Both the position numbers and the translations under genes were made by a program. Below are positions 1 through 64,000 of a stretch of DNA of 64,000 nucleotides, one piece after another. Source of the stretch: Centipeda infelix ATCC 43532 (lineage in GTDB: Bacteria > Bacillota > Negativicutes > Selenomonadales > Selenomonadaceae); assembly GCF_000234095.1 (NCBI RefSeq), contig NZ_JH376799.1, positions 52,683-116,682 of the forward strand, read 5' to 3'. The notes below the pieces were generated by a model. The model was given only the letters and a program-made list of their open reading frames with translations. It did not search any database and was not told where the DNA came from. Within the stretch, counting starts at the first letter, position 1; every line of letters starts with the position of its first letter.

Positions 1-2
1 GC

Positions 3-27
3 CCGCACATTGTCGTTTGATGTGCGG
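3..27. terminator. Hairpin downstream of fbp, likely terminator
   Basis: Arms CCGCACAT (3-10) and ATGTGCGG (20-27) pair perfectly around a 9-nt loop. The hairpin lies 12 bases past the fbp stop codon on the minus strand. The T-run expected for minus-strand termination would lie before base 1 and cannot be seen, so termination is inferred from position. Confidence 0.5.
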
Positions 28-39
28 CTTTCTTATTCC

Positions 40-1944
40 TTACTGCGGCTTGATATGCCCCGTCTGATACGCGCGCAGGAGGGCGTGCAGGTCAGCGATC
101 TCGTCCATGATCGCCGCGCCGCGATCTGTGTCGCGTACGAGGCAGCTGCGTGCCTGCAGTTCGACGGTCTGCGAGACGGACTCGATGTCGCGGTTCTCGC
201 GCAGCGCCTCACGTACATTCGCCACCGTCTGATGCTGGAGGAGACGCAGCCCGCGCGAGTTGTAGATGAGTGTGTAGCCCGAGATGCCCGTCTTGGAATG
301 GTATGGCGTCGCAAAACCGCCGTCGATGATGATCGCGCGTCCATTCGCACGCAGCGGACTCTCCCCCTTCTTTACCTTGACAGGAACGTGCCCGTTGATG
401 ATGTGCCCGTGCTTGGGGTCAAGCCCGAACTCCGCAAGGATTTTCTCGCAGATTTCCTCCTCCTTGATGAGGCGGAAATACGGGTCGGACGGCTCTTTCC
501 ACGTAGACTCGTCGGAGATAAAGGAACGCTCAAACGTTGTGAACGAGCGTCCCGAGGTCGGCGCGAGCAGCCCGCACCAGAGGAAGTACATAAAGTCCAG
601 CCCTTCCTGCGTGTGTTCGTTCCAAGCCGCGCGCGCTTTTTCCTCACAGAAGTCCATCCATGCGCGTCCCGTGTATTCCTCGCCCCTGTATGTAATGGTG
701 CGGAAGCTGCCGTCCTCGTTCATGGGGACACAGCCGTGGAACAGAAGGTTGCCGTTGTAGCACATATACATGCTGCCGCGCTCGTAGAGATAGTCCACAT
801 GACGTTGGAGTGCCTTGCTCTCAAGGAAATAGGAGCGCAAATCGTCGATGATGTGCCGCTCCTCCTCCGTCAGTTCGTAGCAGTCTGCGCCGTCGTCAAT
901 CGTCGGGAAGTAGGCACTATCGAGTTCCACGCGCCGTCCATTGTTCAGTGTGACACAGGATAGGCTGAAGTCAATCTTGTCGAGGAGCAGACGGTCCTCC
1001 ATGCAAAAATTGGGATTGCGCTTGATGAGCGCCCCCTCGAGTTTGAACATCATCATCGAAATCGCACGCTCTGCCGCCTTGATCGGGTTCTCGTCGGGAT
1101 AGATGCGCGAGGCAAACGTCGAGAGCGGGCGCAGGCTGATGCCGTAGCCGCGTTCCAACACGTCCGTATTGCGGTAGCGCAGCGAGTTGCGGATGACCGC
1201 CGCGATACAGACCTCGCTGCCGAGTGCCGCGCCCATCCAGAGTACGTCGTGGTTGCCCCACTGGATGTCAACGGACGGATGCTGCATGAGGAGGTCGAGA
1301 ATGCCGTCGGGACGGTCGCCGCGATCGAAGAAGTCGCCGACGATATGGATGCGCTCGACCGCGAGCCGCTTGACGAGCACGCTGAACGCATCGATGAAGT
1401 CCGTGCCGCCGCCGATCTCCACGATGGTCTCAATCAGTTGTTTATAGTAGTAGAGCTGCGCCTCATCCAGCTCGGGGCGCGTACTGAGCAGCTCCACGAT
1501 GACGGATTCGTAGCGTTTGGGAATGTAGCTGCGCATCTTGCTTGCAGGGAATTTCCAGCTCATGAGTTTGGTCAGTTCGAGCAGATTTGCAATGTTCTGC
1601 TGATACCAGATTGCGTCCGCCTTGCCCTCTGCTGTCAGCTGCTCCACCTTCTCGCGCGGATAGTAGATCAGCGTGCAGAACTCCGCCTTCTCCTCCTCCG
1701 TCATGCGCTCGCCAAAGCAGTAGTCCACCTTTTCCTTGATGACACCCGAGCAGTTGTTGAGGATGTGAAAGAACGAATCATATGCACCATGCAGATCGCT
1801 CATGAAGTGCTCCGTGCCCTTCGGCAGCATGAGCTGTGATTTCAGATAGACGATTTTTTCGTAGACGATCTCCTTCGTCGGGTACTTCTCTGCCATCAGA
1901 CGGAGCACCTTGTCCTGCTCCGCCTTTATCGTATTTATGCCCAT
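40..1944 (-). CDS. fbp: Fructose-1,6-bisphosphatase, class III
   Basis: Cytoplasmic enzyme that hydrolyses fructose 1,6-bisphosphate to fructose 6-phosphate in gluconeogenesis. The 634 residues are close to the ~670-residue Bacillus Fbp family. Calcineurin-like metal-binding motifs are visible in order: SDLHGAYDSF (from residue 49), GDFFDRGDRPDG (about 205), WGNHDVLWMG (about 230), and INGHVPVK and IDGGF toward the C-terminus. The start at 1944 has an AGGAGG 6 bases upstream and a promoter behind it. It is the last gene on this strand, with its own promoter, so it is probably monocistronic. Not related to class I or II bisphosphatases. Confidence 0.96.
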   Translation of the reverse strand: MGINTIKAEQDKVLRLMAEKYPTKEIVYEKIVYLKSQLMLPKGTEHFMSDLHGAYDSFFHILNNCSGVIKEKVDYCFGERMTEEEKAEFCTLIYYPREKVEQLTAEGKADAIWYQQNIANLLELTKLMSWKFPASKMRSYIPKRYESVIVELLSTRPELDEAQLYYYKQLIETIVEIGGGTDFIDAFSVLVKRLAVERIHIVGDFFDRGDRPDGILDLLMQHPSVDIQWGNHDVLWMGAALGSEVCIAAVIRNSLRYRNTDVLERGYGISLRPLSTFASRIYPDENPIKAAERAISMMMFKLEGALIKRNPNFCMEDRLLLDKIDFSLSCVTLNNGRRVELDSAYFPTIDDGADCYELTEEERHIIDDLRSYFLESKALQRHVDYLYERGSMYMCYNGNLLFHGCVPMNEDGSFRTITYRGEEYTGRAWMDFCEEKARAAWNEHTQEGLDFMYFLWCGLLAPTSGRSFTTFERSFISDESTWKEPSDPYFRLIKEEEICEKILAEFGLDPKHGHIINGHVPVKVKKGESPLRANGRAIIIDGGFATPYHSKTGISGYTLIYNSRGLRLLQHQTVANVREALRENRDIESVSQTVELQARSCLVRDTDRGAAIMDEIADLHALLRAYQTGHIKPQ

Positions 1945-1980
1945 ATCGCTTCCTCCTGCGTAATATTTTTACTCTTCTGT

Positions 1981-2009
1981 ATTCTAGCATCGGATGGAAT
2001 TTATTTCAA
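1981..2009 (-). promoter_or_regulatory. Promoter of fbp
   Basis: Minus-strand -35 TTGAAA (2009-2004), 17-bp spacer, -10 TAGAAT (1986-1981), about 40 bases upstream of the fbp start. Confidence 0.7.
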
Positions 2010-2048
2010 GAAATCTCTCTCATTTGCGTGGAGTGCACAGGCACGGCT

Positions 2049-3590
2049 TCAAAGCAGTCTCTTCCCGCGCAGAAATTCCTCCGCGACCGCGTGCGGTTCC
2101 TTCCCCTCGCTCTCGACAGCGTAGTTCATCGCCGCCATCTCCTCGTCTGTGATACGGTCCGTCAGCTTCTCCAATACCGGCACAAGCTCCGGGTGCCGTT
2201 CCAACACCGCGGCACGCACAACGTTTCCGCAACGGTAGGATGGGAAAAAGTTCCGATCATCCGTTAGCACACGCGCATCCGCCGCCGCAAGCTGTCCGTC
2301 TGTCGTAAACACAATCATCACGTCAATTTGCTTGTTCGCGAGTGCCTGATATTTCAGCCCAATGTCGAGGTCGACCGTCCGGGCAAAATCCAGCCCGTAC
2401 ACCTTGCAGAGCGCAGGATACCCATCTGCGCGCTCAAAAAAATCGTACTCCGCACCAAAGACGAGTTGAGGGGCGACGCGGCGCAGGTCAGAATACGTGT
2501 GCAGATCATACTGCTCCGCAATCTCACGCCGCACGGCGATGCCGAACGTATCGTTAAAGCCGTACATCCCGACCCAACGCATCGCAAAACGCCGCTCATA
2601 TTCCTCGGACAGCTGCGGAAACAGTTCCTCGCTGTATTTTGACTCCTCCTTGAGCACCATGTTCCAACCCGTTCCCGTATACTCCGGGTAAATGTCGAAC
2701 GCGCCGCTCTCCATCCCGGGGTGGATGTTCGACGTGCCGCCGCCGACGCCCGCTGTGATGCGTGCCTCGAGCCCCGTATCGTGCTCGATGACCATTTTAA
2801 GCATTTCGCCCATAATCAGCTGCTCCGTCATCGGCTTGGTCGCAATGTGGACGACATCTGCCTTGCCGAAGAAGCCATAGGTCACAGTGCTCACGGCAAT
2901 GAGCAGTACGGCAGCGGCCCCCGCATAGGCAGCGCGTACGTTTCCTGTGATGCGTGCGGGGCGTTTCAGCCATGCCTCGACCTGCCCCAGTGCGCCGTCC
3001 ACCACGAGCGCAAGCACGGCGATCAGGAGGCTCCCCGCAATCGTGAGCGCGGGGTTGTTCGTCGTGATGCCGCGATAGATGGCAACACCGAGACCGCCCG
3101 CACCGATAAAGGACGCAATGCCGGCAAGTGCAATCGTCATCGTCGCCATATTGCGAATCCCGGACATGATGACGGGCATCGCAAGCGGAATCTGAACACG
3201 CGTCAGCACATGAAACGCCGAGCCGCCCATGCCGATTGCCGCCTCCACAAGCGAGGGCTGTATCTGCGCAAGCCCCGTATGCGTCGCGCGCACCATCGGC
3301 AGGAGTGCGTAGATCGTGAGTGCAATGATCGCCGAGCGGTTGCCGATGCCGAAAAACGGAATCAAAAAACCGAGCATCGAGATCGACGGGATCGTATAGA
3401 GGAAGTTCACCGTGCCAAGCGTCGGTGCCGCCGCACGCTCATAACGATGAATGAGGATGCCCGCCGCTCCGCCGAGCACGACAGCGATGCCGATTGCTGC
3501 CCCCGAGATCCACAGATGCTCAACCAAAAGCTGTACAAAGAACGCACTGCGTTCTGAAAAAATGGAAAAAACCTCGTGCAATAGCTCCAT
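2049..3590 (-). CDS. Osmoprotectant ABC transporter, fused permease and substrate-binding protein (OpuB/OpuC type)
   Basis: A 513-residue fusion. Residues ~1-235 form an OpuB/ProW-type permease with six hydrophobic segments and the permease loop (EAAIGMGGSAFHVLTRVQIP region). Residues ~245-513 form an OpuC/ProX-like binding domain for glycine betaine, choline or carnitine (IATKPMTEQLIMGEML, then the YPEYTGTGW ligand region), presumably facing outward. Start chosen at 3590 because GAGGTG lies just upstream; an in-frame ATG at 3602 has no good site. No ATP-binding subunit is next to it: fbp lies downstream and a divergent gene upstream, so the ATPase must be encoded elsewhere. The exact ligand cannot be told from sequence. 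Confidence 0.9.
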   Translation of the reverse strand: MELLHEVFSIFSERSAFFVQLLVEHLWISGAAIGIAVVLGGAAGILIHRYERAAAPTLGTVNFLYTIPSISMLGFLIPFFGIGNRSAIIALTIYALLPMVRATHTGLAQIQPSLVEAAIGMGGSAFHVLTRVQIPLAMPVIMSGIRNMATMTIALAGIASFIGAGGLGVAIYRGITTNNPALTIAGSLLIAVLALVVDGALGQVEAWLKRPARITGNVRAAYAGAAAVLLIAVSTVTYGFFGKADVVHIATKPMTEQLIMGEMLKMVIEHDTGLEARITAGVGGGTSNIHPGMESGAFDIYPEYTGTGWNMVLKEESKYSEELFPQLSEEYERRFAMRWVGMYGFNDTFGIAVRREIAEQYDLHTYSDLRRVAPQLVFGAEYDFFERADGYPALCKVYGLDFARTVDLDIGLKYQALANKQIDVMIVFTTDGQLAAADARVLTDDRNFFPSYRCGNVVRAAVLERHPELVPVLEKLTDRITDEEMAAMNYAVESEGKEPHAVAEEFLRGKRLL

Positions 3591-3661
3591 ATCCCACCTC
3601 ATTTTGTCATTTCTATAAATAAATATAGCACAAAGAATTCTTTTCTTCTACTATATCTTAT

Positions 3662-3690
3662 TTGTCACATCCCCATACCTATGCTATAAT
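3662..3690 (+). promoter_or_regulatory. Promoter of the P-type ATPase-like gene
   Basis: -35 TTGTCA (3662-3667), 17-bp spacer, -10 TATAAT (3685-3690). Transcription would start near 3697, ahead of an AGGAG at 3713-3717. Confidence 0.75.
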
Positions 3691-3727
3691 GCCCCTGTAA
3701 CATCTATAGGGCAGGAGCTGAACGTCC

Positions 3728-5086
3728 TTGAAAAAAATGTTTTCTTCGTTCTTTCATTTTATCGCAAGCGTCGTCCTTGCGGCGGGAGCCGCAGGATACT
3801 GGTACATCGCGGGCGGCATCACAATCGAAGCGGCATCTGAAATTTTTCTCGGGGTCTTTCTCGCCGCTTCGCCGCTCCCCTTTATTGTCTCACGCCTGCT
3901 CATTGCACTGCGCATCAAACGCCGTCTGCGTGACTCCGCCATCGTGTGCAGCCGCGTGGGAGCGCTGACGGAGCTGCTGCATGTCGACACGATTGCGTTC
4001 AACCGCAACGGCACACTCACCGAGGGCAACGTCTTCATCTCCGCCCTCGTGCCCGAGGGCATGACACAGGGCTCGCTGTTGGCACTCGCCGCCAGTGCTG
4101 AGCGCGAAGCGGCACACCCCTACGCGCACGCTCTCTACGATACCGCCGTACAGCGCGGTCTCCATCTGCAGCGACACTCTGCCGCACGTGAGACGGAGAG
4201 CTTCGGTGTCGAGGCGCTGATTGCACGCACGCCTGTGCGAGTAGGAAAAAAAGAGTGGCTGCAGGAGGAAAATATTGAAATCAGCGCGGCTCTCCTCACG
4301 CGTGCCGATCAGCTCGCCACGAGCGGTCAGACACCGCTCTTCGTCAGTTCGAGCAAGTACGCACGCGGCATCATCGCCGTCCGTGACGACATACGTGCCG
4401 AGGTGCGGCGTGCCCTGCAGTCACTCAAGGAGCGCGGGCTGTCCCTCATCCTCCTCACAGGTGAGACAAAACGTCTCGCGAACGCAACGGGCAAAGAACT
4501 GAAGATCAGCGAGGTGCGCTCCGATCTCACAGACGCAGACAAGGCACGTGAGATCCGTCTTCTCCAATCGCGCGGCTCCGTCGTCGCGATGGTCGGCGAT
4601 CCTATGTCGGATCAAGCCGCCATGCGTGCGGCAGACATCAGCATCGGCTGCCCATCCTCCTACGAAAAGCCGGTCACCGATGCTCCGGATGAGACACCGC
4701 ACGATCCACTGCACGAGGAACTCCTGCGCGGGCCGAACGGTGATGAATCCGCAAGCGAGATCGAGCCGCTGATGTCACCCGAGGACGCCGCCTACTTCGA
4801 GGCGCAGGCACTCCGCAATCAGGGACACTCCACGAACTTCACCCCAGACATCACACTCGACAGCGAGGGGCTTCCGAGTCTCGTCACCCTCTGGGACACC
4901 TGCAACGCTGCACGTGCACGCGCCAAGCAAAACCGTCTGCTGAGCACGCTCTTCCTCCTCACCTTCACATTGGCGTCCGCAGGTGTCTTCACCGCACTTG
5001 ATGCTGCGATTCTCCCCTATTCATTTGTCGGCGGTGCGCTTGTTCTCCTGCTTATCTTTCTTATTGTGAACGCGCTTCGAAAATGA
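3728..5086 (+). CDS. Degenerate P1B-type ATPase-like membrane protein (probable pseudoenzyme)
   Basis: 452 residues from a TTG start with AGGAG 10 bases upstream; the ATG at 3737 is badly spaced. The order of motifs is that of the C-terminal half of a heavy-metal P-type ATPase: a hydrophobic pair (~8-60), the phosphorylation segment (91-98), the HP dipeptide of the nucleotide domain (130-131), VGKKEWL (172-178), an IAVRDDIR segment (216-223), LLTGE (242-246), DK (271-272), MVGDPMSD (288-295) and a C-terminal hydrophobic pair. Key residues are changed. The DKTGT motif reads FNRNGT, so the phosphorylated Asp is Asn92; the CPC motif reads SPL (48-50); TGD is TGE; GDGxND is GDPMSD. The actuator domain and metal-binding domain are absent, and an acidic stretch (~311-385) is inserted. 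ATP-driven transport is therefore unlikely. It precedes the cyd operon with its own promoter; function unknown. Confidence 0.8.
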   Translation: MKKMFSSFFHFIASVVLAAGAAGYWYIAGGITIEAASEIFLGVFLAASPLPFIVSRLLIALRIKRRLRDSAIVCSRVGALTELLHVDTIAFNRNGTLTEGNVFISALVPEGMTQGSLLALAASAEREAAHPYAHALYDTAVQRGLHLQRHSAARETESFGVEALIARTPVRVGKKEWLQEENIEISAALLTRADQLATSGQTPLFVSSSKYARGIIAVRDDIRAEVRRALQSLKERGLSLILLTGETKRLANATGKELKISEVRSDLTDADKAREIRLLQSRGSVVAMVGDPMSDQAAMRAADISIGCPSSYEKPVTDAPDETPHDPLHEELLRGPNGDESASEIEPLMSPEDAAYFEAQALRNQGHSTNFTPDITLDSEGLPSLVTLWDTCNAARARAKQNRLLSTLFLLTFTLASAGVFTALDAAILPYSFVGGALVLLLIFLIVNALRK

Positions 5087-5132
5087 GATTAACAAATATT
5101 TATTCCTAAATAAGTAAAAATATTCATCTAAC

Positions 5133-5161
5133 TTGTATTTCATTTTAACCTATGATATAAT
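5133..5161 (+). promoter_or_regulatory. Promoter of the cyd operon
   Basis: -35 TTGTAT (5133-5138), 17-bp spacer, -10 TATAAT (5156-5161), leaving a leader of roughly 80 nt before cydA. No clear Rex palindrome was found around it. Confidence 0.7.
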
Positions 5162-5249
5162 TCACCAAATCAGAGTCTTTTGTTGCAGAAAGCGCGCAAA
5201 AGTCGGTGTTATTGTCATCATAGGTATTTTATTTAGGAGGGGTTTGGAA

Positions 5250-6620
5250 ATGGAAGAAGTGCTGCTGTCACGATGGCAGTTTGCAATCACCACCATCTAT
5301 CACTTTCTCTTCGTCCCCGTCACCCTCGGCATGGCGATCTTCGTCGCCCTGCTTGAGACGTGCTACGTAAAGACGAAAAGACCGGAATGGAAAAAGACCT
5401 GCCGAAAGCTACTGCATTTCTTTGGCACGCTGTTTCTCATCAACTTTGCGATGGGTGTTGTCACAGGTCTGGTGCAAGAATTCCAGTTTGGCATGAACTG
5501 GTCGGAGTATTCGCGTTTCATGGGCGATATCTTCGGCGCACCGCTCGCACTCGAGGCACTCACGGCGTTCTTCCTTGAGTCGACGTTCCTCGGCATCTGG
5601 ATGTTCGGTTGGGACAAGCTGTCTGAAAAAGCGCATTGCGCCTGCATCTGGCTTGTCGCCATCGGCAGCAACCTGTCGGCATTCTGGATTCTCGTTGCGA
5701 ACTCGTTCATGCAGCACCCCGTTGGCTACACAATTGCAAACGGACGTGCAGAAATGGCAAGTTTCTTTGAACTTGTAACCAACCACTATATCGTCGGCGA
5801 GCAGTCACACACCCTCTTTGCGGGCATCACAACGGCAGGCTTTGTCGTCATGGCAGTCTCTGCTTGGAAACTGCTCCACGATGAGGAGTCGCGCTACGCA
5901 TTCACACAGGCGATCAAGGCGGGTGCGATCTACACAATCGTCGGTGTCGTCGGTGTCATTATGAGCGGACATTTCCACACGCAGTACCTCGCACAGGCAA
6001 GCCCGATGAAGCTCGCAGCGATGGAGGCACTCTGGGATACGGAGGATCCTGCTCCGTTCGCCGTTCTCGCCTATCCGAACATGGAGAAGGGGCACAACGA
6101 TTTCGAGATCACGATTCCCTATATGTTCACCATCATGGTGCATGACAACATCAAGGGAGAGGTGCGCGGCATCAACGACCTCCAGAAGGAGGCCGTCGAG
6201 AAATTCGGTCCCGGCGACTACCGCCCGCATGTAACGATGCTCTTTTACTCCTTCCGTGCAATGGTCGGAGCCGGCTTCTTCATGGTACTCGTCTCGCTCG
6301 TCGTATTTTACCTCGCGAAAAAGGACAAGCTGTTTACGGCAAAGAAGCTGCTCTACGCCCTCCCGTGGCTGGTCGTCGTTCCCTTTATCGCAAACTCCTG
6401 CGGCTGGATCGTGGCGGAGATGGGACGTCAGCCGTGGCTGGTCGTCGGACTTCAAAAGACGGTGAACGGTGTCTCACCGAATCTCACCTCTGCTGAGATC
6501 ATGATTACAATGATCGGGTTTACGGTGGTCTATCTGCTGCTCCTGATCACGGCACTCTACCTCGCCTTCCGCTTCATCCGCCGCACGCAGATCACACCTG
6601 CCATCGAAGGAGGGAAGTAA
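5250..6620 (+). CDS. cydA: Cytochrome bd quinol oxidase subunit I
   Basis: Subunit I of the membrane cytochrome bd oxidase, which oxidises quinol and reduces O2 to water without pumping protons. The 456 residues start at 5250, where TAGGAGGGG lies 8 bases upstream; the longer frame back to 5133 would run into the promoter. His18 in the first membrane segment (IYHFLFVPVTLGM) matches the haem b595 ligand, and GRQPWLV near the C-terminus is the family signature. The periplasmic Q-loop is short. First gene of cydABDC plus one unknown gene, 2 bases from cydB. It suggests the organism can use or scavenge low oxygen. Confidence 0.97.
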   Translation: MEEVLLSRWQFAITTIYHFLFVPVTLGMAIFVALLETCYVKTKRPEWKKTCRKLLHFFGTLFLINFAMGVVTGLVQEFQFGMNWSEYSRFMGDIFGAPLALEALTAFFLESTFLGIWMFGWDKLSEKAHCACIWLVAIGSNLSAFWILVANSFMQHPVGYTIANGRAEMASFFELVTNHYIVGEQSHTLFAGITTAGFVVMAVSAWKLLHDEESRYAFTQAIKAGAIYTIVGVVGVIMSGHFHTQYLAQASPMKLAAMEALWDTEDPAPFAVLAYPNMEKGHNDFEITIPYMFTIMVHDNIKGEVRGINDLQKEAVEKFGPGDYRPHVTMLFYSFRAMVGAGFFMVLVSLVVFYLAKKDKLFTAKKLLYALPWLVVVPFIANSCGWIVAEMGRQPWLVVGLQKTVNGVSPNLTSAEIMITMIGFTVVYLLLLITALYLAFRFIRRTQITPAIEGGK

Positions 6621-6622
6621 GA

Positions 6623-7639
6623 ATGGACTACAATATTCTCTGGTTTGTGCTCATCGTCGTTCTCTTCACGGGATTCTTCTTCCTGGAGGGATTCGACTAC
6701 GGTGTCGGCACACTTCTCACGCTTCTCTCAAACAGAGAGGAAGACCGCTCCCAGGTGATTCGTGCCATCGGCCCCGTCTGGGACGGCAATGAGGTCTGGA
6801 TGATTACGGCGGGCGGCGCGACCTTCGCGGCATTCCCGCACGTCTATGCAACGATGTTCAGCACGTTCTATCTCGCACTCTTCCTCATGCTGGTTGCGCT
6901 CATCCTGCGCGGTGTCGCATTCGAGTTCCGCCATCAGCGTTCGGATGATGCGTGGCAGCGCCGCTGGTCGTATGCGATTGCCTTTGGCAGTATCGTCCCC
7001 GCATTCCTTTGGGGGGTTGCTGTCACAAATCTGATCGCGGGTCTGCCCATTGGCTCGAATATGGTCTATCAGGGAAATTTCTTTGATCTCCTGACACCAT
7101 ACACAGTGGTTGGCGGTCTGACCTTCGTCGCAGTCTTTGCTTTCCATGGCGCGGCGTTCCTGCGCCTGCGCCTCACGAGCACCTACCTCCTCGACCGTGC
7201 CCGCGTGCTTGGTCTGAAGTTCGGCGTCGCTGCAGCACTTCTCTATGTGCTCTGCATGGTGCTCACATACACGGAGACGGATCTCTATGCCAGCCCGCTT
7301 GCAGCCGGCGCACTCGTCTTCTCGGCGGCAGCATTTGTTGCGGGTCTCGGTGCAATGTATAAGGGAGCACAGCTGCCCGCATTCGTACTCGGCGGCCTTG
7401 CCATCGTCGGTACAACGGTCGGCTTCTTCGCCGGGCTCTTCCCGCGGCTCATGGTCTCAAGCCTCAACCCCGGATGGAGTCTCACGATCTACAATGCGTC
7501 CTCGACGCAGTACACGCTCTCCATCATGACGATTGCGGCGGGCATTCTCGTTCCCGTGGTCCTCGGCTACCAGATCTGGACGTACTACATCTTCCGCAAG
7601 CGTATCTCTCCAAATGATACAGGACATCAGGCGTACTGA
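6623..7639 (+). CDS. cydB: Cytochrome bd quinol oxidase subunit II
   Basis: 338 residues with about eight to nine membrane segments. The N-terminal FFFLEGFDYGVG stretch is typical of CydB, and WDGNEVWMITAGGATFAAFP (within ~50-72) is the conserved region that packs against the haems of CydA. The gene starts 2 bases after cydA, with the AGGAGGG of the cydA tail as ribosome binding site, and ends 5 bases before cydD. No small CydX/CydS-like gene fits between cydB and cydD. Confidence 0.97.
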   Translation: MDYNILWFVLIVVLFTGFFFLEGFDYGVGTLLTLLSNREEDRSQVIRAIGPVWDGNEVWMITAGGATFAAFPHVYATMFSTFYLALFLMLVALILRGVAFEFRHQRSDDAWQRRWSYAIAFGSIVPAFLWGVAVTNLIAGLPIGSNMVYQGNFFDLLTPYTVVGGLTFVAVFAFHGAAFLRLRLTSTYLLDRARVLGLKFGVAAALLYVLCMVLTYTETDLYASPLAAGALVFSAAAFVAGLGAMYKGAQLPAFVLGGLAIVGTTVGFFAGLFPRLMVSSLNPGWSLTIYNASSTQYTLSIMTIAAGILVPVVLGYQIWTYYIFRKRISPNDTGHQAY

Positions 7640-7644
7640 CACAT

Positions 7645-9291
7645 ATGAAAAAAAAGAAGTCCATTTTACGCTCTGCACTGCATACACAGCGAAACATCCT
7701 CCTCGTACGCACGGCGATTGAACTCCTCCACGGAGGTCTGGTTGTCACAGCGGCGTGGAAGACTTCCATCATCGTGAATGCGGTATTCATGGAGCACGGC
7801 GGACCTACCGAAACAGCATCAGATCTTCTGATGCTGTTTTTGTGCGTCCTATCGATGGCTCTCCTGCGCCTCCCGAAGTCTCGCATTGAAGCGCAGCTCT
7901 CCCATCGTCTTCGCCTGTCTGCGCGTACCTCGCTGCACAAGGCGATGCTTCTGCAGGGGCGCGGCTCCGCGGGCGCACTGACGCTAACACTGGAGCGCGT
8001 CGACGCACTCGATCCGTTCTTCCACACGGTACTGCCCACAATGATTGCGGGTGCGGTGCTGATCCCGCTGATTCTCATTGTCACAGCGTTTGCAGACCCA
8101 CTCTCGGCGCTCCTCTTCCTCGTGACGCTGCCGATTGCGCCGTTCCTGCTTTTCCTCATCGGAAAAGCGACACGCCGTGCGAGTGAACGGCAGTGGGACA
8201 AGATGCAGTCGCTCACGGACGGATTCGGCGAACTCGTGCGTGCGGCAATGACGCTCAAGATCTTTCGCCGCATCGATACCGAGGGTGCTCATCTCGCGCG
8301 TATGAGCCACAGCTTTGCCGAGGCATCCCTCTCCGTTCTGCGGCTTGCCTTTGTCTCCGCATTCGCACTTGAGCTGATTACCACCCTCTCGATTGCACTC
8401 ATTGCCGTCTCCATCGGTCTGCGTCTGCTGGAAGGAATGATGTCCTTCCAGCCGGCGTTCTTTGTGCTCATCCTTGCGCCGCTGTTCTATCAGCCGCTGC
8501 GCGAGGGCGGCATCGCATTCCATGCAGCGATGGATGCAAAGACGGCAGAGACTGCGCTCACCCCCTATCTGGATCTCCCTTCCTCCACGGACGGCGCACG
8601 CAGTCAGATCCTCTCGCCGCCCGCTGTGCATACGGAACATCTCTCCTATCGCTACCCACTGACCGAGGAGGAAGTGCTTACGGGGTTAACCCTCTCGTTC
8701 CCTGCGGGAAAATCCACGGTGATTGCAGGGGCGAGCGGCATTGGTAAGTCGACACTGCTCCTCCTGCTCGCGGGGCAGATCACGCCGACCGAGGGAAAGA
8801 TCCTCCTTGCGGACGGCGCAGGCAACGCGAACAATTTTGACCTTGCACATCTCTCGGAGACGACACGCACGCATCTCATCACCTACGTTCCGCAAGAACC
8901 GCATATCTTTACGGCAACCCTCGCGGAGAACGTCAGTCTGTGGCTCGAAAACGCCACTGACGAAGCCGTCACTGCGGCACTTGAGGCAGCGGCACTTGGA
9001 GACTTCCTGCGCGCTCTGCCCGAGGGACTTCGGACACCGCTCGGACAGGGCGGGCAGCCCCTTTCAGCAGGCCAACGTCACCGCCTTGGTCTTGCACGCG
9101 CGTTTTTCCAAAACCGCCCCATTGTCCTCCTCGATGAGGTGACAGCAGGTCTGGACGGGCAAACAGAGGTGCTCGTTATGGATGCGTTGACGCGATTCGC
9201 ACATCATCGCACGCTGATTCTGACATCACATCGTCCCGCACTGATTGCATGGGCGGAGCACGTTATTACATTGGGAGGTGGGGAGCTATGA
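7645..9291 (+). CDS. cydD: Heterodimeric ABC exporter CydD, cytochrome bd assembly
   Basis: 548 residues, about 320 of membrane domain followed by an ATPase domain. Walker A GASGIGKST, Q-loop VPQEPHIF, signature LSAGQRHRLGLARAF and Walker B IVLLDEVTAGLD are all visible. With CydC it exports thiols (cysteine and glutathione in Escherichia coli) and is needed to assemble cytochrome bd haems. The ATG follows cydB by 5 bases without a clear Shine-Dalgarno sequence, suggesting translational coupling. Its last codons overlap cydC by ATGA. Confidence 0.93.
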   Translation: MKKKKSILRSALHTQRNILLVRTAIELLHGGLVVTAAWKTSIIVNAVFMEHGGPTETASDLLMLFLCVLSMALLRLPKSRIEAQLSHRLRLSARTSLHKAMLLQGRGSAGALTLTLERVDALDPFFHTVLPTMIAGAVLIPLILIVTAFADPLSALLFLVTLPIAPFLLFLIGKATRRASERQWDKMQSLTDGFGELVRAAMTLKIFRRIDTEGAHLARMSHSFAEASLSVLRLAFVSAFALELITTLSIALIAVSIGLRLLEGMMSFQPAFFVLILAPLFYQPLREGGIAFHAAMDAKTAETALTPYLDLPSSTDGARSQILSPPAVHTEHLSYRYPLTEEEVLTGLTLSFPAGKSTVIAGASGIGKSTLLLLLAGQITPTEGKILLADGAGNANNFDLAHLSETTRTHLITYVPQEPHIFTATLAENVSLWLENATDEAVTAALEAAALGDFLRALPEGLRTPLGQGGQPLSAGQRHRLGLARAFFQNRPIVLLDEVTAGLDGQTEVLVMDALTRFAHHRTLILTSHRPALIAWAEHVITLGGGEL

Positions 9292-10901
9292 CAGCCGCAC
9301 TCTTTCGTCTGCTCTCCATTGCAGCGCCATCGAAGGCACTGCCCGCACTCCTTGCGGGGGTGCTCGCTGCAGCCTCAGGTATTGCGCTCATCGGTACAGC
9401 TGCGTGGATCATCGCGAGCGCGGCGCTGCAGCCGCCGCTGTCCGCACTTGCGCTTGCAATTACAATGGTACGTGCATGCGGCATCGGTCGCGCGGTCTTT
9501 CGCTATCTCGACCGTCTGCTCTCCCATCGTCTTGCATTCGCCTGTTACGAGGACTTGCAGCAGGCGACCTATCGGCGCTCCGCTGCAGTGATTCCCCTGC
9601 GGGAAGGCAATGTCCGCGAGGGAGAATTTCTGCACGATCTCCTCACGGGCTGCGAGACCCTACGCGACTTCTACCTGCGCACCGTTCCACAACCACTGAT
9701 TGCGGGGCTGCTCACCGCTGTGACCTGCACAGCGCTCCTGCCGCTCAGCTTGTGGGGCGCACTGCTCATCGCATTTCTCTATTTTCTGCATCTCGCCCTC
9801 CCCCATCTCCTGCACGAGGCAGATCTGCGCACGGAGGGCACCGCCTATCGTGAGGTTCTGCTCGACCGCCTCGACGGATGCACTGAACTCGCGGCGGCAG
9901 GTACACTCACTCGGGCGCAGGGGCAACTCGACCGTGCAGCAGAGGATTTTCAGCGCAGGCAGGATGACAAACGCACAAAGCGTGAACGGCTGTTCACCCT
10001 GCTTGATATTCTGCGTGTTGCGGTCTGGATTCTACTGATCGTTCTGCTTACGCCATGCGTCGCAGACAGAATGCTGACGGGTGTACAATACGCTGTCTGG
10101 GTGCTTGTCCTCGAAGCCGTGCTCAGCGAGTACCGCCCCCTGCCCGCCGCAAGTCTGGGCGCAGCGGAGGCTGCACGGGCAGCTGAGACGATTCTTTCCG
10201 CACAGGAAAATTCCTCTGCAAAAAAAATGTCGTTCCCCTCCCCCGTCTTTATTGCAGATGCCCCGCTGATTGCGGCAGAGCATCTTACCTTTTCCTACCA
10301 TGACGGCATTCCGATCCTGCGGAATTTCTCATGTACGATTCGGCGCGGGGAGCACACAGCGATCATCGGTGAGAGCGGTGCAGGCAAGACGACGCTTGCA
10401 AGCCTCCTCCTGCGCCTCTGGGAGCCTGACAGTGGTACAATCTCATATGGAGGAGTATCGCACACCGCCCTTTCTGCAGACACATCACGCGCCCTCTTTG
10501 GAGCCTCCCTGCAGGGAAGTTATCTCTTCAGCACATCGACGCGCGACAACTTCCTGCGTTTGCATGCGGATATGAATGAGAAGCGGATGTGGCATGCACT
10601 TGAGACTGCACAGCTTGCCGATGTGATACGGGCACTTCCTGCGGGACTGGATGAACCTCTGGGTGCAAATGCTGTACGGCTCTCGGGCGGACAGCGCAGC
10701 CGTCTGCTCACCGCGCTTGCCCTTGCCGCCGAGGCAGAGATTCTCTTGCTTGACGAGCCGACGGCAGGGCTGGATGCCACACGCGGGCAGCGATTGATCG
10801 CTGCTATTCTGGAGGAACTCGACGCACGCGACGGTACGCTCATCGTCATCACGCATGACCTTCCCCTTTTAGACCGTATGAAACAGGTGATAGAACTATG
10901 A
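9288..10901 (+). CDS. cydC: Heterodimeric ABC exporter CydC, cytochrome bd assembly
   Basis: Partner of CydD, 537 residues. Start at 9288 is set by GGAGGTGGGG directly upstream and an ATGA overlap with the cydD stop; a longer frame from 9249 would begin inside cydD. Six-helix membrane domain up to ~315, then Walker A GESGAGKTT, signature LSGGQRSRLLTAL, Walker B ILLLDEPTAGLD and H-loop ITHD. Both ATPase sites look intact. Overlaps the next gene by ATGA, so the downstream unknown protein is coupled to it. Confidence 0.93.
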   Translation: MTAALFRLLSIAAPSKALPALLAGVLAAASGIALIGTAAWIIASAALQPPLSALALAITMVRACGIGRAVFRYLDRLLSHRLAFACYEDLQQATYRRSAAVIPLREGNVREGEFLHDLLTGCETLRDFYLRTVPQPLIAGLLTAVTCTALLPLSLWGALLIAFLYFLHLALPHLLHEADLRTEGTAYREVLLDRLDGCTELAAAGTLTRAQGQLDRAAEDFQRRQDDKRTKRERLFTLLDILRVAVWILLIVLLTPCVADRMLTGVQYAVWVLVLEAVLSEYRPLPAASLGAAEAARAAETILSAQENSSAKKMSFPSPVFIADAPLIAAEHLTFSYHDGIPILRNFSCTIRRGEHTAIIGESGAGKTTLASLLLRLWEPDSGTISYGGVSHTALSADTSRALFGASLQGSYLFSTSTRDNFLRLHADMNEKRMWHALETAQLADVIRALPAGLDEPLGANAVRLSGGQRSRLLTALALAAEAEILLLDEPTAGLDATRGQRLIAAILEELDARDGTLIVITHDLPLLDRMKQVIEL

Positions 10902-11614
10902 CACAGGAACACTTTCACGAACTCATCCACATTGTTTTGGATCGCCTCGGTGCGGCAGCCCCGCCGCACGAACTCTTTGCTGGCGGTGTGGAGGACTGGC
11001 ACGCACGCGCGCGCCTTGCCCACTTCCTCGCACAGACCGAGGAGTACCATGCCGAAGCCTTGGAACTCTTTCTGAGCGTCGTCGACGCAGAGCCGAACGA
11101 GGAGCTTGCACAGGATGTCGAGGAAAAAGTCTATGCCATGCAGGGGCTGAGTGCCCTCGAAGCGGCGGACAAGGCAACGCAGGAAGCAGCACTTGAGCAC
11201 ATCAACCTGGCGATCGAATGTGCCGAATCCACGGATTTCCTCTACAAGTACATCCTGCGCGGCGAGCTCTGGGCGGATCGTTGGAACCTCATGCACAAGC
11301 TGCGCATGACCGAGGAAGCGGAAGCGGAGGCAGATGAGCGCATTGCCGCCTTTGACGGCCTTGCGGAGGCGGTGCCGCACAACTCGTATCTCTACTACGG
11401 CTATCGCTTCAAGGCACATCTCGCCGCTGAGCGCGGCGTCGTTCTCATTGCAAAGGACTATATGCACATGGCGATTCACGCGATGGAGATCCCACCCGCC
11501 TATGCGCAGGAGCTTGCGGATGGCTTTGCCGCAACACATGAAAACGCCCCGTGGATTCTGCGCGAAATCGACCGCGCAACACCGAATCCCGAACAACTGC
11601 ATTGGGATATATAG
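10898..11614 (+). CDS. Unknown acidic helical protein, fifth gene of the cyd operon
   Basis: 238 residues, soluble, acidic, and apparently almost all alpha-helical. It has no signal peptide, membrane segment or cysteine-pair motif. Spacing of Ala/Leu/Glu helices (for example EALELFLSVVDAEPNEELAQ) suggests a TPR-like fold, but no repeat consensus can be demonstrated by eye. It is cotranslated with cydC through an ATGA overlap, and a terminator follows 60 bases later, so it is a true member of the operon. A role in bd oxidase assembly or redox control is inference from context only. Confidence 0.8.
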   Translation: MTQEHFHELIHIVLDRLGAAAPPHELFAGGVEDWHARARLAHFLAQTEEYHAEALELFLSVVDAEPNEELAQDVEEKVYAMQGLSALEAADKATQEAALEHINLAIECAESTDFLYKYILRGELWADRWNLMHKLRMTEEAEAEADERIAAFDGLAEAVPHNSYLYYGYRFKAHLAAERGVVLIAKDYMHMAIHAMEIPPAYAQELADGFAATHENAPWILREIDRATPNPEQLHWDI

Positions 11615-11673
11615 AAACGTACCGATATTTTGCGTATCATCGGAACGTATTTTCTTACCAATTCACGCTTTCT

Positions 11674-11702
11674 CTCCCCCATGAATAGGGGGAGTTTTTT
11701 TG
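11674..11702 (+). terminator. Terminator of the cyd operon
   Basis: CTCCCCC (11674-11680), 7-nt loop, GGGGGAG (11688-11694), then a run of eight T. Classic Rho-independent terminator. Confidence 0.9.
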
Positions 11703-11790
11703 CTTTTCTACTTGGTGCCAAAATACAGATATTTTTTCAAAAATTTTTGTAAAACCTGTTATTTATGACAGTACGTTTTTTCTCTGCCTG

Positions 11791-11799
11791 TGATAAAAT
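11791..11799 (+). promoter_or_regulatory. Possible extended -10 promoter of the lipoprotein gene
   Basis: TGATAAAAT (11791-11799) fits a TGn plus TAAAAT extended -10 about 75 bases upstream of the lipoprotein start. No good -35 is visible. Confidence 0.35.
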
Positions 11800-11877
11800 A
11801 TAGGAGAACTTTCTGAAGAATATCCAAAAGGGATATTGGATTGGTTTTGGTTTTTCTCAGGAAAAGGAGGAACGACG

Positions 11878-12534
11878 ATGAACACCTACATGTCAACGAT
11901 GAGCAAGCTCTTGCTCGCACTATGCCTCGTTCTGTTCTCTAGCCTCGCACTCACCGGCTGCGGCGGGAACGAACCGGACGTCGATGTCAAGAACCTCGCA
12001 GAGGCAGTCGGACATGGTGACGCCGCTGCTGCCAAAGAGTTCAAACTCTCAGATAAGGACGCCGCAGGCATTGATGCCAAGTTCGTTCAGGAACTTGGGA
12101 AGGCTATCGATGCAAACAAGGAGTCCATGGATGCCGCACAGAAAGCAATGAACGAGAAATTCAAATCTCTGAAGTATAAGACCGAGCTCGTATCCAAAAC
12201 CGATAATTCCGCAAAGGTTAAAGTTACAACCGATTACATCAGCTTTATGACCGCCTTTGCCGGAATGATGCAGGGTATGGAGGCAGAAGCCCAAAAACTG
12301 GATCCGAATGATCCAAATTCCTTTGATAAGCTCGGTGCCATCTGCATGGAGCTGTTTGCTAAGGAGATAACAAATGCCAAGGTTGAGGGACAGCAGTCCT
12401 TCGAGGTAGAGGTTACCAAGAACAAAGATACGGGGAAATGGATGCCCGCCGATCTCACGAAGTTCCAGGATACTCTTGCAGCCTATATGCTCTTTAAGGA
12501 TGGCGACGATTCCATCATGAACGACATGAACTAA
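11878..12534 (+). CDS. Secreted lipoprotein of unknown function (DUF5105-like)
   Basis: 218 residues. Start at 11878 is set by AAGGAGG 7 bases upstream; the longer frame from 11836 is not credible. The N-terminus has a basic tip, a hydrophobic core and the lipobox LTGC (Cys ~23), so it should be lipidated by the Lgt encoded near 27 kb. The mature part is acidic, mixed helix and strand, with VKNLAEAVGHGDAAAAKEF near its start and a pattern resembling DUF4878/DUF5105 lipoproteins (tentative). Monocistronic, followed by a strong terminator. No enzymatic motif seen. Confidence 0.8.
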   Translation: MNTYMSTMSKLLLALCLVLFSSLALTGCGGNEPDVDVKNLAEAVGHGDAAAAKEFKLSDKDAAGIDAKFVQELGKAIDANKESMDAAQKAMNEKFKSLKYKTELVSKTDNSAKVKVTTDYISFMTAFAGMMQGMEAEAQKLDPNDPNSFDKLGAICMELFAKEITNAKVEGQQSFEVEVTKNKDTGKWMPADLTKFQDTLAAYMLFKDGDDSIMNDMN

Positions 12535-12555
12535 CGACCACTAAGCAGTGTACAC

Positions 12556-12584
12556 AAAAACGCCCGACGCACGTCGGGCGTTTT
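12556..12584. terminator. Bidirectional terminator after the lipoprotein gene
   Basis: AAAAA, CGCCCGAC (12561-12568), GCAC loop, GTCGGGCG (12573-12580), TTTT. It has A-runs and T-runs on both sides and sits between convergent transcripts (lipoprotein gene and nuo operon). Confidence 0.88.
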
Positions 12585-12592
12585 CAATTGGA

Positions 12593-12649
12593 GGAATCTC
12601 TGATAAAATTTAGTACCAAGCTGATGGACTTCATTTTATCAGAGATTCC
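12593..12649. repeat. Short inverted-repeat element abutting the nuoN stop codon
   Basis: A perfect 17-bp inverted repeat, GGAATCTCTGATAAAAT (12593-12609) and its complement (12633-12649), with a 23-nt loop. The element ends one base from the nuoN stop codon. Read on the minus strand, its first ~29 bases match the left end of the ~162-bp elements at 28777 and 49963 at all but two positions, so it is a shortened relative. It has no T-run. Confidence 0.8.
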
Positions 12650-12650
12650 T

Positions 12651-14105
12651 TTACCTCATAAATGTATAGACTGCCACATTTGTAAAGATGGCAAGAGGCT
12701 CTGCCCACACACCGATGATGAGCGTAAAGGCGACGGCAATAACGCCCATCGCACTTGCCGGAAGCGGCAGACGCAGACGCTCCTCGACCACCTTCTCCCC
12801 TTCCTCGACATCGCGGAACATCTCCTTGATGACAAGCAGGTAGTAGTAGACGGACATCATCGACATGACAAAGCCGACACCTGCGAGCCAGAGGTACCCC
12901 GCGTCAATCGCGGCGGAGAAGATGTAGATCTTCCCGACAAAGCCCGCCGTCGGCGGAATGCCCGCCATCGTGAGCAGGGCAACCATCAGGATGCCCGCCG
13001 GCAGCAGTGAGTCCTTCGCAAGTCCGCGCACACTCGTAAAGTCCGCGCCGCCGCGCTTCATCTCAAGGTAGGACACCGTGACAAACGCGCCGACATTGGC
13101 GAAGACGTAAACCATCGCATAGAAGAGGACTGCCTTGATGCCCGCCGCATTCGTCGCGACCATCGCCGTCATCATGTAACCCGCCTGTGCAATCGACGAG
13201 TATGCAAGCATGCGCTTGATATTCGTCTGGCGGAATGCCATGAGGTTTCCGCCGACCATCGAGACTGCCGCAAGAATTGCGAGCAGATGCGCCCAGTACG
13301 CCGAGAGGAACGGAAATGCCACAAAGAGCACACGCAGCAGGACCGCAATGCCCGCCGCCTTCGAGCACATGGCAAGAAGTGCCGTCACGGGTGCGGGCGC
13401 ACCTTCGTACACATCGGGTGCCCAGAGATGAAACGGGATGATCGAGAGCTTGAAGAAGAAACCGGCAAGGATAAAGACCACGCCGATCAGCCCGAGTGAG
13501 AACACGAGCCCAAGCCCCTGTGCAATGTTCTGGAATACCATCGTCCCCGTCATGCCGTAGACGAGACTCATGCCGTAGAGCAGCACCGCCGTCGAACCGG
13601 AGGCAAAGACGAGATACTTGATGCCCGCCTCCGCCGAGAGCGGCGAATCCGTACGAATTGCAACGAGCCCGTAGAACGAAACCGTCATCAGCTCAAGCCC
13701 GACGAACGCCGTCATGAGATCGTTCGCCGAGGCAAGGACGCACATGCCGAGCAGCGCCGAGAGAAGGAGCAGATAGAACTCCCCCTTGTGCCTGAGTGTC
13801 TGCTCCACATAGTCCGCCGCAAAGATCACGGTTGAGAGAATCCCAATGATGAAGAGAATCTTGAAGAATATGGAGTAGCCATCGACGATGTAAAGCCCCG
13901 CATAGAACGCTGTCGCTCCACCGTCGGGCGGATACATGCCCACAGCGAGTGCGAGTACACCGAGAAGCCCTGCAACGGTCAGCCAGACCACGGGGCAGCG
14001 CGGCGCGTCCTTTTTGAGGACAAGATCGGTGACGAGCACCACCGCCATCAGTGCGGCGATTCCGATCTCCACGGAGATCGCGGTAAAATTCATCGCTTGC
14101 AGCAT
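12651..14105 (-). CDS. nuoN: NADH-quinone oxidoreductase-like subunit N
   Basis: Antiporter-like proton-channel subunit in the membrane arm of Complex I; 484 residues, about 14 membrane segments. Conserved lysine and proline helices are visible (AGFFFKLSIIPFHLWAPDVY, and SSIAQAGYMM in the second half). Last gene of the operon; its start overlaps the nuoM stop as TGATG, with GGAGGTGGG upstream. The stop codon is followed almost immediately by the inverted repeat at 12593-12649 and a bidirectional terminator. Confidence 0.96.
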   Translation of the reverse strand: MLQAMNFTAISVEIGIAALMAVVLVTDLVLKKDAPRCPVVWLTVAGLLGVLALAVGMYPPDGGATAFYAGLYIVDGYSIFFKILFIIGILSTVIFAADYVEQTLRHKGEFYLLLLSALLGMCVLASANDLMTAFVGLELMTVSFYGLVAIRTDSPLSAEAGIKYLVFASGSTAVLLYGMSLVYGMTGTMVFQNIAQGLGLVFSLGLIGVVFILAGFFFKLSIIPFHLWAPDVYEGAPAPVTALLAMCSKAAGIAVLLRVLFVAFPFLSAYWAHLLAILAAVSMVGGNLMAFRQTNIKRMLAYSSIAQAGYMMTAMVATNAAGIKAVLFYAMVYVFANVGAFVTVSYLEMKRGGADFTSVRGLAKDSLLPAGILMVALLTMAGIPPTAGFVGKIYIFSAAIDAGYLWLAGVGFVMSMMSVYYYLLVIKEMFRDVEEGEKVVEERLRLPLPASAMGVIAVAFTLIIGVWAEPLAIFTNVAVYTFMR

Positions 14106-15637
14106 CAGTGCCCACCTCCTAAGATTGTCGGCGCATCCTGAATCAGTTCAAAGAGCGGCGCGAGCGGGGCAACCCCCGTATCCACGACATTCATGAGCAG
14201 TCCCGGGAACACACCGAATCCAACGAGGAACACACCGAGCACGACGAGCGGAACGACATCAATCTTGCGCTCATCGGGGAATTTTGCAAACCGCTCCACA
14301 CGCGGTCCGAAGAGCACGCGTGCAAGCATACGCAGGACGTAGAATGCCGTGAAGATGATACCCGAAACGGCAATCACGGCAATCACGGGATAGACCTCGA
14401 TGATGCCGACGAAGATCGTAAACTCCGGGATGAAGCCGATCAGCCCCGGCAGACCGAGCGAGCAGAGACCCGCAAGCATAAAGCCCACCGTGATGTGCGG
14501 CATATGATGTGCGAGACCCCAGAGGTCGCCGACGCTGCGCAGCTCCGTCTTCTCATAGACGTAGCCGACCTGCGAGAAGAAGAGCGCGAGCATGATACCG
14601 TGCGCCACCATGTAGGCAACCGCACCGCTCACACTCACGACGTTCAGAGCCGCAAAGCCAAGCAGGACGTAGCCCATATGGGAAACCGAGGAATACGCGA
14701 TCATGTACTTGATGTCGCGCTGCGCAAGCGCAATGTAGGATGCGTAGATAACATTGATCATCGCGAGCACGGCGATCAGGGGAGCCCAGAACTTTGCGCC
14801 GAGCGGCAGAATGAAGAAGCCGATGCGGATGAGCGCGTAGCCCCCAATTTTTTTCAGCACGCCCGCGTTGATCATCGAGATCGCCGTCGGTGCGCCCGCA
14901 TAGCCGTCGGGCGACCAGATGTGGAACGGGAACATCGACAGATGCGACCCGAACCCCACGAGCAGTAGGAAGAACGCCGTGACCTGCACCTCCCATGAGA
15001 TATTGCCCATGAGAGCGGCGGCGGCAAGCGACTCGAAATCAAACGTGCGCATTCCCGACTCGTACGCACTCACATACAGGAGGAGCACGCCGAGCAGCAT
15101 GAATGCCGAGCCGACGAGCAGGAAGATCGTCATCTTCATCGCCGCATGCTCTTTGCTCACGCGCTCCGACGAGCCCCAGATGAGCACCATCAGGTACGCC
15201 GGAATAACGACCATCTCGCAGAGCACGAGGAAGAAGAAGAGGTCACGCACGAGGAATGCCCCCGAAACGCCCGCAATCACGATGAGCAGGAGCACGAAAT
15301 ACTCCTTCACACGCTTCTCTATATTCCACGAGCTGTAGATTGCGGCGAGCCCCACAACGCTTGAGAGGAGCAGCATGGGCAGCGAGATCCCGTCAACACC
15401 GAGCGAATATGCAACGCCGAGATCCGTGATCCACGGGATGTACTCCGTGTACTGCATCCCGCCGCGCGCCATATCATAGTCCGCATAGACAAAGAGGGTC
15501 AGCAGAGTTGCGACCATCATCGCAAATGCCGAGAGCTGACGGATCGTATCGTGCAGCCGTCCCGGCAGCAGCGCAATGATGAGTGCCGCCACGAGTGGGG
15601 TCAGGAGGATGACCGAGAGAATCGGAAATGTCATCAT
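14105..15637 (-). CDS. nuoM: NADH-quinone oxidoreductase-like subunit M
   Basis: Antiporter-like membrane subunit, 510 residues. Start at 15637 gives an ATGA overlap with nuoL and is preceded by GGGGAGGTG; the apparent 529-residue frame begins inside nuoL. Characteristic regions include MFPFHIWSPDGYAGAPTAIS (~242) and AYSSVSHMGYVLLG (~320). Translationally coupled on both sides. Confidence 0.96.
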   Translation of the reverse strand: MMTFPILSVILLTPLVAALIIALLPGRLHDTIRQLSAFAMMVATLLTLFVYADYDMARGGMQYTEYIPWITDLGVAYSLGVDGISLPMLLLSSVVGLAAIYSSWNIEKRVKEYFVLLLIVIAGVSGAFLVRDLFFFLVLCEMVVIPAYLMVLIWGSSERVSKEHAAMKMTIFLLVGSAFMLLGVLLLYVSAYESGMRTFDFESLAAAALMGNISWEVQVTAFFLLLVGFGSHLSMFPFHIWSPDGYAGAPTAISMINAGVLKKIGGYALIRIGFFILPLGAKFWAPLIAVLAMINVIYASYIALAQRDIKYMIAYSSVSHMGYVLLGFAALNVVSVSGAVAYMVAHGIMLALFFSQVGYVYEKTELRSVGDLWGLAHHMPHITVGFMLAGLCSLGLPGLIGFIPEFTIFVGIIEVYPVIAVIAVSGIIFTAFYVLRMLARVLFGPRVERFAKFPDERKIDVVPLVVLGVFLVGFGVFPGLLMNVVDTGVAPLAPLFELIQDAPTILGGGH

Positions 15638-17535
15638 CGGAAAGCACCTCCCCAGTAGGCGATGATCTGAACCGCCCAGTAGAGGGCATAACACAGAAGA
15701 ATCAGAACGCCTGTATAGAACACGACAACGTACCGCTGCGCCTGACCGTTCGCGGACTCTGTGAGGAGGTCGCTCGTGGCGAGTGCATACGCCCCCAAGC
15801 CGATCATAATGTTGTCGAAGATCTTTTCATCGACCCATTTCAGGATCAGTGCCGTGCCGTAGACGAGACGCTCACGGAAGTACCCGTAAAGTTCGTCGAT
15901 GTAGAACTTGTGGTAAACAACACGGTACAGGAAGCCGAAGCTCCGAGCCTGCATCGCCGACCGCAGACTGTGCCGTCCGTAGATCTGATAGGCGGCGGCA
16001 AAGGCGATGAGCGCAAGCACGGTACTCGTTCCCGCAACCGTCCAGTCAATCGCCTCATGGTGTGGAACGCCTTCGTTGATCCAGACGGAGAACCTGCCGA
16101 AATACCCCCACGCACCGCTTACAAGGGTGAGCAGGATGAGCATAATCATCGGCCAGCGCATGAATGCGTCGACCTCGTGCGCCTCGTGCGAACTGCGGCT
16201 CTCACCGAGGAATGCCACAATAAGGAGACGCGCCATGTAGAACGCCGTAAGGAACGAGGTAAATGTCGCCATCACGTAGAGCGGTGTGCTCGCGTGCATG
16301 ACCGCCGCGAGGATCTCATCCTTTGAGAAGAAGCCCGAGAACGGCGGAATCCCCGAAATGGCGAGCACGCCGACGAGCATTGCTGCGAACGTCAGCGGCA
16401 TCTTCCGCCAGAGGCCGCCCATCTTCGTGATATCCGTCTCATCGTGCAGTGCGTGCATGACAGCACCCGCACAGAGGAAGAGCATCGCCTTGAAGAAGGC
16501 GTGCGTCATGAGATGGAACATGGAGGCGGAAAACGCGCCGACACCGACCGCAAGCATCATATAGCCGAGCTGACTGATCGTCGAGTAGGCGAGCACCGAC
16601 TTGAACTTGCGCTGTGTCACGGCGATGATCGCAGCAAAGAGCGCCGTGAATGCGCCGAGCCCCGCAATAAAGTCCATGACGAAGGGGGACTCACTGAAGA
16701 TAAAGAACGCGCGCGCGACGAGATAGACACCCGCAGCGACCATGGTCGCCGCATGAATGAGCGCCGATGTGGGCGTAGGCCCTTCCATCGCGTCGAGCAG
16801 CCAGACATGGAGTGGGAACTGACCGGATTTACCGATCGGTCCCATAAAGAGCAGCAGGCCGATGACAGTCAGGAAGCCCGTGCCCGCAGCAAGGACATAC
16901 GGCGGTACAAGCATACGCAGCTCGATGAAATCCATCGTCCCGAACACCATCTGCACGAGCAGAATGCCGACAAGCATCCCAAAGTCACCGATGCGCGTTG
17001 TGATGAACGCTTTTTTTGCCGCCTCACGCGCCGACACCTTGTGGTAGTAGAACCCGATCAGCAGGTAGGAACAGAGGCCGACCCCCTCCCAAAACACGTA
17101 GAGCTGGAGAAAGTTAACCGAGACGACAAGCCCGAGCATCGATGCCGAGAACAGCGAGATGAACGCAAAGAAGCGCCCCATCCCCTCGTCGTGCTCCATA
17201 TAGCTTACGGAGTAGATGTAGACGAGCAGCGAGACGAGCGTCACAATGACGAGCATCATCGCCGCGAGCGGGTCGATGAGCACGCCCATCGTCAGCTTTA
17301 CATCGCCGATCTGCGCCCAGAGCGCCTTCATCACATACGGATCGTTCATCGTGATCTGATAGTTCACGGTGGCGAGTGCGACAAAGACGGAGAACGCGAA
17401 CGCGAGCGACATCATTGTGATCGCAATCGCTGCAGAGAGATTCTTTTCCTGCCGCGTGAACGGTCCGATGATGAGAAATGCCAGCGCGGGGAAGAGTGGG
17501 ATCAGATAGGCATGCGTAAGTGCAAATGTAAACAT
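15634..17535 (-). CDS. nuoL: NADH-quinone oxidoreductase-like subunit L
   Basis: Largest antiporter-like subunit (633 residues, about 16 membrane segments plus the C-terminal lateral region). Recognisable motifs: FWEGVGLCSYLLIGFYYH (~128), GKSGQFPLHVWLLDAMEGPT (~234) and HAATMVAAGVYL (~258). The start at 17535 has GGGGAGGGG upstream, 15 bases after nuoK. Encodes the distal proton-translocating module with nuoM and nuoN. Confidence 0.97.
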   Translation of the reverse strand: MFTFALTHAYLIPLFPALAFLIIGPFTRQEKNLSAAIAITMMSLAFAFSVFVALATVNYQITMNDPYVMKALWAQIGDVKLTMGVLIDPLAAMMLVIVTLVSLLVYIYSVSYMEHDEGMGRFFAFISLFSASMLGLVVSVNFLQLYVFWEGVGLCSYLLIGFYYHKVSAREAAKKAFITTRIGDFGMLVGILLVQMVFGTMDFIELRMLVPPYVLAAGTGFLTVIGLLLFMGPIGKSGQFPLHVWLLDAMEGPTPTSALIHAATMVAAGVYLVARAFFIFSESPFVMDFIAGLGAFTALFAAIIAVTQRKFKSVLAYSTISQLGYMMLAVGVGAFSASMFHLMTHAFFKAMLFLCAGAVMHALHDETDITKMGGLWRKMPLTFAAMLVGVLAISGIPPFSGFFSKDEILAAVMHASTPLYVMATFTSFLTAFYMARLLIVAFLGESRSSHEAHEVDAFMRWPMIMLILLTLVSGAWGYFGRFSVWINEGVPHHEAIDWTVAGTSTVLALIAFAAAYQIYGRHSLRSAMQARSFGFLYRVVYHKFYIDELYGYFRERLVYGTALILKWVDEKIFDNIMIGLGAYALATSDLLTESANGQAQRYVVVFYTGVLILLCYALYWAVQIIAYWGGAFR

Positions 17536-17549
17536 ATCGCTCCCCTCCC

Positions 17550-17855
17550 CTAATCTCTAAGCGTATCCAGTTCATCGACATTCGTCGTGAAGCGGATCTG
17601 ATACAGACGGAACGCGAGAGCAAGCCCGACGGCGATCTCGGACGCGGCGACCGCGATCGAGAAGAGCGCCATGAGCTGTCCCTCCATATTGTGTGCATAG
17701 AAGCGGTCAAATGCGATGAGGTTGATGTTCACCGCATTCAGCATCAGCTCCACGCACATGAGGATCGGGATGATGCCGCGCCGCGTGAGCAGACCGTAAA
17801 GTCCGATGCAGAAGAGCACGGCGGCAACAAAGAGCAGTTCCGGTAGTCCGATCAT
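17550..17855 (-). CDS. nuoK: NADH-quinone oxidoreductase-like subunit K
   Basis: 101 residues with three membrane helices and the conserved acidic helix MCVELMLNAVNINLIAF (Glu36 and its partner Glu ~72 lie in the central charge path of Complex I). Overlaps the nuoJ stop by ATGA. Length is exactly typical of bacterial NuoK. Confidence 0.96.
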   Translation of the reverse strand: MIGLPELLFVAAVLFCIGLYGLLTRRGIIPILMCVELMLNAVNINLIAFDRFYAHNMEGQLMALFSIAVAASEIAVGLALAFRLYQIRFTTNVDELDTLRD

Positions 17856-18346
17856 GCCGTATCCCCTCCCCTCGCGAGGACAAGTGCCCCAACCATCGCA
17901 ACGAGCAGCAGCACCGCCACGATCTCAAACGGCAGCACATAGGTGCCGAGCATCAGCCGCGCAATCTCCTGCGCGCCCGTAGATGCGCCGAGTTCCCCAC
18001 CCGGCAGGGGCGAGAGCACAATGCCGAGACCGATGAGGAAGAAGAATCCGCCCGCAAGCAGTCCCGTCACCACGCGGCGAAAAATCTTCTGCGAGGGGTT
18101 TGACTGTGCCATCGAGTCGCGCCGCGTCAGCATGATTGCCATGACGATGAGGACAGCGACCGCGCCGCTGTAGACCATCAGCTGCACCGCGCCGAGGAAC
18201 TCCGCGCCGATATAGAAGTAGATCGCCGCCACACCGATAAAGGAGAGGACGAGAAACAGTGCGCTGTGCACAACATTCGGGGATAGGACGACACCGAGCG
18301 CACCGATGATCGTCACCGCCGCAAGAAAATAGAAGATGATGCTCAT
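17852..18346 (-). CDS. nuoJ: NADH-quinone oxidoreductase-like subunit J
   Basis: 164 residues and five membrane segments; contains the pi-bulge helix region YIGAEFLGAVQLMVYSGAVA (~46-65) that links quinone chemistry to the membrane arm. Overlaps the nuoI stop by ATGA, with AAAGGAGGG upstream, and overlaps nuoK by ATGA. Confidence 0.95.
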   Translation of the reverse strand: MSIIFYFLAAVTIIGALGVVLSPNVVHSALFLVLSFIGVAAIYFYIGAEFLGAVQLMVYSGAVAVLIVMAIMLTRRDSMAQSNPSQKIFRRVVTGLLAGGFFFLIGLGIVLSPLPGGELGASTGAQEIARLMLGTYVLPFEIVAVLLLVAMVGALVLARGGDTA

Positions 18347-19059
18347 GCCGTCCCTCCTTTCTGCTCGGCGTCCTTCGTTTCGACGGACGGCTCAGCCTTG
18401 GTCTCAGCCGATTTCTCCGCCGCCTGAGATTTTGCTGCGGCTGCCTTGCCTGCAGCCGCCTTCGCCGTCGCCATTTTTTCTGCCGCATCAGCGGGCACAG
18501 CGGTTTTTTCCGCTGCCGGCTTTGCCGCCTCCGGATTCTCCGCCGCCGCCTTCGCCGCCTCGGCTTTTGTCTTCGCGGCGGCCTCCGCCTTTGCCTTGGC
18601 AGCGGCTTCCTTCTTTGCCTTTTCCTCCGCCGCCTCCACCTCGACCTGCGCGAGGAATTCCTCCAGATCCGCGCGATCCTTGTCCGTCATCGCATCGTGC
18701 GTCATCGTCTCCTTGCTCCACGTCGAGATCGCATATTCCTTGTCCCAGACCAGCGTGTTCACAGGGCAGACCTCCACGCAGAGATTGCAGTAGAGGCAGC
18801 GTCCCGACTTGTGCACATAGGACTTCATATGACGCTTTTTCTTTGCATCCTGTACAATGGTAAGATCGAGTGCCTTGTTCGGGCACGCATTCGCACACAT
18901 CGAACAGCCGATGCAGATGCGCCAGTCCATCGCGAGGTTCCCCCCGCGGAAATTATCCGTCATCGGAAGCTTTTCCTCGGGATAGCAGAAGGTCTCCTTC
19001 TTGCCCCAGAGGTGCTTCCATGTGACGCTCATACCCGTGAGCAATCCTTTACCAAACAT
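18343..19059 (-). CDS. nuoI: NADH-quinone oxidoreductase-like subunit I with a long Ala/Lys/Glu-rich tail
   Basis: Residues 1-~135 are a normal NuoI: two ferredoxin 4Fe-4S motifs, CIGCSMCANACP (49-60) and CLYCNLCVEVCP (88-99), which carry electrons to NuoB. Residues ~139-238 are an added low-complexity tail of Ala, Lys and Glu with a few Pro (for example EAAAKAKAEAAAKTKAEAAK, 151-170). This should be a long charged helix or disordered arm exposed to the cytoplasm. Family members are usually 130-180 residues. The frame stays open and the next gene overlaps the stop by ATGA, so the tail is genuine. It may occupy the place of the missing NuoEFG module, but that is speculation. Confidence 0.93.
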   Translation of the reverse strand: MFGKGLLTGMSVTWKHLWGKKETFCYPEEKLPMTDNFRGGNLAMDWRICIGCSMCANACPNKALDLTIVQDAKKKRHMKSYVHKSGRCLYCNLCVEVCPVNTLVWDKEYAISTWSKETMTHDAMTDKDRADLEEFLAQVEVEAAEEKAKKEAAAKAKAEAAAKTKAEAAKAAAENPEAAKPAAEKTAVPADAAEKMATAKAAAGKAAAAKSQAAEKSAETKAEPSVETKDAEQKGGTA

Positions 19060-19071
19060 GTGAGCACCTCC

Positions 19072-20118
19072 TTAGACGATGCCGAGAAGATACATCCCAA
19101 CGCCCGTCAAAAAGACGTTGAGAATCGAGAGCGGCACGAGCACCTTCCATCCGAAGGTGAGGATCTGATCGACGCGCGTACGTGGGAACGTCCATCGGAA
19201 CCACATGATGAGAAACACCATGAGTACCGCCTTCAGTCCGAACCAGACGAAGCCCGGCAGGAACTCGGGGCCGCTGTAGCCGCCGAGGAAGAACGTTGTC
19301 GCGAGAATCGCCGCCGTCAAGAGGTTCGCGTACTCCGCAAGGAAGAACAGTGCCCAGCGCATACCCGAGTACTCCGTAAAGGGGCCCGCAATGATCTCGG
19401 ACTCGCCCTCCACGAGGTCGAACGGCGTACGGTTCGTCTCTGCGACCGCTGCAATCAGAAAGATGATAAAGGCAAGCGGCTGCATGAAGATGAACCAGCT
19501 TGTCTGCGCCTGCATCTGCACGATGTCGTCCATGCGCAGAGAGCCTGTAATCATGACGACACCGAGCAGCGAAAAGAGCAGCGGTGCCTCATAGCTGAGC
19601 ATCTGCCCGACGATGCGCATGCCGCCGATGAACGAGTATTTATTGTTTGACGCATAGCCACCCATCAGAAACGGCAGAACCGCCTGTCCCGAGACGGCGA
19701 ACAGGAGGAACACGCCCACGTTCACATCGGCGAGCACCGCGCCCGCATCGAACGGGAAGAACGCATAGGCGAGTGCCGCAGGCACAAAGAGCAGTGCGGG
19801 CGAGAGTGCCCAGACCACCTTGTCCGCGCCGGCGGGCATGATGTCCTCCTTGCTCATCAGTTTCAGCATATCCGCAACGGGCTGGAGAAGGCCAAAGCGT
19901 CCCCCGACGCGGTTCGGACCGATCCGCACCTGGATGAACGCACAGATCTTGCGCTCCGCATAGGTAAAGACGATCGCCGCCATTGAGATAATGCCGAGCA
20001 GGAGCGCGATGCCGACAAAGGTCATGACAAGATCAACCACAAACGGAATCGGCACAACACTGTAAACAGCTGCGCGCAGCATGAGCGCAATCGCTCCCAA
20101 GAAAGAAAGTTCCATCAT
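19072..20118 (-). CDS. nuoH: NADH-quinone oxidoreductase-like subunit H
   Basis: 348 residues, eight membrane helices; forms the quinone chamber with NuoB and NuoD. Conserved AERKICAFIQVRIGPNRVG (~54-72) and DLVEGESEIIAGPFTEYSG (~234) are present. The start at 20118 has AAAGGAGG 4 bases upstream; a second ATG follows at once and could equally be used. Twelve bases separate it from both neighbours. Confidence 0.96.
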   Translation of the reverse strand: MMELSFLGAIALMLRAAVYSVVPIPFVVDLVMTFVGIALLLGIISMAAIVFTYAERKICAFIQVRIGPNRVGGRFGLLQPVADMLKLMSKEDIMPAGADKVVWALSPALLFVPAALAYAFFPFDAGAVLADVNVGVFLLFAVSGQAVLPFLMGGYASNNKYSFIGGMRIVGQMLSYEAPLLFSLLGVVMITGSLRMDDIVQMQAQTSWFIFMQPLAFIIFLIAAVAETNRTPFDLVEGESEIIAGPFTEYSGMRWALFFLAEYANLLTAAILATTFFLGGYSGPEFLPGFVWFGLKAVLMVFLIMWFRWTFPRTRVDQILTFGWKVLVPLSILNVFLTGVGMYLLGIV

Positions 20119-20130
20119 TTGCCTCCTTTC

Positions 20131-21231
20131 TCAGCAGTCCACTTCGCCCATGATGGGGTCGATGGATGAATATGCGGCGACCGAGTCACCGATGAACATA
20201 CCGCGGCACATCGCATCCAGCCCCTGCATATTGACGAACGAGGGGCGGCGGATGTGGATGCGGTACGGCTTCGTCGTACCGTCGCTGACAATGTAGAAGC
20301 CAAGCTCGCCGCGCGTGCCCTCCGTACGGCTGAACACCTCGCCCTTCGGCGGCTTGATGACCTTCGGTACTTTTTTCCCCATAAAGTCGCCCTCGGGCAG
20401 ACCATCAATCGCCTGGCGGATGATCTTCGCGCTCTCGGCGATCTCATTCAGCTTCACCATGTAGCGATCCCAGTTGTCGCCGTTCTTGCCCACGGGGATG
20501 TCAAAGTCAAAATCATCGTAGACGCTGTAGCCATCCACCTTGCGCAGGTCAAAGGCAAGCCCCGTCGCCCGCAGGTTCGGTCCCGTCATATTGTAGGACA
20601 GAGCCTGTTCCGTTGTCAGCGGCGATGTCCCCACAATGCGGCGGATAAAGATCTCGTTGCCCGTCAGGAGCTTGTTGTACTCCTCAAGGAAGATCGGCAC
20701 CTCATCGAGAAACGCGCGGATCAGCACCTCCGCCTCGGGTGTGAGATCCTCCTTTACCCCACCAATGCGGATGTAGTGGAAGGTCTGGCGTGCACCGCAG
20801 ACGAGATTGAAGATGTCGAGGATCTTCTCGCGATCGCGGAAGCAGTAGAGCATCCCCGTCGACGCGCCCAGATCGTTTGCAAGTGTCCCGATAAAGATCA
20901 AATGGCTGTTGATGCGGTTCAGCTCCGCCATGATGACGCGAATGTACTCCGCACGCAGCGTGGTCTCGATTCCTGCAAGCTCCTCCACGGCAAGCGCATA
21001 GCCAAAGTTATTGTTCATGGAGGAGATATAGTCCAGGCGGTCCGTATAGGGCAGCCCCTGCGGATACGTCCTGTCCTCGAGCAGCTTTTCGATGCCGCGA
21101 TGGAGATAGCCCATGATCGGTGTCGCCTTGACGATGCGCTCACCGTCGAGTTCGAGCCGCACCTGCAGCACACCGTGCGTCGAGGGATGCTGCGGCCCCA
21201 TGTTAAGCGTGTAGGTCTCGGTTCTCGGCAT
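20131..21231 (-). CDS. nuoD: NADH-quinone oxidoreductase-like 49-kDa subunit D
   Basis: 366 residues; quinone-binding peripheral-arm subunit related to NiFe-hydrogenase large subunits but without metal cysteines. Contains MGPQHPSTHGVLQ (~11), PYTDRLDYISSMNNN (~61) and SVAAYSSIDPIMGEVDC at the C-terminus. Start ATG at 21231 overlaps the nuoC stop (TGATG); a GTG one codon upstream is also open. Separate from nuoC, unlike the fused NuoCD of enterobacteria. Confidence 0.96.
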   Translation of the reverse strand: MPRTETYTLNMGPQHPSTHGVLQVRLELDGERIVKATPIMGYLHRGIEKLLEDRTYPQGLPYTDRLDYISSMNNNFGYALAVEELAGIETTLRAEYIRVIMAELNRINSHLIFIGTLANDLGASTGMLYCFRDREKILDIFNLVCGARQTFHYIRIGGVKEDLTPEAEVLIRAFLDEVPIFLEEYNKLLTGNEIFIRRIVGTSPLTTEQALSYNMTGPNLRATGLAFDLRKVDGYSVYDDFDFDIPVGKNGDNWDRYMVKLNEIAESAKIIRQAIDGLPEGDFMGKKVPKVIKPPKGEVFSRTEGTRGELGFYIVSDGTTKPYRIHIRRPSFVNMQGLDAMCRGMFIGDSVAAYSSIDPIMGEVDC

Positions 21232-21719
21232 CACATTCCCTCCTTCCGAATGCGCGGGATATTGGGGGGCGGTGGCGGGACAAAGTCCTTGCGCAGCGGA
21301 TGTCCAACGAAGTTCTCATGGTGAAAGACGCGCCTGAGATCGGGATGCCCCGTGAACGTAATTCCCATGAGGTCATAGACCTCGCGCTCCTCGAACTCCA
21401 CGCCCGGGAACACTGCCGTTGCCGAGGGAACAACAGGCGCATCGTGCGGCAGTGTCACCTTCACCGTCAGCCAATGCATATGCACGGGGGAAAAGAGATG
21501 GTAGACCATCTCGAAACGATCCTTCCAGTCAACCGCCGTCACATTCTCCATACGCGTCAGCTGCAGATTGCTGTCGTCACGCAGAAAGGTCAGCAGCGCG
21601 ATCAGTTCATCCGCCCCGATATAGAGGGCAGAACGCTCCGTCTCTGCGTCATACTCCGCATTGGAAAAGGCGAGTTTGATTCCGGCGAGGGCATCCGACG
21701 ACACATAATTTTTTTTCAT
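21231..21719 (-). CDS. nuoC: NADH-quinone oxidoreductase-like 30-kDa subunit C
   Basis: 162 residues from the ATG at 21719, which overlaps the nuoB stop by ATGA. The longer frame starting at 21755 lies inside nuoB. The family signature [20 protein letters not shown] (~108-127) and [19 protein letters not shown] are present. Peripheral arm subunit lying against NuoD. Confidence 0.94.
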
Positions 21720-22255
21720 GCGTTCACCGCCTTCTTCTCCGCCTGCTCCGCCCAAAAGGCACGCTCAGCTGCGACGCGCTCCGGATGGAGAATCTTCTCA
21801 CGCAGCTTGAGCATTCCGTCGATCAGTGCCTCGGGACGCGGTGGGCAGCCGGGGATATAAACATCCACGGGCAGGATCTCATCCACGCCCGGCACAACGG
21901 CATACGAATCCGCAAAGGGGCCGCCCGCAATCGTACACGCGCCCATTGCGATCACATATTTCGGCTCGGGCATCTCCTCGTAGAGGCGCACAATCGGATC
22001 TGCCATCTTCCACGTCAGCGTCCCGGCGACGATCAGGAGATCTGCCTGACGAGGACACGGACGGAAGACCTCGTAGCCGAACCGTGCAAGGTCAAACCGC
22101 GCCGTCGCCGTGCTCATCATCTCGATAGCACAGCAGGCAAGCCCCGAGGACAGTGGCCAGATCGAGTTTGCGTGCGCCCAGCGCAGGAGTTCATCCAGCT
22201 TGAGCACGAGGACGTTGTGCCGCAGACTCTCGGGAACGCGCTCCGCTATCTCCAT
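21716..22255 (-). CDS. nuoB: NADH-quinone oxidoreductase-like subunit B
   Basis: 179 residues; carries cluster N2, the last Fe-S centre before quinone. Cysteine ligands in ACCAIEM (~40), GACTIAGG (~105) and PGCPPRPE (~134) are intact. Start at 22255 chosen: AGGGGG sits 7 bases upstream and the frame overlaps the nuoA end by 10 bases; an alternative ATG at 22276 lacks a site. Confidence 0.96.
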
Positions 22256-22599
22256 GTCAGATCCCCCTTTCGCCATGCATAGCCGAGCCCAAGTGCAAGG
22301 ATTCCGACAAAGACAAACATCTCAAGCAGCGCGAACAGCCCAAGCATCTGGAACTCCACCGCCCACGGATAGAGAAACACCGTCTCGATGTCAAAGACGA
22401 TGAACAGCAGCGCGTAGAGAAAATACCCCGCGCGGAACTGCACATACGGTGAACCGATCGGATCGACGCCGCACTCGTAGGGAATGTACTTCTGCGGTGA
22501 CGGCTGCTTCGGCTGCAATAGAAATGCAGGACCGAGCGCCATGACGGGGAAAAACAGCGCCACTAGCAAAAATATTCCCAGACTTCCAAACTCTCCCAT
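22246..22599 (-). CDS. nuoA: NADH-quinone oxidoreductase-like subunit A, first gene of the operon
   Basis: 117 residues, three membrane helices, with the conserved YECGVDPIG (~42) and [13 protein letters not shown] (~73) segments. It opens an 11-gene operon in the order ABCDHIJKLMN. nuoE, nuoF and nuoG, which would encode the NADH-oxidising module, are absent from the operon and from its flanks. AGGAGGAC precedes the ATG. A weak candidate promoter, TTGACA (22688-22683) with an AT-rich -10 near 22664, lies upstream; confidence in it is low. Confidence 0.95.
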
Positions 22600-22719
22600 A
22601 CACAGTCCTCCTTATTAGAAAATAAAATAAATACATAGGAAAAACAAATAATCAGAAACAATAATTGATGGATAAAAAAATATGTCAAATCAAGTGACAC
22701 TAGATAAAATTTATAATCG

Positions 22720-22749
22720 TTGGCAGGTATGATAAAATCTATGTATAAT
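22720..22749 (+). promoter_or_regulatory. Upstream secondary promoter of the U32 gene
   Basis: TTGGCA (22720-22725), 18-bp spacer, TATAAT (22744-22749). Confidence 0.45.
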
Positions 22750-22834
22750 ATACCCGAAAAGCACTTTTTTTACAAGGAGAGTGAGAAAAAAACTTCCATT
22801 TATATTCATTCTTTTTTGCTATTTTCGACATCAT

Positions 22835-22863
22835 TTGAAAGAAAGGGCTTTTCCTGCTATAAT
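22835..22863 (+). promoter_or_regulatory. Main promoter of the U32 gene
   Basis: TTGAAA (22835-22840), 17-bp spacer, TATAAT (22858-22863); transcription from about 22870 leaves a 65-nt leader. Confidence 0.78.
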
Positions 22864-22935
22864 CATAAGCAATATCGGGGAACGCTTCGTTGATTGGAGC
22901 AACAAGTTCTCCAGCCAGAAGGAGTTTTTTACACA

Positions 22936-24882
22936 ATGCTGTTACACCGAAAATCCGTCGAACTGCTTGCCCCGGCGGGCACATGGGATGCCATGACCGC
23001 AGGCATTGCAGCGGGTGCGGATGCCGTCTATCTCGGCGGCAAACATTTCAATATGCGTCTGCACGAGGGCAACTTCAACTTCGATGATGCACGCCTAAAG
23101 GCGGCGGTCGACTACGCGCACACGCACAACGTCGAACTCTACGTGACGCTCAACAACCTCATCAGCAACGAGGAGCTGCCCGCGCTGCGCGAATACCTCG
23201 CCTACCTCAACGAGATCCGTCCCGACGCGATTCTCGTCCAAGACTTCGCCGTACTCGAACTCGTACACGAGATGGGCATCACCGTCCCCCTGCACACCTC
23301 CGTCATGATGAACACACACAACGAACACGCCATCGAAAAGCTCAAGGAGTACGGCATCACGCGCATCGTCGTCGGGCGCGAGATGACGCTCTCCGAACTC
23401 GCGCTTTTTCGCGCACGCACGGGCATCGAAGTCGAGTATTTCATGCACGGCGATATGTGCATCTCAGAGAGCGGTCAGTGCATCCACTCGGGGGTACTCT
23501 TCGGACAGAGCGGCAACCGCGGACGCTGCATGAAGATTTGCCGCTGGCCGTTCGCCCTCCTCGACGAGACGACAGGAGAAGTGCTCGATGCGAACAGCCC
23601 TGGTCCATACAAGCTCGCACTCAAGGATATGTGTATGTACCGCTCCATCCCCGCACTCATTCAGGCGGGGGTCTATTCGTTCAAAATCGAAGGGCGGATG
23701 CGCTCGCCCGAGTTCATCGCGCGGCTCGTCTCCACCTACCGCAAGGCGATTGACGCATACATCGCCGATCCGAACGGCTACACGACGGATGAGGAGGGTT
23801 GGCGTACGCTCTACGACAACCGCGTACGCGACTACACGACGACGTTTGCGTTCGGACAGCCGACCGCCGTCGACATTGGCATGACGGGCGAACGCGAACC
23901 GCGTTTCTTCAGCCAAGCGGTCGAGGAGGCGGGCTTTGCCGACGAGGTGCTGCGCGCCGAGCGTCCGATAGAAAAGGAGAATGCGCCGAGCCGCCACCTC
24001 AGCGTTCGCGTTGGCACGGTCGATGCTGCGCGTGCAGCGGTGGATGCAGGTGCCGATACCGTCTACGTCGGCGGCGAGGCATTCCGCCCCAACCGCCCGT
24101 GGAAGCTCACGGACTACGAGGATCTCGTCCGCTATGCAGCAGGACGCGCACGCGTCGTCGTGAACACACCGCGCACGACCATGCGCCGTGAGTGCGGCGA
24201 ACTCGAACAGTTCTTTGCCGCACTGAACGACATCGGCGTTGACGGCATCATGGTCGGCAACCTCGGCACGCTGAAGCTCGCACGCACGCTCACGAACCTG
24301 CCTGTGCAGGCGGATCATTCGTTCAACATCTTTAACCACCTCGCAATCACCTTTCTCAAGGAGAACGGGCTCACGATGGCGACCGCCTCCTACGAGCTTT
24401 CGTTTCAGCAGCTGCGTCAGATCGTCGAGAACGCTGTGCTGCCCGTTGAGGCAGTCATCCACGGTGCATATGAGTCGATGATCTGCGACTACAATTTCCC
24501 CGCGATGTCGCTGCCGAACTACAGTGACCTTGCCGCTCCGGAGCTTCTGGATCGCCTCTACGCATTTCGCGACGAGGCGGGCGGCGTGCACTCCATCCGC
24601 GTCGACCAGTACGGGCGCAACCACATCTACTTTGCAAAGGATCTCTGTCTCTATCCCTACCTCGAGAAGTTCAACGGACTCGGCTCCTATCGCATCGAGG
24701 CACAGGACTATACGGCGGACGTGACCGCAGAGATCGTCCGCATCTACCGTGCTGCACTCGACCGCCTCGCGGCGGGCAGTGACGGCTTCCGAACGGCGGA
24801 CTTCGACCGCCTCACAGACATTGCGCCGCGCCCCTTGGGCATCGGCACCTACCGTTTCCGCCAGAGCCGCAATTCCATTTAA
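22936..24882 (+). CDS. U32 family peptidase-like protein (RlhA/YdcP length class)
   Basis: 648 residues from the ATG at 22936, with GGAG 11 bases upstream. N-terminal TIM-barrel-like domain starts VELLAPAGTWDAM (~8), followed by the U32 cysteine cluster (MCISESGQCIHSG, then GNRGRCMKICRWPF, ~175-212). A second half (~360-648) repeats the barrel-like pattern. Members of this family in E. coli hydroxylate RNA: RlhA (23S rRNA C2501, ~653 residues) and TrhP (tRNA, ~450 residues). Length favours RlhA, but some Gram-positive relatives were described as collagenases, so substrate is uncertain. Single gene with its own promoters. Confidence 0.88.
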   Translation: MLLHRKSVELLAPAGTWDAMTAGIAAGADAVYLGGKHFNMRLHEGNFNFDDARLKAAVDYAHTHNVELYVTLNNLISNEELPALREYLAYLNEIRPDAILVQDFAVLELVHEMGITVPLHTSVMMNTHNEHAIEKLKEYGITRIVVGREMTLSELALFRARTGIEVEYFMHGDMCISESGQCIHSGVLFGQSGNRGRCMKICRWPFALLDETTGEVLDANSPGPYKLALKDMCMYRSIPALIQAGVYSFKIEGRMRSPEFIARLVSTYRKAIDAYIADPNGYTTDEEGWRTLYDNRVRDYTTTFAFGQPTAVDIGMTGEREPRFFSQAVEEAGFADEVLRAERPIEKENAPSRHLSVRVGTVDAARAAVDAGADTVYVGGEAFRPNRPWKLTDYEDLVRYAAGRARVVVNTPRTTMRRECGELEQFFAALNDIGVDGIMVGNLGTLKLARTLTNLPVQADHSFNIFNHLAITFLKENGLTMATASYELSFQQLRQIVENAVLPVEAVIHGAYESMICDYNFPAMSLPNYSDLAAPELLDRLYAFRDEAGGVHSIRVDQYGRNHIYFAKDLCLYPYLEKFNGLGSYRIEAQDYTADVTAEIVRIYRAALDRLAAGSDGFRTADFDRLTDIAPRPLGIGTYRFRQSRNSI

Positions 24883-24907
24883 CGCTAGGGAAAAATGTGG
24901 CGATGCA

Positions 24908-25065
24908 ATGCTCCTAAGCAAACCCTAGTGAAGCAAGTGAGTAAAGCGTGCGTTCTGCCCCCTGCGGATTTCTTTCGTTCAAGCGCAGCGCGTTTAAGAA
25001 GTCCGCAGGTATTTAGGCAGATAAGCATGCGATCACTTGCGTAACGAGGTGTTTGCGTGGAGCAT
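24908..25065. repeat. Long imperfect inverted repeat after the U32 gene
   Basis: Nested pairing arms: ATGCTCC and GCAAAC (24908-24923) with GTTTGC and GGAGCAT (25051-25065); GCAAGTGA (24933-24940) with TCACTTGC (25033-25040); GCGTGC with GCATGC; TCTGCC with GGCAGA; and CCTGCGGATTTCTT (24961-24974) with AAGAAGTCCGCAGG (24996-25009, one G-T). Together they can form one hairpin about 158 bases long that fills the gap between two plus-strand genes. No coding potential seen. It may be a structured RNA or a miniature element; no second copy was noticed in the window. Confidence 0.65.
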
Positions 25066-25103
25066 GACATGAGTGAATTTTTTGTTACTAGAAAGTATAT
25101 TCC

Positions 25104-26417
25104 ATGGAGACAACTTCCACGAACGAGAACGGATACATCGGCGCAGCCGCCATCCTGGAAAAGAAGAAGAAATACATCATGCCCTGCCTCGGGCATTTCT
25201 ACAGCGAGCCGCGCCAGATCGTGCGCGGCGAGATGCAGTACCTCTACGACAGTGAGGGAAGGAAGTATCTCGACTGCTTTGCGGGTGTCTCCGTCATCAA
25301 CTGCGGACACTGCAATCCCGCGATCAACGCAGCCGTCACGGAGCAGCTGAACACGCTCCAACACGTCTGCAACATCTACCTCACGGAGAACTTCGTCAAC
25401 CTCGCCGAGCAGCTTGCACGCATTACGCCCGGAAAACTCCAAAAGAGCTTCTTCTGCTCCACGGGCACGGAGGCGAACGAGGGGGCGGCACTCCTCGCAC
25501 AGATTGCAACAGGATCAAGTGAGTTCATCGCTCTGCGCGGGGGGCTGCACGGACGCACGAAGCTCACGATGAGCCTCACGGGCATCTCCATGTGGCGCAC
25601 CGATCCAAATCCCGTCGGCGGCATCCACTTTATCAAAAATCCCTACTGCTATCGCTGCCCGCATCAGCATACCCCCGAGGAGTGCGGCATCGACTGTACC
25701 TACGAGCTTGAAGAGACGATCAAGAGTGCCACCTCGGGACGACCTGCCGCATTCATTGCAGAGACCATTCAGGGCAATGCGGGCATCATTGTCCCGCCAA
25801 AGAACTACTTCAAACGCGTCAAGGAGATCCTCGACCACTACGGCGTGCTCTTCATCGCGGACGAAGTACAGACAGGCTTTGCGCGCACGGGCAAAATGTT
25901 TGCCATCGAGCATTTCGAGGTTGCACCCGACATTATGACAATGGCAAAGGCACTCGGCAACGGTGCCCCCATCAGCGCATTCATCGCAACCCCCGAGGTC
26001 GCAGACACCTACACAAAGCCCGGCGCATCGACGCTCGGCGGCAACCCCGTCTCCACAACGGCAGGGCTTCATGTCATCCGCTATATCGAAGAGCATGATC
26101 TCATCGGGAACGCCGAACGGCGTGGAACGCAGCTGCGCGCAGGACTGCGGGAACTCCAGAAACGCCACCCCATCATCGGCGATGTGCGCGGACTCGGACT
26201 GATGGTCGGCGCAGAGTTCGTCCACGCGGACAAATCCCCCGCCGCCGCCGAACTGGATGCCGTGCTCGAAGAGCTGAAGAACCGCGGCTTTATCGTCGGC
26301 AAGAACGGCATCGGACGCAACGTCATGGCGTTTCAGCCGCCGCTCATCATCACCGAGGACAATATCAACGACGTACTGAACGCCGTAGAGCTCGTCCTCA
26401 CAGAGAAAGGACTCTAA
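25104..26417 (+). CDS. Class III PLP-dependent aminotransferase
   Basis: 437 residues. Fold-type I class III aminotransferase: CSTGTEANEGA (~116), GGLHGRTKLTMSLTG (~140), AFIAETIQGNAG (~205), ADEVQTGFARTG (~253, cofactor Asp) and MAKALGNGAPISA (~280, with the presumed PLP lysine). It resembles 4-aminobutyrate, alanine-glyoxylate 2 and ornithine aminotransferases; the amino donor cannot be decided. A cysteine cluster, NPYCYRCPHQHTPEECGIDC (~176-195), is a variation seen in some AGXT2-like members. An in-frame TAG at 25089 forces the start at 25104, although only a weak AGAAAG precedes it. Followed 10 bases later by a phosphoribosyltransferase. Confidence 0.87.
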   Translation: METTSTNENGYIGAAAILEKKKKYIMPCLGHFYSEPRQIVRGEMQYLYDSEGRKYLDCFAGVSVINCGHCNPAINAAVTEQLNTLQHVCNIYLTENFVNLAEQLARITPGKLQKSFFCSTGTEANEGAALLAQIATGSSEFIALRGGLHGRTKLTMSLTGISMWRTDPNPVGGIHFIKNPYCYRCPHQHTPEECGIDCTYELEETIKSATSGRPAAFIAETIQGNAGIIVPPKNYFKRVKEILDHYGVLFIADEVQTGFARTGKMFAIEHFEVAPDIMTMAKALGNGAPISAFIATPEVADTYTKPGASTLGGNPVSTTAGLHVIRYIEEHDLIGNAERRGTQLRAGLRELQKRHPIIGDVRGLGLMVGAEFVHADKSPAAAELDAVLEELKNRGFIVGKNGIGRNVMAFQPPLIITEDNINDVLNAVELVLTEKGL

Positions 26418-26427
26418 AGGGTGCATT

Positions 26428-26979
26428 ATGGCAAAACGATACTACGATCTCACCGTCGCGGGCTGCAAACGCAGCCTCCCCATCCTCAACCTGAGCCACA
26501 GTCTTGCAATTGCCGGCTTCGTCATGCTCGGCGATGTCGAACTCTGCGAAAGCTGTGCGCGTGAACTCGCAAAAAAAGTTCCCGCCGAAGCCGAGATCAT
26601 CATGACCGCCGAGACGAAGGGCATCCCTCTCGCGGCGGAGCTTGCACGGCAGATTGGAATGCCCTACTACATCACAGCACGCAAGTCTGTCAAAGCGTAC
26701 ATGGAAGATCCGATCTGGGTCGAAGATGAATCGATTACGACAATGGGGAAGCAGCGTCTCTACCTCATGCGTTCCGATATCGACCGCATCGCAGGACGCA
26801 AAGTACTCCTCCTCGACGATGTCATCAGTACGGGCGGCTCCATGACGGCACTCAGCAATCTCGCCGAAAAGGCGGGTGCACACGTGATCGGACAGGCAGC
26901 CGTGCTTGCCGAGGGCGATGCAGCAAAGCGCACGGATATTATCTTCCTTGAGGCACTTCCGCTTTTTGAAGCGGAATAG
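26428..26979 (+). CDS. Adenine phosphoribosyltransferase-like protein
   Basis: 183 residues of the type I phosphoribosyltransferase fold, which transfers a base to or from PRPP. The PRPP loop VLLLDDVISTGGSM (~125-138) is intact, and TAETKGIPLAAELA (~53) matches the flexible-loop side of Apt. Start with AAAGGGTG upstream. It lies between an aminotransferase and lgt with short gaps, forming a three-gene operon. It could salvage a purine other than adenine, or act in regulation like PurR or Xpt; the hood region does not settle this. Confidence 0.82.
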   Translation: MAKRYYDLTVAGCKRSLPILNLSHSLAIAGFVMLGDVELCESCARELAKKVPAEAEIIMTAETKGIPLAAELARQIGMPYYITARKSVKAYMEDPIWVEDESITTMGKQRLYLMRSDIDRIAGRKVLLLDDVISTGGSMTALSNLAEKAGAHVIGQAAVLAEGDAAKRTDIIFLEALPLFEAE

Positions 26980-26993
26980 ATCGGCGGCATCTC

Positions 26994-27821
26994 TTGCATC
27001 AATATCTCTTCTACATCGGCGACTTCCCCATCCGCTCCTACGGTGTCGTTATCTCCCTCTCCATCCTGCTCGCAACGGGTGTCGGCTACTTCCTCGCAAA
27101 GGCGGATGGACGCGGCTACGAAAAGCACGTCCCCGATCTCGGCATCTACTGCGGCATCGCGGGACTCCTTGGTGCACGGCTCTGGGACGTATTCTTCTTC
27201 GACTGGGACTACTACCAACACCACCTGACCGAGATTCTGAATGTCTGGCAGGGCGGCATGGCGATCCAGGGCGGTGTCTTTCTCGGTGTACTCGTCGGCA
27301 TCCTTTACAGCCGAAAGCACAAGCTCGATACCATTCACTTTATGGACGTTGCCGCACCTGCGATTGTCCTCGGACAGGCACTCGGCCGCTGCGCAAACCT
27401 CCTTAACGGGGATGCCTTCGGCGCACCGACGGGCAGCAGCTACGGCATCCTCTACCCCGACACCACACTCGCGCACCACACCTACGGTGCACAGCCGCTC
27501 TGGCCGGCAGAGGTCTGGGAGGGGCAGCTCGACATCGTCATCTTTGCCCTGCTGCTCATCTTCCGCGCACGCGGACACGCACGCGGGCAGTGCTTCGCCC
27601 TCTACGTCATGCTTTACAGCCTCGTGCGCTTCGCGCTCGAATACCTGCGCGGCGACTACACGGAGAAATACCTCGGGATCTTCACCAGTGCCCAGATGAC
27701 CAGTCTCGGCTTCGGTCTTGTCGCCCTCGGTTTCTTCCTCTGGCTCGGACTGCGTGAGTACGGCTCGATTCCCGCCGAGGCAGAGCAAACCAGCGAACGC
27801 AAGAAACGACGAAAAAAATAA
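26994..27821 (+). CDS. lgt: Prolipoprotein diacylglyceryl transferase
   Basis: Membrane enzyme that attaches diacylglycerol to the lipobox cysteine of prolipoproteins (substrates in this window include the lipoprotein at 11878, MetQ and the importer binding protein). 275 residues, seven membrane segments. The Lgt signature appears as GRCANLLNGDAFG (~136-148), with the essential Arg and Asn retained. Start is TTG at 26994; only a weak GGCGG precedes it. The C-terminus is a basic tail, KKRRKK. Last gene before a bidirectional terminator. Confidence 0.92.
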   Translation: MHQYLFYIGDFPIRSYGVVISLSILLATGVGYFLAKADGRGYEKHVPDLGIYCGIAGLLGARLWDVFFFDWDYYQHHLTEILNVWQGGMAIQGGVFLGVLVGILYSRKHKLDTIHFMDVAAPAIVLGQALGRCANLLNGDAFGAPTGSSYGILYPDTTLAHHTYGAQPLWPAEVWEGQLDIVIFALLLIFRARGHARGQCFALYVMLYSLVRFALEYLRGDYTEKYLGIFTSAQMTSLGFGLVALGFFLWLGLREYGSIPAEAEQTSERKKRRKK

Positions 27822-27840
27822 TCGGCAAAAAGATTTATAA

Positions 27841-27885
27841 AAATGGGTGCTGTACGAAGCTGAAAAGTTCGTGCAGCACCCATTT
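27841..27885. terminator. Bidirectional terminator between lgt and metQ
   Basis: AAATGGGTGCTGTACGAA (27841-27858), 9-nt loop, TTCGTGCAGCACCCATTT (27868-27885), one T-G pair. Serves convergent lgt and metQ transcripts. Its TTCGTGCAGCA core recurs in the terminator at 59403-59454. Confidence 0.85.
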
Positions 27886-27926
27886 ATTATTCATACCTTG
27901 TATTCACGACATATCGTTTGAGCCGA

Positions 27927-28745
27927 TCAGTTCTCCGGCACAAACCAGAGCCCGTTGTCGTTTTTCTTTAGATAATCCTTGAATTCATCCGAGTGATAGG
28001 CTTTGACAATGTCCTGCGCCCACTTCGCGTCCTTGTTCTTCTCGTGTACGACGAGCTGCAGCAGGAGATGCGGCAGGATATTCTCTTTGAGAAGTGCCGT
28101 CGACGGGTCAATCTTCGCATTGTAGACAATCGAGCCCGTAATGACAATGTAGGCGAAATCACCGCGCACCGCAGGAATGTTGAGCGACTTCATCTCCGTG
28201 AACTTCAGGTTGTGCGGATTCTCGACGATGTCCTGCTGCGTCACCGTCGCGAGGTCCTTCGCGTGATCGAGCTTGATCCACCCTGCCTTCTGCAGGAGCG
28301 CATACGCGCGTGCCGTATTGGACGCATCGTTCGGCACGGCGATGGTGTCGCCATCCGCGATCTGTGTAAGGTTGTCCTTCTTCCCCGCATAGATGCCCGC
28401 CGGAACGGTCGGGATCGGGGTCAGAGCTACGAGGTGTCCATACTGCTTCTTGTTGAAGTTCTCCATGTACGCCGTATGCTGCTCGACGTTGAAGTCCACC
28501 TCACCGTCGTTGAGAGCCACATCTGCCTGCAGGAGGTCGCTCAGATCCTTCCCTATGACCGTATAGCCCTGCTTCTCAAGGATCGGCTTCACACCGTTCT
28601 CAAACAGCTCCGAGTATGGACCCTGCGACTTACTGTAGGTGATGGTCTTCTTATCCGTCGATACCTGTTCACTGCCGCAGCCCGCGACCACCCCCGCACC
28701 GAGAACAACGGCCAGACCGAGCGTCCATATTTTCCTGAATTTCAT
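27927..28745 (-). CDS. metQ: Methionine ABC transporter substrate-binding lipoprotein
   Basis: 272 residues of the NlpA/MetQ family, which captures methionine (or related sulfur amino acids) outside the membrane and delivers it to MetNI. Signal peptide with lipobox VAGC (Cys ~23). Family features include YTVIGKDLSDLLQADVALN (~60-78), the VDFNVEQHTAYMENFN segment and AVPNDASNTARAYALLQ (~136). Last gene of the operon, separated from metI by the 162-bp repeat; no promoter is visible between repeat and gene, so it should depend on read-through. Confidence 0.94.
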   Translation of the reverse strand: MKFRKIWTLGLAVVLGAGVVAGCGSEQVSTDKKTITYSKSQGPYSELFENGVKPILEKQGYTVIGKDLSDLLQADVALNDGEVDFNVEQHTAYMENFNKKQYGHLVALTPIPTVPAGIYAGKKDNLTQIADGDTIAVPNDASNTARAYALLQKAGWIKLDHAKDLATVTQQDIVENPHNLKFTEMKSLNIPAVRGDFAYIVITGSIVYNAKIDPSTALLKENILPHLLLQLVVHEKNKDAKWAQDIVKAYHSDEFKDYLKKNDNGLWFVPEN

Positions 28746-28776
28746 AAAATCCCTGCTTTCTTTTTGATAAACTCAA

Positions 28777-28938
28777 GGAATCGCTGATAAAATGAAGTCC
28801 GTCAGATTGGCGTAGATTTTTTCGTCCGAACAAGGAGGCAAACCGGACGCATAGCCAAAGCTATGTGGAGGATTTGCCGACACAGTGCGGGCAAAAAAGA
28901 TGCGTCAAGATGGCGGCGCTGAATTTATCAGTGCTTCC
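28777..28938. repeat. 162-bp inverted-repeat element (copy A) inside the met operon
   Basis: Non-coding element with imperfect terminal inverted repeats: GGAATCGCTGATAAAAT at the left, and a right end that reads GGAAGCACTGATAAATT on the other strand. Inner hairpins include CATAGC/GCTATG, and GACGCAT pairs with ATGCGTC further along. It is nearly identical to the element at 49963-50125. The flanks read CTCAA at 28772-28776 and CTCAA at 28938-28942, an apparent 4-5 bp target duplication. The right end touches the metI stop codon. The structure is that of a MITE-like or ERIC-like unit with no transposase gene. Confidence 0.85.
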
Positions 28939-29598
28939 TCAATGCCCACGCGCACGCACAGCAAAGTAATTGCCCACCGACTGGATGATCTGCACAAAGA
29001 CGATGAGGACGACAACGGTAAAGAGCATGAGCGGGAAGTTCATACGCTCATAGCCATACGTCAGCGCAAGATCGCCCACGCCGCCCGCACCGATTGCGCC
29101 TGCCATTGCCGTTGCCCCAAGAAGCCCGATGGTTCCCGTCGTCACGGACAGGATCAGCGACCCCTTCGCCTCCGGCAGGAGGAAGTATCGGACGATCTCA
29201 TAATAGGACGCGCCCATCGCCTGTGCTGCCTCCACAATGCCATGATCCACCTCGAGAAGCGAGTTCTCAAAGAGACGCGTGAGATACGGCGTGATGAACA
29301 CCACGAGTGGAACGAGTGCCGCCGTTGTACCGATTCGCGTCCCGACAATCATCTTCGTCAGCGGGAGGATGAACACCATGAGAATGATGAACGGTACGCT
29401 GCGAATGACGTTGACTGTGACGTTCACAATTTGATACGTCCAGCTGTGCGGCAGGATGCCGAGCGGCCGCGTGAGGATCAGCACAACGGCAAGCGCCATT
29501 GCGAGCAGCGTGCCGATCGCCAGCGAAACAAAGACCATATAGAGCGTTTCCTGCGCCGCAAGTAAGATCTGCGCATTTGGTACACCTAACTCCATCAT
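28939..29598 (-). CDS. metI: Methionine ABC transporter permease
   Basis: 219 residues, five membrane segments. The loop ENSLLEVDHGIVEAAQAMGA (~117-136) contacts the MetN ATPase. Start at 29598: GGAGGTG lies 5 bases upstream and the ATG overlaps the metN stop; the frame can begin earlier only inside metN. Its stop codon lies against the repeat at 28777-28938. Confidence 0.95.
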   Translation of the reverse strand: MMELGVPNAQILLAAQETLYMVFVSLAIGTLLAMALAVVLILTRPLGILPHSWTYQIVNVTVNVIRSVPFIILMVFILPLTKMIVGTRIGTTAALVPLVVFITPYLTRLFENSLLEVDHGIVEAAQAMGASYYEIVRYFLLPEAKGSLILSVTTGTIGLLGATAMAGAIGAGGVGDLALTYGYERMNFPLMLFTVVVLIVFVQIIQSVGNYFAVRARGH

Positions 29599-30620
29599 GG
29601 ATTCACCTCCTGCCACTCCACGCCCTGTGCGTGAATATAGTCCTCCAAGCGCGCGAGCTCTGCGTCCTCACCGATGAATTGGACAATGAATATCCCCAGA
29701 ACCTGCTCCTCGATCTCGCTGACCGACGCGAAGAGCACACTGGTCTCGACGGAAAACTCCCGCTGAATGCGATAGAGCAGATTCCCCTTCGCCTGTTCGC
29801 CGAGAAAGCGCAGCCGCAGCAAGCGATAGTTGCGCTGCTCCTCCTGCAGTGCTTCCCATATACTCTTGGGCAGCTCGTCGGGAATGACCGCCCGCACGAA
29901 CCGCCGCGTCATCGCCTCGCGCGGAGCGGAGAAGATATCGAGCGTCGCACCGTGCTCGATCACCCTGCCGTTTTCCATCACGGCGACATGACGGCAGAGC
30001 TTCTGTATCACCTGCACCTGATGCGTGACAAAGAGGATCGTAATGCCGAGCTCCTGATTGATGCGTGCGAGCAGTTTCAGAATCGAGTCCGTCGTCTCCG
30101 GATCGAGCGCACTGGTTGCCTCGTCGCAGAGCAGGATCGACGGCTGCGTCGCGAGTGCCCGCGCAATGCCGACGCGCTGCTTCTGCCCGCCGGAGAGCTG
30201 CCACGGATAGGCATCCGCCTTGTCCGTGAGCTCTACAAACTCCAACAATCGCTTGAGACGCGCATCAATCTCCTCCTGCGTGCGGTCATGCGCCAGTCGG
30301 AGCGGTATCGCAATATTTTCCCGCACCGTCTTGGACTCGAGCAGGTTGAACTGCTGAAAGACCATGCCGATCTTCTTGCGCGCCTGCCGCAGCTCCTTGG
30401 AGGACAGCTCGTCCACCGCCTTCCCATCGAGCAGCACGTGCCCGTGATCGGGCTTTTCGAGCGCGTTGACCATGCGCAGGAGCGTCGACTTTCCCGCACC
30501 GCTGAAACCGATAACACCGAAGATATCCCCGTCCGGGATCTTGAGGCTGACCTCCTGCAGTGCCGTAACAGGCTTCCCGTTCACAAGGAAGTCCTTGTGA
30601 ACATTCACAAATTCGATCAT
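29595..30620 (-). CDS. metN: Methionine ABC transporter ATP-binding protein
   Basis: 341 residues. Walker A GFSGAGKST (~37), Q-loop VFQQFNLL, signature LSGGQKQRVGIARAL (~140), Walker B ILLCDEATSALDP and H-loop VTHQ. The C-terminal ~80 residues form the NIL domain that binds methionine and shuts transport off when the inner pool is high. Overlaps the amidohydrolase stop by ATGA and metI by ATGA. Confidence 0.96.
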   Translation of the reverse strand: MIEFVNVHKDFLVNGKPVTALQEVSLKIPDGDIFGVIGFSGAGKSTLLRMVNALEKPDHGHVLLDGKAVDELSSKELRQARKKIGMVFQQFNLLESKTVRENIAIPLRLAHDRTQEEIDARLKRLLEFVELTDKADAYPWQLSGGQKQRVGIARALATQPSILLCDEATSALDPETTDSILKLLARINQELGITILFVTHQVQVIQKLCRHVAVMENGRVIEHGATLDIFSAPREAMTRRFVRAVIPDELPKSIWEALQEEQRNYRLLRLRFLGEQAKGNLLYRIQREFSVETSVLFASVSEIEEQVLGIFIVQFIGEDAELARLEDYIHAQGVEWQEVNP

Positions 30621-31759
30621 CGTTCTTTCACCTTCTTAAATGCACCGCATACGAGTTCCGCGAGATAATGCGCCGTCGGCGCGAGCGCATTCAGATCAAC
30701 CCGAAAGTTCGGATTGTGGAGCGCGGGGGAAAGCCCCGTGCCGACGAGGACGAACATCCCCGGTACTTTCTCCTGATAGAAGGCAAAGTCCTCACCACCG
30801 AGCGACTTTGGTGCGGGAACTACATTCAGATTACGTTCCTTTGCTTTTTCCTCTGCATACACCGCCCAAAAATCATCGTTGACCGTTGCCGGCGGACCTT
30901 CGTACCAGTCCGTCTCTACCTTCGAACCATACGCCGCCGCCAACTGATCTGCAAGCGCACAGACACGCGCTCGGATGTGTGCACGCTCCTGCGCATTCAT
31001 GCTGCGCGTCGTCCCCTCGACGAGAGCCTCCTCGGGAATGACATTCCACGTATTCCCCGCCTCGATGTGCGTGACACTCACAAGCCCTGCGGAGAACGGA
31101 TTAAGATTGCGTGCGACAACCGTCTGTACCGACTGCACAAATGCTGCCGCCAGCGGAATCGGATCCACCCCCGCCTCGGGATGTGCGGCGTGTGTCCCCT
31201 TGCCGCGAAAGCGGAACACAAAGCGATCCACCGCCGCCATCACCGCACCTGCTGAGATGCCGACCGTGCCGACCTCGAGGAGCGGTGATGCGTGCAGCCC
31301 GAAGATCGCCGTGACATCCTGCAGAGCACCCGCCTCGATGAGTACCTTCGCCCCGCCCGGAGCCTCCTCTGCGGGCTGGAAGAAGATGCGCACGCGTCCC
31401 GCGAGCTCCTCCTCACGCTGCTTGAGCAGCAACGCTGCACCGAGCACCGCAGCAATGTGGAAATCGTGCCCACAGGCGTGCATACGCCCCGCGTGCTCCG
31501 AGCGATACGGCAGATCCGTCTGTTCCTCGATGGGCAGTGCGTCGATATCACTGCGCATGGCAACAATGGTCTCACCTGCGCCGATCTCCGCAACAAGTCC
31601 CGTCTTGAGCGGCAGATCCAGAATACGGATTCCCGCACGTTCCAAGGATGCACGGATGCGCTTAGTGGTTTCTACTTCTTCGTAGGAAAGCTCAGGATGG
31701 CGATGAAACCATTGAAACTCTTCTGCGATATAGGCTTCGATGTTTTCAATTGCTGCCAT
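30617..31759 (-). CDS. M20 family amidohydrolase (N-acyl-amino acid hydrolase type)
   Basis: 380 residues of the M20D peptidase/amidohydrolase family, a two-metal cytoplasmic enzyme that removes acyl groups from N-acyl amino acids. Metal ligands and catalytic residues: MHACGHD (93-99), the Glu pair in PAEEAPGG (~131), GTHAAHPE (dimer-domain His) and GGEDFAFY near the C-terminus. Start at 31759, with AAGGAAG 6 bases upstream; longer frames up to 31846 run past the promoter at 31814-31842 and cannot be translated from it. Cotranscribed and coupled with metNIQ, so its substrate is probably an N-acylated methionine or cysteine derivative (inference). Confidence 0.9.
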   Translation of the reverse strand: MAAIENIEAYIAEEFQWFHRHPELSYEEVETTKRIRASLERAGIRILDLPLKTGLVAEIGAGETIVAMRSDIDALPIEEQTDLPYRSEHAGRMHACGHDFHIAAVLGAALLLKQREEELAGRVRIFFQPAEEAPGGAKVLIEAGALQDVTAIFGLHASPLLEVGTVGISAGAVMAAVDRFVFRFRGKGTHAAHPEAGVDPIPLAAAFVQSVQTVVARNLNPFSAGLVSVTHIEAGNTWNVIPEEALVEGTTRSMNAQERAHIRARVCALADQLAAAYGSKVETDWYEGPPATVNDDFWAVYAEEKAKERNLNVVPAPKSLGGEDFAFYQEKVPGMFVLVGTGLSPALHNPNFRVDLNALAPTAHYLAELVCGAFKKVKER

Positions 31760-31813
31760 AGTTCTCTTCCTTTCAAACAGTAAATTCATATATTCTTTAT
31801 ATGTTATGTTGGT

Positions 31814-31842
31814 ATTATACAAGCTGTAAATTCTTTTGTCAA
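31814..31842 (-). promoter_or_regulatory. Promoter of the amidohydrolase-metNIQ operon
   Basis: Consensus -35 TTGACA (31842-31837), 17-bp spacer, -10 TATAAT (31819-31814). The leader is only about 48 nt, too short for a SAM riboswitch or T-box. Confidence 0.9.
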
Positions 31843-31879
31843 TCATGTTTTCCTATATTTTTTCTATGCTTATACACGC

Positions 31880-31916
31880 AAAAATCCGGCATCTGTCTTT
31901 CAGACAGATGCCGGAT
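31880..31916 (-). terminator. Terminator of the riboswitch-controlled importer operon
   Basis: Perfect 15-bp stem ATCCGGCATCTGTCT (31884-31898) and its complement (31902-31916), 3-nt loop. Read on the minus strand the stem is followed by TTTTT. It lies 20 bases after the last ABC gene. Confidence 0.92.
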
Positions 31917-31936
31917 CTTCGTATGAACAGCGGCCT

Positions 31937-32542
31937 TTATCCCTGCAAATCTTCAATATGTACCATACGCGTACAGATCCGCTGTGCCAACGCCTCATTG
32001 TGCGTAATGGCAATGAGCATGGTGCGGTTCTTCTCGATCTCGCGCAGGATCACCGACCAGATCTGCGCCTGCGTGATCGGGTCAAGGCTTGCGGTGATCT
32101 CGTCGGCAATGAGCACGCGCGTCTTTGGACTGAGCGAACGCAGGATCGAGAGCCGCTGCAGCTGACCGCCCGAGAGCTCATGCGGCCATCGCGTGAGCCA
32201 GTCCGGCTCTGCGCCAATCGCTGTGAGAAGTTCCTCCGGCACATCCCACGCCTCGCGCAGCGTATCACCGACCTTCCAACGCGGATCCATCGCCTTTTCA
32301 GGATGCTGATAGATGAGCTGAACGGGATTGTAGCAGTCCTTTGGCAGCGACGCGCCGTCCAAGGTGATCGCCCCTTTTTGCAGCGGAAGATACCCCGCAA
32401 GAAGAAGTGCCAATGTGCTTTTGCCGCGCCCGCTCGGTCCGAGAAGTGCAAGACGCTCCCCGTCCGCAACGCGCAGCGACACATTGCACAGAACAGGGCT
32501 GTCCTCCCCATAGCGATAGGACAGATCCTTTGCCTCCAGCAT
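31937..32542 (-). CDS. ABC transporter ATP-binding protein, NikE/DppF type (second ATPase)
   Basis: 201 residues. Walker A GPSGRGKST, signature LSGGQLQRLSILRSL, Walker B VLIADEITASLD, H-loop ITHN. It is short and lacks the C-terminal oligopeptide-HPY extension, as NikE-type subunits do. Start at 32542 because GGGAGGTG lies 6 bases upstream; a GTG at 32551 would put the start inside that site. One base after the preceding gene; last gene of the operon. Confidence 0.88.
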   Translation of the reverse strand: MLEAKDLSYRYGEDSPVLCNVSLRVADGERLALLGPSGRGKSTLALLLAGYLPLQKGAITLDGASLPKDCYNPVQLIYQHPEKAMDPRWKVGDTLREAWDVPEELLTAIGAEPDWLTRWPHELSGGQLQRLSILRSLSPKTRVLIADEITASLDPITQAQIWSVILREIEKNRTMLIAITHNEALAQRICTRMVHIEDLQG

Positions 32543-32543
32543 C

Positions 32544-33365
32544 TCACGCACCTCCCGCCGCAGTCATCTGCGTCACCTCTGCCGCCGTATATACGGTAAA
32601 ATCATTCTGGGGCAGCGCATGATAGAGTGCCTTCGTATACGGGTGCACGAGTTCAGCCCCATCTCCATGAAATGCGGCAGCCGGAGCCATATCCACCGTT
32701 CGACCCTCATAGAAAACGGCAACATTGTCCGCAACCTCGACAGCAAGATCAATGTCGTGCGTAATGAGCAGAATCCCCTTGCCCGCATCGGCAAGTTCGC
32801 GCAGGAGCTGCAGTGCCTCGACGGCACTCTTCACATCCATGCCGGGTGTCGGCTCATCCGCAATGATGAGTGAAGCGTCGGTGATGACGGCGGTCGAAAA
32901 GAGCACGCGCCGCGCCATGCCGCCCGAGAGTTGGAACGGATAGAGACGCTGCACCCGCTCCTCCAAGTGCAGACGGCGGAAGGTCGCTGCCATATCGTCA
33001 GGTGCGCCGTAGAGCCCGCAGACCTCCTTGCCGACGCGCATGAGTGGATCGAGATAGGTCACGGACTGCGGAATCAGTGCCATCGCCCGCCCGCGCAGCT
33101 GCTCTTGGAGGGCAGCGTCGAGCAGTTCCCCACGATACCGCATCTCACCGCTCGTCACCGCATTGTACGGAAGAATACCGAGCACTGCGTGTGCGAGAAG
33201 ACTCTTGCCGGAGCCGCTTGCACCCACAACGGCAAGGATCTCTCCACGGTTCAGATGCAGATTGACATCGTGCATCCCTGCCACCAAGGTATGGGTCAGT
33301 GCCCCCTGATACATCCGAAATGAGACTGATAGATTGGTTACACGAAGAAGTTCTTCTGCCATCAT
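32544..33365 (-). CDS. ABC transporter ATP-binding protein, NikD/DppD type (first ATPase)
   Basis: 273 residues. Walker A GASGSGKSL, signature LSGGMARRVLFSTAV, Walker B LIIADEPTPGMD, H-loop ITHD, and a C-terminal HPYTKALYHAL motif of the oligopeptide/nickel ATPase family. Start at 33365 (or the next ATG at 33362) follows AGGAGTAGG; the longer frame is inside the permease gene. Works as a heterodimer with the following ATPase. Confidence 0.9.
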   Translation of the reverse strand: MMAEELLRVTNLSVSFRMYQGALTHTLVAGMHDVNLHLNRGEILAVVGASGSGKSLLAHAVLGILPYNAVTSGEMRYRGELLDAALQEQLRGRAMALIPQSVTYLDPLMRVGKEVCGLYGAPDDMAATFRRLHLEERVQRLYPFQLSGGMARRVLFSTAVITDASLIIADEPTPGMDVKSAVEALQLLRELADAGKGILLITHDIDLAVEVADNVAVFYEGRTVDMAPAAAFHGDGAELVHPYTKALYHALPQNDFTVYTAAEVTQMTAAGGA

Positions 33366-33366
33366 C

Positions 33367-34209
33367 CTACTCCTGTCCGGACTGCGGATCGAACAGATCA
33401 CGCAGAGCCGCGCCAAGACGGTCAAAGATCAGCACAATGAGCAGCAGCAAAAAGCCCGGGAAGAATGCAAGCCACCACATACCGAGCGCGAGATAGCGCA
33501 TCGACTCCGAGAGGATGATGCCGATTGCCGGCATATCAAGCGGCAGACCATACCCGAGAAAACTGATTCCGGCTTCGTGCATGATCGCATGGGGAAAGAG
33601 CAGAACGAGCCCGATGATGTACTGCGGCAGCACATGGGGTACGAAATGCTGCCGTGCCACAGTCACCCACGAGTACCCGTACTGCCGCGCTGCCAGAATA
33701 TAGGGCTGTGCGCGCAGCTGCATGACCTCTGCACGGATGATGCGGGTCAGGCGCGGCCAGTGGGTAACAATGACACCGATGGACACACCCATAACACCGC
33801 CGCCCATCATGACCGAGATCATGAGAATGAGCAGGATATGCGGAATCCCCATGCAGAGATCCACGAGCCAGAGTACAAACTGATCGACCTTGCCGCCGAA
33901 TGCCGCCGAGAGCGTTCCGAGGAGCAGCGCAATGCAGGAGCTGACAAATGCCGCAGCAATTCCAATCTGCAAGCTGATGGACATCCCCTTGACCGAACGC
34001 AGGAGCATATCGCGTCCCATATAATCTGTCCCGAACGGATGTGCAGCAGACGGTACAAGATTTTTCTGCCCATAGTCAACTGCATACGCGCTCTCCGGCA
34101 TCGTCGTCCCCCAGACGAGAATCCCGAGGATAAAGCAGCCCGCCAGCACGGCAAAGATCAGCTGACGCTGACGAACGCTCATGCCGCTGCGCAGGGAATT
34201 CTCTTTCAT
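33367..34209 (-). CDS. ABC transporter permease, NikC/DppC type
   Basis: 280 residues, about six membrane helices. N-terminal soluble segment HPFGTDYMGRDMLLRSVKG (~57-75) is the typical DppC/NikC entry, and EAGISFLGYGLPLDMPAIG (~215) the conserved coupling region. Start at ATG 34209, TGATG overlap with the preceding gene and GGGGAGG upstream. The predicted TTG three bases earlier is less likely. Confidence 0.92.
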   Translation of the reverse strand: MKENSLRSGMSVRQRQLIFAVLAGCFILGILVWGTTMPESAYAVDYGQKNLVPSAAHPFGTDYMGRDMLLRSVKGMSISLQIGIAAAFVSSCIALLLGTLSAAFGGKVDQFVLWLVDLCMGIPHILLILMISVMMGGGVMGVSIGVIVTHWPRLTRIIRAEVMQLRAQPYILAARQYGYSWVTVARQHFVPHVLPQYIIGLVLLFPHAIMHEAGISFLGYGLPLDMPAIGIILSESMRYLALGMWWLAFFPGFLLLLIVLIFDRLGAALRDLFDPQSGQE

Positions 34210-35195
34210 CAAGAACCTCCCCTCCCCTCACGCAGCTGCGGATCGACAATACCGTACAGAATATTGGCAATGAGATTTCCGGCAAAGACAAACACAGCGC
34301 TGAAAATCGCAATGCCGAGCAGGAGCGACAGATCACCGCGCAGCCCCGCCATCGTGACCGTACCGCCAAGCCCCGGATAGGAGAACACCGTCTCCGCAAG
34401 CACCGCACCGCCGAACAGTTCGTTGAAGGAAGCGAACTGCAGCGTGACGACAGGCATCAGAATGTTGCGCAGACCATGTCGGCGCACGCGCTGCCAGAGC
34501 GACTCGCCCCGCGCCTCGGCAAAGAGCATATAGTTTGTCCCCATGACCTCAATCATCTTCTCACGCGTCTGAAGCGTCATCGCGGAGATCCCCGTAACGC
34601 TCAGTGTCAGCGCAGGCAGGACGACATGACGGAGCTGCTCCGCCAGTGTAACCTCCTCGTGCAGCTTCCCGATGGGCGCGGCAAGCGCCAGTGGGAACCA
34701 CTGCAGCTTGACCGCGAAGATCATCAGAAAGAGCAGCCCCAGCCAGAACACCGGCACAGAGACGCACAGCAAGGAGAACCCCTGAATCGCCTTGTCGAGA
34801 CGGCTGCCGCGATACATTCCTGCAAGCACACCAAGCGTGAAACCGATCACGCCCCACAGCACCCATGCCGTCAGCATTAGTAAGAGCGTCAGACGGAATT
34901 TTTCCCCGATCACCTCCAGCACCGGCGCCCGATAGATGAGCGATGTGCCGAAGTCGCCATGCAGAATATTCCCCGCCCAAAGCAGGAAGCGTTCAAGCGG
35001 CGGTTTGTCAAATCCCCAGTAGGCAGCAACAAGCGCATGCTGCTCCGCCGTCGCCGTTTTATTCGCAAAATAGGCATCAATCGGGTCAATCGGCGAGTTT
35101 GCCAGCAGTACAAAGCTAACCGCACTCACGGCAGCCAAGAGCAGCAGCAGACGAGCTGCGCTGCCCCCGATGAAGTATGCCATCCGTTTTGTCAT
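34209..35195 (-). CDS. ABC transporter permease, NikB/DppB type
   Basis: 328 residues, six membrane helices. Features of the DppB/NikB family: NSPIDPIDAYFANKTAT near residue 33, GNILHGDFGTSLIYRAPV (~75-92), and the coupling loop YMLFAEARGESLWQRVRRHG (~221-240). Lies 6 bases after the binding-protein gene and overlaps the next permease. Confidence 0.92.
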   Translation of the reverse strand: MTKRMAYFIGGSAARLLLLLAAVSAVSFVLLANSPIDPIDAYFANKTATAEQHALVAAYWGFDKPPLERFLLWAGNILHGDFGTSLIYRAPVLEVIGEKFRLTLLLMLTAWVLWGVIGFTLGVLAGMYRGSRLDKAIQGFSLLCVSVPVFWLGLLFLMIFAVKLQWFPLALAAPIGKLHEEVTLAEQLRHVVLPALTLSVTGISAMTLQTREKMIEVMGTNYMLFAEARGESLWQRVRRHGLRNILMPVVTLQFASFNELFGGAVLAETVFSYPGLGGTVTMAGLRGDLSLLLGIAIFSAVFVFAGNLIANILYGIVDPQLREGRGGS

Positions 35196-35201
35196 ACCGG
35201 T

Positions 35202-36782
35202 CTACTTCCACTGCCAATCATCAAGATTCGCGAGAATCCCCATGCCCTGCCCGCGCTCGCCAACACGAAGCTGTCCAAGATCAAGACGCTCGTTGACAAA
35301 ATACGGCACCTGCACGGTGACAATCCAAAGATACGGAACGTCCATCTTCGCTCCTGCCGTCCCATCCCACTGCGCCGCCTTGAACTCACGCATGGCTTCC
35401 TCATCCGAGGTTGCCGCAAGTGCACGGTCAATATGCGCATCGACCGCCGGATTGCGATAGATTGCAGAGTTATTGATGACATTAACCCCCACCTGAGAGG
35501 AGTGATAGTAGTTGTAAATCACCTGCGGCGTAAAGTCGCCAATCGCCCATACCGTCGGGATATTTCGTGCGATCTTACGTGCCTCCGACCACGGCGTTGA
35601 TTTTGCGATGATATTGATGCCGAGCTTCTTCGCATCCTGCGCGAGTGCCACTGCCGTATTATACCGCTGCAGATCATTGGAACGCCCATTTATGACGAAC
35701 TCCGCCTTTACGCCGTTCTTCTCGCGAATGCCGTCGCCATCCGTATCCTTCCAGCCCGCCGCCTCAAGGATCTTCACAGCCTCATCGACGCGGTTGTCCT
35801 TCTCCTGCAGTGCGTTGTTCGCCCACGGGAGTGCCTCTGCCAAATTCATGGTCGGCTTGCCAAAGCCGGCAAGCGCATTCTCGATAATCGTCTTGCGGTC
35901 AATGCCAATGTTCAGCGCCGTACGAATCGCAGGATCGCTCGTCACATTGTTGCCAACCAACATTCCGTTTTCGTCATGCTCCGCTTCCTGTGGCATATTC
36001 ACGCAGAAGCTGTCAATGGTATCCATCAGTACCAATTTCATATGCGGTACACTCGCCCCTGCATACTCCGTCGGGGTAAACACGAGATCCACCTGTCCCG
36101 ACTGAGCAGCCGCGAGAATCGCATCATCACCGAGGTTCAGCACCGTGACCTTCTTCAGCTTCGGTTTCTTCCCATAGTAGTATTCATTCGGCTCCATAAT
36201 GAGCTGCTGCTCCTTCTGGAACGATACCACCTTCCACGGACCGCTGCCCACAGGAGCTGTCGCATAGCCCTCTTTGTATGCATGCTTCGGCACGATGCCA
36301 AGAGCCGCAGCCGTCTCAAGGAAAACCGACCACGGCTTGGAGAGCGTGAACTCCACCTGCGTCGGAGAGAGCACGCGTACCTCCTCCATCACCGTCAGGT
36401 CGACCGTGCCGGCAGCCTTCTTCGCTGTCTCGTAGGTGAACGCGACATCCTCCGCTGTCAGTGGCTGACCATCGGAGAACTTGGCATCGCTGCGAATTGT
36501 AAAGGTATATTTGAGCCCGTCCGCCGAACGCTGCACATCAGTCGCAAGATCCTTGACAAGCTGATTCTTCTCATCATGCATCATCAAAGCACTGTGGAAC
36601 GGATCCGGTCCCCAGCTCCCCCATCCCGCCGTCGGATCAAAGCCCTCGCCGACCATGTACTTGCCCACCGAGATTACGATCTCGTCCTTCTCGGCGCGCT
36701 CGTTCTTCGGCTGATCCGTGCCGCCGCATCCGACGATGAGCATTGTCATCGCCATCAGCAGACACATCAGAAACTTCTTCAC
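35202..36782 (-). CDS. ABC transporter substrate-binding lipoprotein, NikA/DppA family, under a cobalamin riboswitch
   Basis: About 526 residues, the length of NikA. Signal peptide with lipobox IVGC, then the SBP_bac_5 fold: TFTIRSDAKFSDGQPLTAED (~98-117), PVGSGPWKVV, YYYGKKPKLKKV, and REKNGVKAEFVING. Two starts compete: ATG at 36788 lies one base from GGAGG, too close, whereas GTG at 36782 is 7 bases from it and is preferred. Heads a five-gene operon (binding protein, two permeases, two ATPases). Family members bind peptides, nickel, cobalt, haem or metallophores. Control by a cobalamin riboswitch points to cobalt or a corrinoid-linked ligand (inference). Confidence 0.9.
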   Translation of the reverse strand: MKKFLMCLLMAMTMLIVGCGGTDQPKNERAEKDEIVISVGKYMVGEGFDPTAGWGSWGPDPFHSALMMHDEKNQLVKDLATDVQRSADGLKYTFTIRSDAKFSDGQPLTAEDVAFTYETAKKAAGTVDLTVMEEVRVLSPTQVEFTLSKPWSVFLETAAALGIVPKHAYKEGYATAPVGSGPWKVVSFQKEQQLIMEPNEYYYGKKPKLKKVTVLNLGDDAILAAAQSGQVDLVFTPTEYAGASVPHMKLVLMDTIDSFCVNMPQEAEHDENGMLVGNNVTSDPAIRTALNIGIDRKTIIENALAGFGKPTMNLAEALPWANNALQEKDNRVDEAVKILEAAGWKDTDGDGIREKNGVKAEFVINGRSNDLQRYNTAVALAQDAKKLGINIIAKSTPWSEARKIARNIPTVWAIGDFTPQVIYNYYHSSQVGVNVINNSAIYRNPAVDAHIDRALAATSDEEAMREFKAAQWDGTAGAKMDVPYLWIVTVQVPYFVNERLDLGQLRVGERGQGMGILANLDDWQWK

Positions 36783-36803
36783 TGTCATGCCTCCTTCGTC
36801 ATA

Positions 36804-36836
36804 TAAAAAAACCTTTTTGCCAAGAGAGCAAAAAGG
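36804..36836 (-). terminator. Attenuator terminator of the cobalamin riboswitch
   Basis: On the minus strand CCTTTTTGC, 7-nt loop, GCAAAAAGG, then seven or more T, ending about 16 bases before the binding-protein start. It lies 56 bases downstream of the riboswitch aptamer, so cobalamin binding most likely ends transcription here. Confidence 0.85.
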
Positions 36837-36892
36837 CATACGAAACACAAAAAGTGCCTTCCCGTCGCTCGCAGGAATGATCTTGGCGTTCC

Positions 36893-37040
36893 AATCGGGC
36901 AGTTCTTCTGGCTCTGCATCCTCGTCTTCCCCGCCTTCCCGGTTTCCCAGTGACATATTGGGGGCGACTCCGCATTACAGCTGCGGGACAGCGCAGGTCT
37001 TTCACCTGCTTCTCTTATTAAGTGACATACACACCCGATT
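36893..37040 (-). promoter_or_regulatory. Cobalamin riboswitch
   Basis: Read on the minus strand, the closing stem is AATCGGG (37040-37034) paired with CCCGATT (36899-36893). Inside it are the conserved GCAGGTGAAAGACCTGC hairpin, GCTGTCCCGCAGCTGTAATG, the TCACTGGGAAACCGGGAAGG arm, and the B12 box GAGCCAGAAGAACTGCC. The order and spacing match the cobalamin riboswitch aptamer. It is followed by an intrinsic terminator and the NikA-like gene. Confidence 0.92.
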
Positions 37041-37082
37041 AGCAAAATATCAAATTGTGATTTTATTCTCAAAGTCCGGCTT

Positions 37083-37111
37083 AGATTATCATACAATAAA
37101 TGAGATGTCAA
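37083..37111 (-). promoter_or_regulatory. Promoter of the riboswitch-controlled importer operon
   Basis: -35 TTGACA (37111-37106), 17-bp spacer, -10 TAATCT (37088-37083), about 40 bases ahead of the aptamer. Confidence 0.85.
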
Positions 37112-37173
37112 TATGAAATGCGATTACTTATAAGAGACTTGATTCCCACACTTCATTCTTTTGAAAAATTCCC

Positions 37174-37202
37174 TTGACAGATTTCCTATCCCTTGTTATA
37201 AT
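37174..37202 (+). promoter_or_regulatory. Promoter of the tRNA-Val genes
   Basis: TTGACA (37174-37179), 17-bp spacer, TATAAT (37197-37202): perfect consensus. Confidence 0.92.
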
Positions 37203-37237
37203 TCATTTTGTCGTTTGGACATGAGCGGCGAACAAAT

Positions 37238-37314
37238 GGGGTTATAGCTCAGTTGGTTAGAGTGTCTCGTTGACATCGAGGAGGTCACAAGTTCGAATCT
37301 TGTTAACCCCACCA
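37238..37314 (+). tRNA. tRNA-Val (GAC)
   Basis: 77 nt including encoded CCA. Acceptor stem GGGGTTA/TAACCCC, discriminator A, D-arm GCTC...GAGT, anticodon loop TTGACAT giving anticodon GAC (reads GTC/GTT), T-arm with GTTCGAATC. All stems pair. Confidence 0.95.
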
Positions 37315-37325
37315 TTTGATTATTC

Positions 37326-37348
37326 ATCCGCAATCGTGCGGATTTTTT
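37326..37348 (+). terminator. Hairpin between the tRNA genes
   Basis: ATCCGCA, ATCG loop, TGCGGAT, then T-run. It could terminate part of the transcript before the second tRNA, or help processing. Confidence 0.65.
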
Positions 37349-37356
37349 CATCTCAG

Positions 37357-37432
37357 GCTCACTTAGCTCAGTTGGTAGAGCATCTCCGTCACATGGAGGG
37401 GGTCGGGGGTTCGAATCCCTCAGTGAGCACCA
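37357..37432 (+). tRNA. tRNA-Val (CAC)
   Basis: 76 nt with encoded CCA. Acceptor stem GCTCACT/AGTGAGC, D-arm GCTC...GAGC, anticodon stem TCTCC/GGAGG with loop GTCACAT giving CAC (reads GTG), T-arm GGGGGTTCGAATCCCTC. A second valine isoacceptor, not a duplicate of the first. Confidence 0.94.
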
Positions 37433-37447
37433 TGTATGTATCCAACG

Positions 37448-37470
37448 CCGTCCCATGGGGACGGTTTTTT
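37448..37470 (+). terminator. Terminator of the tRNA operon
   Basis: CCGTCCC (37448-37454), ATG loop, GGGACGG (37458-37464), TTTTTT. Confidence 0.88.
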
Positions 37471-37491
37471 CGTATATGCAGGAGTACGCCC

Positions 37492-38181
37492 ATGATAAAT
37501 GAAAATGCCGCCCAAATTCTCGCCGAGACAAGTCTCGCGCAGGGCATGAACGAGGAGGATGTAGCGGAGCTGCTTGCCTCCAGCGACGTAGCACTGCGCT
37601 CCTACCCGAAGGGTGCAGTCATCTTCCATGACGGGGATGTCCCCCACTCACTCTACATTCTGCTCGAGGGCGAGGTGCACATCCTCAAGGACACCTATTC
37701 GGGACGCCAGATCTTCATCTCGGAGATCGACCGCCCGGGCGATATGTTCGGCGAGGTCTACGAGGTGCTGAAACGCCCATATGATATGTACGTACGCGCG
37801 ATGACGAAGGTAAAGCTGCTCGAGGTATCGAGCCACCTCTTCACTCTTGATGTAGGCGAAGCGCCGCGCCGCTCCGCACTGATCGTCCAGCGCAACCTCA
37901 TGAAGATCTTTGCCGGCAAGGCGTATGCAATGCACACGAAGCTCAAAATTCTTGCAAGCGGCACGCTGCGCGAGAAAATTGTCCGCTATCTGTTCCCGCA
38001 CATCGGCAAAGATGGACGTGTGACACTCACGGCCAGCCGTGAGTTCGTCGCCGCCTATCTCGCCGTCAGCCGCCCCTCCCTCTCACGCGAGCTGAGCGCG
38101 ATGCAGCGCGAGGGCATCATTGAGGCAACGGGGCGCAGCATACGGATCGTCGATATGGAGAAGTTTGAGGAGTATCTATAG
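37492..38181 (+). CDS. Crp/Fnr family transcriptional regulator
   Basis: 229 residues from ATG 37492, AGGAG 7 bases upstream; the apparent longer frame runs through the second tRNA and is false. N-terminal cyclic-nucleotide-type beta-roll (~20-130, with FHDGDVPHSLYILLEGEVHI), long dimer helix, and C-terminal winged HTH (EFVAAYLAVSRPSLSRELSA, ~182-201). There is no cysteine cluster of FNR, so it is not an Fe-S oxygen sensor of that type; the effector is unknown. It follows the tRNA terminator directly, so either read-through or a promoter hidden in the tRNA region drives it. Confidence 0.9.
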   Translation: MINENAAQILAETSLAQGMNEEDVAELLASSDVALRSYPKGAVIFHDGDVPHSLYILLEGEVHILKDTYSGRQIFISEIDRPGDMFGEVYEVLKRPYDMYVRAMTKVKLLEVSSHLFTLDVGEAPRRSALIVQRNLMKIFAGKAYAMHTKLKILASGTLREKIVRYLFPHIGKDGRVTLTASREFVAAYLAVSRPSLSRELSAMQREGIIEATGRSIRIVDMEKFEEYL

Positions 38182-38190
38182 GCATCGCTG

Positions 38191-38233
38191 ATAACATTAG
38201 GGACGCTGCAAAATGCAGCGTCCCTAATGTTAT
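38191..38233. terminator. 20-bp perfect hairpin after the Crp/Fnr gene
   Basis: Arms 38191-38210 and 38214-38233 pair perfectly around AAA. The run TCGCTGATAA just after the stop codon resembles the ends of the 162-bp elements. No T-run; lies between convergent transcripts (Crp/Fnr gene and bioB). Confidence 0.6.
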
Positions 38234-38257
38234 ATGTAAATATTGAAGGAATCAAGA

Positions 38258-39268
38258 TCAACGTGCGCCGCACGCCCCCGATGACACGCGGCAGTCCTCA
38301 TCGCGGTTGGTGAACCCCATCTCTCGGATGAGCTCCATATCCTCGGCAATGGTCGTCCCCGACGTCGTGAGCATATTGCCCGTGATAGAGGCGGATGCAC
38401 CGGCACGAAATGCCGTAGCCCCGTTCTCGGGAAGAAGCTTGCGCCCCGCCCCAAGGCGAATGTTCGCGGTCGGATTGATGAAGCGGAAGATCGCAATCGT
38501 TCTAAGGATGTCCTCACCCGAGAGCGGCGCGAGATGTTCGAGCGGCGTGCCCGGAATTGCCATGAGCGAGTTCAGCGGGATGGACTCGATGCCGAGTTCC
38601 TGCAGTGCGAACGCCATGTCAAAGCGATCCTCCCACGTCTCCCCCATACCGATGATACCGCCCGAGCAGACGCAAAGCCCCTCCGCCTGTGCCGCCTTGA
38701 TCGTGCGAATGCGGTCGGCATAGCTGTGCGTCGTGCAGATCTCAGGGAAATAACGCTCCGATGTCTCAATGTTGTGATGATAGCTTGTTACACCCGCCTC
38801 ACGCAGACGACGAAACTGACTGCGCGTGAGCAGCCCATGCGAGGCACAGAGATCAATGGAAAGCGTGCGGCGCATCTCCTTGTAGGCATCCAGAGCCTGT
38901 TCAAACTCCGTGCCCGAGAGCGCACCACCCGAGGTGACGATCGAGAAGCGGTTTGCACCTGCATCCTGATTTGCCTTTGCGTGCGCGATCAGATCCTCCT
39001 GTGCCATAAAGTTATAGGTATCGACACCTGTCTTGTGCCGCCCCGCCTGTGCACAGTATTTGCAGTCCTCGCCGCATCGCCCGCTGCGCCCGTTGACGAT
39101 CGTGCACAGATCGATGTGATTGCCGCAGAAATGCTTTTGGAGGCGGTATGCCCCCTCGCCGAGTTCCTCGACCGGCGTATCCATAAAGACGGAGCGATCA
39201 TCTTCGCGGCTGATGCGATAGCCCGCGATGATCTTCTTCGTGAGTTCTGCAATACGATGTTCGCGCAT
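38258..39268 (-). CDS. bioB: Biotin synthase
   Basis: Radical SAM enzyme that inserts sulfur into dethiobiotin, the last step of biotin synthesis. 336 residues from ATG 39268; an upstream TTG frame is less likely. Radical SAM cysteines in CGEDCKYCAQAG (~65-76), the second Fe-S ligand region (CVCSGGIIGMGE), YHHNIETS and NPTANIRLGAGR are present. No other bio gene lies nearby, so it has its own promoter, with a possible BirA site over the -35. Confidence 0.95.
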   Translation of the reverse strand: MREHRIAELTKKIIAGYRISREDDRSVFMDTPVEELGEGAYRLQKHFCGNHIDLCTIVNGRSGRCGEDCKYCAQAGRHKTGVDTYNFMAQEDLIAHAKANQDAGANRFSIVTSGGALSGTEFEQALDAYKEMRRTLSIDLCASHGLLTRSQFRRLREAGVTSYHHNIETSERYFPEICTTHSYADRIRTIKAAQAEGLCVCSGGIIGMGETWEDRFDMAFALQELGIESIPLNSLMAIPGTPLEHLAPLSGEDILRTIAIFRFINPTANIRLGAGRKLLPENGATAFRAGASASITGNMLTTSGTTIAEDMELIREMGFTNRDEDCRVSSGACGAR

Positions 39269-39310
39269 TAAAAAATCCCTGCCTTGCAATAGATTACATT
39301 TATCGTGTCT

Positions 39311-39339
39311 ATTATAAGGCAGGTTTTTTATTTCGTCAA
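39311..39339 (-). promoter_or_regulatory. Promoter of bioB
   Basis: -35 TTGACG (39339-39334), 17-bp spacer, -10 TATAAT (39316-39311). Confidence 0.82.
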
Positions 39340-39362
39340 CTAAATATTATGTTATGGTTTAC
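39335..39362 (-). promoter_or_regulatory. Possible BirA operator over the bioB -35
   Basis: GTAAAC (39362-39357), 16 bases, GTTGAC (39340-39335) on the minus strand resembles the spaced GTTAAC-type palindromes bound by biotin protein ligase repressors. Half sites match imperfectly. Confidence 0.3.
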
Positions 39363-39364
39363 TC

Positions 39365-40195
39365 TTAAATTTTATCCAGAACGTCATCCAGCGCCGCCCG
39401 CACCTTCTCCTCATGCACACAGACCTCTGCAATAAAATCCGAAAGATAATCGTAAAAGATTCCCTCGCGCACACAGAGCTCATGCAGCTCCATCACGGCA
39501 CGCTCTGCCGCAGCATCGTATTCGATGCGGTGCAGGAGGCGCGCGATCGTGCGCCGCGTCTCCGGTGAGAAGAACAGCTTGAGGTTCGCTGCTGCCGCCG
39601 TACTGCGCGATGCGGCAACGAGCCATGTGCGCGTTATGAGGTCGTCGCTAAGGTTTGCAAAACCTTCCTCTGCCCACGCCTCCCCCGCCGACGGATCGTC
39701 GTCGCGCTCCCCCGCAAAAAAGTGAATCTCCTTGTAGAGCGTGTCGTTCAGCAGACGTACAATCTCCGGCTTCGCGTACAGGTGACGGTCGCCGCGCACA
39801 CGGAACTCGCCGTCACGCAGAGCCGCAAGCACACGATGATAGCGGATGTTGGTGTAGCAGGTGTAGAGCGTTCCCGTTTCTTTGAGCGCACGGTTCAATG
39901 CCATGAGCGCATCATACGGCTCATAGGCACACTCAATCGCAAACGCCGAGATGATACGGTCAAACGTCTCCTCCGCAAACGGTAATGTGTCGCATCGCCA
40001 GTCAAGGATGTGCCAGTATACGCCGAGCGCGGCAACCATCTCGTTCTCCGCAATCTCCTCATATGGCGTAACAGCGTGCATCTCGGCGTTCGGGTACATC
40101 TCCCGCAGCCGCGCAAGTTGCTCCGATCCGTCGACGACAAGGATGCGAAGCTGTTCCGCACTCGGCGCAAGGAGCTCAAGGATCTCCGTCCTCAC
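39365..40195 (-). CDS. Class I SAM-methyltransferase-like protein next to GT41
   Basis: 276 residues from a GTG at 40195 that overlaps the glycosyltransferase stop as GTGA; the longer frame to 40222 starts inside that gene. Residues ~17-130 look like a Rossmann methyltransferase: ILVVDGSEQLARLREMYPNA (~18-37) for the SAM-binding strand and LPFAEETFDRIISAFAIEC (~70-88) as motif IV region. The glycine-rich loop is poorly conserved (VVDGSE), so activity is uncertain. The rest is helical and unrecognised. Coupling to a GT41 enzyme suggests modification of the glycan or of the glycosylated protein. Confidence 0.72.
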   Translation of the reverse strand: MRTEILELLAPSAEQLRILVVDGSEQLARLREMYPNAEMHAVTPYEEIAENEMVAALGVYWHILDWRCDTLPFAEETFDRIISAFAIECAYEPYDALMALNRALKETGTLYTCYTNIRYHRVLAALRDGEFRVRGDRHLYAKPEIVRLLNDTLYKEIHFFAGERDDDPSAGEAWAEEGFANLSDDLITRTWLVAASRSTAAAANLKLFFSPETRRTIARLLHRIEYDAAAERAVMELHELCVREGIFYDYLSDFIAEVCVHEEKVRAALDDVLDKI

Positions 40196-41649
40196 CGCGA
40201 AAAGTCCCCGCGCTGCGCCCACAGGCGTTCGATCTCGCCCGTGACCGCGCTGAGGTAGGATGCCCCATCCGTCAATGCGGACTTCTCCACCTCTGCACGC
40301 AGTGCTGCACGACTTGCACGCACGGCAGCAATATCCTCCGCCATCCGCACGGCAAGATTCTCATAGGCACGTGCATCCTCCGCAATCCATGCCGACTTTC
40401 CCGCCGCCGTGAGCATCGCTGAGCCGAGACGCGATGCGTGGTGCGTCTCCCCGCGCAGGCTCACAATGGGTACGCCCATATAGAGTGCCGTCGCCGTCGA
40501 TGCGCCACCCGTATAGGGGAAGGTGTCAAGCGCAATGTCGATATCCCCATAGTCTCCGAGGTAGTCCCGTTTTCCCGTCCGCACAAAGATGCGTTTCGCG
40601 GGCAGTTTCAGGCCCTCGATCATCTCTAGGATCGTCGTCACGCGCAGGGGGCTGTCCACGGCGGCATCCTGCAGGATCAGCTGCGCCTGCGGCAGCTTTT
40701 TCAGAATCCGTCCCCAGACCTTGAGACACTCCTCGTTGATCTTCATAAAGTTCTGGAACACGCCGAAGGTCACGGGTGCATCAGCAGGACGCTCCGCCAC
40801 CGCATGCGCACACATCGCCTCATCCGGTGTAAAATAGAATGCGTGCGGCAGACGCAGCAGCTCCTCACTGTAGAACTCCTCCGTGCCCGCAGGAGACAGC
40901 ACATTATCCGTCAAAAAACCGTCCACAAAGGGAACGCCCGTCGTCGCGAACCAGCCGATGCCCGAGATCTGTACGGGTGCGGGACGGCGCGCGAGCACCA
41001 TGAGTGTCATGCCGCCATCCGTATGTCCGCCGAGGTCAACGAGCACGTCGATCTCGTCCGCACGGATGCGTTCCGCCTGCTCCTCGATGGAGAGATTCGC
41101 GAGTGCATGGTAATTCACCGCGCCGCGCAGGCTCTCCGTAAATCCATCCGCACGATCGTCAAGCGCATATGCGTAGACATCGTACTGCTCCGTCAGCCCA
41201 CGCAGAAGACCCTCGTAGAAGAGCGACGAGGACGAGCTGAGGAAATGCTGCGCGAGAAAGCCGATCCGAAGCCGCTCATGCCGCACATCTGCACGCGACG
41301 GCAGCGAATCCTCATGGCGGTAGAGCGTCGCGTACATATCGAACTGCGCCTTGAGCTCCTTCGGCGTGAGGTTCGGCACGGCATGGCAGAGATAGAGATA
41401 GTTGGAAAAATGCTGCCGCTGACTGCGGAGAAATTTATCCTCGGTCGCCGCCTCGAAGTACGCTGCAATCGCTCCCTCCGTATCCGCAAGCGCACGGCAG
41501 CACGCGCCCATCATCTCCGAGAAACGCCACTGCTCATCCGCAGGAATCTCCTCGTGTGCACGCAGATAGAGGATCGCCTCGATCGCCTCATAGATATACC
41601 CCTGATGAATGTCCTCGCGGAGGGCAGTGTAGTCGTCCATCCAACTCAT
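40192..41649 (-). CDS. GT41 family glycosyltransferase (bacterial O-GlcNAc transferase-like)
   Basis: 485 residues. A short helical, TPR-like N-terminus (~1-110) precedes a two-lobed GT-B catalytic domain. Hallmarks of O-GlcNAc transferase are visible: RIGFLAQHF (128-136), VDLGGHTDGG (204-213), VQISGIGWFATTGVP (226-240), FGVFQNFMKINEECLK (295-310, with the active-site Lys 303) and DIALDTFPYTGG (371-382). Such enzymes glycosylate serine or threonine of proteins; in bacteria flagellin and adhesins are known targets. Far fewer TPRs than the eukaryotic enzyme. Overlaps both neighbours. Confidence 0.88.
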   Translation of the reverse strand: MSWMDDYTALREDIHQGYIYEAIEAILYLRAHEEIPADEQWRFSEMMGACCRALADTEGAIAAYFEAATEDKFLRSQRQHFSNYLYLCHAVPNLTPKELKAQFDMYATLYRHEDSLPSRADVRHERLRIGFLAQHFLSSSSSLFYEGLLRGLTEQYDVYAYALDDRADGFTESLRGAVNYHALANLSIEEQAERIRADEIDVLVDLGGHTDGGMTLMVLARRPAPVQISGIGWFATTGVPFVDGFLTDNVLSPAGTEEFYSEELLRLPHAFYFTPDEAMCAHAVAERPADAPVTFGVFQNFMKINEECLKVWGRILKKLPQAQLILQDAAVDSPLRVTTILEMIEGLKLPAKRIFVRTGKRDYLGDYGDIDIALDTFPYTGGASTATALYMGVPIVSLRGETHHASRLGSAMLTAAGKSAWIAEDARAYENLAVRMAEDIAAVRASRAALRAEVEKSALTDGASYLSAVTGEIERLWAQRGDFSR

Positions 41650-42800
41650 TGTACAGTTCTCTCCAATCTAAAATATACAATTTCGGGCGGGCAGCCGATC
41701 CGCAGTGGAAACCAGCTGCCGTTGCCCGTATGCACATAGCCGTAACTGTCTTCGATGCGCACCATGCCGCGTGTGTACTTGAACACGGGGAAGAGCGGCA
41801 AACCGAGGAGACCGAACTGGCTGCCGTGCGTATGCCCCGTCAGCGTCAGCGGGACAGAGCCGTGTGCCGCCGCATCGTCAATAAACTCAGGATGATGCGC
41901 GAGAAGAACGGTCACGGCATCCTCGGGAACGTGCGTCATCGCCGCAGCAAAATATGCCTCTTTTTGCCGATGAAACGCATCGCCGCGTGCAAACGGGTAG
42001 TCCACACCTGCGATGTAGAGCGTGCCGCGCCCTGCGACCTGCTCCGCCGAGTTCAGTACGACGTGCACATGCCCCTCTCCCGCCATGCGGTCAACAATCG
42101 GGCGACCGCTGTGATAGTATTCATGGTTGCCAATGCAGTACCAGATCCCGTCGCGGAAATCTCCGATATGTGCAGCGAGCACCTCAGCAGCACGCGCGTT
42201 CAGCGGCTCATCGTCGAATACATCGCCCGTCACGGCGAGAAGATCTGCGCCGCCCGCAGCAGTCTCCGCGAGCAGTGCGTCAAAATCCTCCACGGAGAAA
42301 AACGAACCGAGATGCACATCACTGATCTGGGCGATCACCATGCCATCCGCCTCGGGCGGCAGGTTCGACACAGGGATGGTATAGTCACGGCGCACCGTAT
42401 GTTTTCGCTCGATAAACGCACCGTAGCTGCTAAGCAGAACACCCGCTGCAGGGTAGAGTGCCGCATTTTTCAGCACGCGCCGCCGCCCCTCATCGTAGGG
42501 CGCATTTTGCACCTTTCGCAGGAAAAATCGTAGCAGAACGGCCCCCACTACAAGAGCAAGCACAATCATCTGCGCCACGAGCAGCAGAATGATCGGCAGC
42601 GTAACGAGCCCCGCCCAGCCATCCGTCCGATGCGTGCTGAACAGGAAGAACAACCCGACGACACTGCCGAGCTCAAAGAGCACAAGAGTGATGCGCGCCG
42701 CACGAAGCCTCCGCCCCTCTGCCAGGTAGCGGAGGAAGTATAGGCTAAACGTGAGCGATGCAAGGATGCCGAGCAAAAAAATTACCAGAGCAGTGAGCAA
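41646..42800 (-). CDS. Membrane-anchored metallophosphoesterase (YkuE/YaeI type)
   Basis: 384 residues. About four membrane helices occupy residues 1-115, followed by a calcineurin-like domain with metal motifs DVHLGSFF (~161), GDVFDDEP (~191), GNHEYY (~223), LAHHPE and GHTHGSQFG (~316). Relatives act on membrane or phospholipid phosphates, but no substrate can be assigned. Start ATG at 42800, preceded by GGGAGGT. It lies 18 bases from the AEC gene and overlaps the glycosyltransferase by ATGA. Confidence 0.88.
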   Translation of the reverse strand: MLTALVIFLLGILASLTFSLYFLRYLAEGRRLRAARITLVLFELGSVVGLFFLFSTHRTDGWAGLVTLPIILLLVAQMIVLALVVGAVLLRFFLRKVQNAPYDEGRRRVLKNAALYPAAGVLLSSYGAFIERKHTVRRDYTIPVSNLPPEADGMVIAQISDVHLGSFFSVEDFDALLAETAAGGADLLAVTGDVFDDEPLNARAAEVLAAHIGDFRDGIWYCIGNHEYYHSGRPIVDRMAGEGHVHVVLNSAEQVAGRGTLYIAGVDYPFARGDAFHRQKEAYFAAAMTHVPEDAVTVLLAHHPEFIDDAAAHGSVPLTLTGHTHGSQFGLLGLPLFPVFKYTRGMVRIEDSYGYVHTGNGSWFPLRIGCPPEIVYFRLERTVQ

Positions 42801-42818
42801 ATGTACCTCCCGTTGCGG

Positions 42819-43736
42819 TCAAAGTCCCGTAATCATCGAGACAAATGGAATCGTTGCCACCGAGATGACGGTGGAGAGTGCGATGATCTCCGTCATCAGA
42901 GGATAGGCGACCTTGTTGTAGAGCAAAGCCACCATCGCCACCATACCGCCCGTCGGCGCAGCAACGATGACGAGACTGCACCCGAGGATATAGGGATTCG
43001 TCACGAAGAGTTTCATGAGGAACAGAATCGGAATCGGCAGGACAACCGCCTTGAGGAACGTATAGACGAGCAGTTTGCGGTCCGTCAGCATGTGACGCAT
43101 GTGAATGTCCTTCAGCGACGCACCGATCATCATCATCGCGAGCGGCGCGGTCATCGCCCCAAGCATGGAGAATGCCTGCATGATGAGCGGATGCGTCGGA
43201 ATCTCGCCAAAGTAGATCACGCACGCGATCAGCGAGGCAATGATGCCTGGATTCAGCAGCATACGGAACATCTCGAGACCGCGCCGCTTATGAATACTAA
43301 TCGAGGAAACACCATAGATAAAAAAAAGCAGATTGACAGGGATGAAGAAGAGCGTCATATAGACGACCGCCTGATCGCCATACACGCCCTGCACGAGCGG
43401 CAGTCCCATAAAGAGCGAGTTGTTGAACCAGAACGAGAGATTGATCGCACCGCGCAGCCGTCCGCGATAGCGCAGGAGAATCGGGAGCAGGAAACCGACA
43501 GCACACATCATCACGAGGAGGATGGCATAGTCGATATATGTCTCAATGACCTGTGCCAGATTCATGTGCTCCTCTGCGTGCATCGCCGAGGAGATAATAA
43601 GGCAGGGGCACGCGATATTGACAATCAGCGAGGAAAACTGCTCCTGATTGTTCGGAATGATGATCTTGTAGCGGCGGGCGAGTGCTCCCGCAAAGATCAT
43701 CAAAAAGAATACGATCATCTGACCTAAAATCAGCAT
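42819..43736 (-). CDS. AEC family transporter
   Basis: 305 residues, about ten membrane helices in the two five-helix repeats of the auxin efflux carrier/malate permease family. Conserved elements: NIACPCLIISSAM (~40), FWFNNSLFMGLPLVQGVYG (~102-120) and APTGGMVAMVALLYN near the second discontinuous helix. Substrates of bacterial members include malate, malonate and other organic acids; none can be assigned. AAGAAGG precedes the start, 31 bases after uvrA. Confidence 0.88.
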   Translation of the reverse strand: MLILGQMIVFFLMIFAGALARRYKIIIPNNQEQFSSLIVNIACPCLIISSAMHAEEHMNLAQVIETYIDYAILLVMMCAVGFLLPILLRYRGRLRGAINLSFWFNNSLFMGLPLVQGVYGDQAVVYMTLFFIPVNLLFFIYGVSSISIHKRRGLEMFRMLLNPGIIASLIACVIYFGEIPTHPLIMQAFSMLGAMTAPLAMMMIGASLKDIHMRHMLTDRKLLVYTFLKAVVLPIPILFLMKLFVTNPYILGCSLVIVAAPTGGMVAMVALLYNKVAYPLMTEIIALSTVISVATIPFVSMITGL

Positions 43737-43767
43737 TGCATTACCTTCTTTATTTCAGTTCGTAAAA

Positions 43768-46599
43768 TCAGTTATGTTTCTCCGCAAGCAACGGCTTCAG
43801 GAATTGTCCCGTATAGGACTCTGCGACCTCTACGATCTGCTCCGGTGTCCCCTTCGCGACGATGGTTCCCCCACGCACGCCGCCCTCGGGGCCGAGGTCG
43901 ATCACATAGTCCGCCGCCTTGATGACATCGAGGTTGTGCTCGATGACGACGACCGTGTCGCCGCCATCCACGAGCCGCTGCAGAATGACGAGCAGCTTGT
44001 GGATGTCCGCCGCGTGCAGTCCCGTCGTCGGCTCGTCGAGGATGTAGAGCGTCTTGCCCGTGCTGCGCTTCGACAGCTCGGTCGCGAGCTTCACGCGCTG
44101 CGCCTCCCCCCCCGAGAGCGTCGTCGCGGGCTGACCGAGGCGGATATAGCCCAGCCCCACGTCGCGGATGATCTCAAGTTTGCGTGCGATGCGCGGCACA
44201 TTCTGGAAGAAGTCCACCGCCTCGTCGATCGTCATGTCCAGTACCTCGGCGATGGTCTTGCCCTTATAGTGCACCTCGAGCGTCTCGCGGTTGTACCGTG
44301 CGCCCTTGCAGACCTCGCAGGGAACGTAGACATCGGGGAGGAACTGCATCTCGATCTTGAGAATGCCGTCCCCACGGCACGCCTCGCAGCGTCCACCCTT
44401 CACGTTAAAGCTGAACCGCCCCGCCTTGTACCCACGCATCCGCGACTCACTCACCTGACTGAACAGGTCGCGAATTGCATCGAACACGCCCGTATAGGTC
44501 GCAGGATTCGAGCGCGGTGTGCGCCCGATCGGCTGCTGGTCGATGTTGATGACCTTGTCGATGTGCTCCAGTCCCTTGATTTTCTTGTGCTTTCCGGGCT
44601 TCCCCTTCGCACGGTAGAGACGTGAGGCGACCCCGCGATAGAGGATCTCGTTAACGAGCGTGGACTTGCCCGAGCCGCTGACGCCCGTGACAAGGGTGAG
44701 CGTCCCAAGCGGGAACTTCACGTTGATTTCCTTGAGATTATTCTCTGCTGCACCCACCACTTCGAGGAAGTTGCCATTCCCCTTGCGCCGCTCGGTGGGC
44801 ACAGGGATAAACTTTTTCCGTGCAAGATACTGCCCCGTGACGGATGCGGGATTTTTCATAATCTCCGCCGCCGTCCCCTCTGCGACCACCTCGCCGCCAT
44901 GCTCGCCCGCACCGGGGCCGATGTCGATGATGTGATCGGCGGCATACATTGTGTCCTCGTCGTGCTCCACAACGATCAGCGTATTGCCGAGGTCGCGCAG
45001 ATGGCGCAGGGTCGCAAGCAGACGGTTATTGTCGCGCTGGTGCAGTCCGATGCTCGGCTCGTCGAGAATGTAGAGTACCCCCATCAGCCCCGAGCCGATC
45101 TGCGTTGCGAGACGGATGCGCTGTGCCTCGCCGCCCGAAAGCGTCCCCGCCGCGCGTGAGAGTGTCAGATAGTCCAATCCCACATCGAGGAGGAAATTCA
45201 GCCGTGCGTGGATTTCCTTTAGGATCTCCACGGCGATCTTCGCCTCGCGCGGGGAAAAATCCTTCTCCGCCTCTGCGAGGAAGGCATCCGCCTCACGGAT
45301 CGTGAGCGCAGTGAGGTCGGCAATGCTCTTGCCGCCAATCGTGACGGCAAGCGTCTCGGGCTTGAGTCGTGCGCCGTGGCACGCCGTACACGGGGTCTCC
45401 GTCATATAGTCCTCGTAGCTCTCACGCATCTCCTCCGAGTCCGTCTCGCGGTAGCGGCGTGCAAGCGTGGGCAGAACGCCCTCGTACGGGACGTTGTACT
45501 CCTTTTCCTCACCGAACATATTCGTGTACTGAAAGGAGACCTCCTCGTCCGAACCGTAGAGCAGCAGCTTTTGCATCTTCTTGTCCATGCGGTTCCACTG
45601 CGTATGCTCGTCATAGTCATGCGCACGCAGCAGTGCTGTAATTGCACGCATCCCGTACGAGTTCGGATTTTTGGAAAGAGGGGCAAAGACACCGTCCGCC
45701 ACGCTGAGTGTCGGGTCGGGTACAACAAGCTCCTCATCGAACTCCTTGTGACTGCCGAGTCCCGTACAGACGGGACACGCGCCGAACGGGCTGTTGAACG
45801 AGAACATGCGCGGCGCAATCTCAGGGAGCGAGATACCGCAGTCCACACAGGCGAAATTCTCGCTGAACATGAGGAGCTCCCCGTCCACTACCTGCACATA
45901 GACCACGCCGCCGCCTGCACGCAGAGCCGTCTCAAGCGAGTCCGTCAGACGGCTCTCCATGCCCGCACGCACAACGAGACGGTCAACGACGATCTCGATC
46001 GTGTGCTTCTTCTGCTTCTCAAGGGCGATTTCCTCGCCGAGATCCCGCAGTTCCCCGTCGATGCGCACGCGCACATAGCCATCGCGGCGGATCTGGTCGA
46101 GGATCTTGCGGTGCTCGCCCTTTTTCCCGCGCACAAGCTGCGCCATGATGAGCAGCTTCGTCCCCTCGGGCTGCGTCAGGATCGCATCCACCATCTGATC
46201 GACGCTCTGCTGCGTGATGGGCTTGCCGCAGCTCGGACAGTGCGGACGGCCTGCCCGCGCATAGAGCAGACGCAGATAGTCATAGACCTCCGTCACCGTG
46301 CCCACCGTCGAGCGAGGGTTATGGCTCGTCGTCTTCTGGTCAATCGAGATCGCGGGCGACAGCCCCTCGATGTTGTCCACGTCGGGCTTGTCCATCTGCC
46401 CGAGGAACTGCCGCGCATACGCAGACAGCGACTCCACATAGCGTCGCTGCCCCTCGGCATAGATGGTGTCAAAGGCAAGGGAGGATTTCCCCGATCCCGA
46501 GAGCCCCGTCACGACAACAAGCTTATCGCGCGGAATCTCCACATTGATATTCTTTAGGTTGTGGGCGCGTGCACCCTCGATTTTGATACTTTCGTTCAT
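43768..46599 (-). CDS. uvrA: Excinuclease ABC subunit A
   Basis: 943 residues; DNA-damage recognition ATPase of nucleotide excision repair. Two ABC modules: Walker [10 protein letters not shown] (~32) and GVSGSGKST (~641). Zinc motifs CPSCG...CVDCG...CPVC in the first half, and CEAC...CEVC in the second ([21 protein letters not shown]). Signatures [14 protein letters not shown] and [14 protein letters not shown]. Start after AGGGGAAACT, 8 bases past uvrB, so the two form an operon. Confidence 0.98.
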
Positions 46600-46607
46600 A
46601 GTTTCCC

Positions 46608-48650
46608 CTATTTTTTCTTCTTCGGCAATTCGCCCTCAAGCTCGACAATCATGTCGCGCAGCTCCGCTGCACGCTCGAATTCGAGAGCGCGTGATGCCTG
46701 CTGCATTTCGCGCAGGAGACTCTTGACGAGGTTCTCGCGCTCCTTCTTGCCGAGCTTTTTCTTCGCCTTGCCGTCCTTTTTGCCATAGGGCGCTCTGTCC
46801 TCGGCGGCGACGAGTGTCATCTCGATGAGCGGGACAATAGGCTTTTCGATGGTCTTCGGCGTGATGCCGTGCGCCACGTTGTATTCGTTCTGGATCGTGC
46901 GGCGGCGTTCTGTCTCGTCAATGGCACGCTGCATCGAGCCCGTGATGACATCGCCATACATGATGACGTGTCCACCCGCGTTGCGTGCGGCGCGGCCGAT
47001 GGTCTGAATAAGTGCGGTATCGGAGCGCAGAAAGCCCTCCTTGTCCGCATCAAGAATAGCGATCAGCGACACCTCTGGCATATCAAGACCCTCGCGCAGG
47101 AGGTTGATCCCAACGAGCACGTCAAACTCTCCCGCTCTCAGGTCGTGGATGATCTCCGCGCGCTCAATGGTCGCGATGTCCGAGTGGAGGTAGCGCACCT
47201 TGACACCCGCTTCGCGCAGGTACTCGGTGAGGTTCTCCGCCATGCGTTTGGTAAGCGTCGTGACAAGGACGCGCTCATTTCGCTCGATGCGTATGCGGAT
47301 CTCCGAGAGCAGATCGTCGATCTGTCCGTCGAGCGGCCGCACCTCCACCACAGGGTCGAGAAGCCCCGTCGGGCGGATGATCTGCTGTGCGACCTGCTGT
47401 GCCTGCTGCATTTCGTATTTCCCCGGTGTCGCGGAGACGTAGACGATCTGATTGACACGCGCGGCGAACTCCTCAAATGTCAGCGGGCGGTTGTCGAATG
47501 CAGACGGTAGACGGAAGCCGTTGTCCACGAGGGAAATCTTACGGCTGCGGTCGCCGCCGTACATGGCGTGAATCTGCGGCAGGGTCACATGGGACTCGTC
47601 GATCATGATGAGGAAATCCTCGGGAAAGTAATCGAGCAGGGTATACGGCGTGTCCCCTGTGTTCCTGTGCGTAAGGTGACGCGAGTAGTTCTCGATGCCG
47701 GAGCAGTAGCCCATCTCCTCGATCATCTCAAGGTCGTAGTTTGTACGCTGCTCAAGCCGCTGTGCCTCTAGGAGTTTGCCCGCACCCTTCAGCTCGTCCA
47801 GACGCTCTGCAAGCTCCGTGCGGATGTCCGCCATTGCGATCTTCATATCCTCATCGTCCGTGACGTAGTGAGACGCAGGAAAGACCATCGAGTGAAGCCG
47901 TTCGCCGTATACCTCGCCCGTCATGGCATCGAACTCAATGATGCGCTCCACCTCGTCGCCGAACATCTCGATGCGCACGCCGCGGTTGTTGTAGCCCGCA
48001 GGGAAGATCTCGACCACATCGCCGCGCACGCGAAAGCGTCCGCGCTCGAAGGCAATATCGTTGCGCTCGTAGCGGATAGAGACGAGCTTTTGCAGAATCG
48101 CTTCGCGCGGAATCGTCTGCCCCTTGTGCACGGAGAGCACCATCTCATGATAGCTCTCAGGCGAGCCGAGACCGTAGATACAGGACACGCTCGCGACGAT
48201 GATGACATCGCGCCGCTCGAACAGCGAACAGGTCGCGGAGTGACGCAGCTCATCAATCTCGTCGTTGATGGAAGCGTCCTTCTCGATGTAGGTGTCCGTC
48301 TGGGCAATGTAGGCTTCGGGCTGGTAGTAGTCGTAGTAGCTGACGAAGTAGCCGACGTAATTGTCGGGAAAGAACGACTTGAACTCACTCGCCAGCTGCG
48401 CCGCGAGGGTCTTGTTGTGTGCGATGACAAGCGTTGGACGCTGCACGCGCTCGATGACCTTTGCCATCGTATAGGTCTTGCCCGTGCCCGTCGCACCGAG
48501 CAGTACCTGCGCCGCCATCCCGTTCTCGATGCCGCCCGCAAGATCCGCAATCGCCTGCGGCTGGTCGCCCATCGGCTCAAACGGTGCAACGACCTTGAAC
48601 GGGATCTCCTTCTCAAAGATCGTCGTATTGAGTTTTGGAACCATCGCCAT
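46608..48650 (-). CDS. uvrB: Excinuclease ABC subunit B
   Basis: 680 residues. Helicase-like damage verification subunit: Walker [11 protein letters not shown] (~52), beta-hairpin region [20 protein letters not shown] (~106-125), DESHV motif (~345), RAARNAGG (motif VI), and a C-terminal UVR domain ([18 protein letters not shown]) that contacts UvrC. Start at 48650 with GGGAGGGTG upstream. No LexA box was clearly seen. Confidence 0.98.
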
Positions 48651-48689
48651 CGTGCACCCTCCCTGTCACTGCTGAAAAGTCATTCTGTC

Positions 48690-48718
48690 ATTATAGCGCA
48701 TTCGACGTGTGATGGAAA
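48690..48718 (-). promoter_or_regulatory. Candidate promoter of uvrBA
   Basis: -10 TATAAT (48695-48690) with 17-bp spacer to a weak -35 TTTCCA (48718-48713). Confidence 0.55.
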
Positions 48719-48727
48719 TAGTCGCAC

Positions 48728-48757
48728 ACAAAAAAGCACCCTGCGGGGTGCTTTTTC
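48728..48757 (-). terminator. Terminator of the HD-GYP gene
   Basis: GCACCC, TGCG loop, GGGTGC, flanked by A-run and T-run (48728-48757), 10 bases past the HD-GYP stop on the minus strand. Confidence 0.85.
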
Positions 48758-48766
48758 ATCAATATA

Positions 48767-49918
48767 TCAAAGTTTGCTGACCTCAGCCGCCGTCATGATC
48801 TCGACAACGGTGATGTCCTTTACGGTATTGAGGTCGATGAACCCTCCGTTTGCAAGCTGCACGACAGGCATCGCCGTGACACGCGACTCATCGATGTAGA
48901 TGATGCGCCCTGCCGAGCCGTCCGAAAGGCGCAGCCAACAGCCATTGAGTGCGGCGTTGAGCTTGCGCATAAAGAGTACGGCATACTCCGAATCCAGCTT
49001 GCCATCGAGCACGTCAGCGTAAAGGATCTTGAACACCTCGAACGGTGATCGCTTCTCTGCATAGGTACGGCTCGATGCCATCGCGTCGTAACTGTCGAGC
49101 ACGGCGAGCACCTTGCCGAAGGTCGAAATTTGATCTACCTCAAGACCAGACGGATACCCCGACCCATCATTGCGCTCATGGTGCTGAATGACCCCCTGCA
49201 TAAGATCCTCACGCCCCGAGAGGTCACTGCTCTCGAGCACCTTAAAGCTGTCAACGACGTGGTTTTTGAGGATGTCGAACTCTTCCTCTGTAAGCCGCCC
49301 CTTCTTCTCAAGCAGATCCTTTTCGATAAACTGCTTGCCGATATCGAGGAAGAGCCCTGCGAGCACGAGGTTCTGACGGTCAATGCCGCTCAGCCCCATC
49401 CATTTTGCCATAAGTCCGCCGAGGATGGCAAGGTGAACGCAGTGATGGAGGTTGTAGTCCCCCTCCTGATTCATTGTATAGATCATGGAGACCGCCGTCG
49501 CGCCCTCCTTGTAGAGATCGCGCAAACGACCACTGGACATGACATCTTGGAGAATGCCCATGTTGAGTTTGCCGGAGACAGCCGCTTCCTGAAAAAGCTT
49601 TTCCATCTCCGTGTAAACGTAGCGATAGTCTTCCTCATACTTACCATCCAGCTTTACGTCACGCTCGGGAGCCACCTTGCCCGTAAAAGGTGTCGATGAT
49701 GCATCTGCTTTTGCAGCCTTCTCTTTCTGCACGGCGGTGAGAATGCTGTCCTCGTCGACGTAGACAGACGCAATGCCCTTCTCCTTGAGCAGCTTGATCG
49801 TCTCCCGATCCAGAACGGTCCCGCCCTCAACGAGCACGACTTCGGACTCCCCTTCGTAGACCGTACGTCCGATGAGCATCTCCGGCAACAGACTGCGAAC
49901 AGCAAACGCTTTTAACAT
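48767..49918 (-). CDS. HD-GYP domain protein with an altered HD motif
   Basis: 383 residues. Residues ~1-85 are a DUF3391-like N-terminal region (LLPEMLIGRTVYEGE). The HD-GYP domain follows (~140-300): His162, His220, HHERNDGSGYP (246-256) and DSYDAMASSRTY (275-286). The defining HD pair reads Leu191-Asp192 (FLDIGK instead of LHDIGK), so a metal ligand is missing. HD-GYP enzymes hydrolyse cyclic di-GMP; this variant may be inactive, use a changed metal site, or act as a binding sensor. Start follows AGGGAGAG; the 163-bp repeat lies upstream, between it and leuS. Confidence 0.88.
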   Translation of the reverse strand: MLKAFAVRSLLPEMLIGRTVYEGESEVVLVEGGTVLDRETIKLLKEKGIASVYVDEDSILTAVQKEKAAKADASSTPFTGKVAPERDVKLDGKYEEDYRYVYTEMEKLFQEAAVSGKLNMGILQDVMSSGRLRDLYKEGATAVSMIYTMNQEGDYNLHHCVHLAILGGLMAKWMGLSGIDRQNLVLAGLFLDIGKQFIEKDLLEKKGRLTEEEFDILKNHVVDSFKVLESSDLSGREDLMQGVIQHHERNDGSGYPSGLEVDQISTFGKVLAVLDSYDAMASSRTYAEKRSPFEVFKILYADVLDGKLDSEYAVLFMRKLNAALNGCWLRLSDGSAGRIIYIDESRVTAMPVVQLANGGFIDLNTVKDITVVEIMTAAEVSKL

Positions 49919-49962
49919 GATCTTTTCTCTCCCTTTTCTTCCTTGAACAGCGTATATCCTAA

Positions 49963-50125
49963 GGAATCGCTGATAAAATGAAGTCCGTCAGATTGGCGTA
50001 GATTTTTTTCGTCCGAACAAGGAGGCAAACCGGACGCATAGCCAAAGCTATGTGGAGGATTTGCCGACACAGTGCGGGCAAAAAAGATGCGTCAAGATGG
50101 CGCGGCTGAATTTATCAGTGCTTCC
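49963..50125. repeat. 163-bp inverted-repeat element (copy B) between leuS and the HD-GYP gene
   Basis: Nearly identical to the 28777-28938 element over its whole length: one extra T in the T-run near 50005, and GGCGCGG in place of GGCGGCG near the right end. Same imperfect terminal repeats, GGAATCGCTGATAA and, on the other strand, GGAAGCACTGATAA. Flanks CCTAA (49958-49962) and CCTAA (50125-50129) look like a target duplication. The right end lies 4 bases from the leuS stop codon. No coding capacity. Confidence 0.86.
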
Positions 50126-50129
50126 CTAA

Positions 50130-52604
50130 TTATCCCTTGACGACGATATTGACGAGCTTGCCGGGGACACAGATGACCTTTACGATCGTTTTTCCCTCTG
50201 TGAGTTCCTTCGCACGCGGCAGCTCGGTTACAAGCTGCTCCATCGCCTCCTTGTCCAGGTCAGCGGGAACCTTGACGCGGTCACGCACCTTCCCGTTGAT
50301 CTGCAAGACTACCTCGATCTCATCCTGTACGAGAGCGGATTCGTCATACATGACCCATTTCTGCGCATGAACACTGCCGCCGAAGATGCGTGACCAAAGT
50401 TCCTCCGTGATGTGTGGTGCAAACGGCGCAAGCATCCGCAGAAGCATGCTCGCCGTCTCACGCGCAAGCGCGGGGCTGAGTTCCTTATCCTGAAATGCGT
50501 AGAACGCATTGACAAGCTCCATAATGGAAGAAATTGCCGTATTGAACATGAAGCGGTCACGCACATCCTCCGTGACCTTCTTCACGGTCATGTGCAGGAC
50601 GCGGCGCAGTTCGGTCTCTGCGGATGTGAGTCCCGACGGGTCACAGGCCGCAGGTGCGGACTTGATCACGTCCTCGAATTGGAGCAGGATACGCCAGACA
50701 CGGTTCAGGAAGCGGAATGCTCCCTCAACCCCCTGATCGCTCCAGTCGAGGTCACGCTCCACAGGTGCGGCAAAGAGGATGAAGAGACGCGCCGTATCCG
50801 CACCGTATTTCTCAATGATCTCCTCGGGCGAGACGACGTTGCCGAGCGACTTCGACATCTTCGCGCCGTCCTTGATGACCATGCCCTGTGTGAGGAGGTT
50901 CGTGAACGGCTCGTCGAAGTCGAGCATCCCCGCGTCGCGCAGCACCTTCGTAAAAAAGCGTGCATAGAGGAGGTGCAGAATCGCGTGCTCGATTCCGCCG
51001 ATGTACTGATCGACGGGAGCCCAGTAGTTCACCTTGTTCCGATCAAAGGGACACTCGGTGTTCTTCGGGTCGGCATAGCGGTAGTAGTACCACGAAGAGC
51101 AGATGAACGTATCCATCGTGTCCGTCTCACGCGTCGCCGGCCCACCGCATTTTGGGCATGTGCAGTGAAGGAAATGCTCACTCGATGAGAGCGGTGACAC
51201 CGTCCCCTGCTCGAACGACACATCCTCGGGCAGACGGACGGGCAACTCTTCCTCGGGGACAAGCACCTCACCGCACTTTTCGCAGTTGATGATAGGAATT
51301 GGCGCACCCCAATAACGCTGACGCGAGATGAGCCAGTCGCGCAGACGGTAGTTGACGCAGCGTTTGCCGAATCCCTGCGCCTCCGCCTCGTCGATGATTG
51401 CGCCCATCGCCGCGTGCATCTCCATCCCCGTGAACTTGCCGGAGTTGATCAGGAAGCCTTCCTTCTCAACGTATGCCTCCGTCATATCCTCGAGCCGCAG
51501 CTCACCCTCTGGCGGGCGAATCGTGAGGATCTTGCGGATGCCGTACTTCGTCGCAAACATCCAGTCGCGCTGATCCTCGGACGGCACCGCCATGACAGCC
51601 CCCGTGCCGTACTCGAAGAGGACGTAGTTCGTAATCCAGATCTCGACCTGCTCGCCGTTAAATGGATTCGTGCAATAAATACCTGTGAAAATACCTTCCT
51701 TCTCCGACTCGCTCGAGGCGCGCTCGATGTCGGACTGCTTGCGGACACGCGTGCAGAACGCACGGATCTCGTCCGCCTTGTCGCTGATCGCACAGATCTT
51801 GTCTACGAGCGGATGCTCGGGTGCGAGTGCGAGGAAGGTGATGCCGAATACGGTATCGGGGCGCGTCGTGTAGACGGGGATCTCCGTCGCAAGCGCGGGG
51901 GCGGGCAGTCGGAACTCAAGCCCCTCGCTGCGCCCGATCCAGTTCTCCTGCATGGTCTTGACGCGCTCGGGCCACCCCTTCAGTTTCGCAAGATCCGCAA
52001 GGAGTTCGTCGGCATAGTCCGTGATCTTGAAGAACCACTGTGCGAGATTCTTCTTGTGCACCTCGGACTTGCACCGCCAGCACTTTCCGTCCTCGACCTG
52101 CTCGTTCGCAAGCACCGTACCGCAGGTGTTGCACCAGTTGACGGATGCCGCCTTTTTGTACGCAAGACCTTTTTTATAGAACAGCTCGAACAGCCACTGT
52201 GTCCAACGATAGTAGTCCTCACGGCAGGTGATAACCTCACGCTCCCAGTCGTACGCAAGTCCGAGTGTCTTCTGCTGACGTTCCATGTTCTCGATGTTCG
52301 CGTAAGTCCACTGTGCGGGGTGCACCTTGTTCTTGATTGCCGCATTCTCTGCTGGCATGCCAAAGGAATCGAATCCCATCGGGTGCAGGACGTTGTAGCC
52401 CTCCATCGTCCGAAAACGTGCGACCACATCGCCGATCGAGTAGTTGCGGACATGCCCCATGTGGAGTTTTCCCGACGGATAGGGGAACATCTCAAGCACA
52501 TAATACTTTGGCTTCGTGTCATCCATCTCCGTGCGGCAGCTGCGCTCTGTCTCCCAGATGTTCTGCCATTTCGCCTCAATCTCCTGCGGGCAATATCTCT
52601 CCAC
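50130..52604 (-). CDS. leuS: Leucyl-tRNA synthetase
   Basis: Class Ia synthetase that charges tRNA-Leu; 824 residues, close to the E. coli size. HIGH motif as [10 protein letters not shown] (~47), zinc-binding CNTCG...CWRC region (~158-177), editing domain with [11 protein letters not shown] (~246-256), [11 protein letters not shown], and KMSKSLGN (~577). Start is GTG at 52604 with GCAGGAG upstream. Own promoter; no T-box leader fits in the ~70-nt leader. Confidence 0.98.
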
Positions 52605-52671
52605 TATACTCCTGCTCCTCCCAGTATTCGACTAACAAATAATCTAGCTATACCGTTAATAGTCTTGGTAT

Positions 52672-52701
52672 ATTATACATGAAATATGCGGAATACGTCA
52701 A
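52672..52701 (-). promoter_or_regulatory. Promoter of leuS
   Basis: -35 TTGACG (52701-52696), 18-bp spacer, -10 TATAAT (52677-52672). Confidence 0.8.
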
Positions 52702-52771
52702 TCACTATTCAGATTTGTATATAATATTTTAGGACTTTTCTCCCAGTTCTATATTCAATACATTCGTCTAT

Positions 52772-52807
52772 GGGGATGCTGATGAATTCAGCTCATCAGC
52801 GGTTCCC
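52772..52807. repeat. Short palindromic element abutting the second Crp/Fnr stop codon
   Basis: Read on the minus strand it runs directly from the stop codon as GGGAACCGCTGATGAGC and closes with TTCATCAGCATCCCC. The arms share the GGAAnCGCTGATnA pattern of the larger elements. It may act as the 3' end hairpin of this transcript; there is no T-run. Confidence 0.6.
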
Positions 52808-53458
52808 TTACGTCTTTTGACACGCATTCATCGCCCGCACTTTGGCGCATTGCTCAGGGGTGAGGGCGAGCTTGCCGCGATCGAGGGAGAGGAGTCCCTC
52901 TGCACGGAGGCGGTCAACGCTGCGGTTGACTGTCTTTAGGCTCGTGCCGATGGCATCGGCAATGTCCTGTCGGCGCATGGGAAGCCGCACGGCGACATCG
53001 CATGCGGGCAGGTTCTTTTGCAGGTAGGCAAGGAGACGCGATTGAACCGTCATATATTTGATCTGACCGTATTCATCCGAGATCGGCCAAGATTTTCGTG
53101 CGATCATACAGGCGACGGCAAACGCTGCCCCCGCGTCGCGCTGGAGCCACGCGGCAAACGCGTCAATGCTGACGGCAAGCAGATCGCATACCGTCTCCGC
53201 CTCACACGTTGCGGCGTAGTACGGCGCACCTGCAAGTGCCTCGTACTCGCCGAGGAATGTGGGCGGGTCGGCGATGGCAAACACATACCGATCGCCGCTT
53301 GAGAACTCGTTGATAATGCGCACGCGCCCCGCGAGGAGGATGTAAACCGTGTCGGCGTGCGTTCCCTTACAGCGGATGATCTCGTCGGGCTGGAATGTGA
53401 GCGGCCGCGCAACGCGCAGCAGGTTTGGCGGTATCTCGGGGAACGACGGTAACAGCAT
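52808..53458 (-). CDS. Crp/Fnr family transcriptional regulator, divergent from the nucleoside operon
   Basis: 216 residues from ATG 53458, GAGAGGAG upstream; the frame back to 53557 overlaps the opposing promoter and is unlikely. Beta-roll sensor domain (~10-120, VYILLAGRVRIINEFSSGDR), dimer helix, and HTH RRQDIADAIGTSLKTVNRSV (~171-190). No FNR-type cysteine cluster. It is transcribed away from the nucleoside permease gene with 123 bases between starts, an arrangement typical of a local regulator, so control of the nucleoside operon is likely but unproven. Confidence 0.88.
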   Translation of the reverse strand: MLLPSFPEIPPNLLRVARPLTFQPDEIIRCKGTHADTVYILLAGRVRIINEFSSGDRYVFAIADPPTFLGEYEALAGAPYYAATCEAETVCDLLAVSIDAFAAWLQRDAGAAFAVACMIARKSWPISDEYGQIKYMTVQSRLLAYLQKNLPACDVAVRLPMRRQDIADAIGTSLKTVNRSVDRLRAEGLLSLDRGKLALTPEQCAKVRAMNACQKT

Positions 53459-53549
53459 GATGTCTCTCCTCTCAGTACAGTTTCTTTCTATTTTAACGAA
53501 AAAAACGTGCGCTGAAAAGTCATATGTCCTTTTTTTCGTTTGGCATATT

Positions 53550-53558
53550 TGGTACAAT
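53550..53558 (+). promoter_or_regulatory. Extended -10 promoter of the nucleoside operon
   Basis: TGGTACAAT (53550-53558) fits a TGn-TACAAT extended -10, 24 bases ahead of the start codon; the -35 region is only a T-run. Confidence 0.45.
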
Positions 53559-53581
53559 CAAAAAAGAAAGGGGAGTGCGGT

Positions 53582-54844
53582 ATGCGTTCGGACAACGTGC
53601 AGAGCAAGCGTGTGGAAGTGATGGCAGGGCTGACATCGTTCTTTGCCATCTCGTACATCATCATCGTCAACCCGTTGATTCTTGCAGACGGCGGAATCCC
53701 GGCGGAGCTGAGCGTGTTCGCGACGATATTCGCCTCGGCGGTCGGGTGTCTCCTGATGGCACTCTGGGCGGATGCACCGATCATCTTGACCCCCGGCATG
53801 GGGATCAATGCATTCTTCACATATACCGTCGTGACGAACATGGGGTTCCGTTGGCAGGAGGCACTTGCCATCTCTCTCATCTCGGCGCTCATCTTCTTCG
53901 CACTTGCTGTGACGCGCGCGGGCAGGGTTCTGGCGGATGCTGTGCCGAAATCGCTAAAATACGCAGTGACGGCAGGCATCGGTTTGTTCCTCGTGGAGAT
54001 TGGGTTGGAGAAGGCGGAGTTGATCCGCGCCGGCGAGAACTCGATTCTCGCGCTCGGCGATCTGCAAAATCCGTCTGCGCAGCTCGCACTCCTCGGTCTC
54101 GTGTTGAGTTTGCTGTTCTACCAGCGGCGGGTGAAGGGCGGTTTTTTCATCGCCATCCTCATTGTGACGGTCATCGCCAATGCGTTCGACCTCGTTCACG
54201 CGAATACGATTGAGATTGATATGACACGGCTCGGCGAGTACGGTGCGCTGCTCTTTGTAGAGGACTTCTCCTCCGTGCTGACAATTTCGTTCTGGCTTGC
54301 GGTATTCTCGATGACGATGATCCTCGTCTTTGAGTCCATCGGATTGCTCGAAGGACTGCTGCCCGATACGGAGAAGTTCCGCAATGCGTTCCGCGCCTCG
54401 TCGCTGACAGCGGTGCTGTCCTCGGTACTCGGGACGAGCCCGACGGTTGCTGCCGCAGAGAGTGCGGCGGGCATCGTAGAGGGTGGACGGAGCGGACTGA
54501 CGGCACTCGTCGGCGGCGCACTGTTCGTGCTCACGCTCGTATTCATCCCCCTGCTCGCCTACGTTCCGCAGGCGGCCGTTGCGCCGGTCATCATCATCAC
54601 AGGTGCTCTGATGATGCAGCAGCTTGAAAACATCCACTTTCAGGATTTCTCAGAGTGGTTCCCTGCATTCCTCATCATCGTGCTCATCCCGCTGACAAAC
54701 AGCATCTCGACGGGATTGGCGTTCGGCTTTGCCGCGCATCCGATGATGAAAGTGTTTACGGGCCGCCGGCGCGAGCTTGGCACGCTTTCCTACGTTCTCG
54801 GCGTGCTGTTCCTCCTGCAGCTTATCTTTGAAGCGATGCAATGA
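53582..54844 (+). CDS. NCS2 family purine permease (AzgA type)
   Basis: 420 residues from ATG 53582, AAAGGGGAG 7 bases upstream. About 12-14 membrane helices. AzgA-type markers: [20 protein letters not shown] (~15-34), [13 protein letters not shown] (~68-80), [14 protein letters not shown] (~245) and [19 protein letters not shown] (~281-299). Transports adenine, hypoxanthine or guanine by proton symport in relatives. First gene of the salvage operon. Confidence 0.92.
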
Positions 54845-54923
54845 GCGCACTCCACTAGGGTATAGACCGCTATGTCGGTTTTCGATAAATGTTCTTCACT
54901 GTTATGAAAGAGAGGTACACATC

Positions 54924-55601
54924 ATGCCAACCCCACACATTGCAGCTGCAAAGGGCGAAGTCGCCGAGCGCATTCTCCTGCCGGGGGATCCGCTTCGCGC
55001 CAAGTACATCGCCGAGAACTTCCTCGAAGGTGCGAAAGAGTACACGAACATCCGCAACATTCTCGGCTACACCGGCACGTACAAGGGGCATCCCATCTCC
55101 GTGCAGGGAACGGGCATGGGGATGCCGTCGATCTCCATCTATGTCAACGAGCTCATCCGCGAGTATGGCTGCAAGACGCTGATCCGCATCGGCAGCTGCG
55201 GCGCATGCCACAAGGACATCCACATCCGCGACGTCCTCATCGCGCAGGCGACGACGACCGACTCCTCCATGCCGCGCAACATCTTCGGCTCTGCGGTCAA
55301 CTTTGCGCCAGTCGCGGACTTTGATCTGCTGCGCTCCGCATATCAGGCCGCCGTCGACAAAGGCATCGCCGTGCGCGTCGGAAACGTGATGTCGCAGGAT
55401 CGTTTCTACGATGACGAACTCGACATTCAAAAACTCGCAGGCTACGGTGTCCTCGGTCTGGAGATGGAGGCAGCGGCACTCTACCTCATCGCGGCGAAGT
55501 TCGGCGTGCGCGCGCTCGCACTCTTTACCGTCAGCGACCACCTCGTCAGCGACGAGCCCCCCTCACGGCAGAGGAGCGTCAGACATCGTTCAGCGAGATG
55601 A
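54924..55601 (+). CDS. deoD: Purine nucleoside phosphorylase DeoD, C-terminus frameshifted
   Basis: Phosphorolyses purine (deoxy)nucleosides. From ATG 54924 the frame codes a normal hexameric DeoD for ~211 residues: [17 protein letters not shown] (~19-35), [36 protein letters not shown] and VSDHLVS (catalytic Asp). At a C6 run (55557-55562) the frame goes wrong and ends at 55601. In another frame the usual end resumes ([20 protein letters not shown]) and stops at 55633. The Arg in EERQT, equivalent to E. coli Arg217, is lost in the frame as written. One extra C would restore a full-length protein. It may be a sequencing error or a true lesion. Confidence 0.85.
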
Positions 55602-55651
55602 TCGAGATTGCACTGGAGGCATCAATCGCCTAACCATAGGAGGAGATAGCA

Positions 55652-56836
55652 ATGGCTAGTATCAAACGCGTATTTCTGATTGTCCTCGACAGCTTCGGCA
55701 TTGGGTGTGCACCGGATGCAGCGGATTTCGGCGACGGGCGCTGCAACACGCTCGCATCGCTGACGACATCGCCGGAGCTGCACGCGCCGAACCTCACGAA
55801 GCTCGGCCTCTTTAACATCGACGGTGTCGGCTGCGGTACGCCCGCAGACAGCCCCATCGGTACTTTTGCACGGCTGCGGGAGCTCTCGCGCGGCAAAGAC
55901 ACGACGATCGGACACTGGGAAATCGCAGGCATCGTCTCCGAGCAGCCCATGCCGACGTATCCGAACGGATTCCCGACGGAAATCCTCGAGCGGCTCTCGG
56001 CGGCGTGCGACGGGAAGAAAATCCTCTGCAACAAGCCCTACTCCGGCACGCAGGTCATTCACGACTACGGGCGCGAGCAGGAGGAGACGGGCGGGCTCAT
56101 CGTCTACACGTCGGCGGACAGCGTGCTGCAGATCGCGGCAAACGAGGCCGATGTCCCCGTCGAGCGTCTCTATGACTACTGCCGTGCGGCACGCGAGATC
56201 ATGCAGGGCGAGCACGGCGTCGGGCGTATCATTGCGCGGCCGTACGTCGGCAGCTATCCGAACTACGAGCGCACAGCGCACCGTCACGACTTCTCCCTCG
56301 ATCCCACGGACGAGACGATGATGGATGCGCTCATGCGGCAGGGGCATGAGGTCATCGCCGTCGGCAAGATCAGCGACATCTTTGCGGGGCGCGGTGTCAC
56401 GCGCAGCACGGGAGTCAACGAGAACAATGCCGACGGCATGGAAAAGACACTGCGCATTCAGCAGGAGGACTTCACGGGGCTGTGCTTCGTCAACCTCGTC
56501 GATTTTGACATGACGTATGGACACAGGCGCGACATCGCAGGCTATGCACGCGCGACAACGGAATTCGACGTGCAGCTCGGCACATTCATGGAGCATATGC
56601 GCGAGGACGATGTGCTGATGATTACGGCTGACCACGGCTGCGACCCCGGCGCACCCGGCACGGATCACACGCGTGAGTACGTGCCGCTCCTCGTCTACGG
56701 CGCACCGATCCGTCAGGGACTCAACCTCGGGACGTACCCGACCTTCGCCATGATCGGCGCAACGGTGGCGGATATGTTCGGTGCGGGGCTGACGACAAAG
56801 GGCGAGAGCCTGCTGCCGCGCATTCTTGCGCACTGA
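55652..56836 (+). CDS. deoB: Phosphopentomutase
   Basis: 394 residues. Interconverts (deoxy)ribose 1-phosphate and 5-phosphate after nucleoside phosphorolysis. Alkaline phosphatase-like metal sites: VLDSFGIG (~11-18), TTIGHWE (with catalytic Thr, ~84), DFDMTYGHRRD (~288) and DHGCDPGAPGTDHTREYVP (~330-348). AGGAGATAG precedes the ATG. Third gene of the salvage operon. Confidence 0.97.
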   Translation: MASIKRVFLIVLDSFGIGCAPDAADFGDGRCNTLASLTTSPELHAPNLTKLGLFNIDGVGCGTPADSPIGTFARLRELSRGKDTTIGHWEIAGIVSEQPMPTYPNGFPTEILERLSAACDGKKILCNKPYSGTQVIHDYGREQEETGGLIVYTSADSVLQIAANEADVPVERLYDYCRAAREIMQGEHGVGRIIARPYVGSYPNYERTAHRHDFSLDPTDETMMDALMRQGHEVIAVGKISDIFAGRGVTRSTGVNENNADGMEKTLRIQQEDFTGLCFVNLVDFDMTYGHRRDIAGYARATTEFDVQLGTFMEHMREDDVLMITADHGCDPGAPGTDHTREYVPLLVYGAPIRQGLNLGTYPTFAMIGATVADMFGAGLTTKGESLLPRILAH

Positions 56837-56849
56837 GGAGGATCGACCC

Positions 56850-58172
56850 ATGCGCATGTATGACCTGATTACGAAGAAAAAGCATGGCGGCACACTCACT
56901 GCCGAGGAGCTGCGCTGGATGGTCGAAGGCTATGTCGCGGGCGAGATTCCCGACTACCAGATGTCCGCCATGCTGATGGCGATCTGGTTCAGTGGCATGA
57001 CGGCCCAGGAGACAACGGAGCTGACGATTGCAATGGCGGACTCGGGCGACCGCGTCGACCTCTCGGCGATTGCCGGCAAAAAGGTGGACAAGCACTCCAC
57101 CGGCGGCGTCGGCGACAAGACGACGCTCATCTGCGCCCCGATTGTCGCCGCCTGCGGCGGACGCGTCGCGAAGATGAGCGGCCGCGGTCTCGGGCACACG
57201 GGCGGTACCGTGGACAAACTGGAGGCCATCCCCGGCTATGAGACGACGATTTCACGGGAAAAATTCTTCTCCATCGTGAACGAATGCGGCGTGTCCGTCA
57301 TCGGGCAGTCGGGCAACCTCGCGCCGGCAGACAAGAAACTCTACGCGCTGCGTGACGTGACGGCGACGGTCGACGCGATCCCGCTGATCGCGTCCTCGAT
57401 CATGAGCAAGAAGCTCGCCGCCGGCTCGGACTGCATTCTGCTCGACGTCAAGACGGGCTCGGGCGCGTTCATGAAGACGCTCGACGACGCCATCGCGCTT
57501 GCGCAGACGATGGTCGCCATCGGCGAAGGCGCAGGGCGGCGCACCGTCGCGCTGATTACCGACATGGACACGCCGCTGGGGCTCGGCATCGGCAACAGCA
57601 TCGAGGTCGCGGAGTCGATGGACGTGCTGCGCGGCAAGGGGCCGCATGACCTGACGGAGGTGTCGCTCCAACTCGCGGAGAACATGCTCTACCTCGTCGG
57701 CAAGGGCACGATCGAGGAGTGCCGCCGCATGGCGGAGCAGTCGATTGCCGACGGATCGGCGTTCGAGACGTTCTGTACGATGGTGCGGCGGCAGGGCGGT
57801 GACGATGCCGTCCTGCGCGACGCGTCGAAGTTCCCGCAGGCGGCCGTGCAGGTGCAGATCCGCGCGCATGCGGACGGCTACATCACGTCCATGGACGCGG
57901 AGAAAATCGGCGAGGCGAGCGTCGTGCTCGGTGCGGGGCGCGAGACGAAGGACAGTCCGATCGATTTCGCCGCCGGTCTCATCCTACACAAGAAGTATGG
58001 CGACGCAGTGAAGTCGGATGATGTCATCGCAACGCTCTACACGGACAGCACACAGCGTGGCGACAGCGCGGCGCAGCTCTACCGCGCGGCGATTACCATC
58101 GGCACAGAGAAGCCGCCCGTCCGTCCGCTCGTCTATGCCCGTGTGGAGAAAGACAAGGTCGTTCGGTACTAA
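56850..58172 (+). CDS. pdp: Pyrimidine-nucleoside (thymidine) phosphorylase
   Basis: 440 residues from ATG 56850 with GAGGAGG upstream. Cleaves uridine, thymidine and deoxyuridine with phosphate. Family signature MSGRGLGHTGGTVDKLEAIP (~110-129), phosphate site KHSTGGVGDKTTL (~81), and LLDVKTGSGAFMKT. Length and sequence fit the Pdp/DeoA group; which pyrimidines are used cannot be told, so deoA is an equally valid label. Confidence 0.95.
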   Translation: MRMYDLITKKKHGGTLTAEELRWMVEGYVAGEIPDYQMSAMLMAIWFSGMTAQETTELTIAMADSGDRVDLSAIAGKKVDKHSTGGVGDKTTLICAPIVAACGGRVAKMSGRGLGHTGGTVDKLEAIPGYETTISREKFFSIVNECGVSVIGQSGNLAPADKKLYALRDVTATVDAIPLIASSIMSKKLAAGSDCILLDVKTGSGAFMKTLDDAIALAQTMVAIGEGAGRRTVALITDMDTPLGLGIGNSIEVAESMDVLRGKGPHDLTEVSLQLAENMLYLVGKGTIEECRRMAEQSIADGSAFETFCTMVRRQGGDDAVLRDASKFPQAAVQVQIRAHADGYITSMDAEKIGEASVVLGAGRETKDSPIDFAAGLILHKKYGDAVKSDDVIATLYTDSTQRGDSAAQLYRAAITIGTEKPPVRPLVYARVEKDKVVRY

Positions 58173-58195
58173 CAACTCCGATGGGGGGATTTCGT

Positions 58196-59392
58196 ATGTT
58201 TTTCTTCGTCAACTTGCTCGGCCTTGTCGTGTTCCTCGGAATCGGGGTGCTCGCATCGCGGAACCGCAAGGAGATCCAGTGGCGTTCGGTCGCCTCTCTG
58301 CTCACGCTGAACCTCATGCTCGCGTGGTTCCTGACCTCGTTCGAGATTGGGCGTGAGATGATTACAGCTGCCGCGGCCGGATTCACGGAGCTGATCAACA
58401 TCTCGTACGTCGGCATCGCGTTCGTTTTCCCCGACTGGGTCCACGTGCCGCAGATGAACTTCTTTGCTGCAGCACTGCTGCCGATTCTCTTCGTCGTGCC
58501 GCTCTTTGACATCCTCACGTATTTCGGCATTTTGCCGTTCGTCATTCGCTGGATTGGCAAGCTGCTCACATTTCTCACCCGCGCGCCGAAGTTCGAGTCA
58601 TTCTTCGCCATTGAGATGATGTTTCTCGGCAATACGGAGGCACTCGCTGTATCGAAACTCCAGCTCATGAAGATGAGCAAGGAACGCGTGCTGACCATCG
58701 GTCTCATGTCGATGAGCTGCGTGACGGCGGCACTCATCGCCGTCTACGTCAAGATGATGCCGGCGGAGTATGTCGTCACGGCAATTCCGTTGAATGTCAT
58801 CAATGCGCTGCTCGTCTCCTCGCTCCTCCATCCCGTGAAGGTTGCACCGGAGGAGGACACAATTGCAACGATCCACGAAGGAGGTGGGCGCGAGCCGTTT
58901 TTCTCCTACCTTGCGGAGTCAATCATCGGCGCAGGACGCCTCGTGCTCATCATCTGCGCGAATGTCATCGCCATCGTTGCGCTGCTCAAGTGCGTCGACC
59001 TCCTCCTCGGCATTCTGCATCCATCGCTCTCACTTGAGCTCATTCTCGGTGTCGTGCTGTTCCCATTCGCGTGGCTGCTTGGTCTCGCGCCGACAGAGGC
59101 GTTCCAGATTGCCCAGTACATGGGGACAAAGTTCATCACGAACGAGTTTGTCGTCATGCTGCAGATCCAGGATGTCGTCCGGACGTGGCCCGCTCATATG
59201 CAGGCTGTGATGACCGTATTCATTACGTCATTCGCCAACCTCGGGACAATCGGCATCATCCTCGGCTGCTTTAAGGGGCTCGTTGACGGCGAACGCAACA
59301 CGATCGTCGCTCGCAACGTATCCTATATGATACTGTCCGGATTGCTGGTCTCCTTGCTGTCTGCCGCAATCTGCGGATTGTTTGTCTGGTAG
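58196..59392 (+). CDS. NupC/CNT family nucleoside transporter
   Basis: 398 residues from ATG 58196, GGGGGG 7 bases upstream. Hydrophobic, ~9-10 membrane segments. CNT motifs: EMMFLGNTEALAVSKLQL (~142-159), a Gate domain with LLGLAPTEAFQIAQYMGTKF (~293-312) and a tip region VMTVFITSFANLGTIGIIL (~340-358). Imports nucleosides with H+ or Na+ for the phosphorylases encoded upstream. Last gene of the operon before a strong terminator. Confidence 0.92.
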   Translation: MFFFVNLLGLVVFLGIGVLASRNRKEIQWRSVASLLTLNLMLAWFLTSFEIGREMITAAAAGFTELINISYVGIAFVFPDWVHVPQMNFFAAALLPILFVVPLFDILTYFGILPFVIRWIGKLLTFLTRAPKFESFFAIEMMFLGNTEALAVSKLQLMKMSKERVLTIGLMSMSCVTAALIAVYVKMMPAEYVVTAIPLNVINALLVSSLLHPVKVAPEEDTIATIHEGGGREPFFSYLAESIIGAGRLVLIICANVIAIVALLKCVDLLLGILHPSLSLELILGVVLFPFAWLLGLAPTEAFQIAQYMGTKFITNEFVVMLQIQDVVRTWPAHMQAVMTVFITSFANLGTIGIILGCFKGLVDGERNTIVARNVSYMILSGLLVSLLSAAICGLFVW

Positions 59393-59402
59393 GCGAAACA
59401 TA

Positions 59403-59454
59403 AAAAGGCACTGCTGCACGAAGACGTTTCCATCTTCGTGCAGCAGTGCCTTTT
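59403..59454. terminator. Bidirectional terminator between the nucleoside operon and the FIST receptor gene
   Basis: Perfect 22-bp stem, AAAAGGCACTGCTGCACGAA and onward (59403-59424) with its complement (59433-59454), 8-nt loop, A and T at the ends. Shares the TTCGTGCAGCA core with the terminator at 27841. Confidence 0.9.
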
Positions 59455-59468
59455 ATCTGTAAAATTTT

Positions 59469-61571
59469 CTACCGAATGGAATGCAGCACTGCCTCCAACT
59501 CGTTATAACGCTCCGTCAGCCGCTCACTAAGCGACGCAATGCGGCCGATGGCCTCCGTCGAGCGTTGAATCGCACCGAGTCCATCGTCCAAGCTTTTCTT
59601 CAGATCCGCCATGCGCCCGTCAAAGCCCTGCTCGAAATTTTCCACCTGATCCTCGAGTGCATGATTCGTCGCAAGCATCTTGTCGATCTCCTGTACGTCA
59701 CGCAGGAGCTCCCCAATTGCCTCATCGGATGCCTCGAGCCGCTCGCGCGTGTTCTCCGAGAGCTTGCGCACCTCGCCCGCAACGACGGCAAAGCCGCGCC
59801 CCTGTTCCCCCGCACGTGCCGCCTCGATTGCGGCGTTGAGCGCGAGGAGGTTGATCTGCGCCGAGATCTCCGTAATCATGTTCATGACCTGCTCGATCTT
59901 CTTCGTGCTCTCCGTAAGGTGCTCGAGCCTCGGTGTGATCTCCGCGTTGCGCCCGATCAGCTCCTTTGTCATATCGCCTTGCCCGCCGAGCCCGCTGTTC
60001 AGGTTGTCGATGAGCACACCGACACGCTCTGCGCTCTCTCCGATGCGTGACATCGTCTTGCCCATACCCGCAATTTGGTCACGGTACCCGCCGAACTCAC
60101 CCATGATGCCGTCCTTGAGCCGCCCGATGATCTCCAGACGGCTGATCTCGTGTACGAGGAAGGATTTCTGGCAGAGCGCATAGACGGACGGAAACCGATT
60201 CATATATCCGTCGTAGAACGATCCGCCCGACAACTGGTAAAAGAAGATCGCTGTCAGGGTCTCGTTGATGTGCATCCCCGCGATCTCGCCGAGTGCCGAG
60301 TATCCTGCGACGGGCATCCCGTCAAAGAGGTCGGCATGCGCAAGTTCGTCCGCAAAGGTCAGGCGGCGCAGGATACAGTCGTTCATCACAACGCCGATGG
60401 GCGCAGGTTTCCCCTTGGAAAATCCCGTATAGTCCGACTTCAGCATCTCGATGAATTTCGTGCGCCGCATGAGGTAGATTTCCTCCCCCGCAGCGATGTC
60501 ACAGAAAAAATGCATCCGCTTCGTCGCAGGATCAATTTTTTGCAGGGAGCGGATGTAGAACTGGTTGCCGACATAGGTCGCAAAGGTATAGCCCGCGAGT
60601 GCTTTTGTGAGCGCGTCAACGTCCGACACATGCAGGTATTCCATCAGGACATCGGCGAACAGAACCGGCCGCCCTTCGGCATTGGCGACGGTATCTACTG
60701 TACGGAATGTTGCGTCCGAGCCGATGACCGTCCACTTCTCCCCCGTCTCCTCCGCCGCCTGCGTCTTAAAGACGGAGTAGCGGTAGTCTGCGGCGAGCTT
60801 CACCACGAGAACGACGGCATGATTCTCAAGCACCTTGCTGCCGTTGTAAATGTAGGTATGGGAAAAGTCGAGCGCACCACCTGCACTGCCACCGACGTAG
60901 GGACAAGGCAGGTTCTCCGCGTCGTAGAGTGCACGCAGCACGAAAGACTCACACGAGCTCACACCGTCCACATAGACGAACGCAAACGTATCGTCAAAGC
61001 GTACGGGAAAGGGGATGCTCTCCGCACGGATATCTGCGGTGATCTTCGATACGCGCTCGGCGGGGGTCAGCGTCACTTCGCCGCGCTTCATATCCTCGTT
61101 GTGCAGCGGAAGTGTCATCATGTGCGTCTGTGCAATCATGCGCTTGCTGAACACCTGCAGGAGCACCTTCGCGCGCCCATCGTCCGCATCCATATAGTAG
61201 GAGCGCGTTCCGGGCGTATGCGTCAGCTCCCCGCAGGTCGTCATCAAGAGAAACTGCACATCCGGTGGTGAGACGGAGTGAACTGCGCGCGCCACATCGT
61301 CCATGTGGAGATCGGCAGAGATGAAGCCGAGTACGATGGCAGGCCCTCCCGGCACATCGTAGAGCTCACGCAGACGCTCCGCCGTGAGTTCCGCGCGCGT
61401 GAGATAGGCGGACTTCATATCGCCCGCCCCTACAGTTCCAAGCCCTGCAAACGGCGCACGCGCCTTTGCTGCCGGCTCCGCGGCAGATGGCTGTGCCGCA
61501 AGCGGCTTCGCCTTGATCCGATCCGCGAGTGAGACCTCTTCTCTCTTCTTATTCCCAAATAAGCCAAACAT
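59469..61571 (-). CDS. Soluble FIST-domain chemoreceptor (methyl-accepting signalling domain)
   Basis: 700 residues with no membrane segment. FIST N and C sensor domains span ~75-440, with the characteristic [18 protein letters not shown] (~228-245) and a C-terminal [10 protein letters not shown]. The cytoplasmic chemoreceptor domain (~490-690) holds the hairpin tip [19 protein letters not shown] (~592-610), which binds CheA/CheW. FIST domains are proposed to sense small ligands such as amino acids. The receptor would therefore report cytoplasmic metabolites to the flagellar system. Start at 61571 with GGGGAGGTAG upstream; own promoter. Confidence 0.92.
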
Positions 61572-61605
61572 AGATCTACCTCCCCATCCAAAATGCTTTA
61601 ATCCG

Positions 61606-61634
61606 ATTATAACACCTTACTGTCACCGTCGCAA
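61606..61634 (-). promoter_or_regulatory. Promoter of the FIST receptor gene
   Basis: -35 TTGCGA (61634-61629), 17-bp spacer, -10 TATAAT (61611-61606). The -35 lies within the last codons of the amino acid permease gene. Confidence 0.78.
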
Positions 61635-62969
61635 GAATTTGTAGAGAATCATCGGGACAACGAGCATGGGCACACCGAGATAGAGTGCTGAGCGCAGCTC
61701 CGGCACAAAGAGCATGAATGAGAGGCAGAAGACCTGTGCCCAGATGCCGAACAGTGTCACATACGGAAAGAAGGGCATACGGTAGCGCAGGAGTGAGACC
61801 GCATCCTCCGCCTCAAGTTTGCGTCGGCGGCGGTACTGGCTCCAGCAGATCGAGATCCATGCCATGGCACCCGAGAAACCCGAGAGCGCGAGCAAATAGG
61901 TATAGAGCTCACCGCGCGGATTCATCGCATAGATGGCGATCACGCCCCAACAAAATGCGATGGAGGCATAGATGGCACGCGAGGGGACGCCTTTCTTGCT
62001 CAGGCCCTCAAGTACACGCGGTGCCATGCCCATGGTTGCAAGCGCGTGTACCGTACGCGCCGCGCCGTAGAGCCCCGAGTTCGAGCAGGAGATCGCCGCC
62101 GTCAGCACAACAAACGAAAAGAGCGCACCGAGATGTGAAAATCCATGTTCCGTGAGTGCCGCCGCAAACGCGCTTTCCTCCAGCGAGGCGTGATCCCACG
62201 GCAGAATCGAGATGAGCAGGGTGATCGGTATGATGTAGAGGGCAATGATCCGCCACGTCACGTTGCGCACCGCCGTCGGAATGCTGCGCGCGGGATCAGC
62301 GGTCTCCCCTGCCGCAAGACCGATGATCTCTGTCCCTTGGAAATTCACAAGGATAATGACCATCGTAAGCACAATGCTCCAATATCCGTTCGGCGCAAAG
62401 CCACCGCTGCCGAGCAGGATGCGTGTCCCGATACAGCCCTCGTCTCCGATGAGCCCGAGACAGATGAGCAATGCGACCACGCTAAAGGCGACGAGTGCAG
62501 TCACCTTGATGAGCGAGAGCCAAAACTCGCTCTCACCGAATTTATCGACACGAAACAGATTGAGGATGGTGACGATGAGACCAAAGAATACCGCCCACCA
62601 AACCGTTCCAATCTCCGGGAAGAAGCCGTTCATGATGATTCCGGCGGCAATCATCTCCGAGGGCACATAGGAAACCCATGTCACCCAGTATGACCATCCG
62701 ACCCCGCACGCCCACGTCGCCGAGATGTTCTCGCGCGCATAGACGACAAACGAGCCGGAGAGCGGTTTTTCTACCGCGAGCTCGGCAAGGCAGAGCATAA
62801 CCGCGAGGACAATAATGCCCCCAAGCAGGTAGGAAATCACAGCGGCAGGCCCCGCCTGTTCGAGCACATAGCCCGTCCCGAGGAAGTATCCACTCCCGAT
62901 CACGCCGCCGAGAGAGATGAACTGAAGATGTCGGTGCTTCAGCTTCCGTTTCATTGTCGATTCGCCCAT
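61623..62969 (-). CDS. Amino acid permease (APC family, AAT type)
   Basis: About 448 residues, 12 membrane helices. The N-terminus LKHRHLQFISLGGVIGSGYF (~9-28) with the GGVIGSG substrate-backbone motif is typical of proton-coupled amino acid transporters such as LysP, AnsP or the YbxG group; FQGTEIIGLAAGET (~210) and NSGLYGAARTVHALA (~311) also match. Substrate not assignable. Start is uncertain: ATG 62969 is chosen from alignment of the N-terminus, ATG 62954 is possible, and neither has a good ribosome binding site; the longer frame to 63044 adds residues unlike the family. Confidence 0.9.
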   Translation of the reverse strand: MGESTMKRKLKHRHLQFISLGGVIGSGYFLGTGYVLEQAGPAAVISYLLGGIIVLAVMLCLAELAVEKPLSGSFVVYARENISATWACGVGWSYWVTWVSYVPSEMIAAGIIMNGFFPEIGTVWWAVFFGLIVTILNLFRVDKFGESEFWLSLIKVTALVAFSVVALLICLGLIGDEGCIGTRILLGSGGFAPNGYWSIVLTMVIILVNFQGTEIIGLAAGETADPARSIPTAVRNVTWRIIALYIIPITLLISILPWDHASLEESAFAAALTEHGFSHLGALFSFVVLTAAISCSNSGLYGAARTVHALATMGMAPRVLEGLSKKGVPSRAIYASIAFCWGVIAIYAMNPRGELYTYLLALSGFSGAMAWISICWSQYRRRRKLEAEDAVSLLRYRMPFFPYVTLFGIWAQVFCLSFMLFVPELRSALYLGVPMLVVPMILYKFLRR

Positions 62970-63061
62970 AGGCTTTGTAACACAACCTTTCTTCCCACTT
63001 CTCCACACGAAAAATTGTGCTTTCATCATACTACAAGAGCGCATGGATTACTACGATTTAT

Positions 63062-63090
63062 TTGACAAAGCCGTAAATTTTTATTATCAT
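63062..63090 (+). promoter_or_regulatory. Promoter of the exported protein gene
   Basis: TTGACA (63062-63067), 17-bp spacer, TATCAT (63085-63090), then AAAGGAGGAGC before the start. Confidence 0.88.
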
Positions 63091-63122
63091 TTTACCAGCT
63101 ACACAAAGGAGGAGCTTGTATT

Positions 63123-63749
63123 ATGAAATTCAAAGCCTTGCTGCTCGCCCTCGCCCTTGTCATCATTATGTCAGGTACGGCGGGCGCGGCTGTCACCGAA
63201 CATCGTGAGTCGACAACGAACCTCTCCATCGCCTATCCCATTCTCACGGCGGAAGATGGTGTCGTTGCAGCCCCCATCAACGCCGACATCGAGACTCTTG
63301 CCGCACGCGTACGCGCAGACTATGAGAGCGGTGCGTTCTATCGCGGAGAACTCGGCTACCGCGTGCATCTGGATGACGAGAACTTCCTGTCTGTGACGTT
63401 CACGGATCTGCGCTATGCGCTGCGTGCAAATCAGCCCACGCGTCATGACTACGGTTTCGTCTACTACAAAAAGACCGGGCAGCGTCTGCCGTTCGCGTTC
63501 TTCGTCCATGTCACCCCGTCCGATCTCGACGGCGAGGCAGTCAGCGGGCATCTCTACAACGAACAGGGACGCAATACGCCGATTCAGCCGGAGAAGTCCG
63601 TCCGCGAAGTCCCAACGAACTACTTCCTCGGCGGGCGCGGCTTCGTCTGCCCGATCTTTCAGGCGGGTGAACTGACGGCAAGTGCAGGGCCGACCTACAT
63701 CCTGCTTGATGCGGGCATCGTCGACTACTTCAACCGCAAGAACAAATGA
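63123..63749 (+). CDS. Exported protein with a DUF3298/DUF4163-like (RsiV/PdaC) domain
   Basis: 208 residues. A clear signal peptide ends near AGAAVTEH (residues ~21-28), so the mature protein is periplasmic or surface-bound; no lipobox is present. The remainder, beginning TTNLSIAYPILTAEDG, has alternating strands and an ETLAARVRADYESG helix. Its order resembles the DUF4163-DUF3298 region of RsiV and PdaC, proteins that bind lysozyme or peptidoglycan; the match is by pattern only. The stop overlaps the next start (ATGA). Confidence 0.75.
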   Translation: MKFKALLLALALVIIMSGTAGAAVTEHRESTTNLSIAYPILTAEDGVVAAPINADIETLAARVRADYESGAFYRGELGYRVHLDDENFLSVTFTDLRYALRANQPTRHDYGFVYYKKTGQRLPFAFFVHVTPSDLDGEAVSGHLYNEQGRNTPIQPEKSVREVPTNYFLGGRGFVCPIFQAGELTASAGPTYILLDAGIVDYFNRKNK

Positions 63750-64000
63750 CGATGGAAGCCTATACGACTATCACGGGGGAGATACCGACGGACGGTGTCT
63801 CCCCCGTTTTATACGAGATCCAACGGTCGCGCTTTCTCGCCTACGTCATCCACGCAGAGGATGAGGACGAGGTGCGTACATGGCTGCAGGGCGTGAAGAA
63901 GGAACACTATGAGGCGCGCCATGTCCCCTACGCAATGGTGTTCGGAGTGCATTCCGACCGTCAGCGTTCGAGTGATGACGGCGAGCCTGGCGGGACTGCG
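63746..64000 (+). CDS. YigZ/IMPACT family protein, 5' part
   Basis: Partial gene cut by the window end: 85 codons in frame from ATG 63746. The N-terminal IMPACT domain reads EIQRSRFLAYVIHAEDEDEV (~24-43) and RQRSSDDGEPGGTA (72-85), the latter being the family hallmark. YigZ proteins are small (~200-215 residues) conserved proteins thought to bind RNA or ribosomes; no enzymatic role is established. Translationally coupled to the exported protein by ATGA. Confidence 0.88.
   Translation, partial: MTMEAYTTITGEIPTDGVSPVLYEIQRSRFLAYVIHAEDEDEVRTWLQGVKKEHYEARHVPYAMVFGVHSDRQRSSDDGEPGGTA

Follow-up and report, generated by a model that had tools for sequence, protein, structure and literature searches.

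A degenerate CopA orthologue retained in Selenomonadaceae, a putative membrane-anchored pseudo-ATPase with a constrained N-domain

Directly upstream of the cytochrome bd genes of Centipeda infelix ATCC 43532 lies a gene whose product resembles the catalytic half of a heavy-metal P-type ATPase and carries alterations at the residues needed for catalysis. This raises the question whether the gene is decaying or is retained for a function other than pumping, and which function this might be. The analysed stretch of 64,000 nucleotides is referred to as the window, the gene product and its relatives as pseudo-pumps, and genera are given as coded groups of the genome set (g numbers).

The gene and its lost catalytic and metal sites

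The open reading frame starts with TTG and encodes 452 residues. This start is backed by a conserved AGGAG motif about 10 nt upstream, and one relative possesses GTG at the same position. Homology to P1B-ATPases spans the P/N cytosolic head and is far above chance (NCBIfam TIGR01525, E = 4e-49; TIGR01494, 91 bits with a cut-off of 62.3; Archaeoglobus CopA aligned with residues 10–313, E = 1e-30). The following features were assigned:

3661–3690, plus strand: promoter-like element TTTGTC-18-TATAAT, kept across the genus (alignment of upstream regions)
3713–3717, plus strand: ribosome binding site AGGAG preceding the TTG start, conserved in the genus
3728–5086, plus strand: pseudo-P1B-ATPase gene, a CopA orthologue out of service (452 aa; homology, synteny and tree)
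3755–3898, plus strand: membrane helices equivalent to M3-M4 of CopA, residues 10–57 (CopA alignment)
3869–3877, plus strand: SPL, residues 48–50, replacing the Cu-binding CPC (motif alignment)
4001–4003, plus strand: N92, replacing the phosphorylated Asp of DKTGT
4040–4387, plus strand: N-domain, residues 105–220, the most conserved part, with E125, H130, G160 and G173 retained
4388–4663, plus strand: second half of the P-domain (P2), residues 221–312, with TGE and GDPMSD (CopA alignment)
4664–4879, plus strand: acidic linker of variable length and weak constraint (composition, dN/dS)
4934–5083, plus strand: C-terminal helices equivalent to M5-M6 of CopA (CopA alignment)

The phosphorylated Asp is the defining feature of P-type ATPases. 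In the window protein it is replaced within F91-N92-R93-N94-G95-T96, and S48-P49-L50, T244-G245-E246 and G290-D-P-M-S-D295 are likewise present exactly as the initial annotation had stated. The metal site of M4 (CPC or SPC type) is SPL, and its second Cys is absent from all truncated forms. At the Mg site, the Asn of GDGxND is S, T or A in the genus and mostly R, S, H, K, T or L in other truncated forms. Everything before M3 is missing; the absence of the A-domain, the region with TGE(S), and of the N-terminal helices had been noticed before and is borne out, with the HMA domain and M1-M2 gone as well. An acidic insert had also been described. It is present at residues 313–384 (17 D/E vs 3 K/R), its length differs across the family, and it is the least constrained region (dN/dS 0.26).

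The pseudo-pumps of the family share no conserved cysteine. As CPC and HMA have been lost too, metal binding is disfavoured, and with it the metal-binding regulator that had been suggested. A metal-chaperone role via cysteines was rejected for want of a conserved cysteine. ATP-driven metal transport by the window protein is predicted to be absent. An AlphaFold2 model of the window protein and eight close orthologues reached a pLDDT of 37.5 and was unusable.

Each of the 14 genus genomes contains one orthologue, and the other 13 share 72–87% identity with the window protein; the records that carry a name belong to oral Selenomonas species and Centipeda periodontii. Asn occupies the phosphorylation site in all 14 (13 FNRNGT, one FNRSGT), and the promoter-like element and the ribosome binding site are conserved. 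The overall dN/dS is 0.13 (pairwise NG86, approximate here with dS near 1). The window gene is a retained pseudoenzyme under strong purifying selection and not a decaying one, as had been proposed.

Descent from a copA locus and occurrence in the family

Selenomonadaceae are bacteria of the gut and mouth. Pseudo-pump relatives lacking the Asp are present in about 22 of 30 genera, and a profile search detected short homologues of 380–460 aa in most genera; none of the 41 truncated homologues possesses the Asp. Among about 100 sampled genomes of other Negativicutes no pseudo-pump was found, and the matches listed there were all full-length apart from one broken CopA. Two pseudo-pump copies are disrupted by stops (L116:3627-5387 and L118:3985-5271; G137 and G180), which may reflect decay or assembly errors. 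In two genomes (L120, G062 of g8; L121, G022 of g10) cydABDC and an intact CopA elsewhere are present and a pseudo-pump is not detectable; g8 and g10 are natural losses that can serve as a control.

The shared N92 held throughout the genus, but four other genera of the family carry syntenic orthologues with an intact DKTGT. Complete CopA proteins (HMA, TGES, CPC, DKTGT, GDGIND) are encoded beside ispE and/or cyd genes in g31, g42 and g9, and in g43 the syntenic copy lies at a contig end with its last part missing. A gene of the CsoR family is found at this locus in g31, g42 and g43, and CopZ in g31 and g9. In g31 and g42 ispE adjoins csoR-copA; g43 has csoR-copA and g9 copA-copZ. Furthermore, copZ and cydABDC follow directly downstream of csoR-copA in g31. 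In a maximum likelihood tree of the P/N region all pseudo-pumps form one clade (100/98), which groups with the intact syntenic CopAs of g9, g42 and g43 (100/99), apart from other CopAs. Synteny and tree thus show that the pseudo-pump descends from the copper pump of a csoR-copA-copZ locus next to ispE and cydABDC. Orthologues with DKTGT had been regarded beforehand as a possible sign of decay; because the pseudo-pump clade is old and constrained, they mark the copA origin instead.

Long degenerate forms of 530–760 aa occupy the same locus in g6, g7, g11, g35, g38 and g41, and also in g5 and g37, while the truncated form is found in g1 and most other genera. The gene therefore exists at one locus in intact, half-degraded and minimal form, so that the order of its losses can be read; this offers a testable case in which a domain has outlived its enzyme. 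The orthologous group has lost its catalytic residues, with a lone exception among the long forms (L102:3344-5287, g41), which keeps the Asp as DRSGT and lacks CPC, TGES and GDGxND. This protein could be an intermediate stage or a reversion. Since DRSGT occurs here without CPC or GDGxND, the metal site may have been lost before the Asp in this line.

Every pseudo-pump genome that was checked encodes an additional intact CopA with DKTGT and CPC (about 810–890 aa where complete), so pumping was redundant where it was lost. The six genomes with an intact syntenic CopA possess no other CopA, and their next best P1B match reaches about 300 bits. Transport by this orthologue of the CsoR-linked P1B-1 ATPase CopA would probably have been lost once another CopA was handling copper efflux, a direction of causation that we infer.

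Constraint on the N-domain and proposed function

In comparison to CopA, the Cu+-exporting P1B-1 ATPase with CsoR and CopZ that is the direct ancestor, the pseudo-pump shares the synteny, M3–M6, the P/N fold and the Glu, His and Gly residues of the N-domain, whereas the Asp of DKTGT, CPC, the A-domain with TGES, HMA and GDGxND are missing. The strongest constraint has also moved, from the P-domain and transmembrane helices in CopA to the N-domain in the pseudo-pump. Within the genus, and with the same approximate dN/dS, the pseudo-pump shows values of 0.030 for the N-domain, 0.119 for the second P half, 0.26 for the linker and 0.19 for the C-terminal helices, in contrast to 0.21 for the N-domain, 0.12–0.13 for the P-domain and 0.07 for the C-terminal helices of functional CopA from the same 14 genomes, one copy of which has an in-frame TGA. 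The pattern is reversed: among the cytosolic domains, the N-domain shows the weakest constraint in the working CopA and the strongest in the pseudo-pump. This does not apply to every pairwise test; in some pairs within g12 and g3, constraint on the N-domain does not exceed that on P2. Family-wide, mean pairwise identities of pseudo-pumps are 47% (N), 33% (P2) and 29–30% (transmembrane helices), those of CopA 40%, 61% and 70–79%, respectively, which corresponds to N/P2 ratios of 1.43 and 0.65.

Several residues of the nucleotide site are kept. E125 was found in 33/37 pseudo-pumps, H130 in 34/37, G160 in 37/37 and G173 in 36/37 (Asp 0/37). The window N-domain contains E125, H130-P131 and G160; at the first position of GxG the genus has S158, where 31/37 others have Gly. 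In P1B N-domains the equivalents of E125, H130, G160 and G173 contact ATP or lie near it (PMC5089723, PMC3203118). ATP binding by isolated P1B N-domains can be weak (PMC5089723), and direct ATP contact by the His of the HP motif is disputed (PMC3203118).

It is somewhat favoured (a probability of roughly 0.55) that the window protein is a membrane-anchored, non-hydrolysing pseudo-ATPase which acts via its N-domain, probably by binding nucleotide and/or a partner. At the level of sequence, the metal, phosphorylation and Mg sites are lost together with HMA, M1-M2 and the A-domain, and M3-M4, the P/N cytosolic head and M5-M6 are retained, with strong purifying selection centred on the N-domain. 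Such a membrane protein would display an N-domain that binds nucleotide without hydrolysis and/or docks a conserved partner, and it might work as a nucleotide-responsive adaptor or regulator. The nucleotide-binding option raised by the initial annotation survives and seems strengthened. Homology-based annotation (TIGR01494, PF00702) would count pseudo-pumps as metal pumps.

The function of the N-domain seems to date back to the working pump. E162, R171, W177, T191, D194 and Q195 are present in 92–100% of pseudo-pumps and in 0–22% of other CopAs; the intact syntenic CopAs L107, L108 and L111 already carry these residues, and E162 and W177 also occur in L105. Furthermore, the N-domain of L107 is 49% identical to those of pseudo-pumps and 35% to those of working CopAs, and for its P2 half this is reversed (34% and 59%). 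Because intact syntenic pumps of three genera carry most signature residues, we infer that the N-domain gained a second task while the pump still worked. The fuller sequence of events, in which nucleotide sensing or partner docking predates the loss and the protein was stripped to a membrane-anchored N-domain receptor when copper export passed to another CopA, is offered tentatively, at slightly less than even odds. If true, the pseudo-pump would be a family-wide nucleotide-sensing pseudoenzyme derived from a P-type ATPase.

We know of no described bacterial P-type ATPase family that lost the Asp and was nevertheless retained. PINA, a truncated ATP7B, is a Cu ATPase that is likewise shortened from its N-terminal side; it differs in being an alternative transcript that retains catalytic residues, whereas the pseudo-pumps form an inactive gene family of their own. 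Among the papers searched, none contains both 'pseudoenzyme' and 'P-type ATPase', and a search by terms of a 2023 review (PMC10654040) returned no class of retained P-type ATPases without the Asp. The eukaryotic TMEM94/ERMA, for which micromolar nucleotide affinity has been reported and catalysis is disputed, resembles the pseudo-pump in its P-type-like architecture and the missing TGES (PMC12134183, PMC13322241). It differs from the pseudo-pump in that it is not a P1B protein, is located in the ER membrane and keeps a candidate Asp417 and an A-like domain.

Against the nucleotide reading stand S158, the weak ATP binding of isolated P1B N-domains and the disputed His contact; the g12 and g3 pairs and the DRSGT of L102 also count against the main interpretation. 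Conservation of the N-domain could reflect a protein partner only. The pseudo-pump would then be a membrane-anchored scaffold, its pocket residues being kept for fold stability; E155, E162, R171, W177, T191, D194 and Q195 are indeed conserved outside the classic ATP contacts. Nevertheless, the whole family keeps E125 and H130, whose known roles lie in binding nucleotide and in phosphoryl transfer, and we consider this explanation to have perhaps one chance in five.

A little less probable is that the pseudo-pump regulates the CopA that remains or some other P1B pump, for instance by forming hetero-oligomers or by tying up a partner common to both. The domains are of common ancestry, and the second functional CopA accompanies the pseudo-pump in the genomes checked and is absent where the syntenic copA is intact. 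However, the membrane helices of pseudo-pumps are poorly conserved in comparison to those of CopA, and therefore no conserved membrane interface is suggested. No linkage to the second CopA was seen, and g8 and g10 have that CopA without a pseudo-pump.

The cytochrome bd neighbourhood

Two features of the window belong to the adjoining cytochrome bd genes:

5133–5161, plus strand: separate promoter-like element of cydA, TTGTAT-17-TATAAT, conserved in the upstream alignment
5250–10901, plus strand: cydABDC, adjoining genes carried over from the ancestral copA locus (synteny)

A regulator or an assembly factor had been suggested from the position next to the bd oxidase genes. In this reading the protein would help to assemble or regulate cytochrome bd and be retained through co-expression with cydABDC. 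At every genus locus examined the pseudo-pump adjoins cydABDC, and it lies directly upstream of these genes in g1, g39 (most), g29, g3, g44, g4, g38 and g41; g1 and some g3 genomes lost the ispE side and kept the cyd side. However, the linkage goes back to the intact copA locus, cydA is preceded by a conserved promoter-like element of its own, and g8 and g10 have cydA and no pseudo-pump. Nor does the gene always stand next to cydABDC: several genera keep the two at separate loci, and strict co-occurrence with cydAB was not found. Because the pseudo-pump persists in near-complete genomes where cydA has no match (G179, G048, G049, G019, G153, G144 and G023), a role specific for cytochrome bd seems unlikely, at about one chance in eight, and the link is mainly historical.

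The loss of catalytic motifs and the few disrupted copies (G137, G180) would fit a decaying pseudogene, but this is highly improbable as frames are open in nearly all genomes, omega is 0.07–0.34 for pseudo-pumps across genera, the gene is retained in about 22 of them, and dN/dS already refutes decay for the genus.

The divergent ispE-gntR-glmU-prs block was rejected as a functional link, as it represents housekeeping synteny that is also present where copA is intact. Positions 10898–11614 (plus strand) encode a TPR-like protein of 238 aa, which overlaps the end of cydC and has no Pfam or NCBIfam match. Even distant genera of the family share it at 63–66% identity, and where cydABDC is absent it is often found near the pseudo-pump. 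Its product was considered as a functional partner (near the pseudo-pump in g30, g40, G179 and G180) and rejected; it is best read as the gene following cydC that remained after removal of cydABDC. Multi-[4Fe-4S] ferredoxin-like proteins are encoded between ispE and cydA in g10 (L121:5721-6572), which has no pseudo-pump, and between ispE and the pseudo-pump in g44 (L086:7077-8174).
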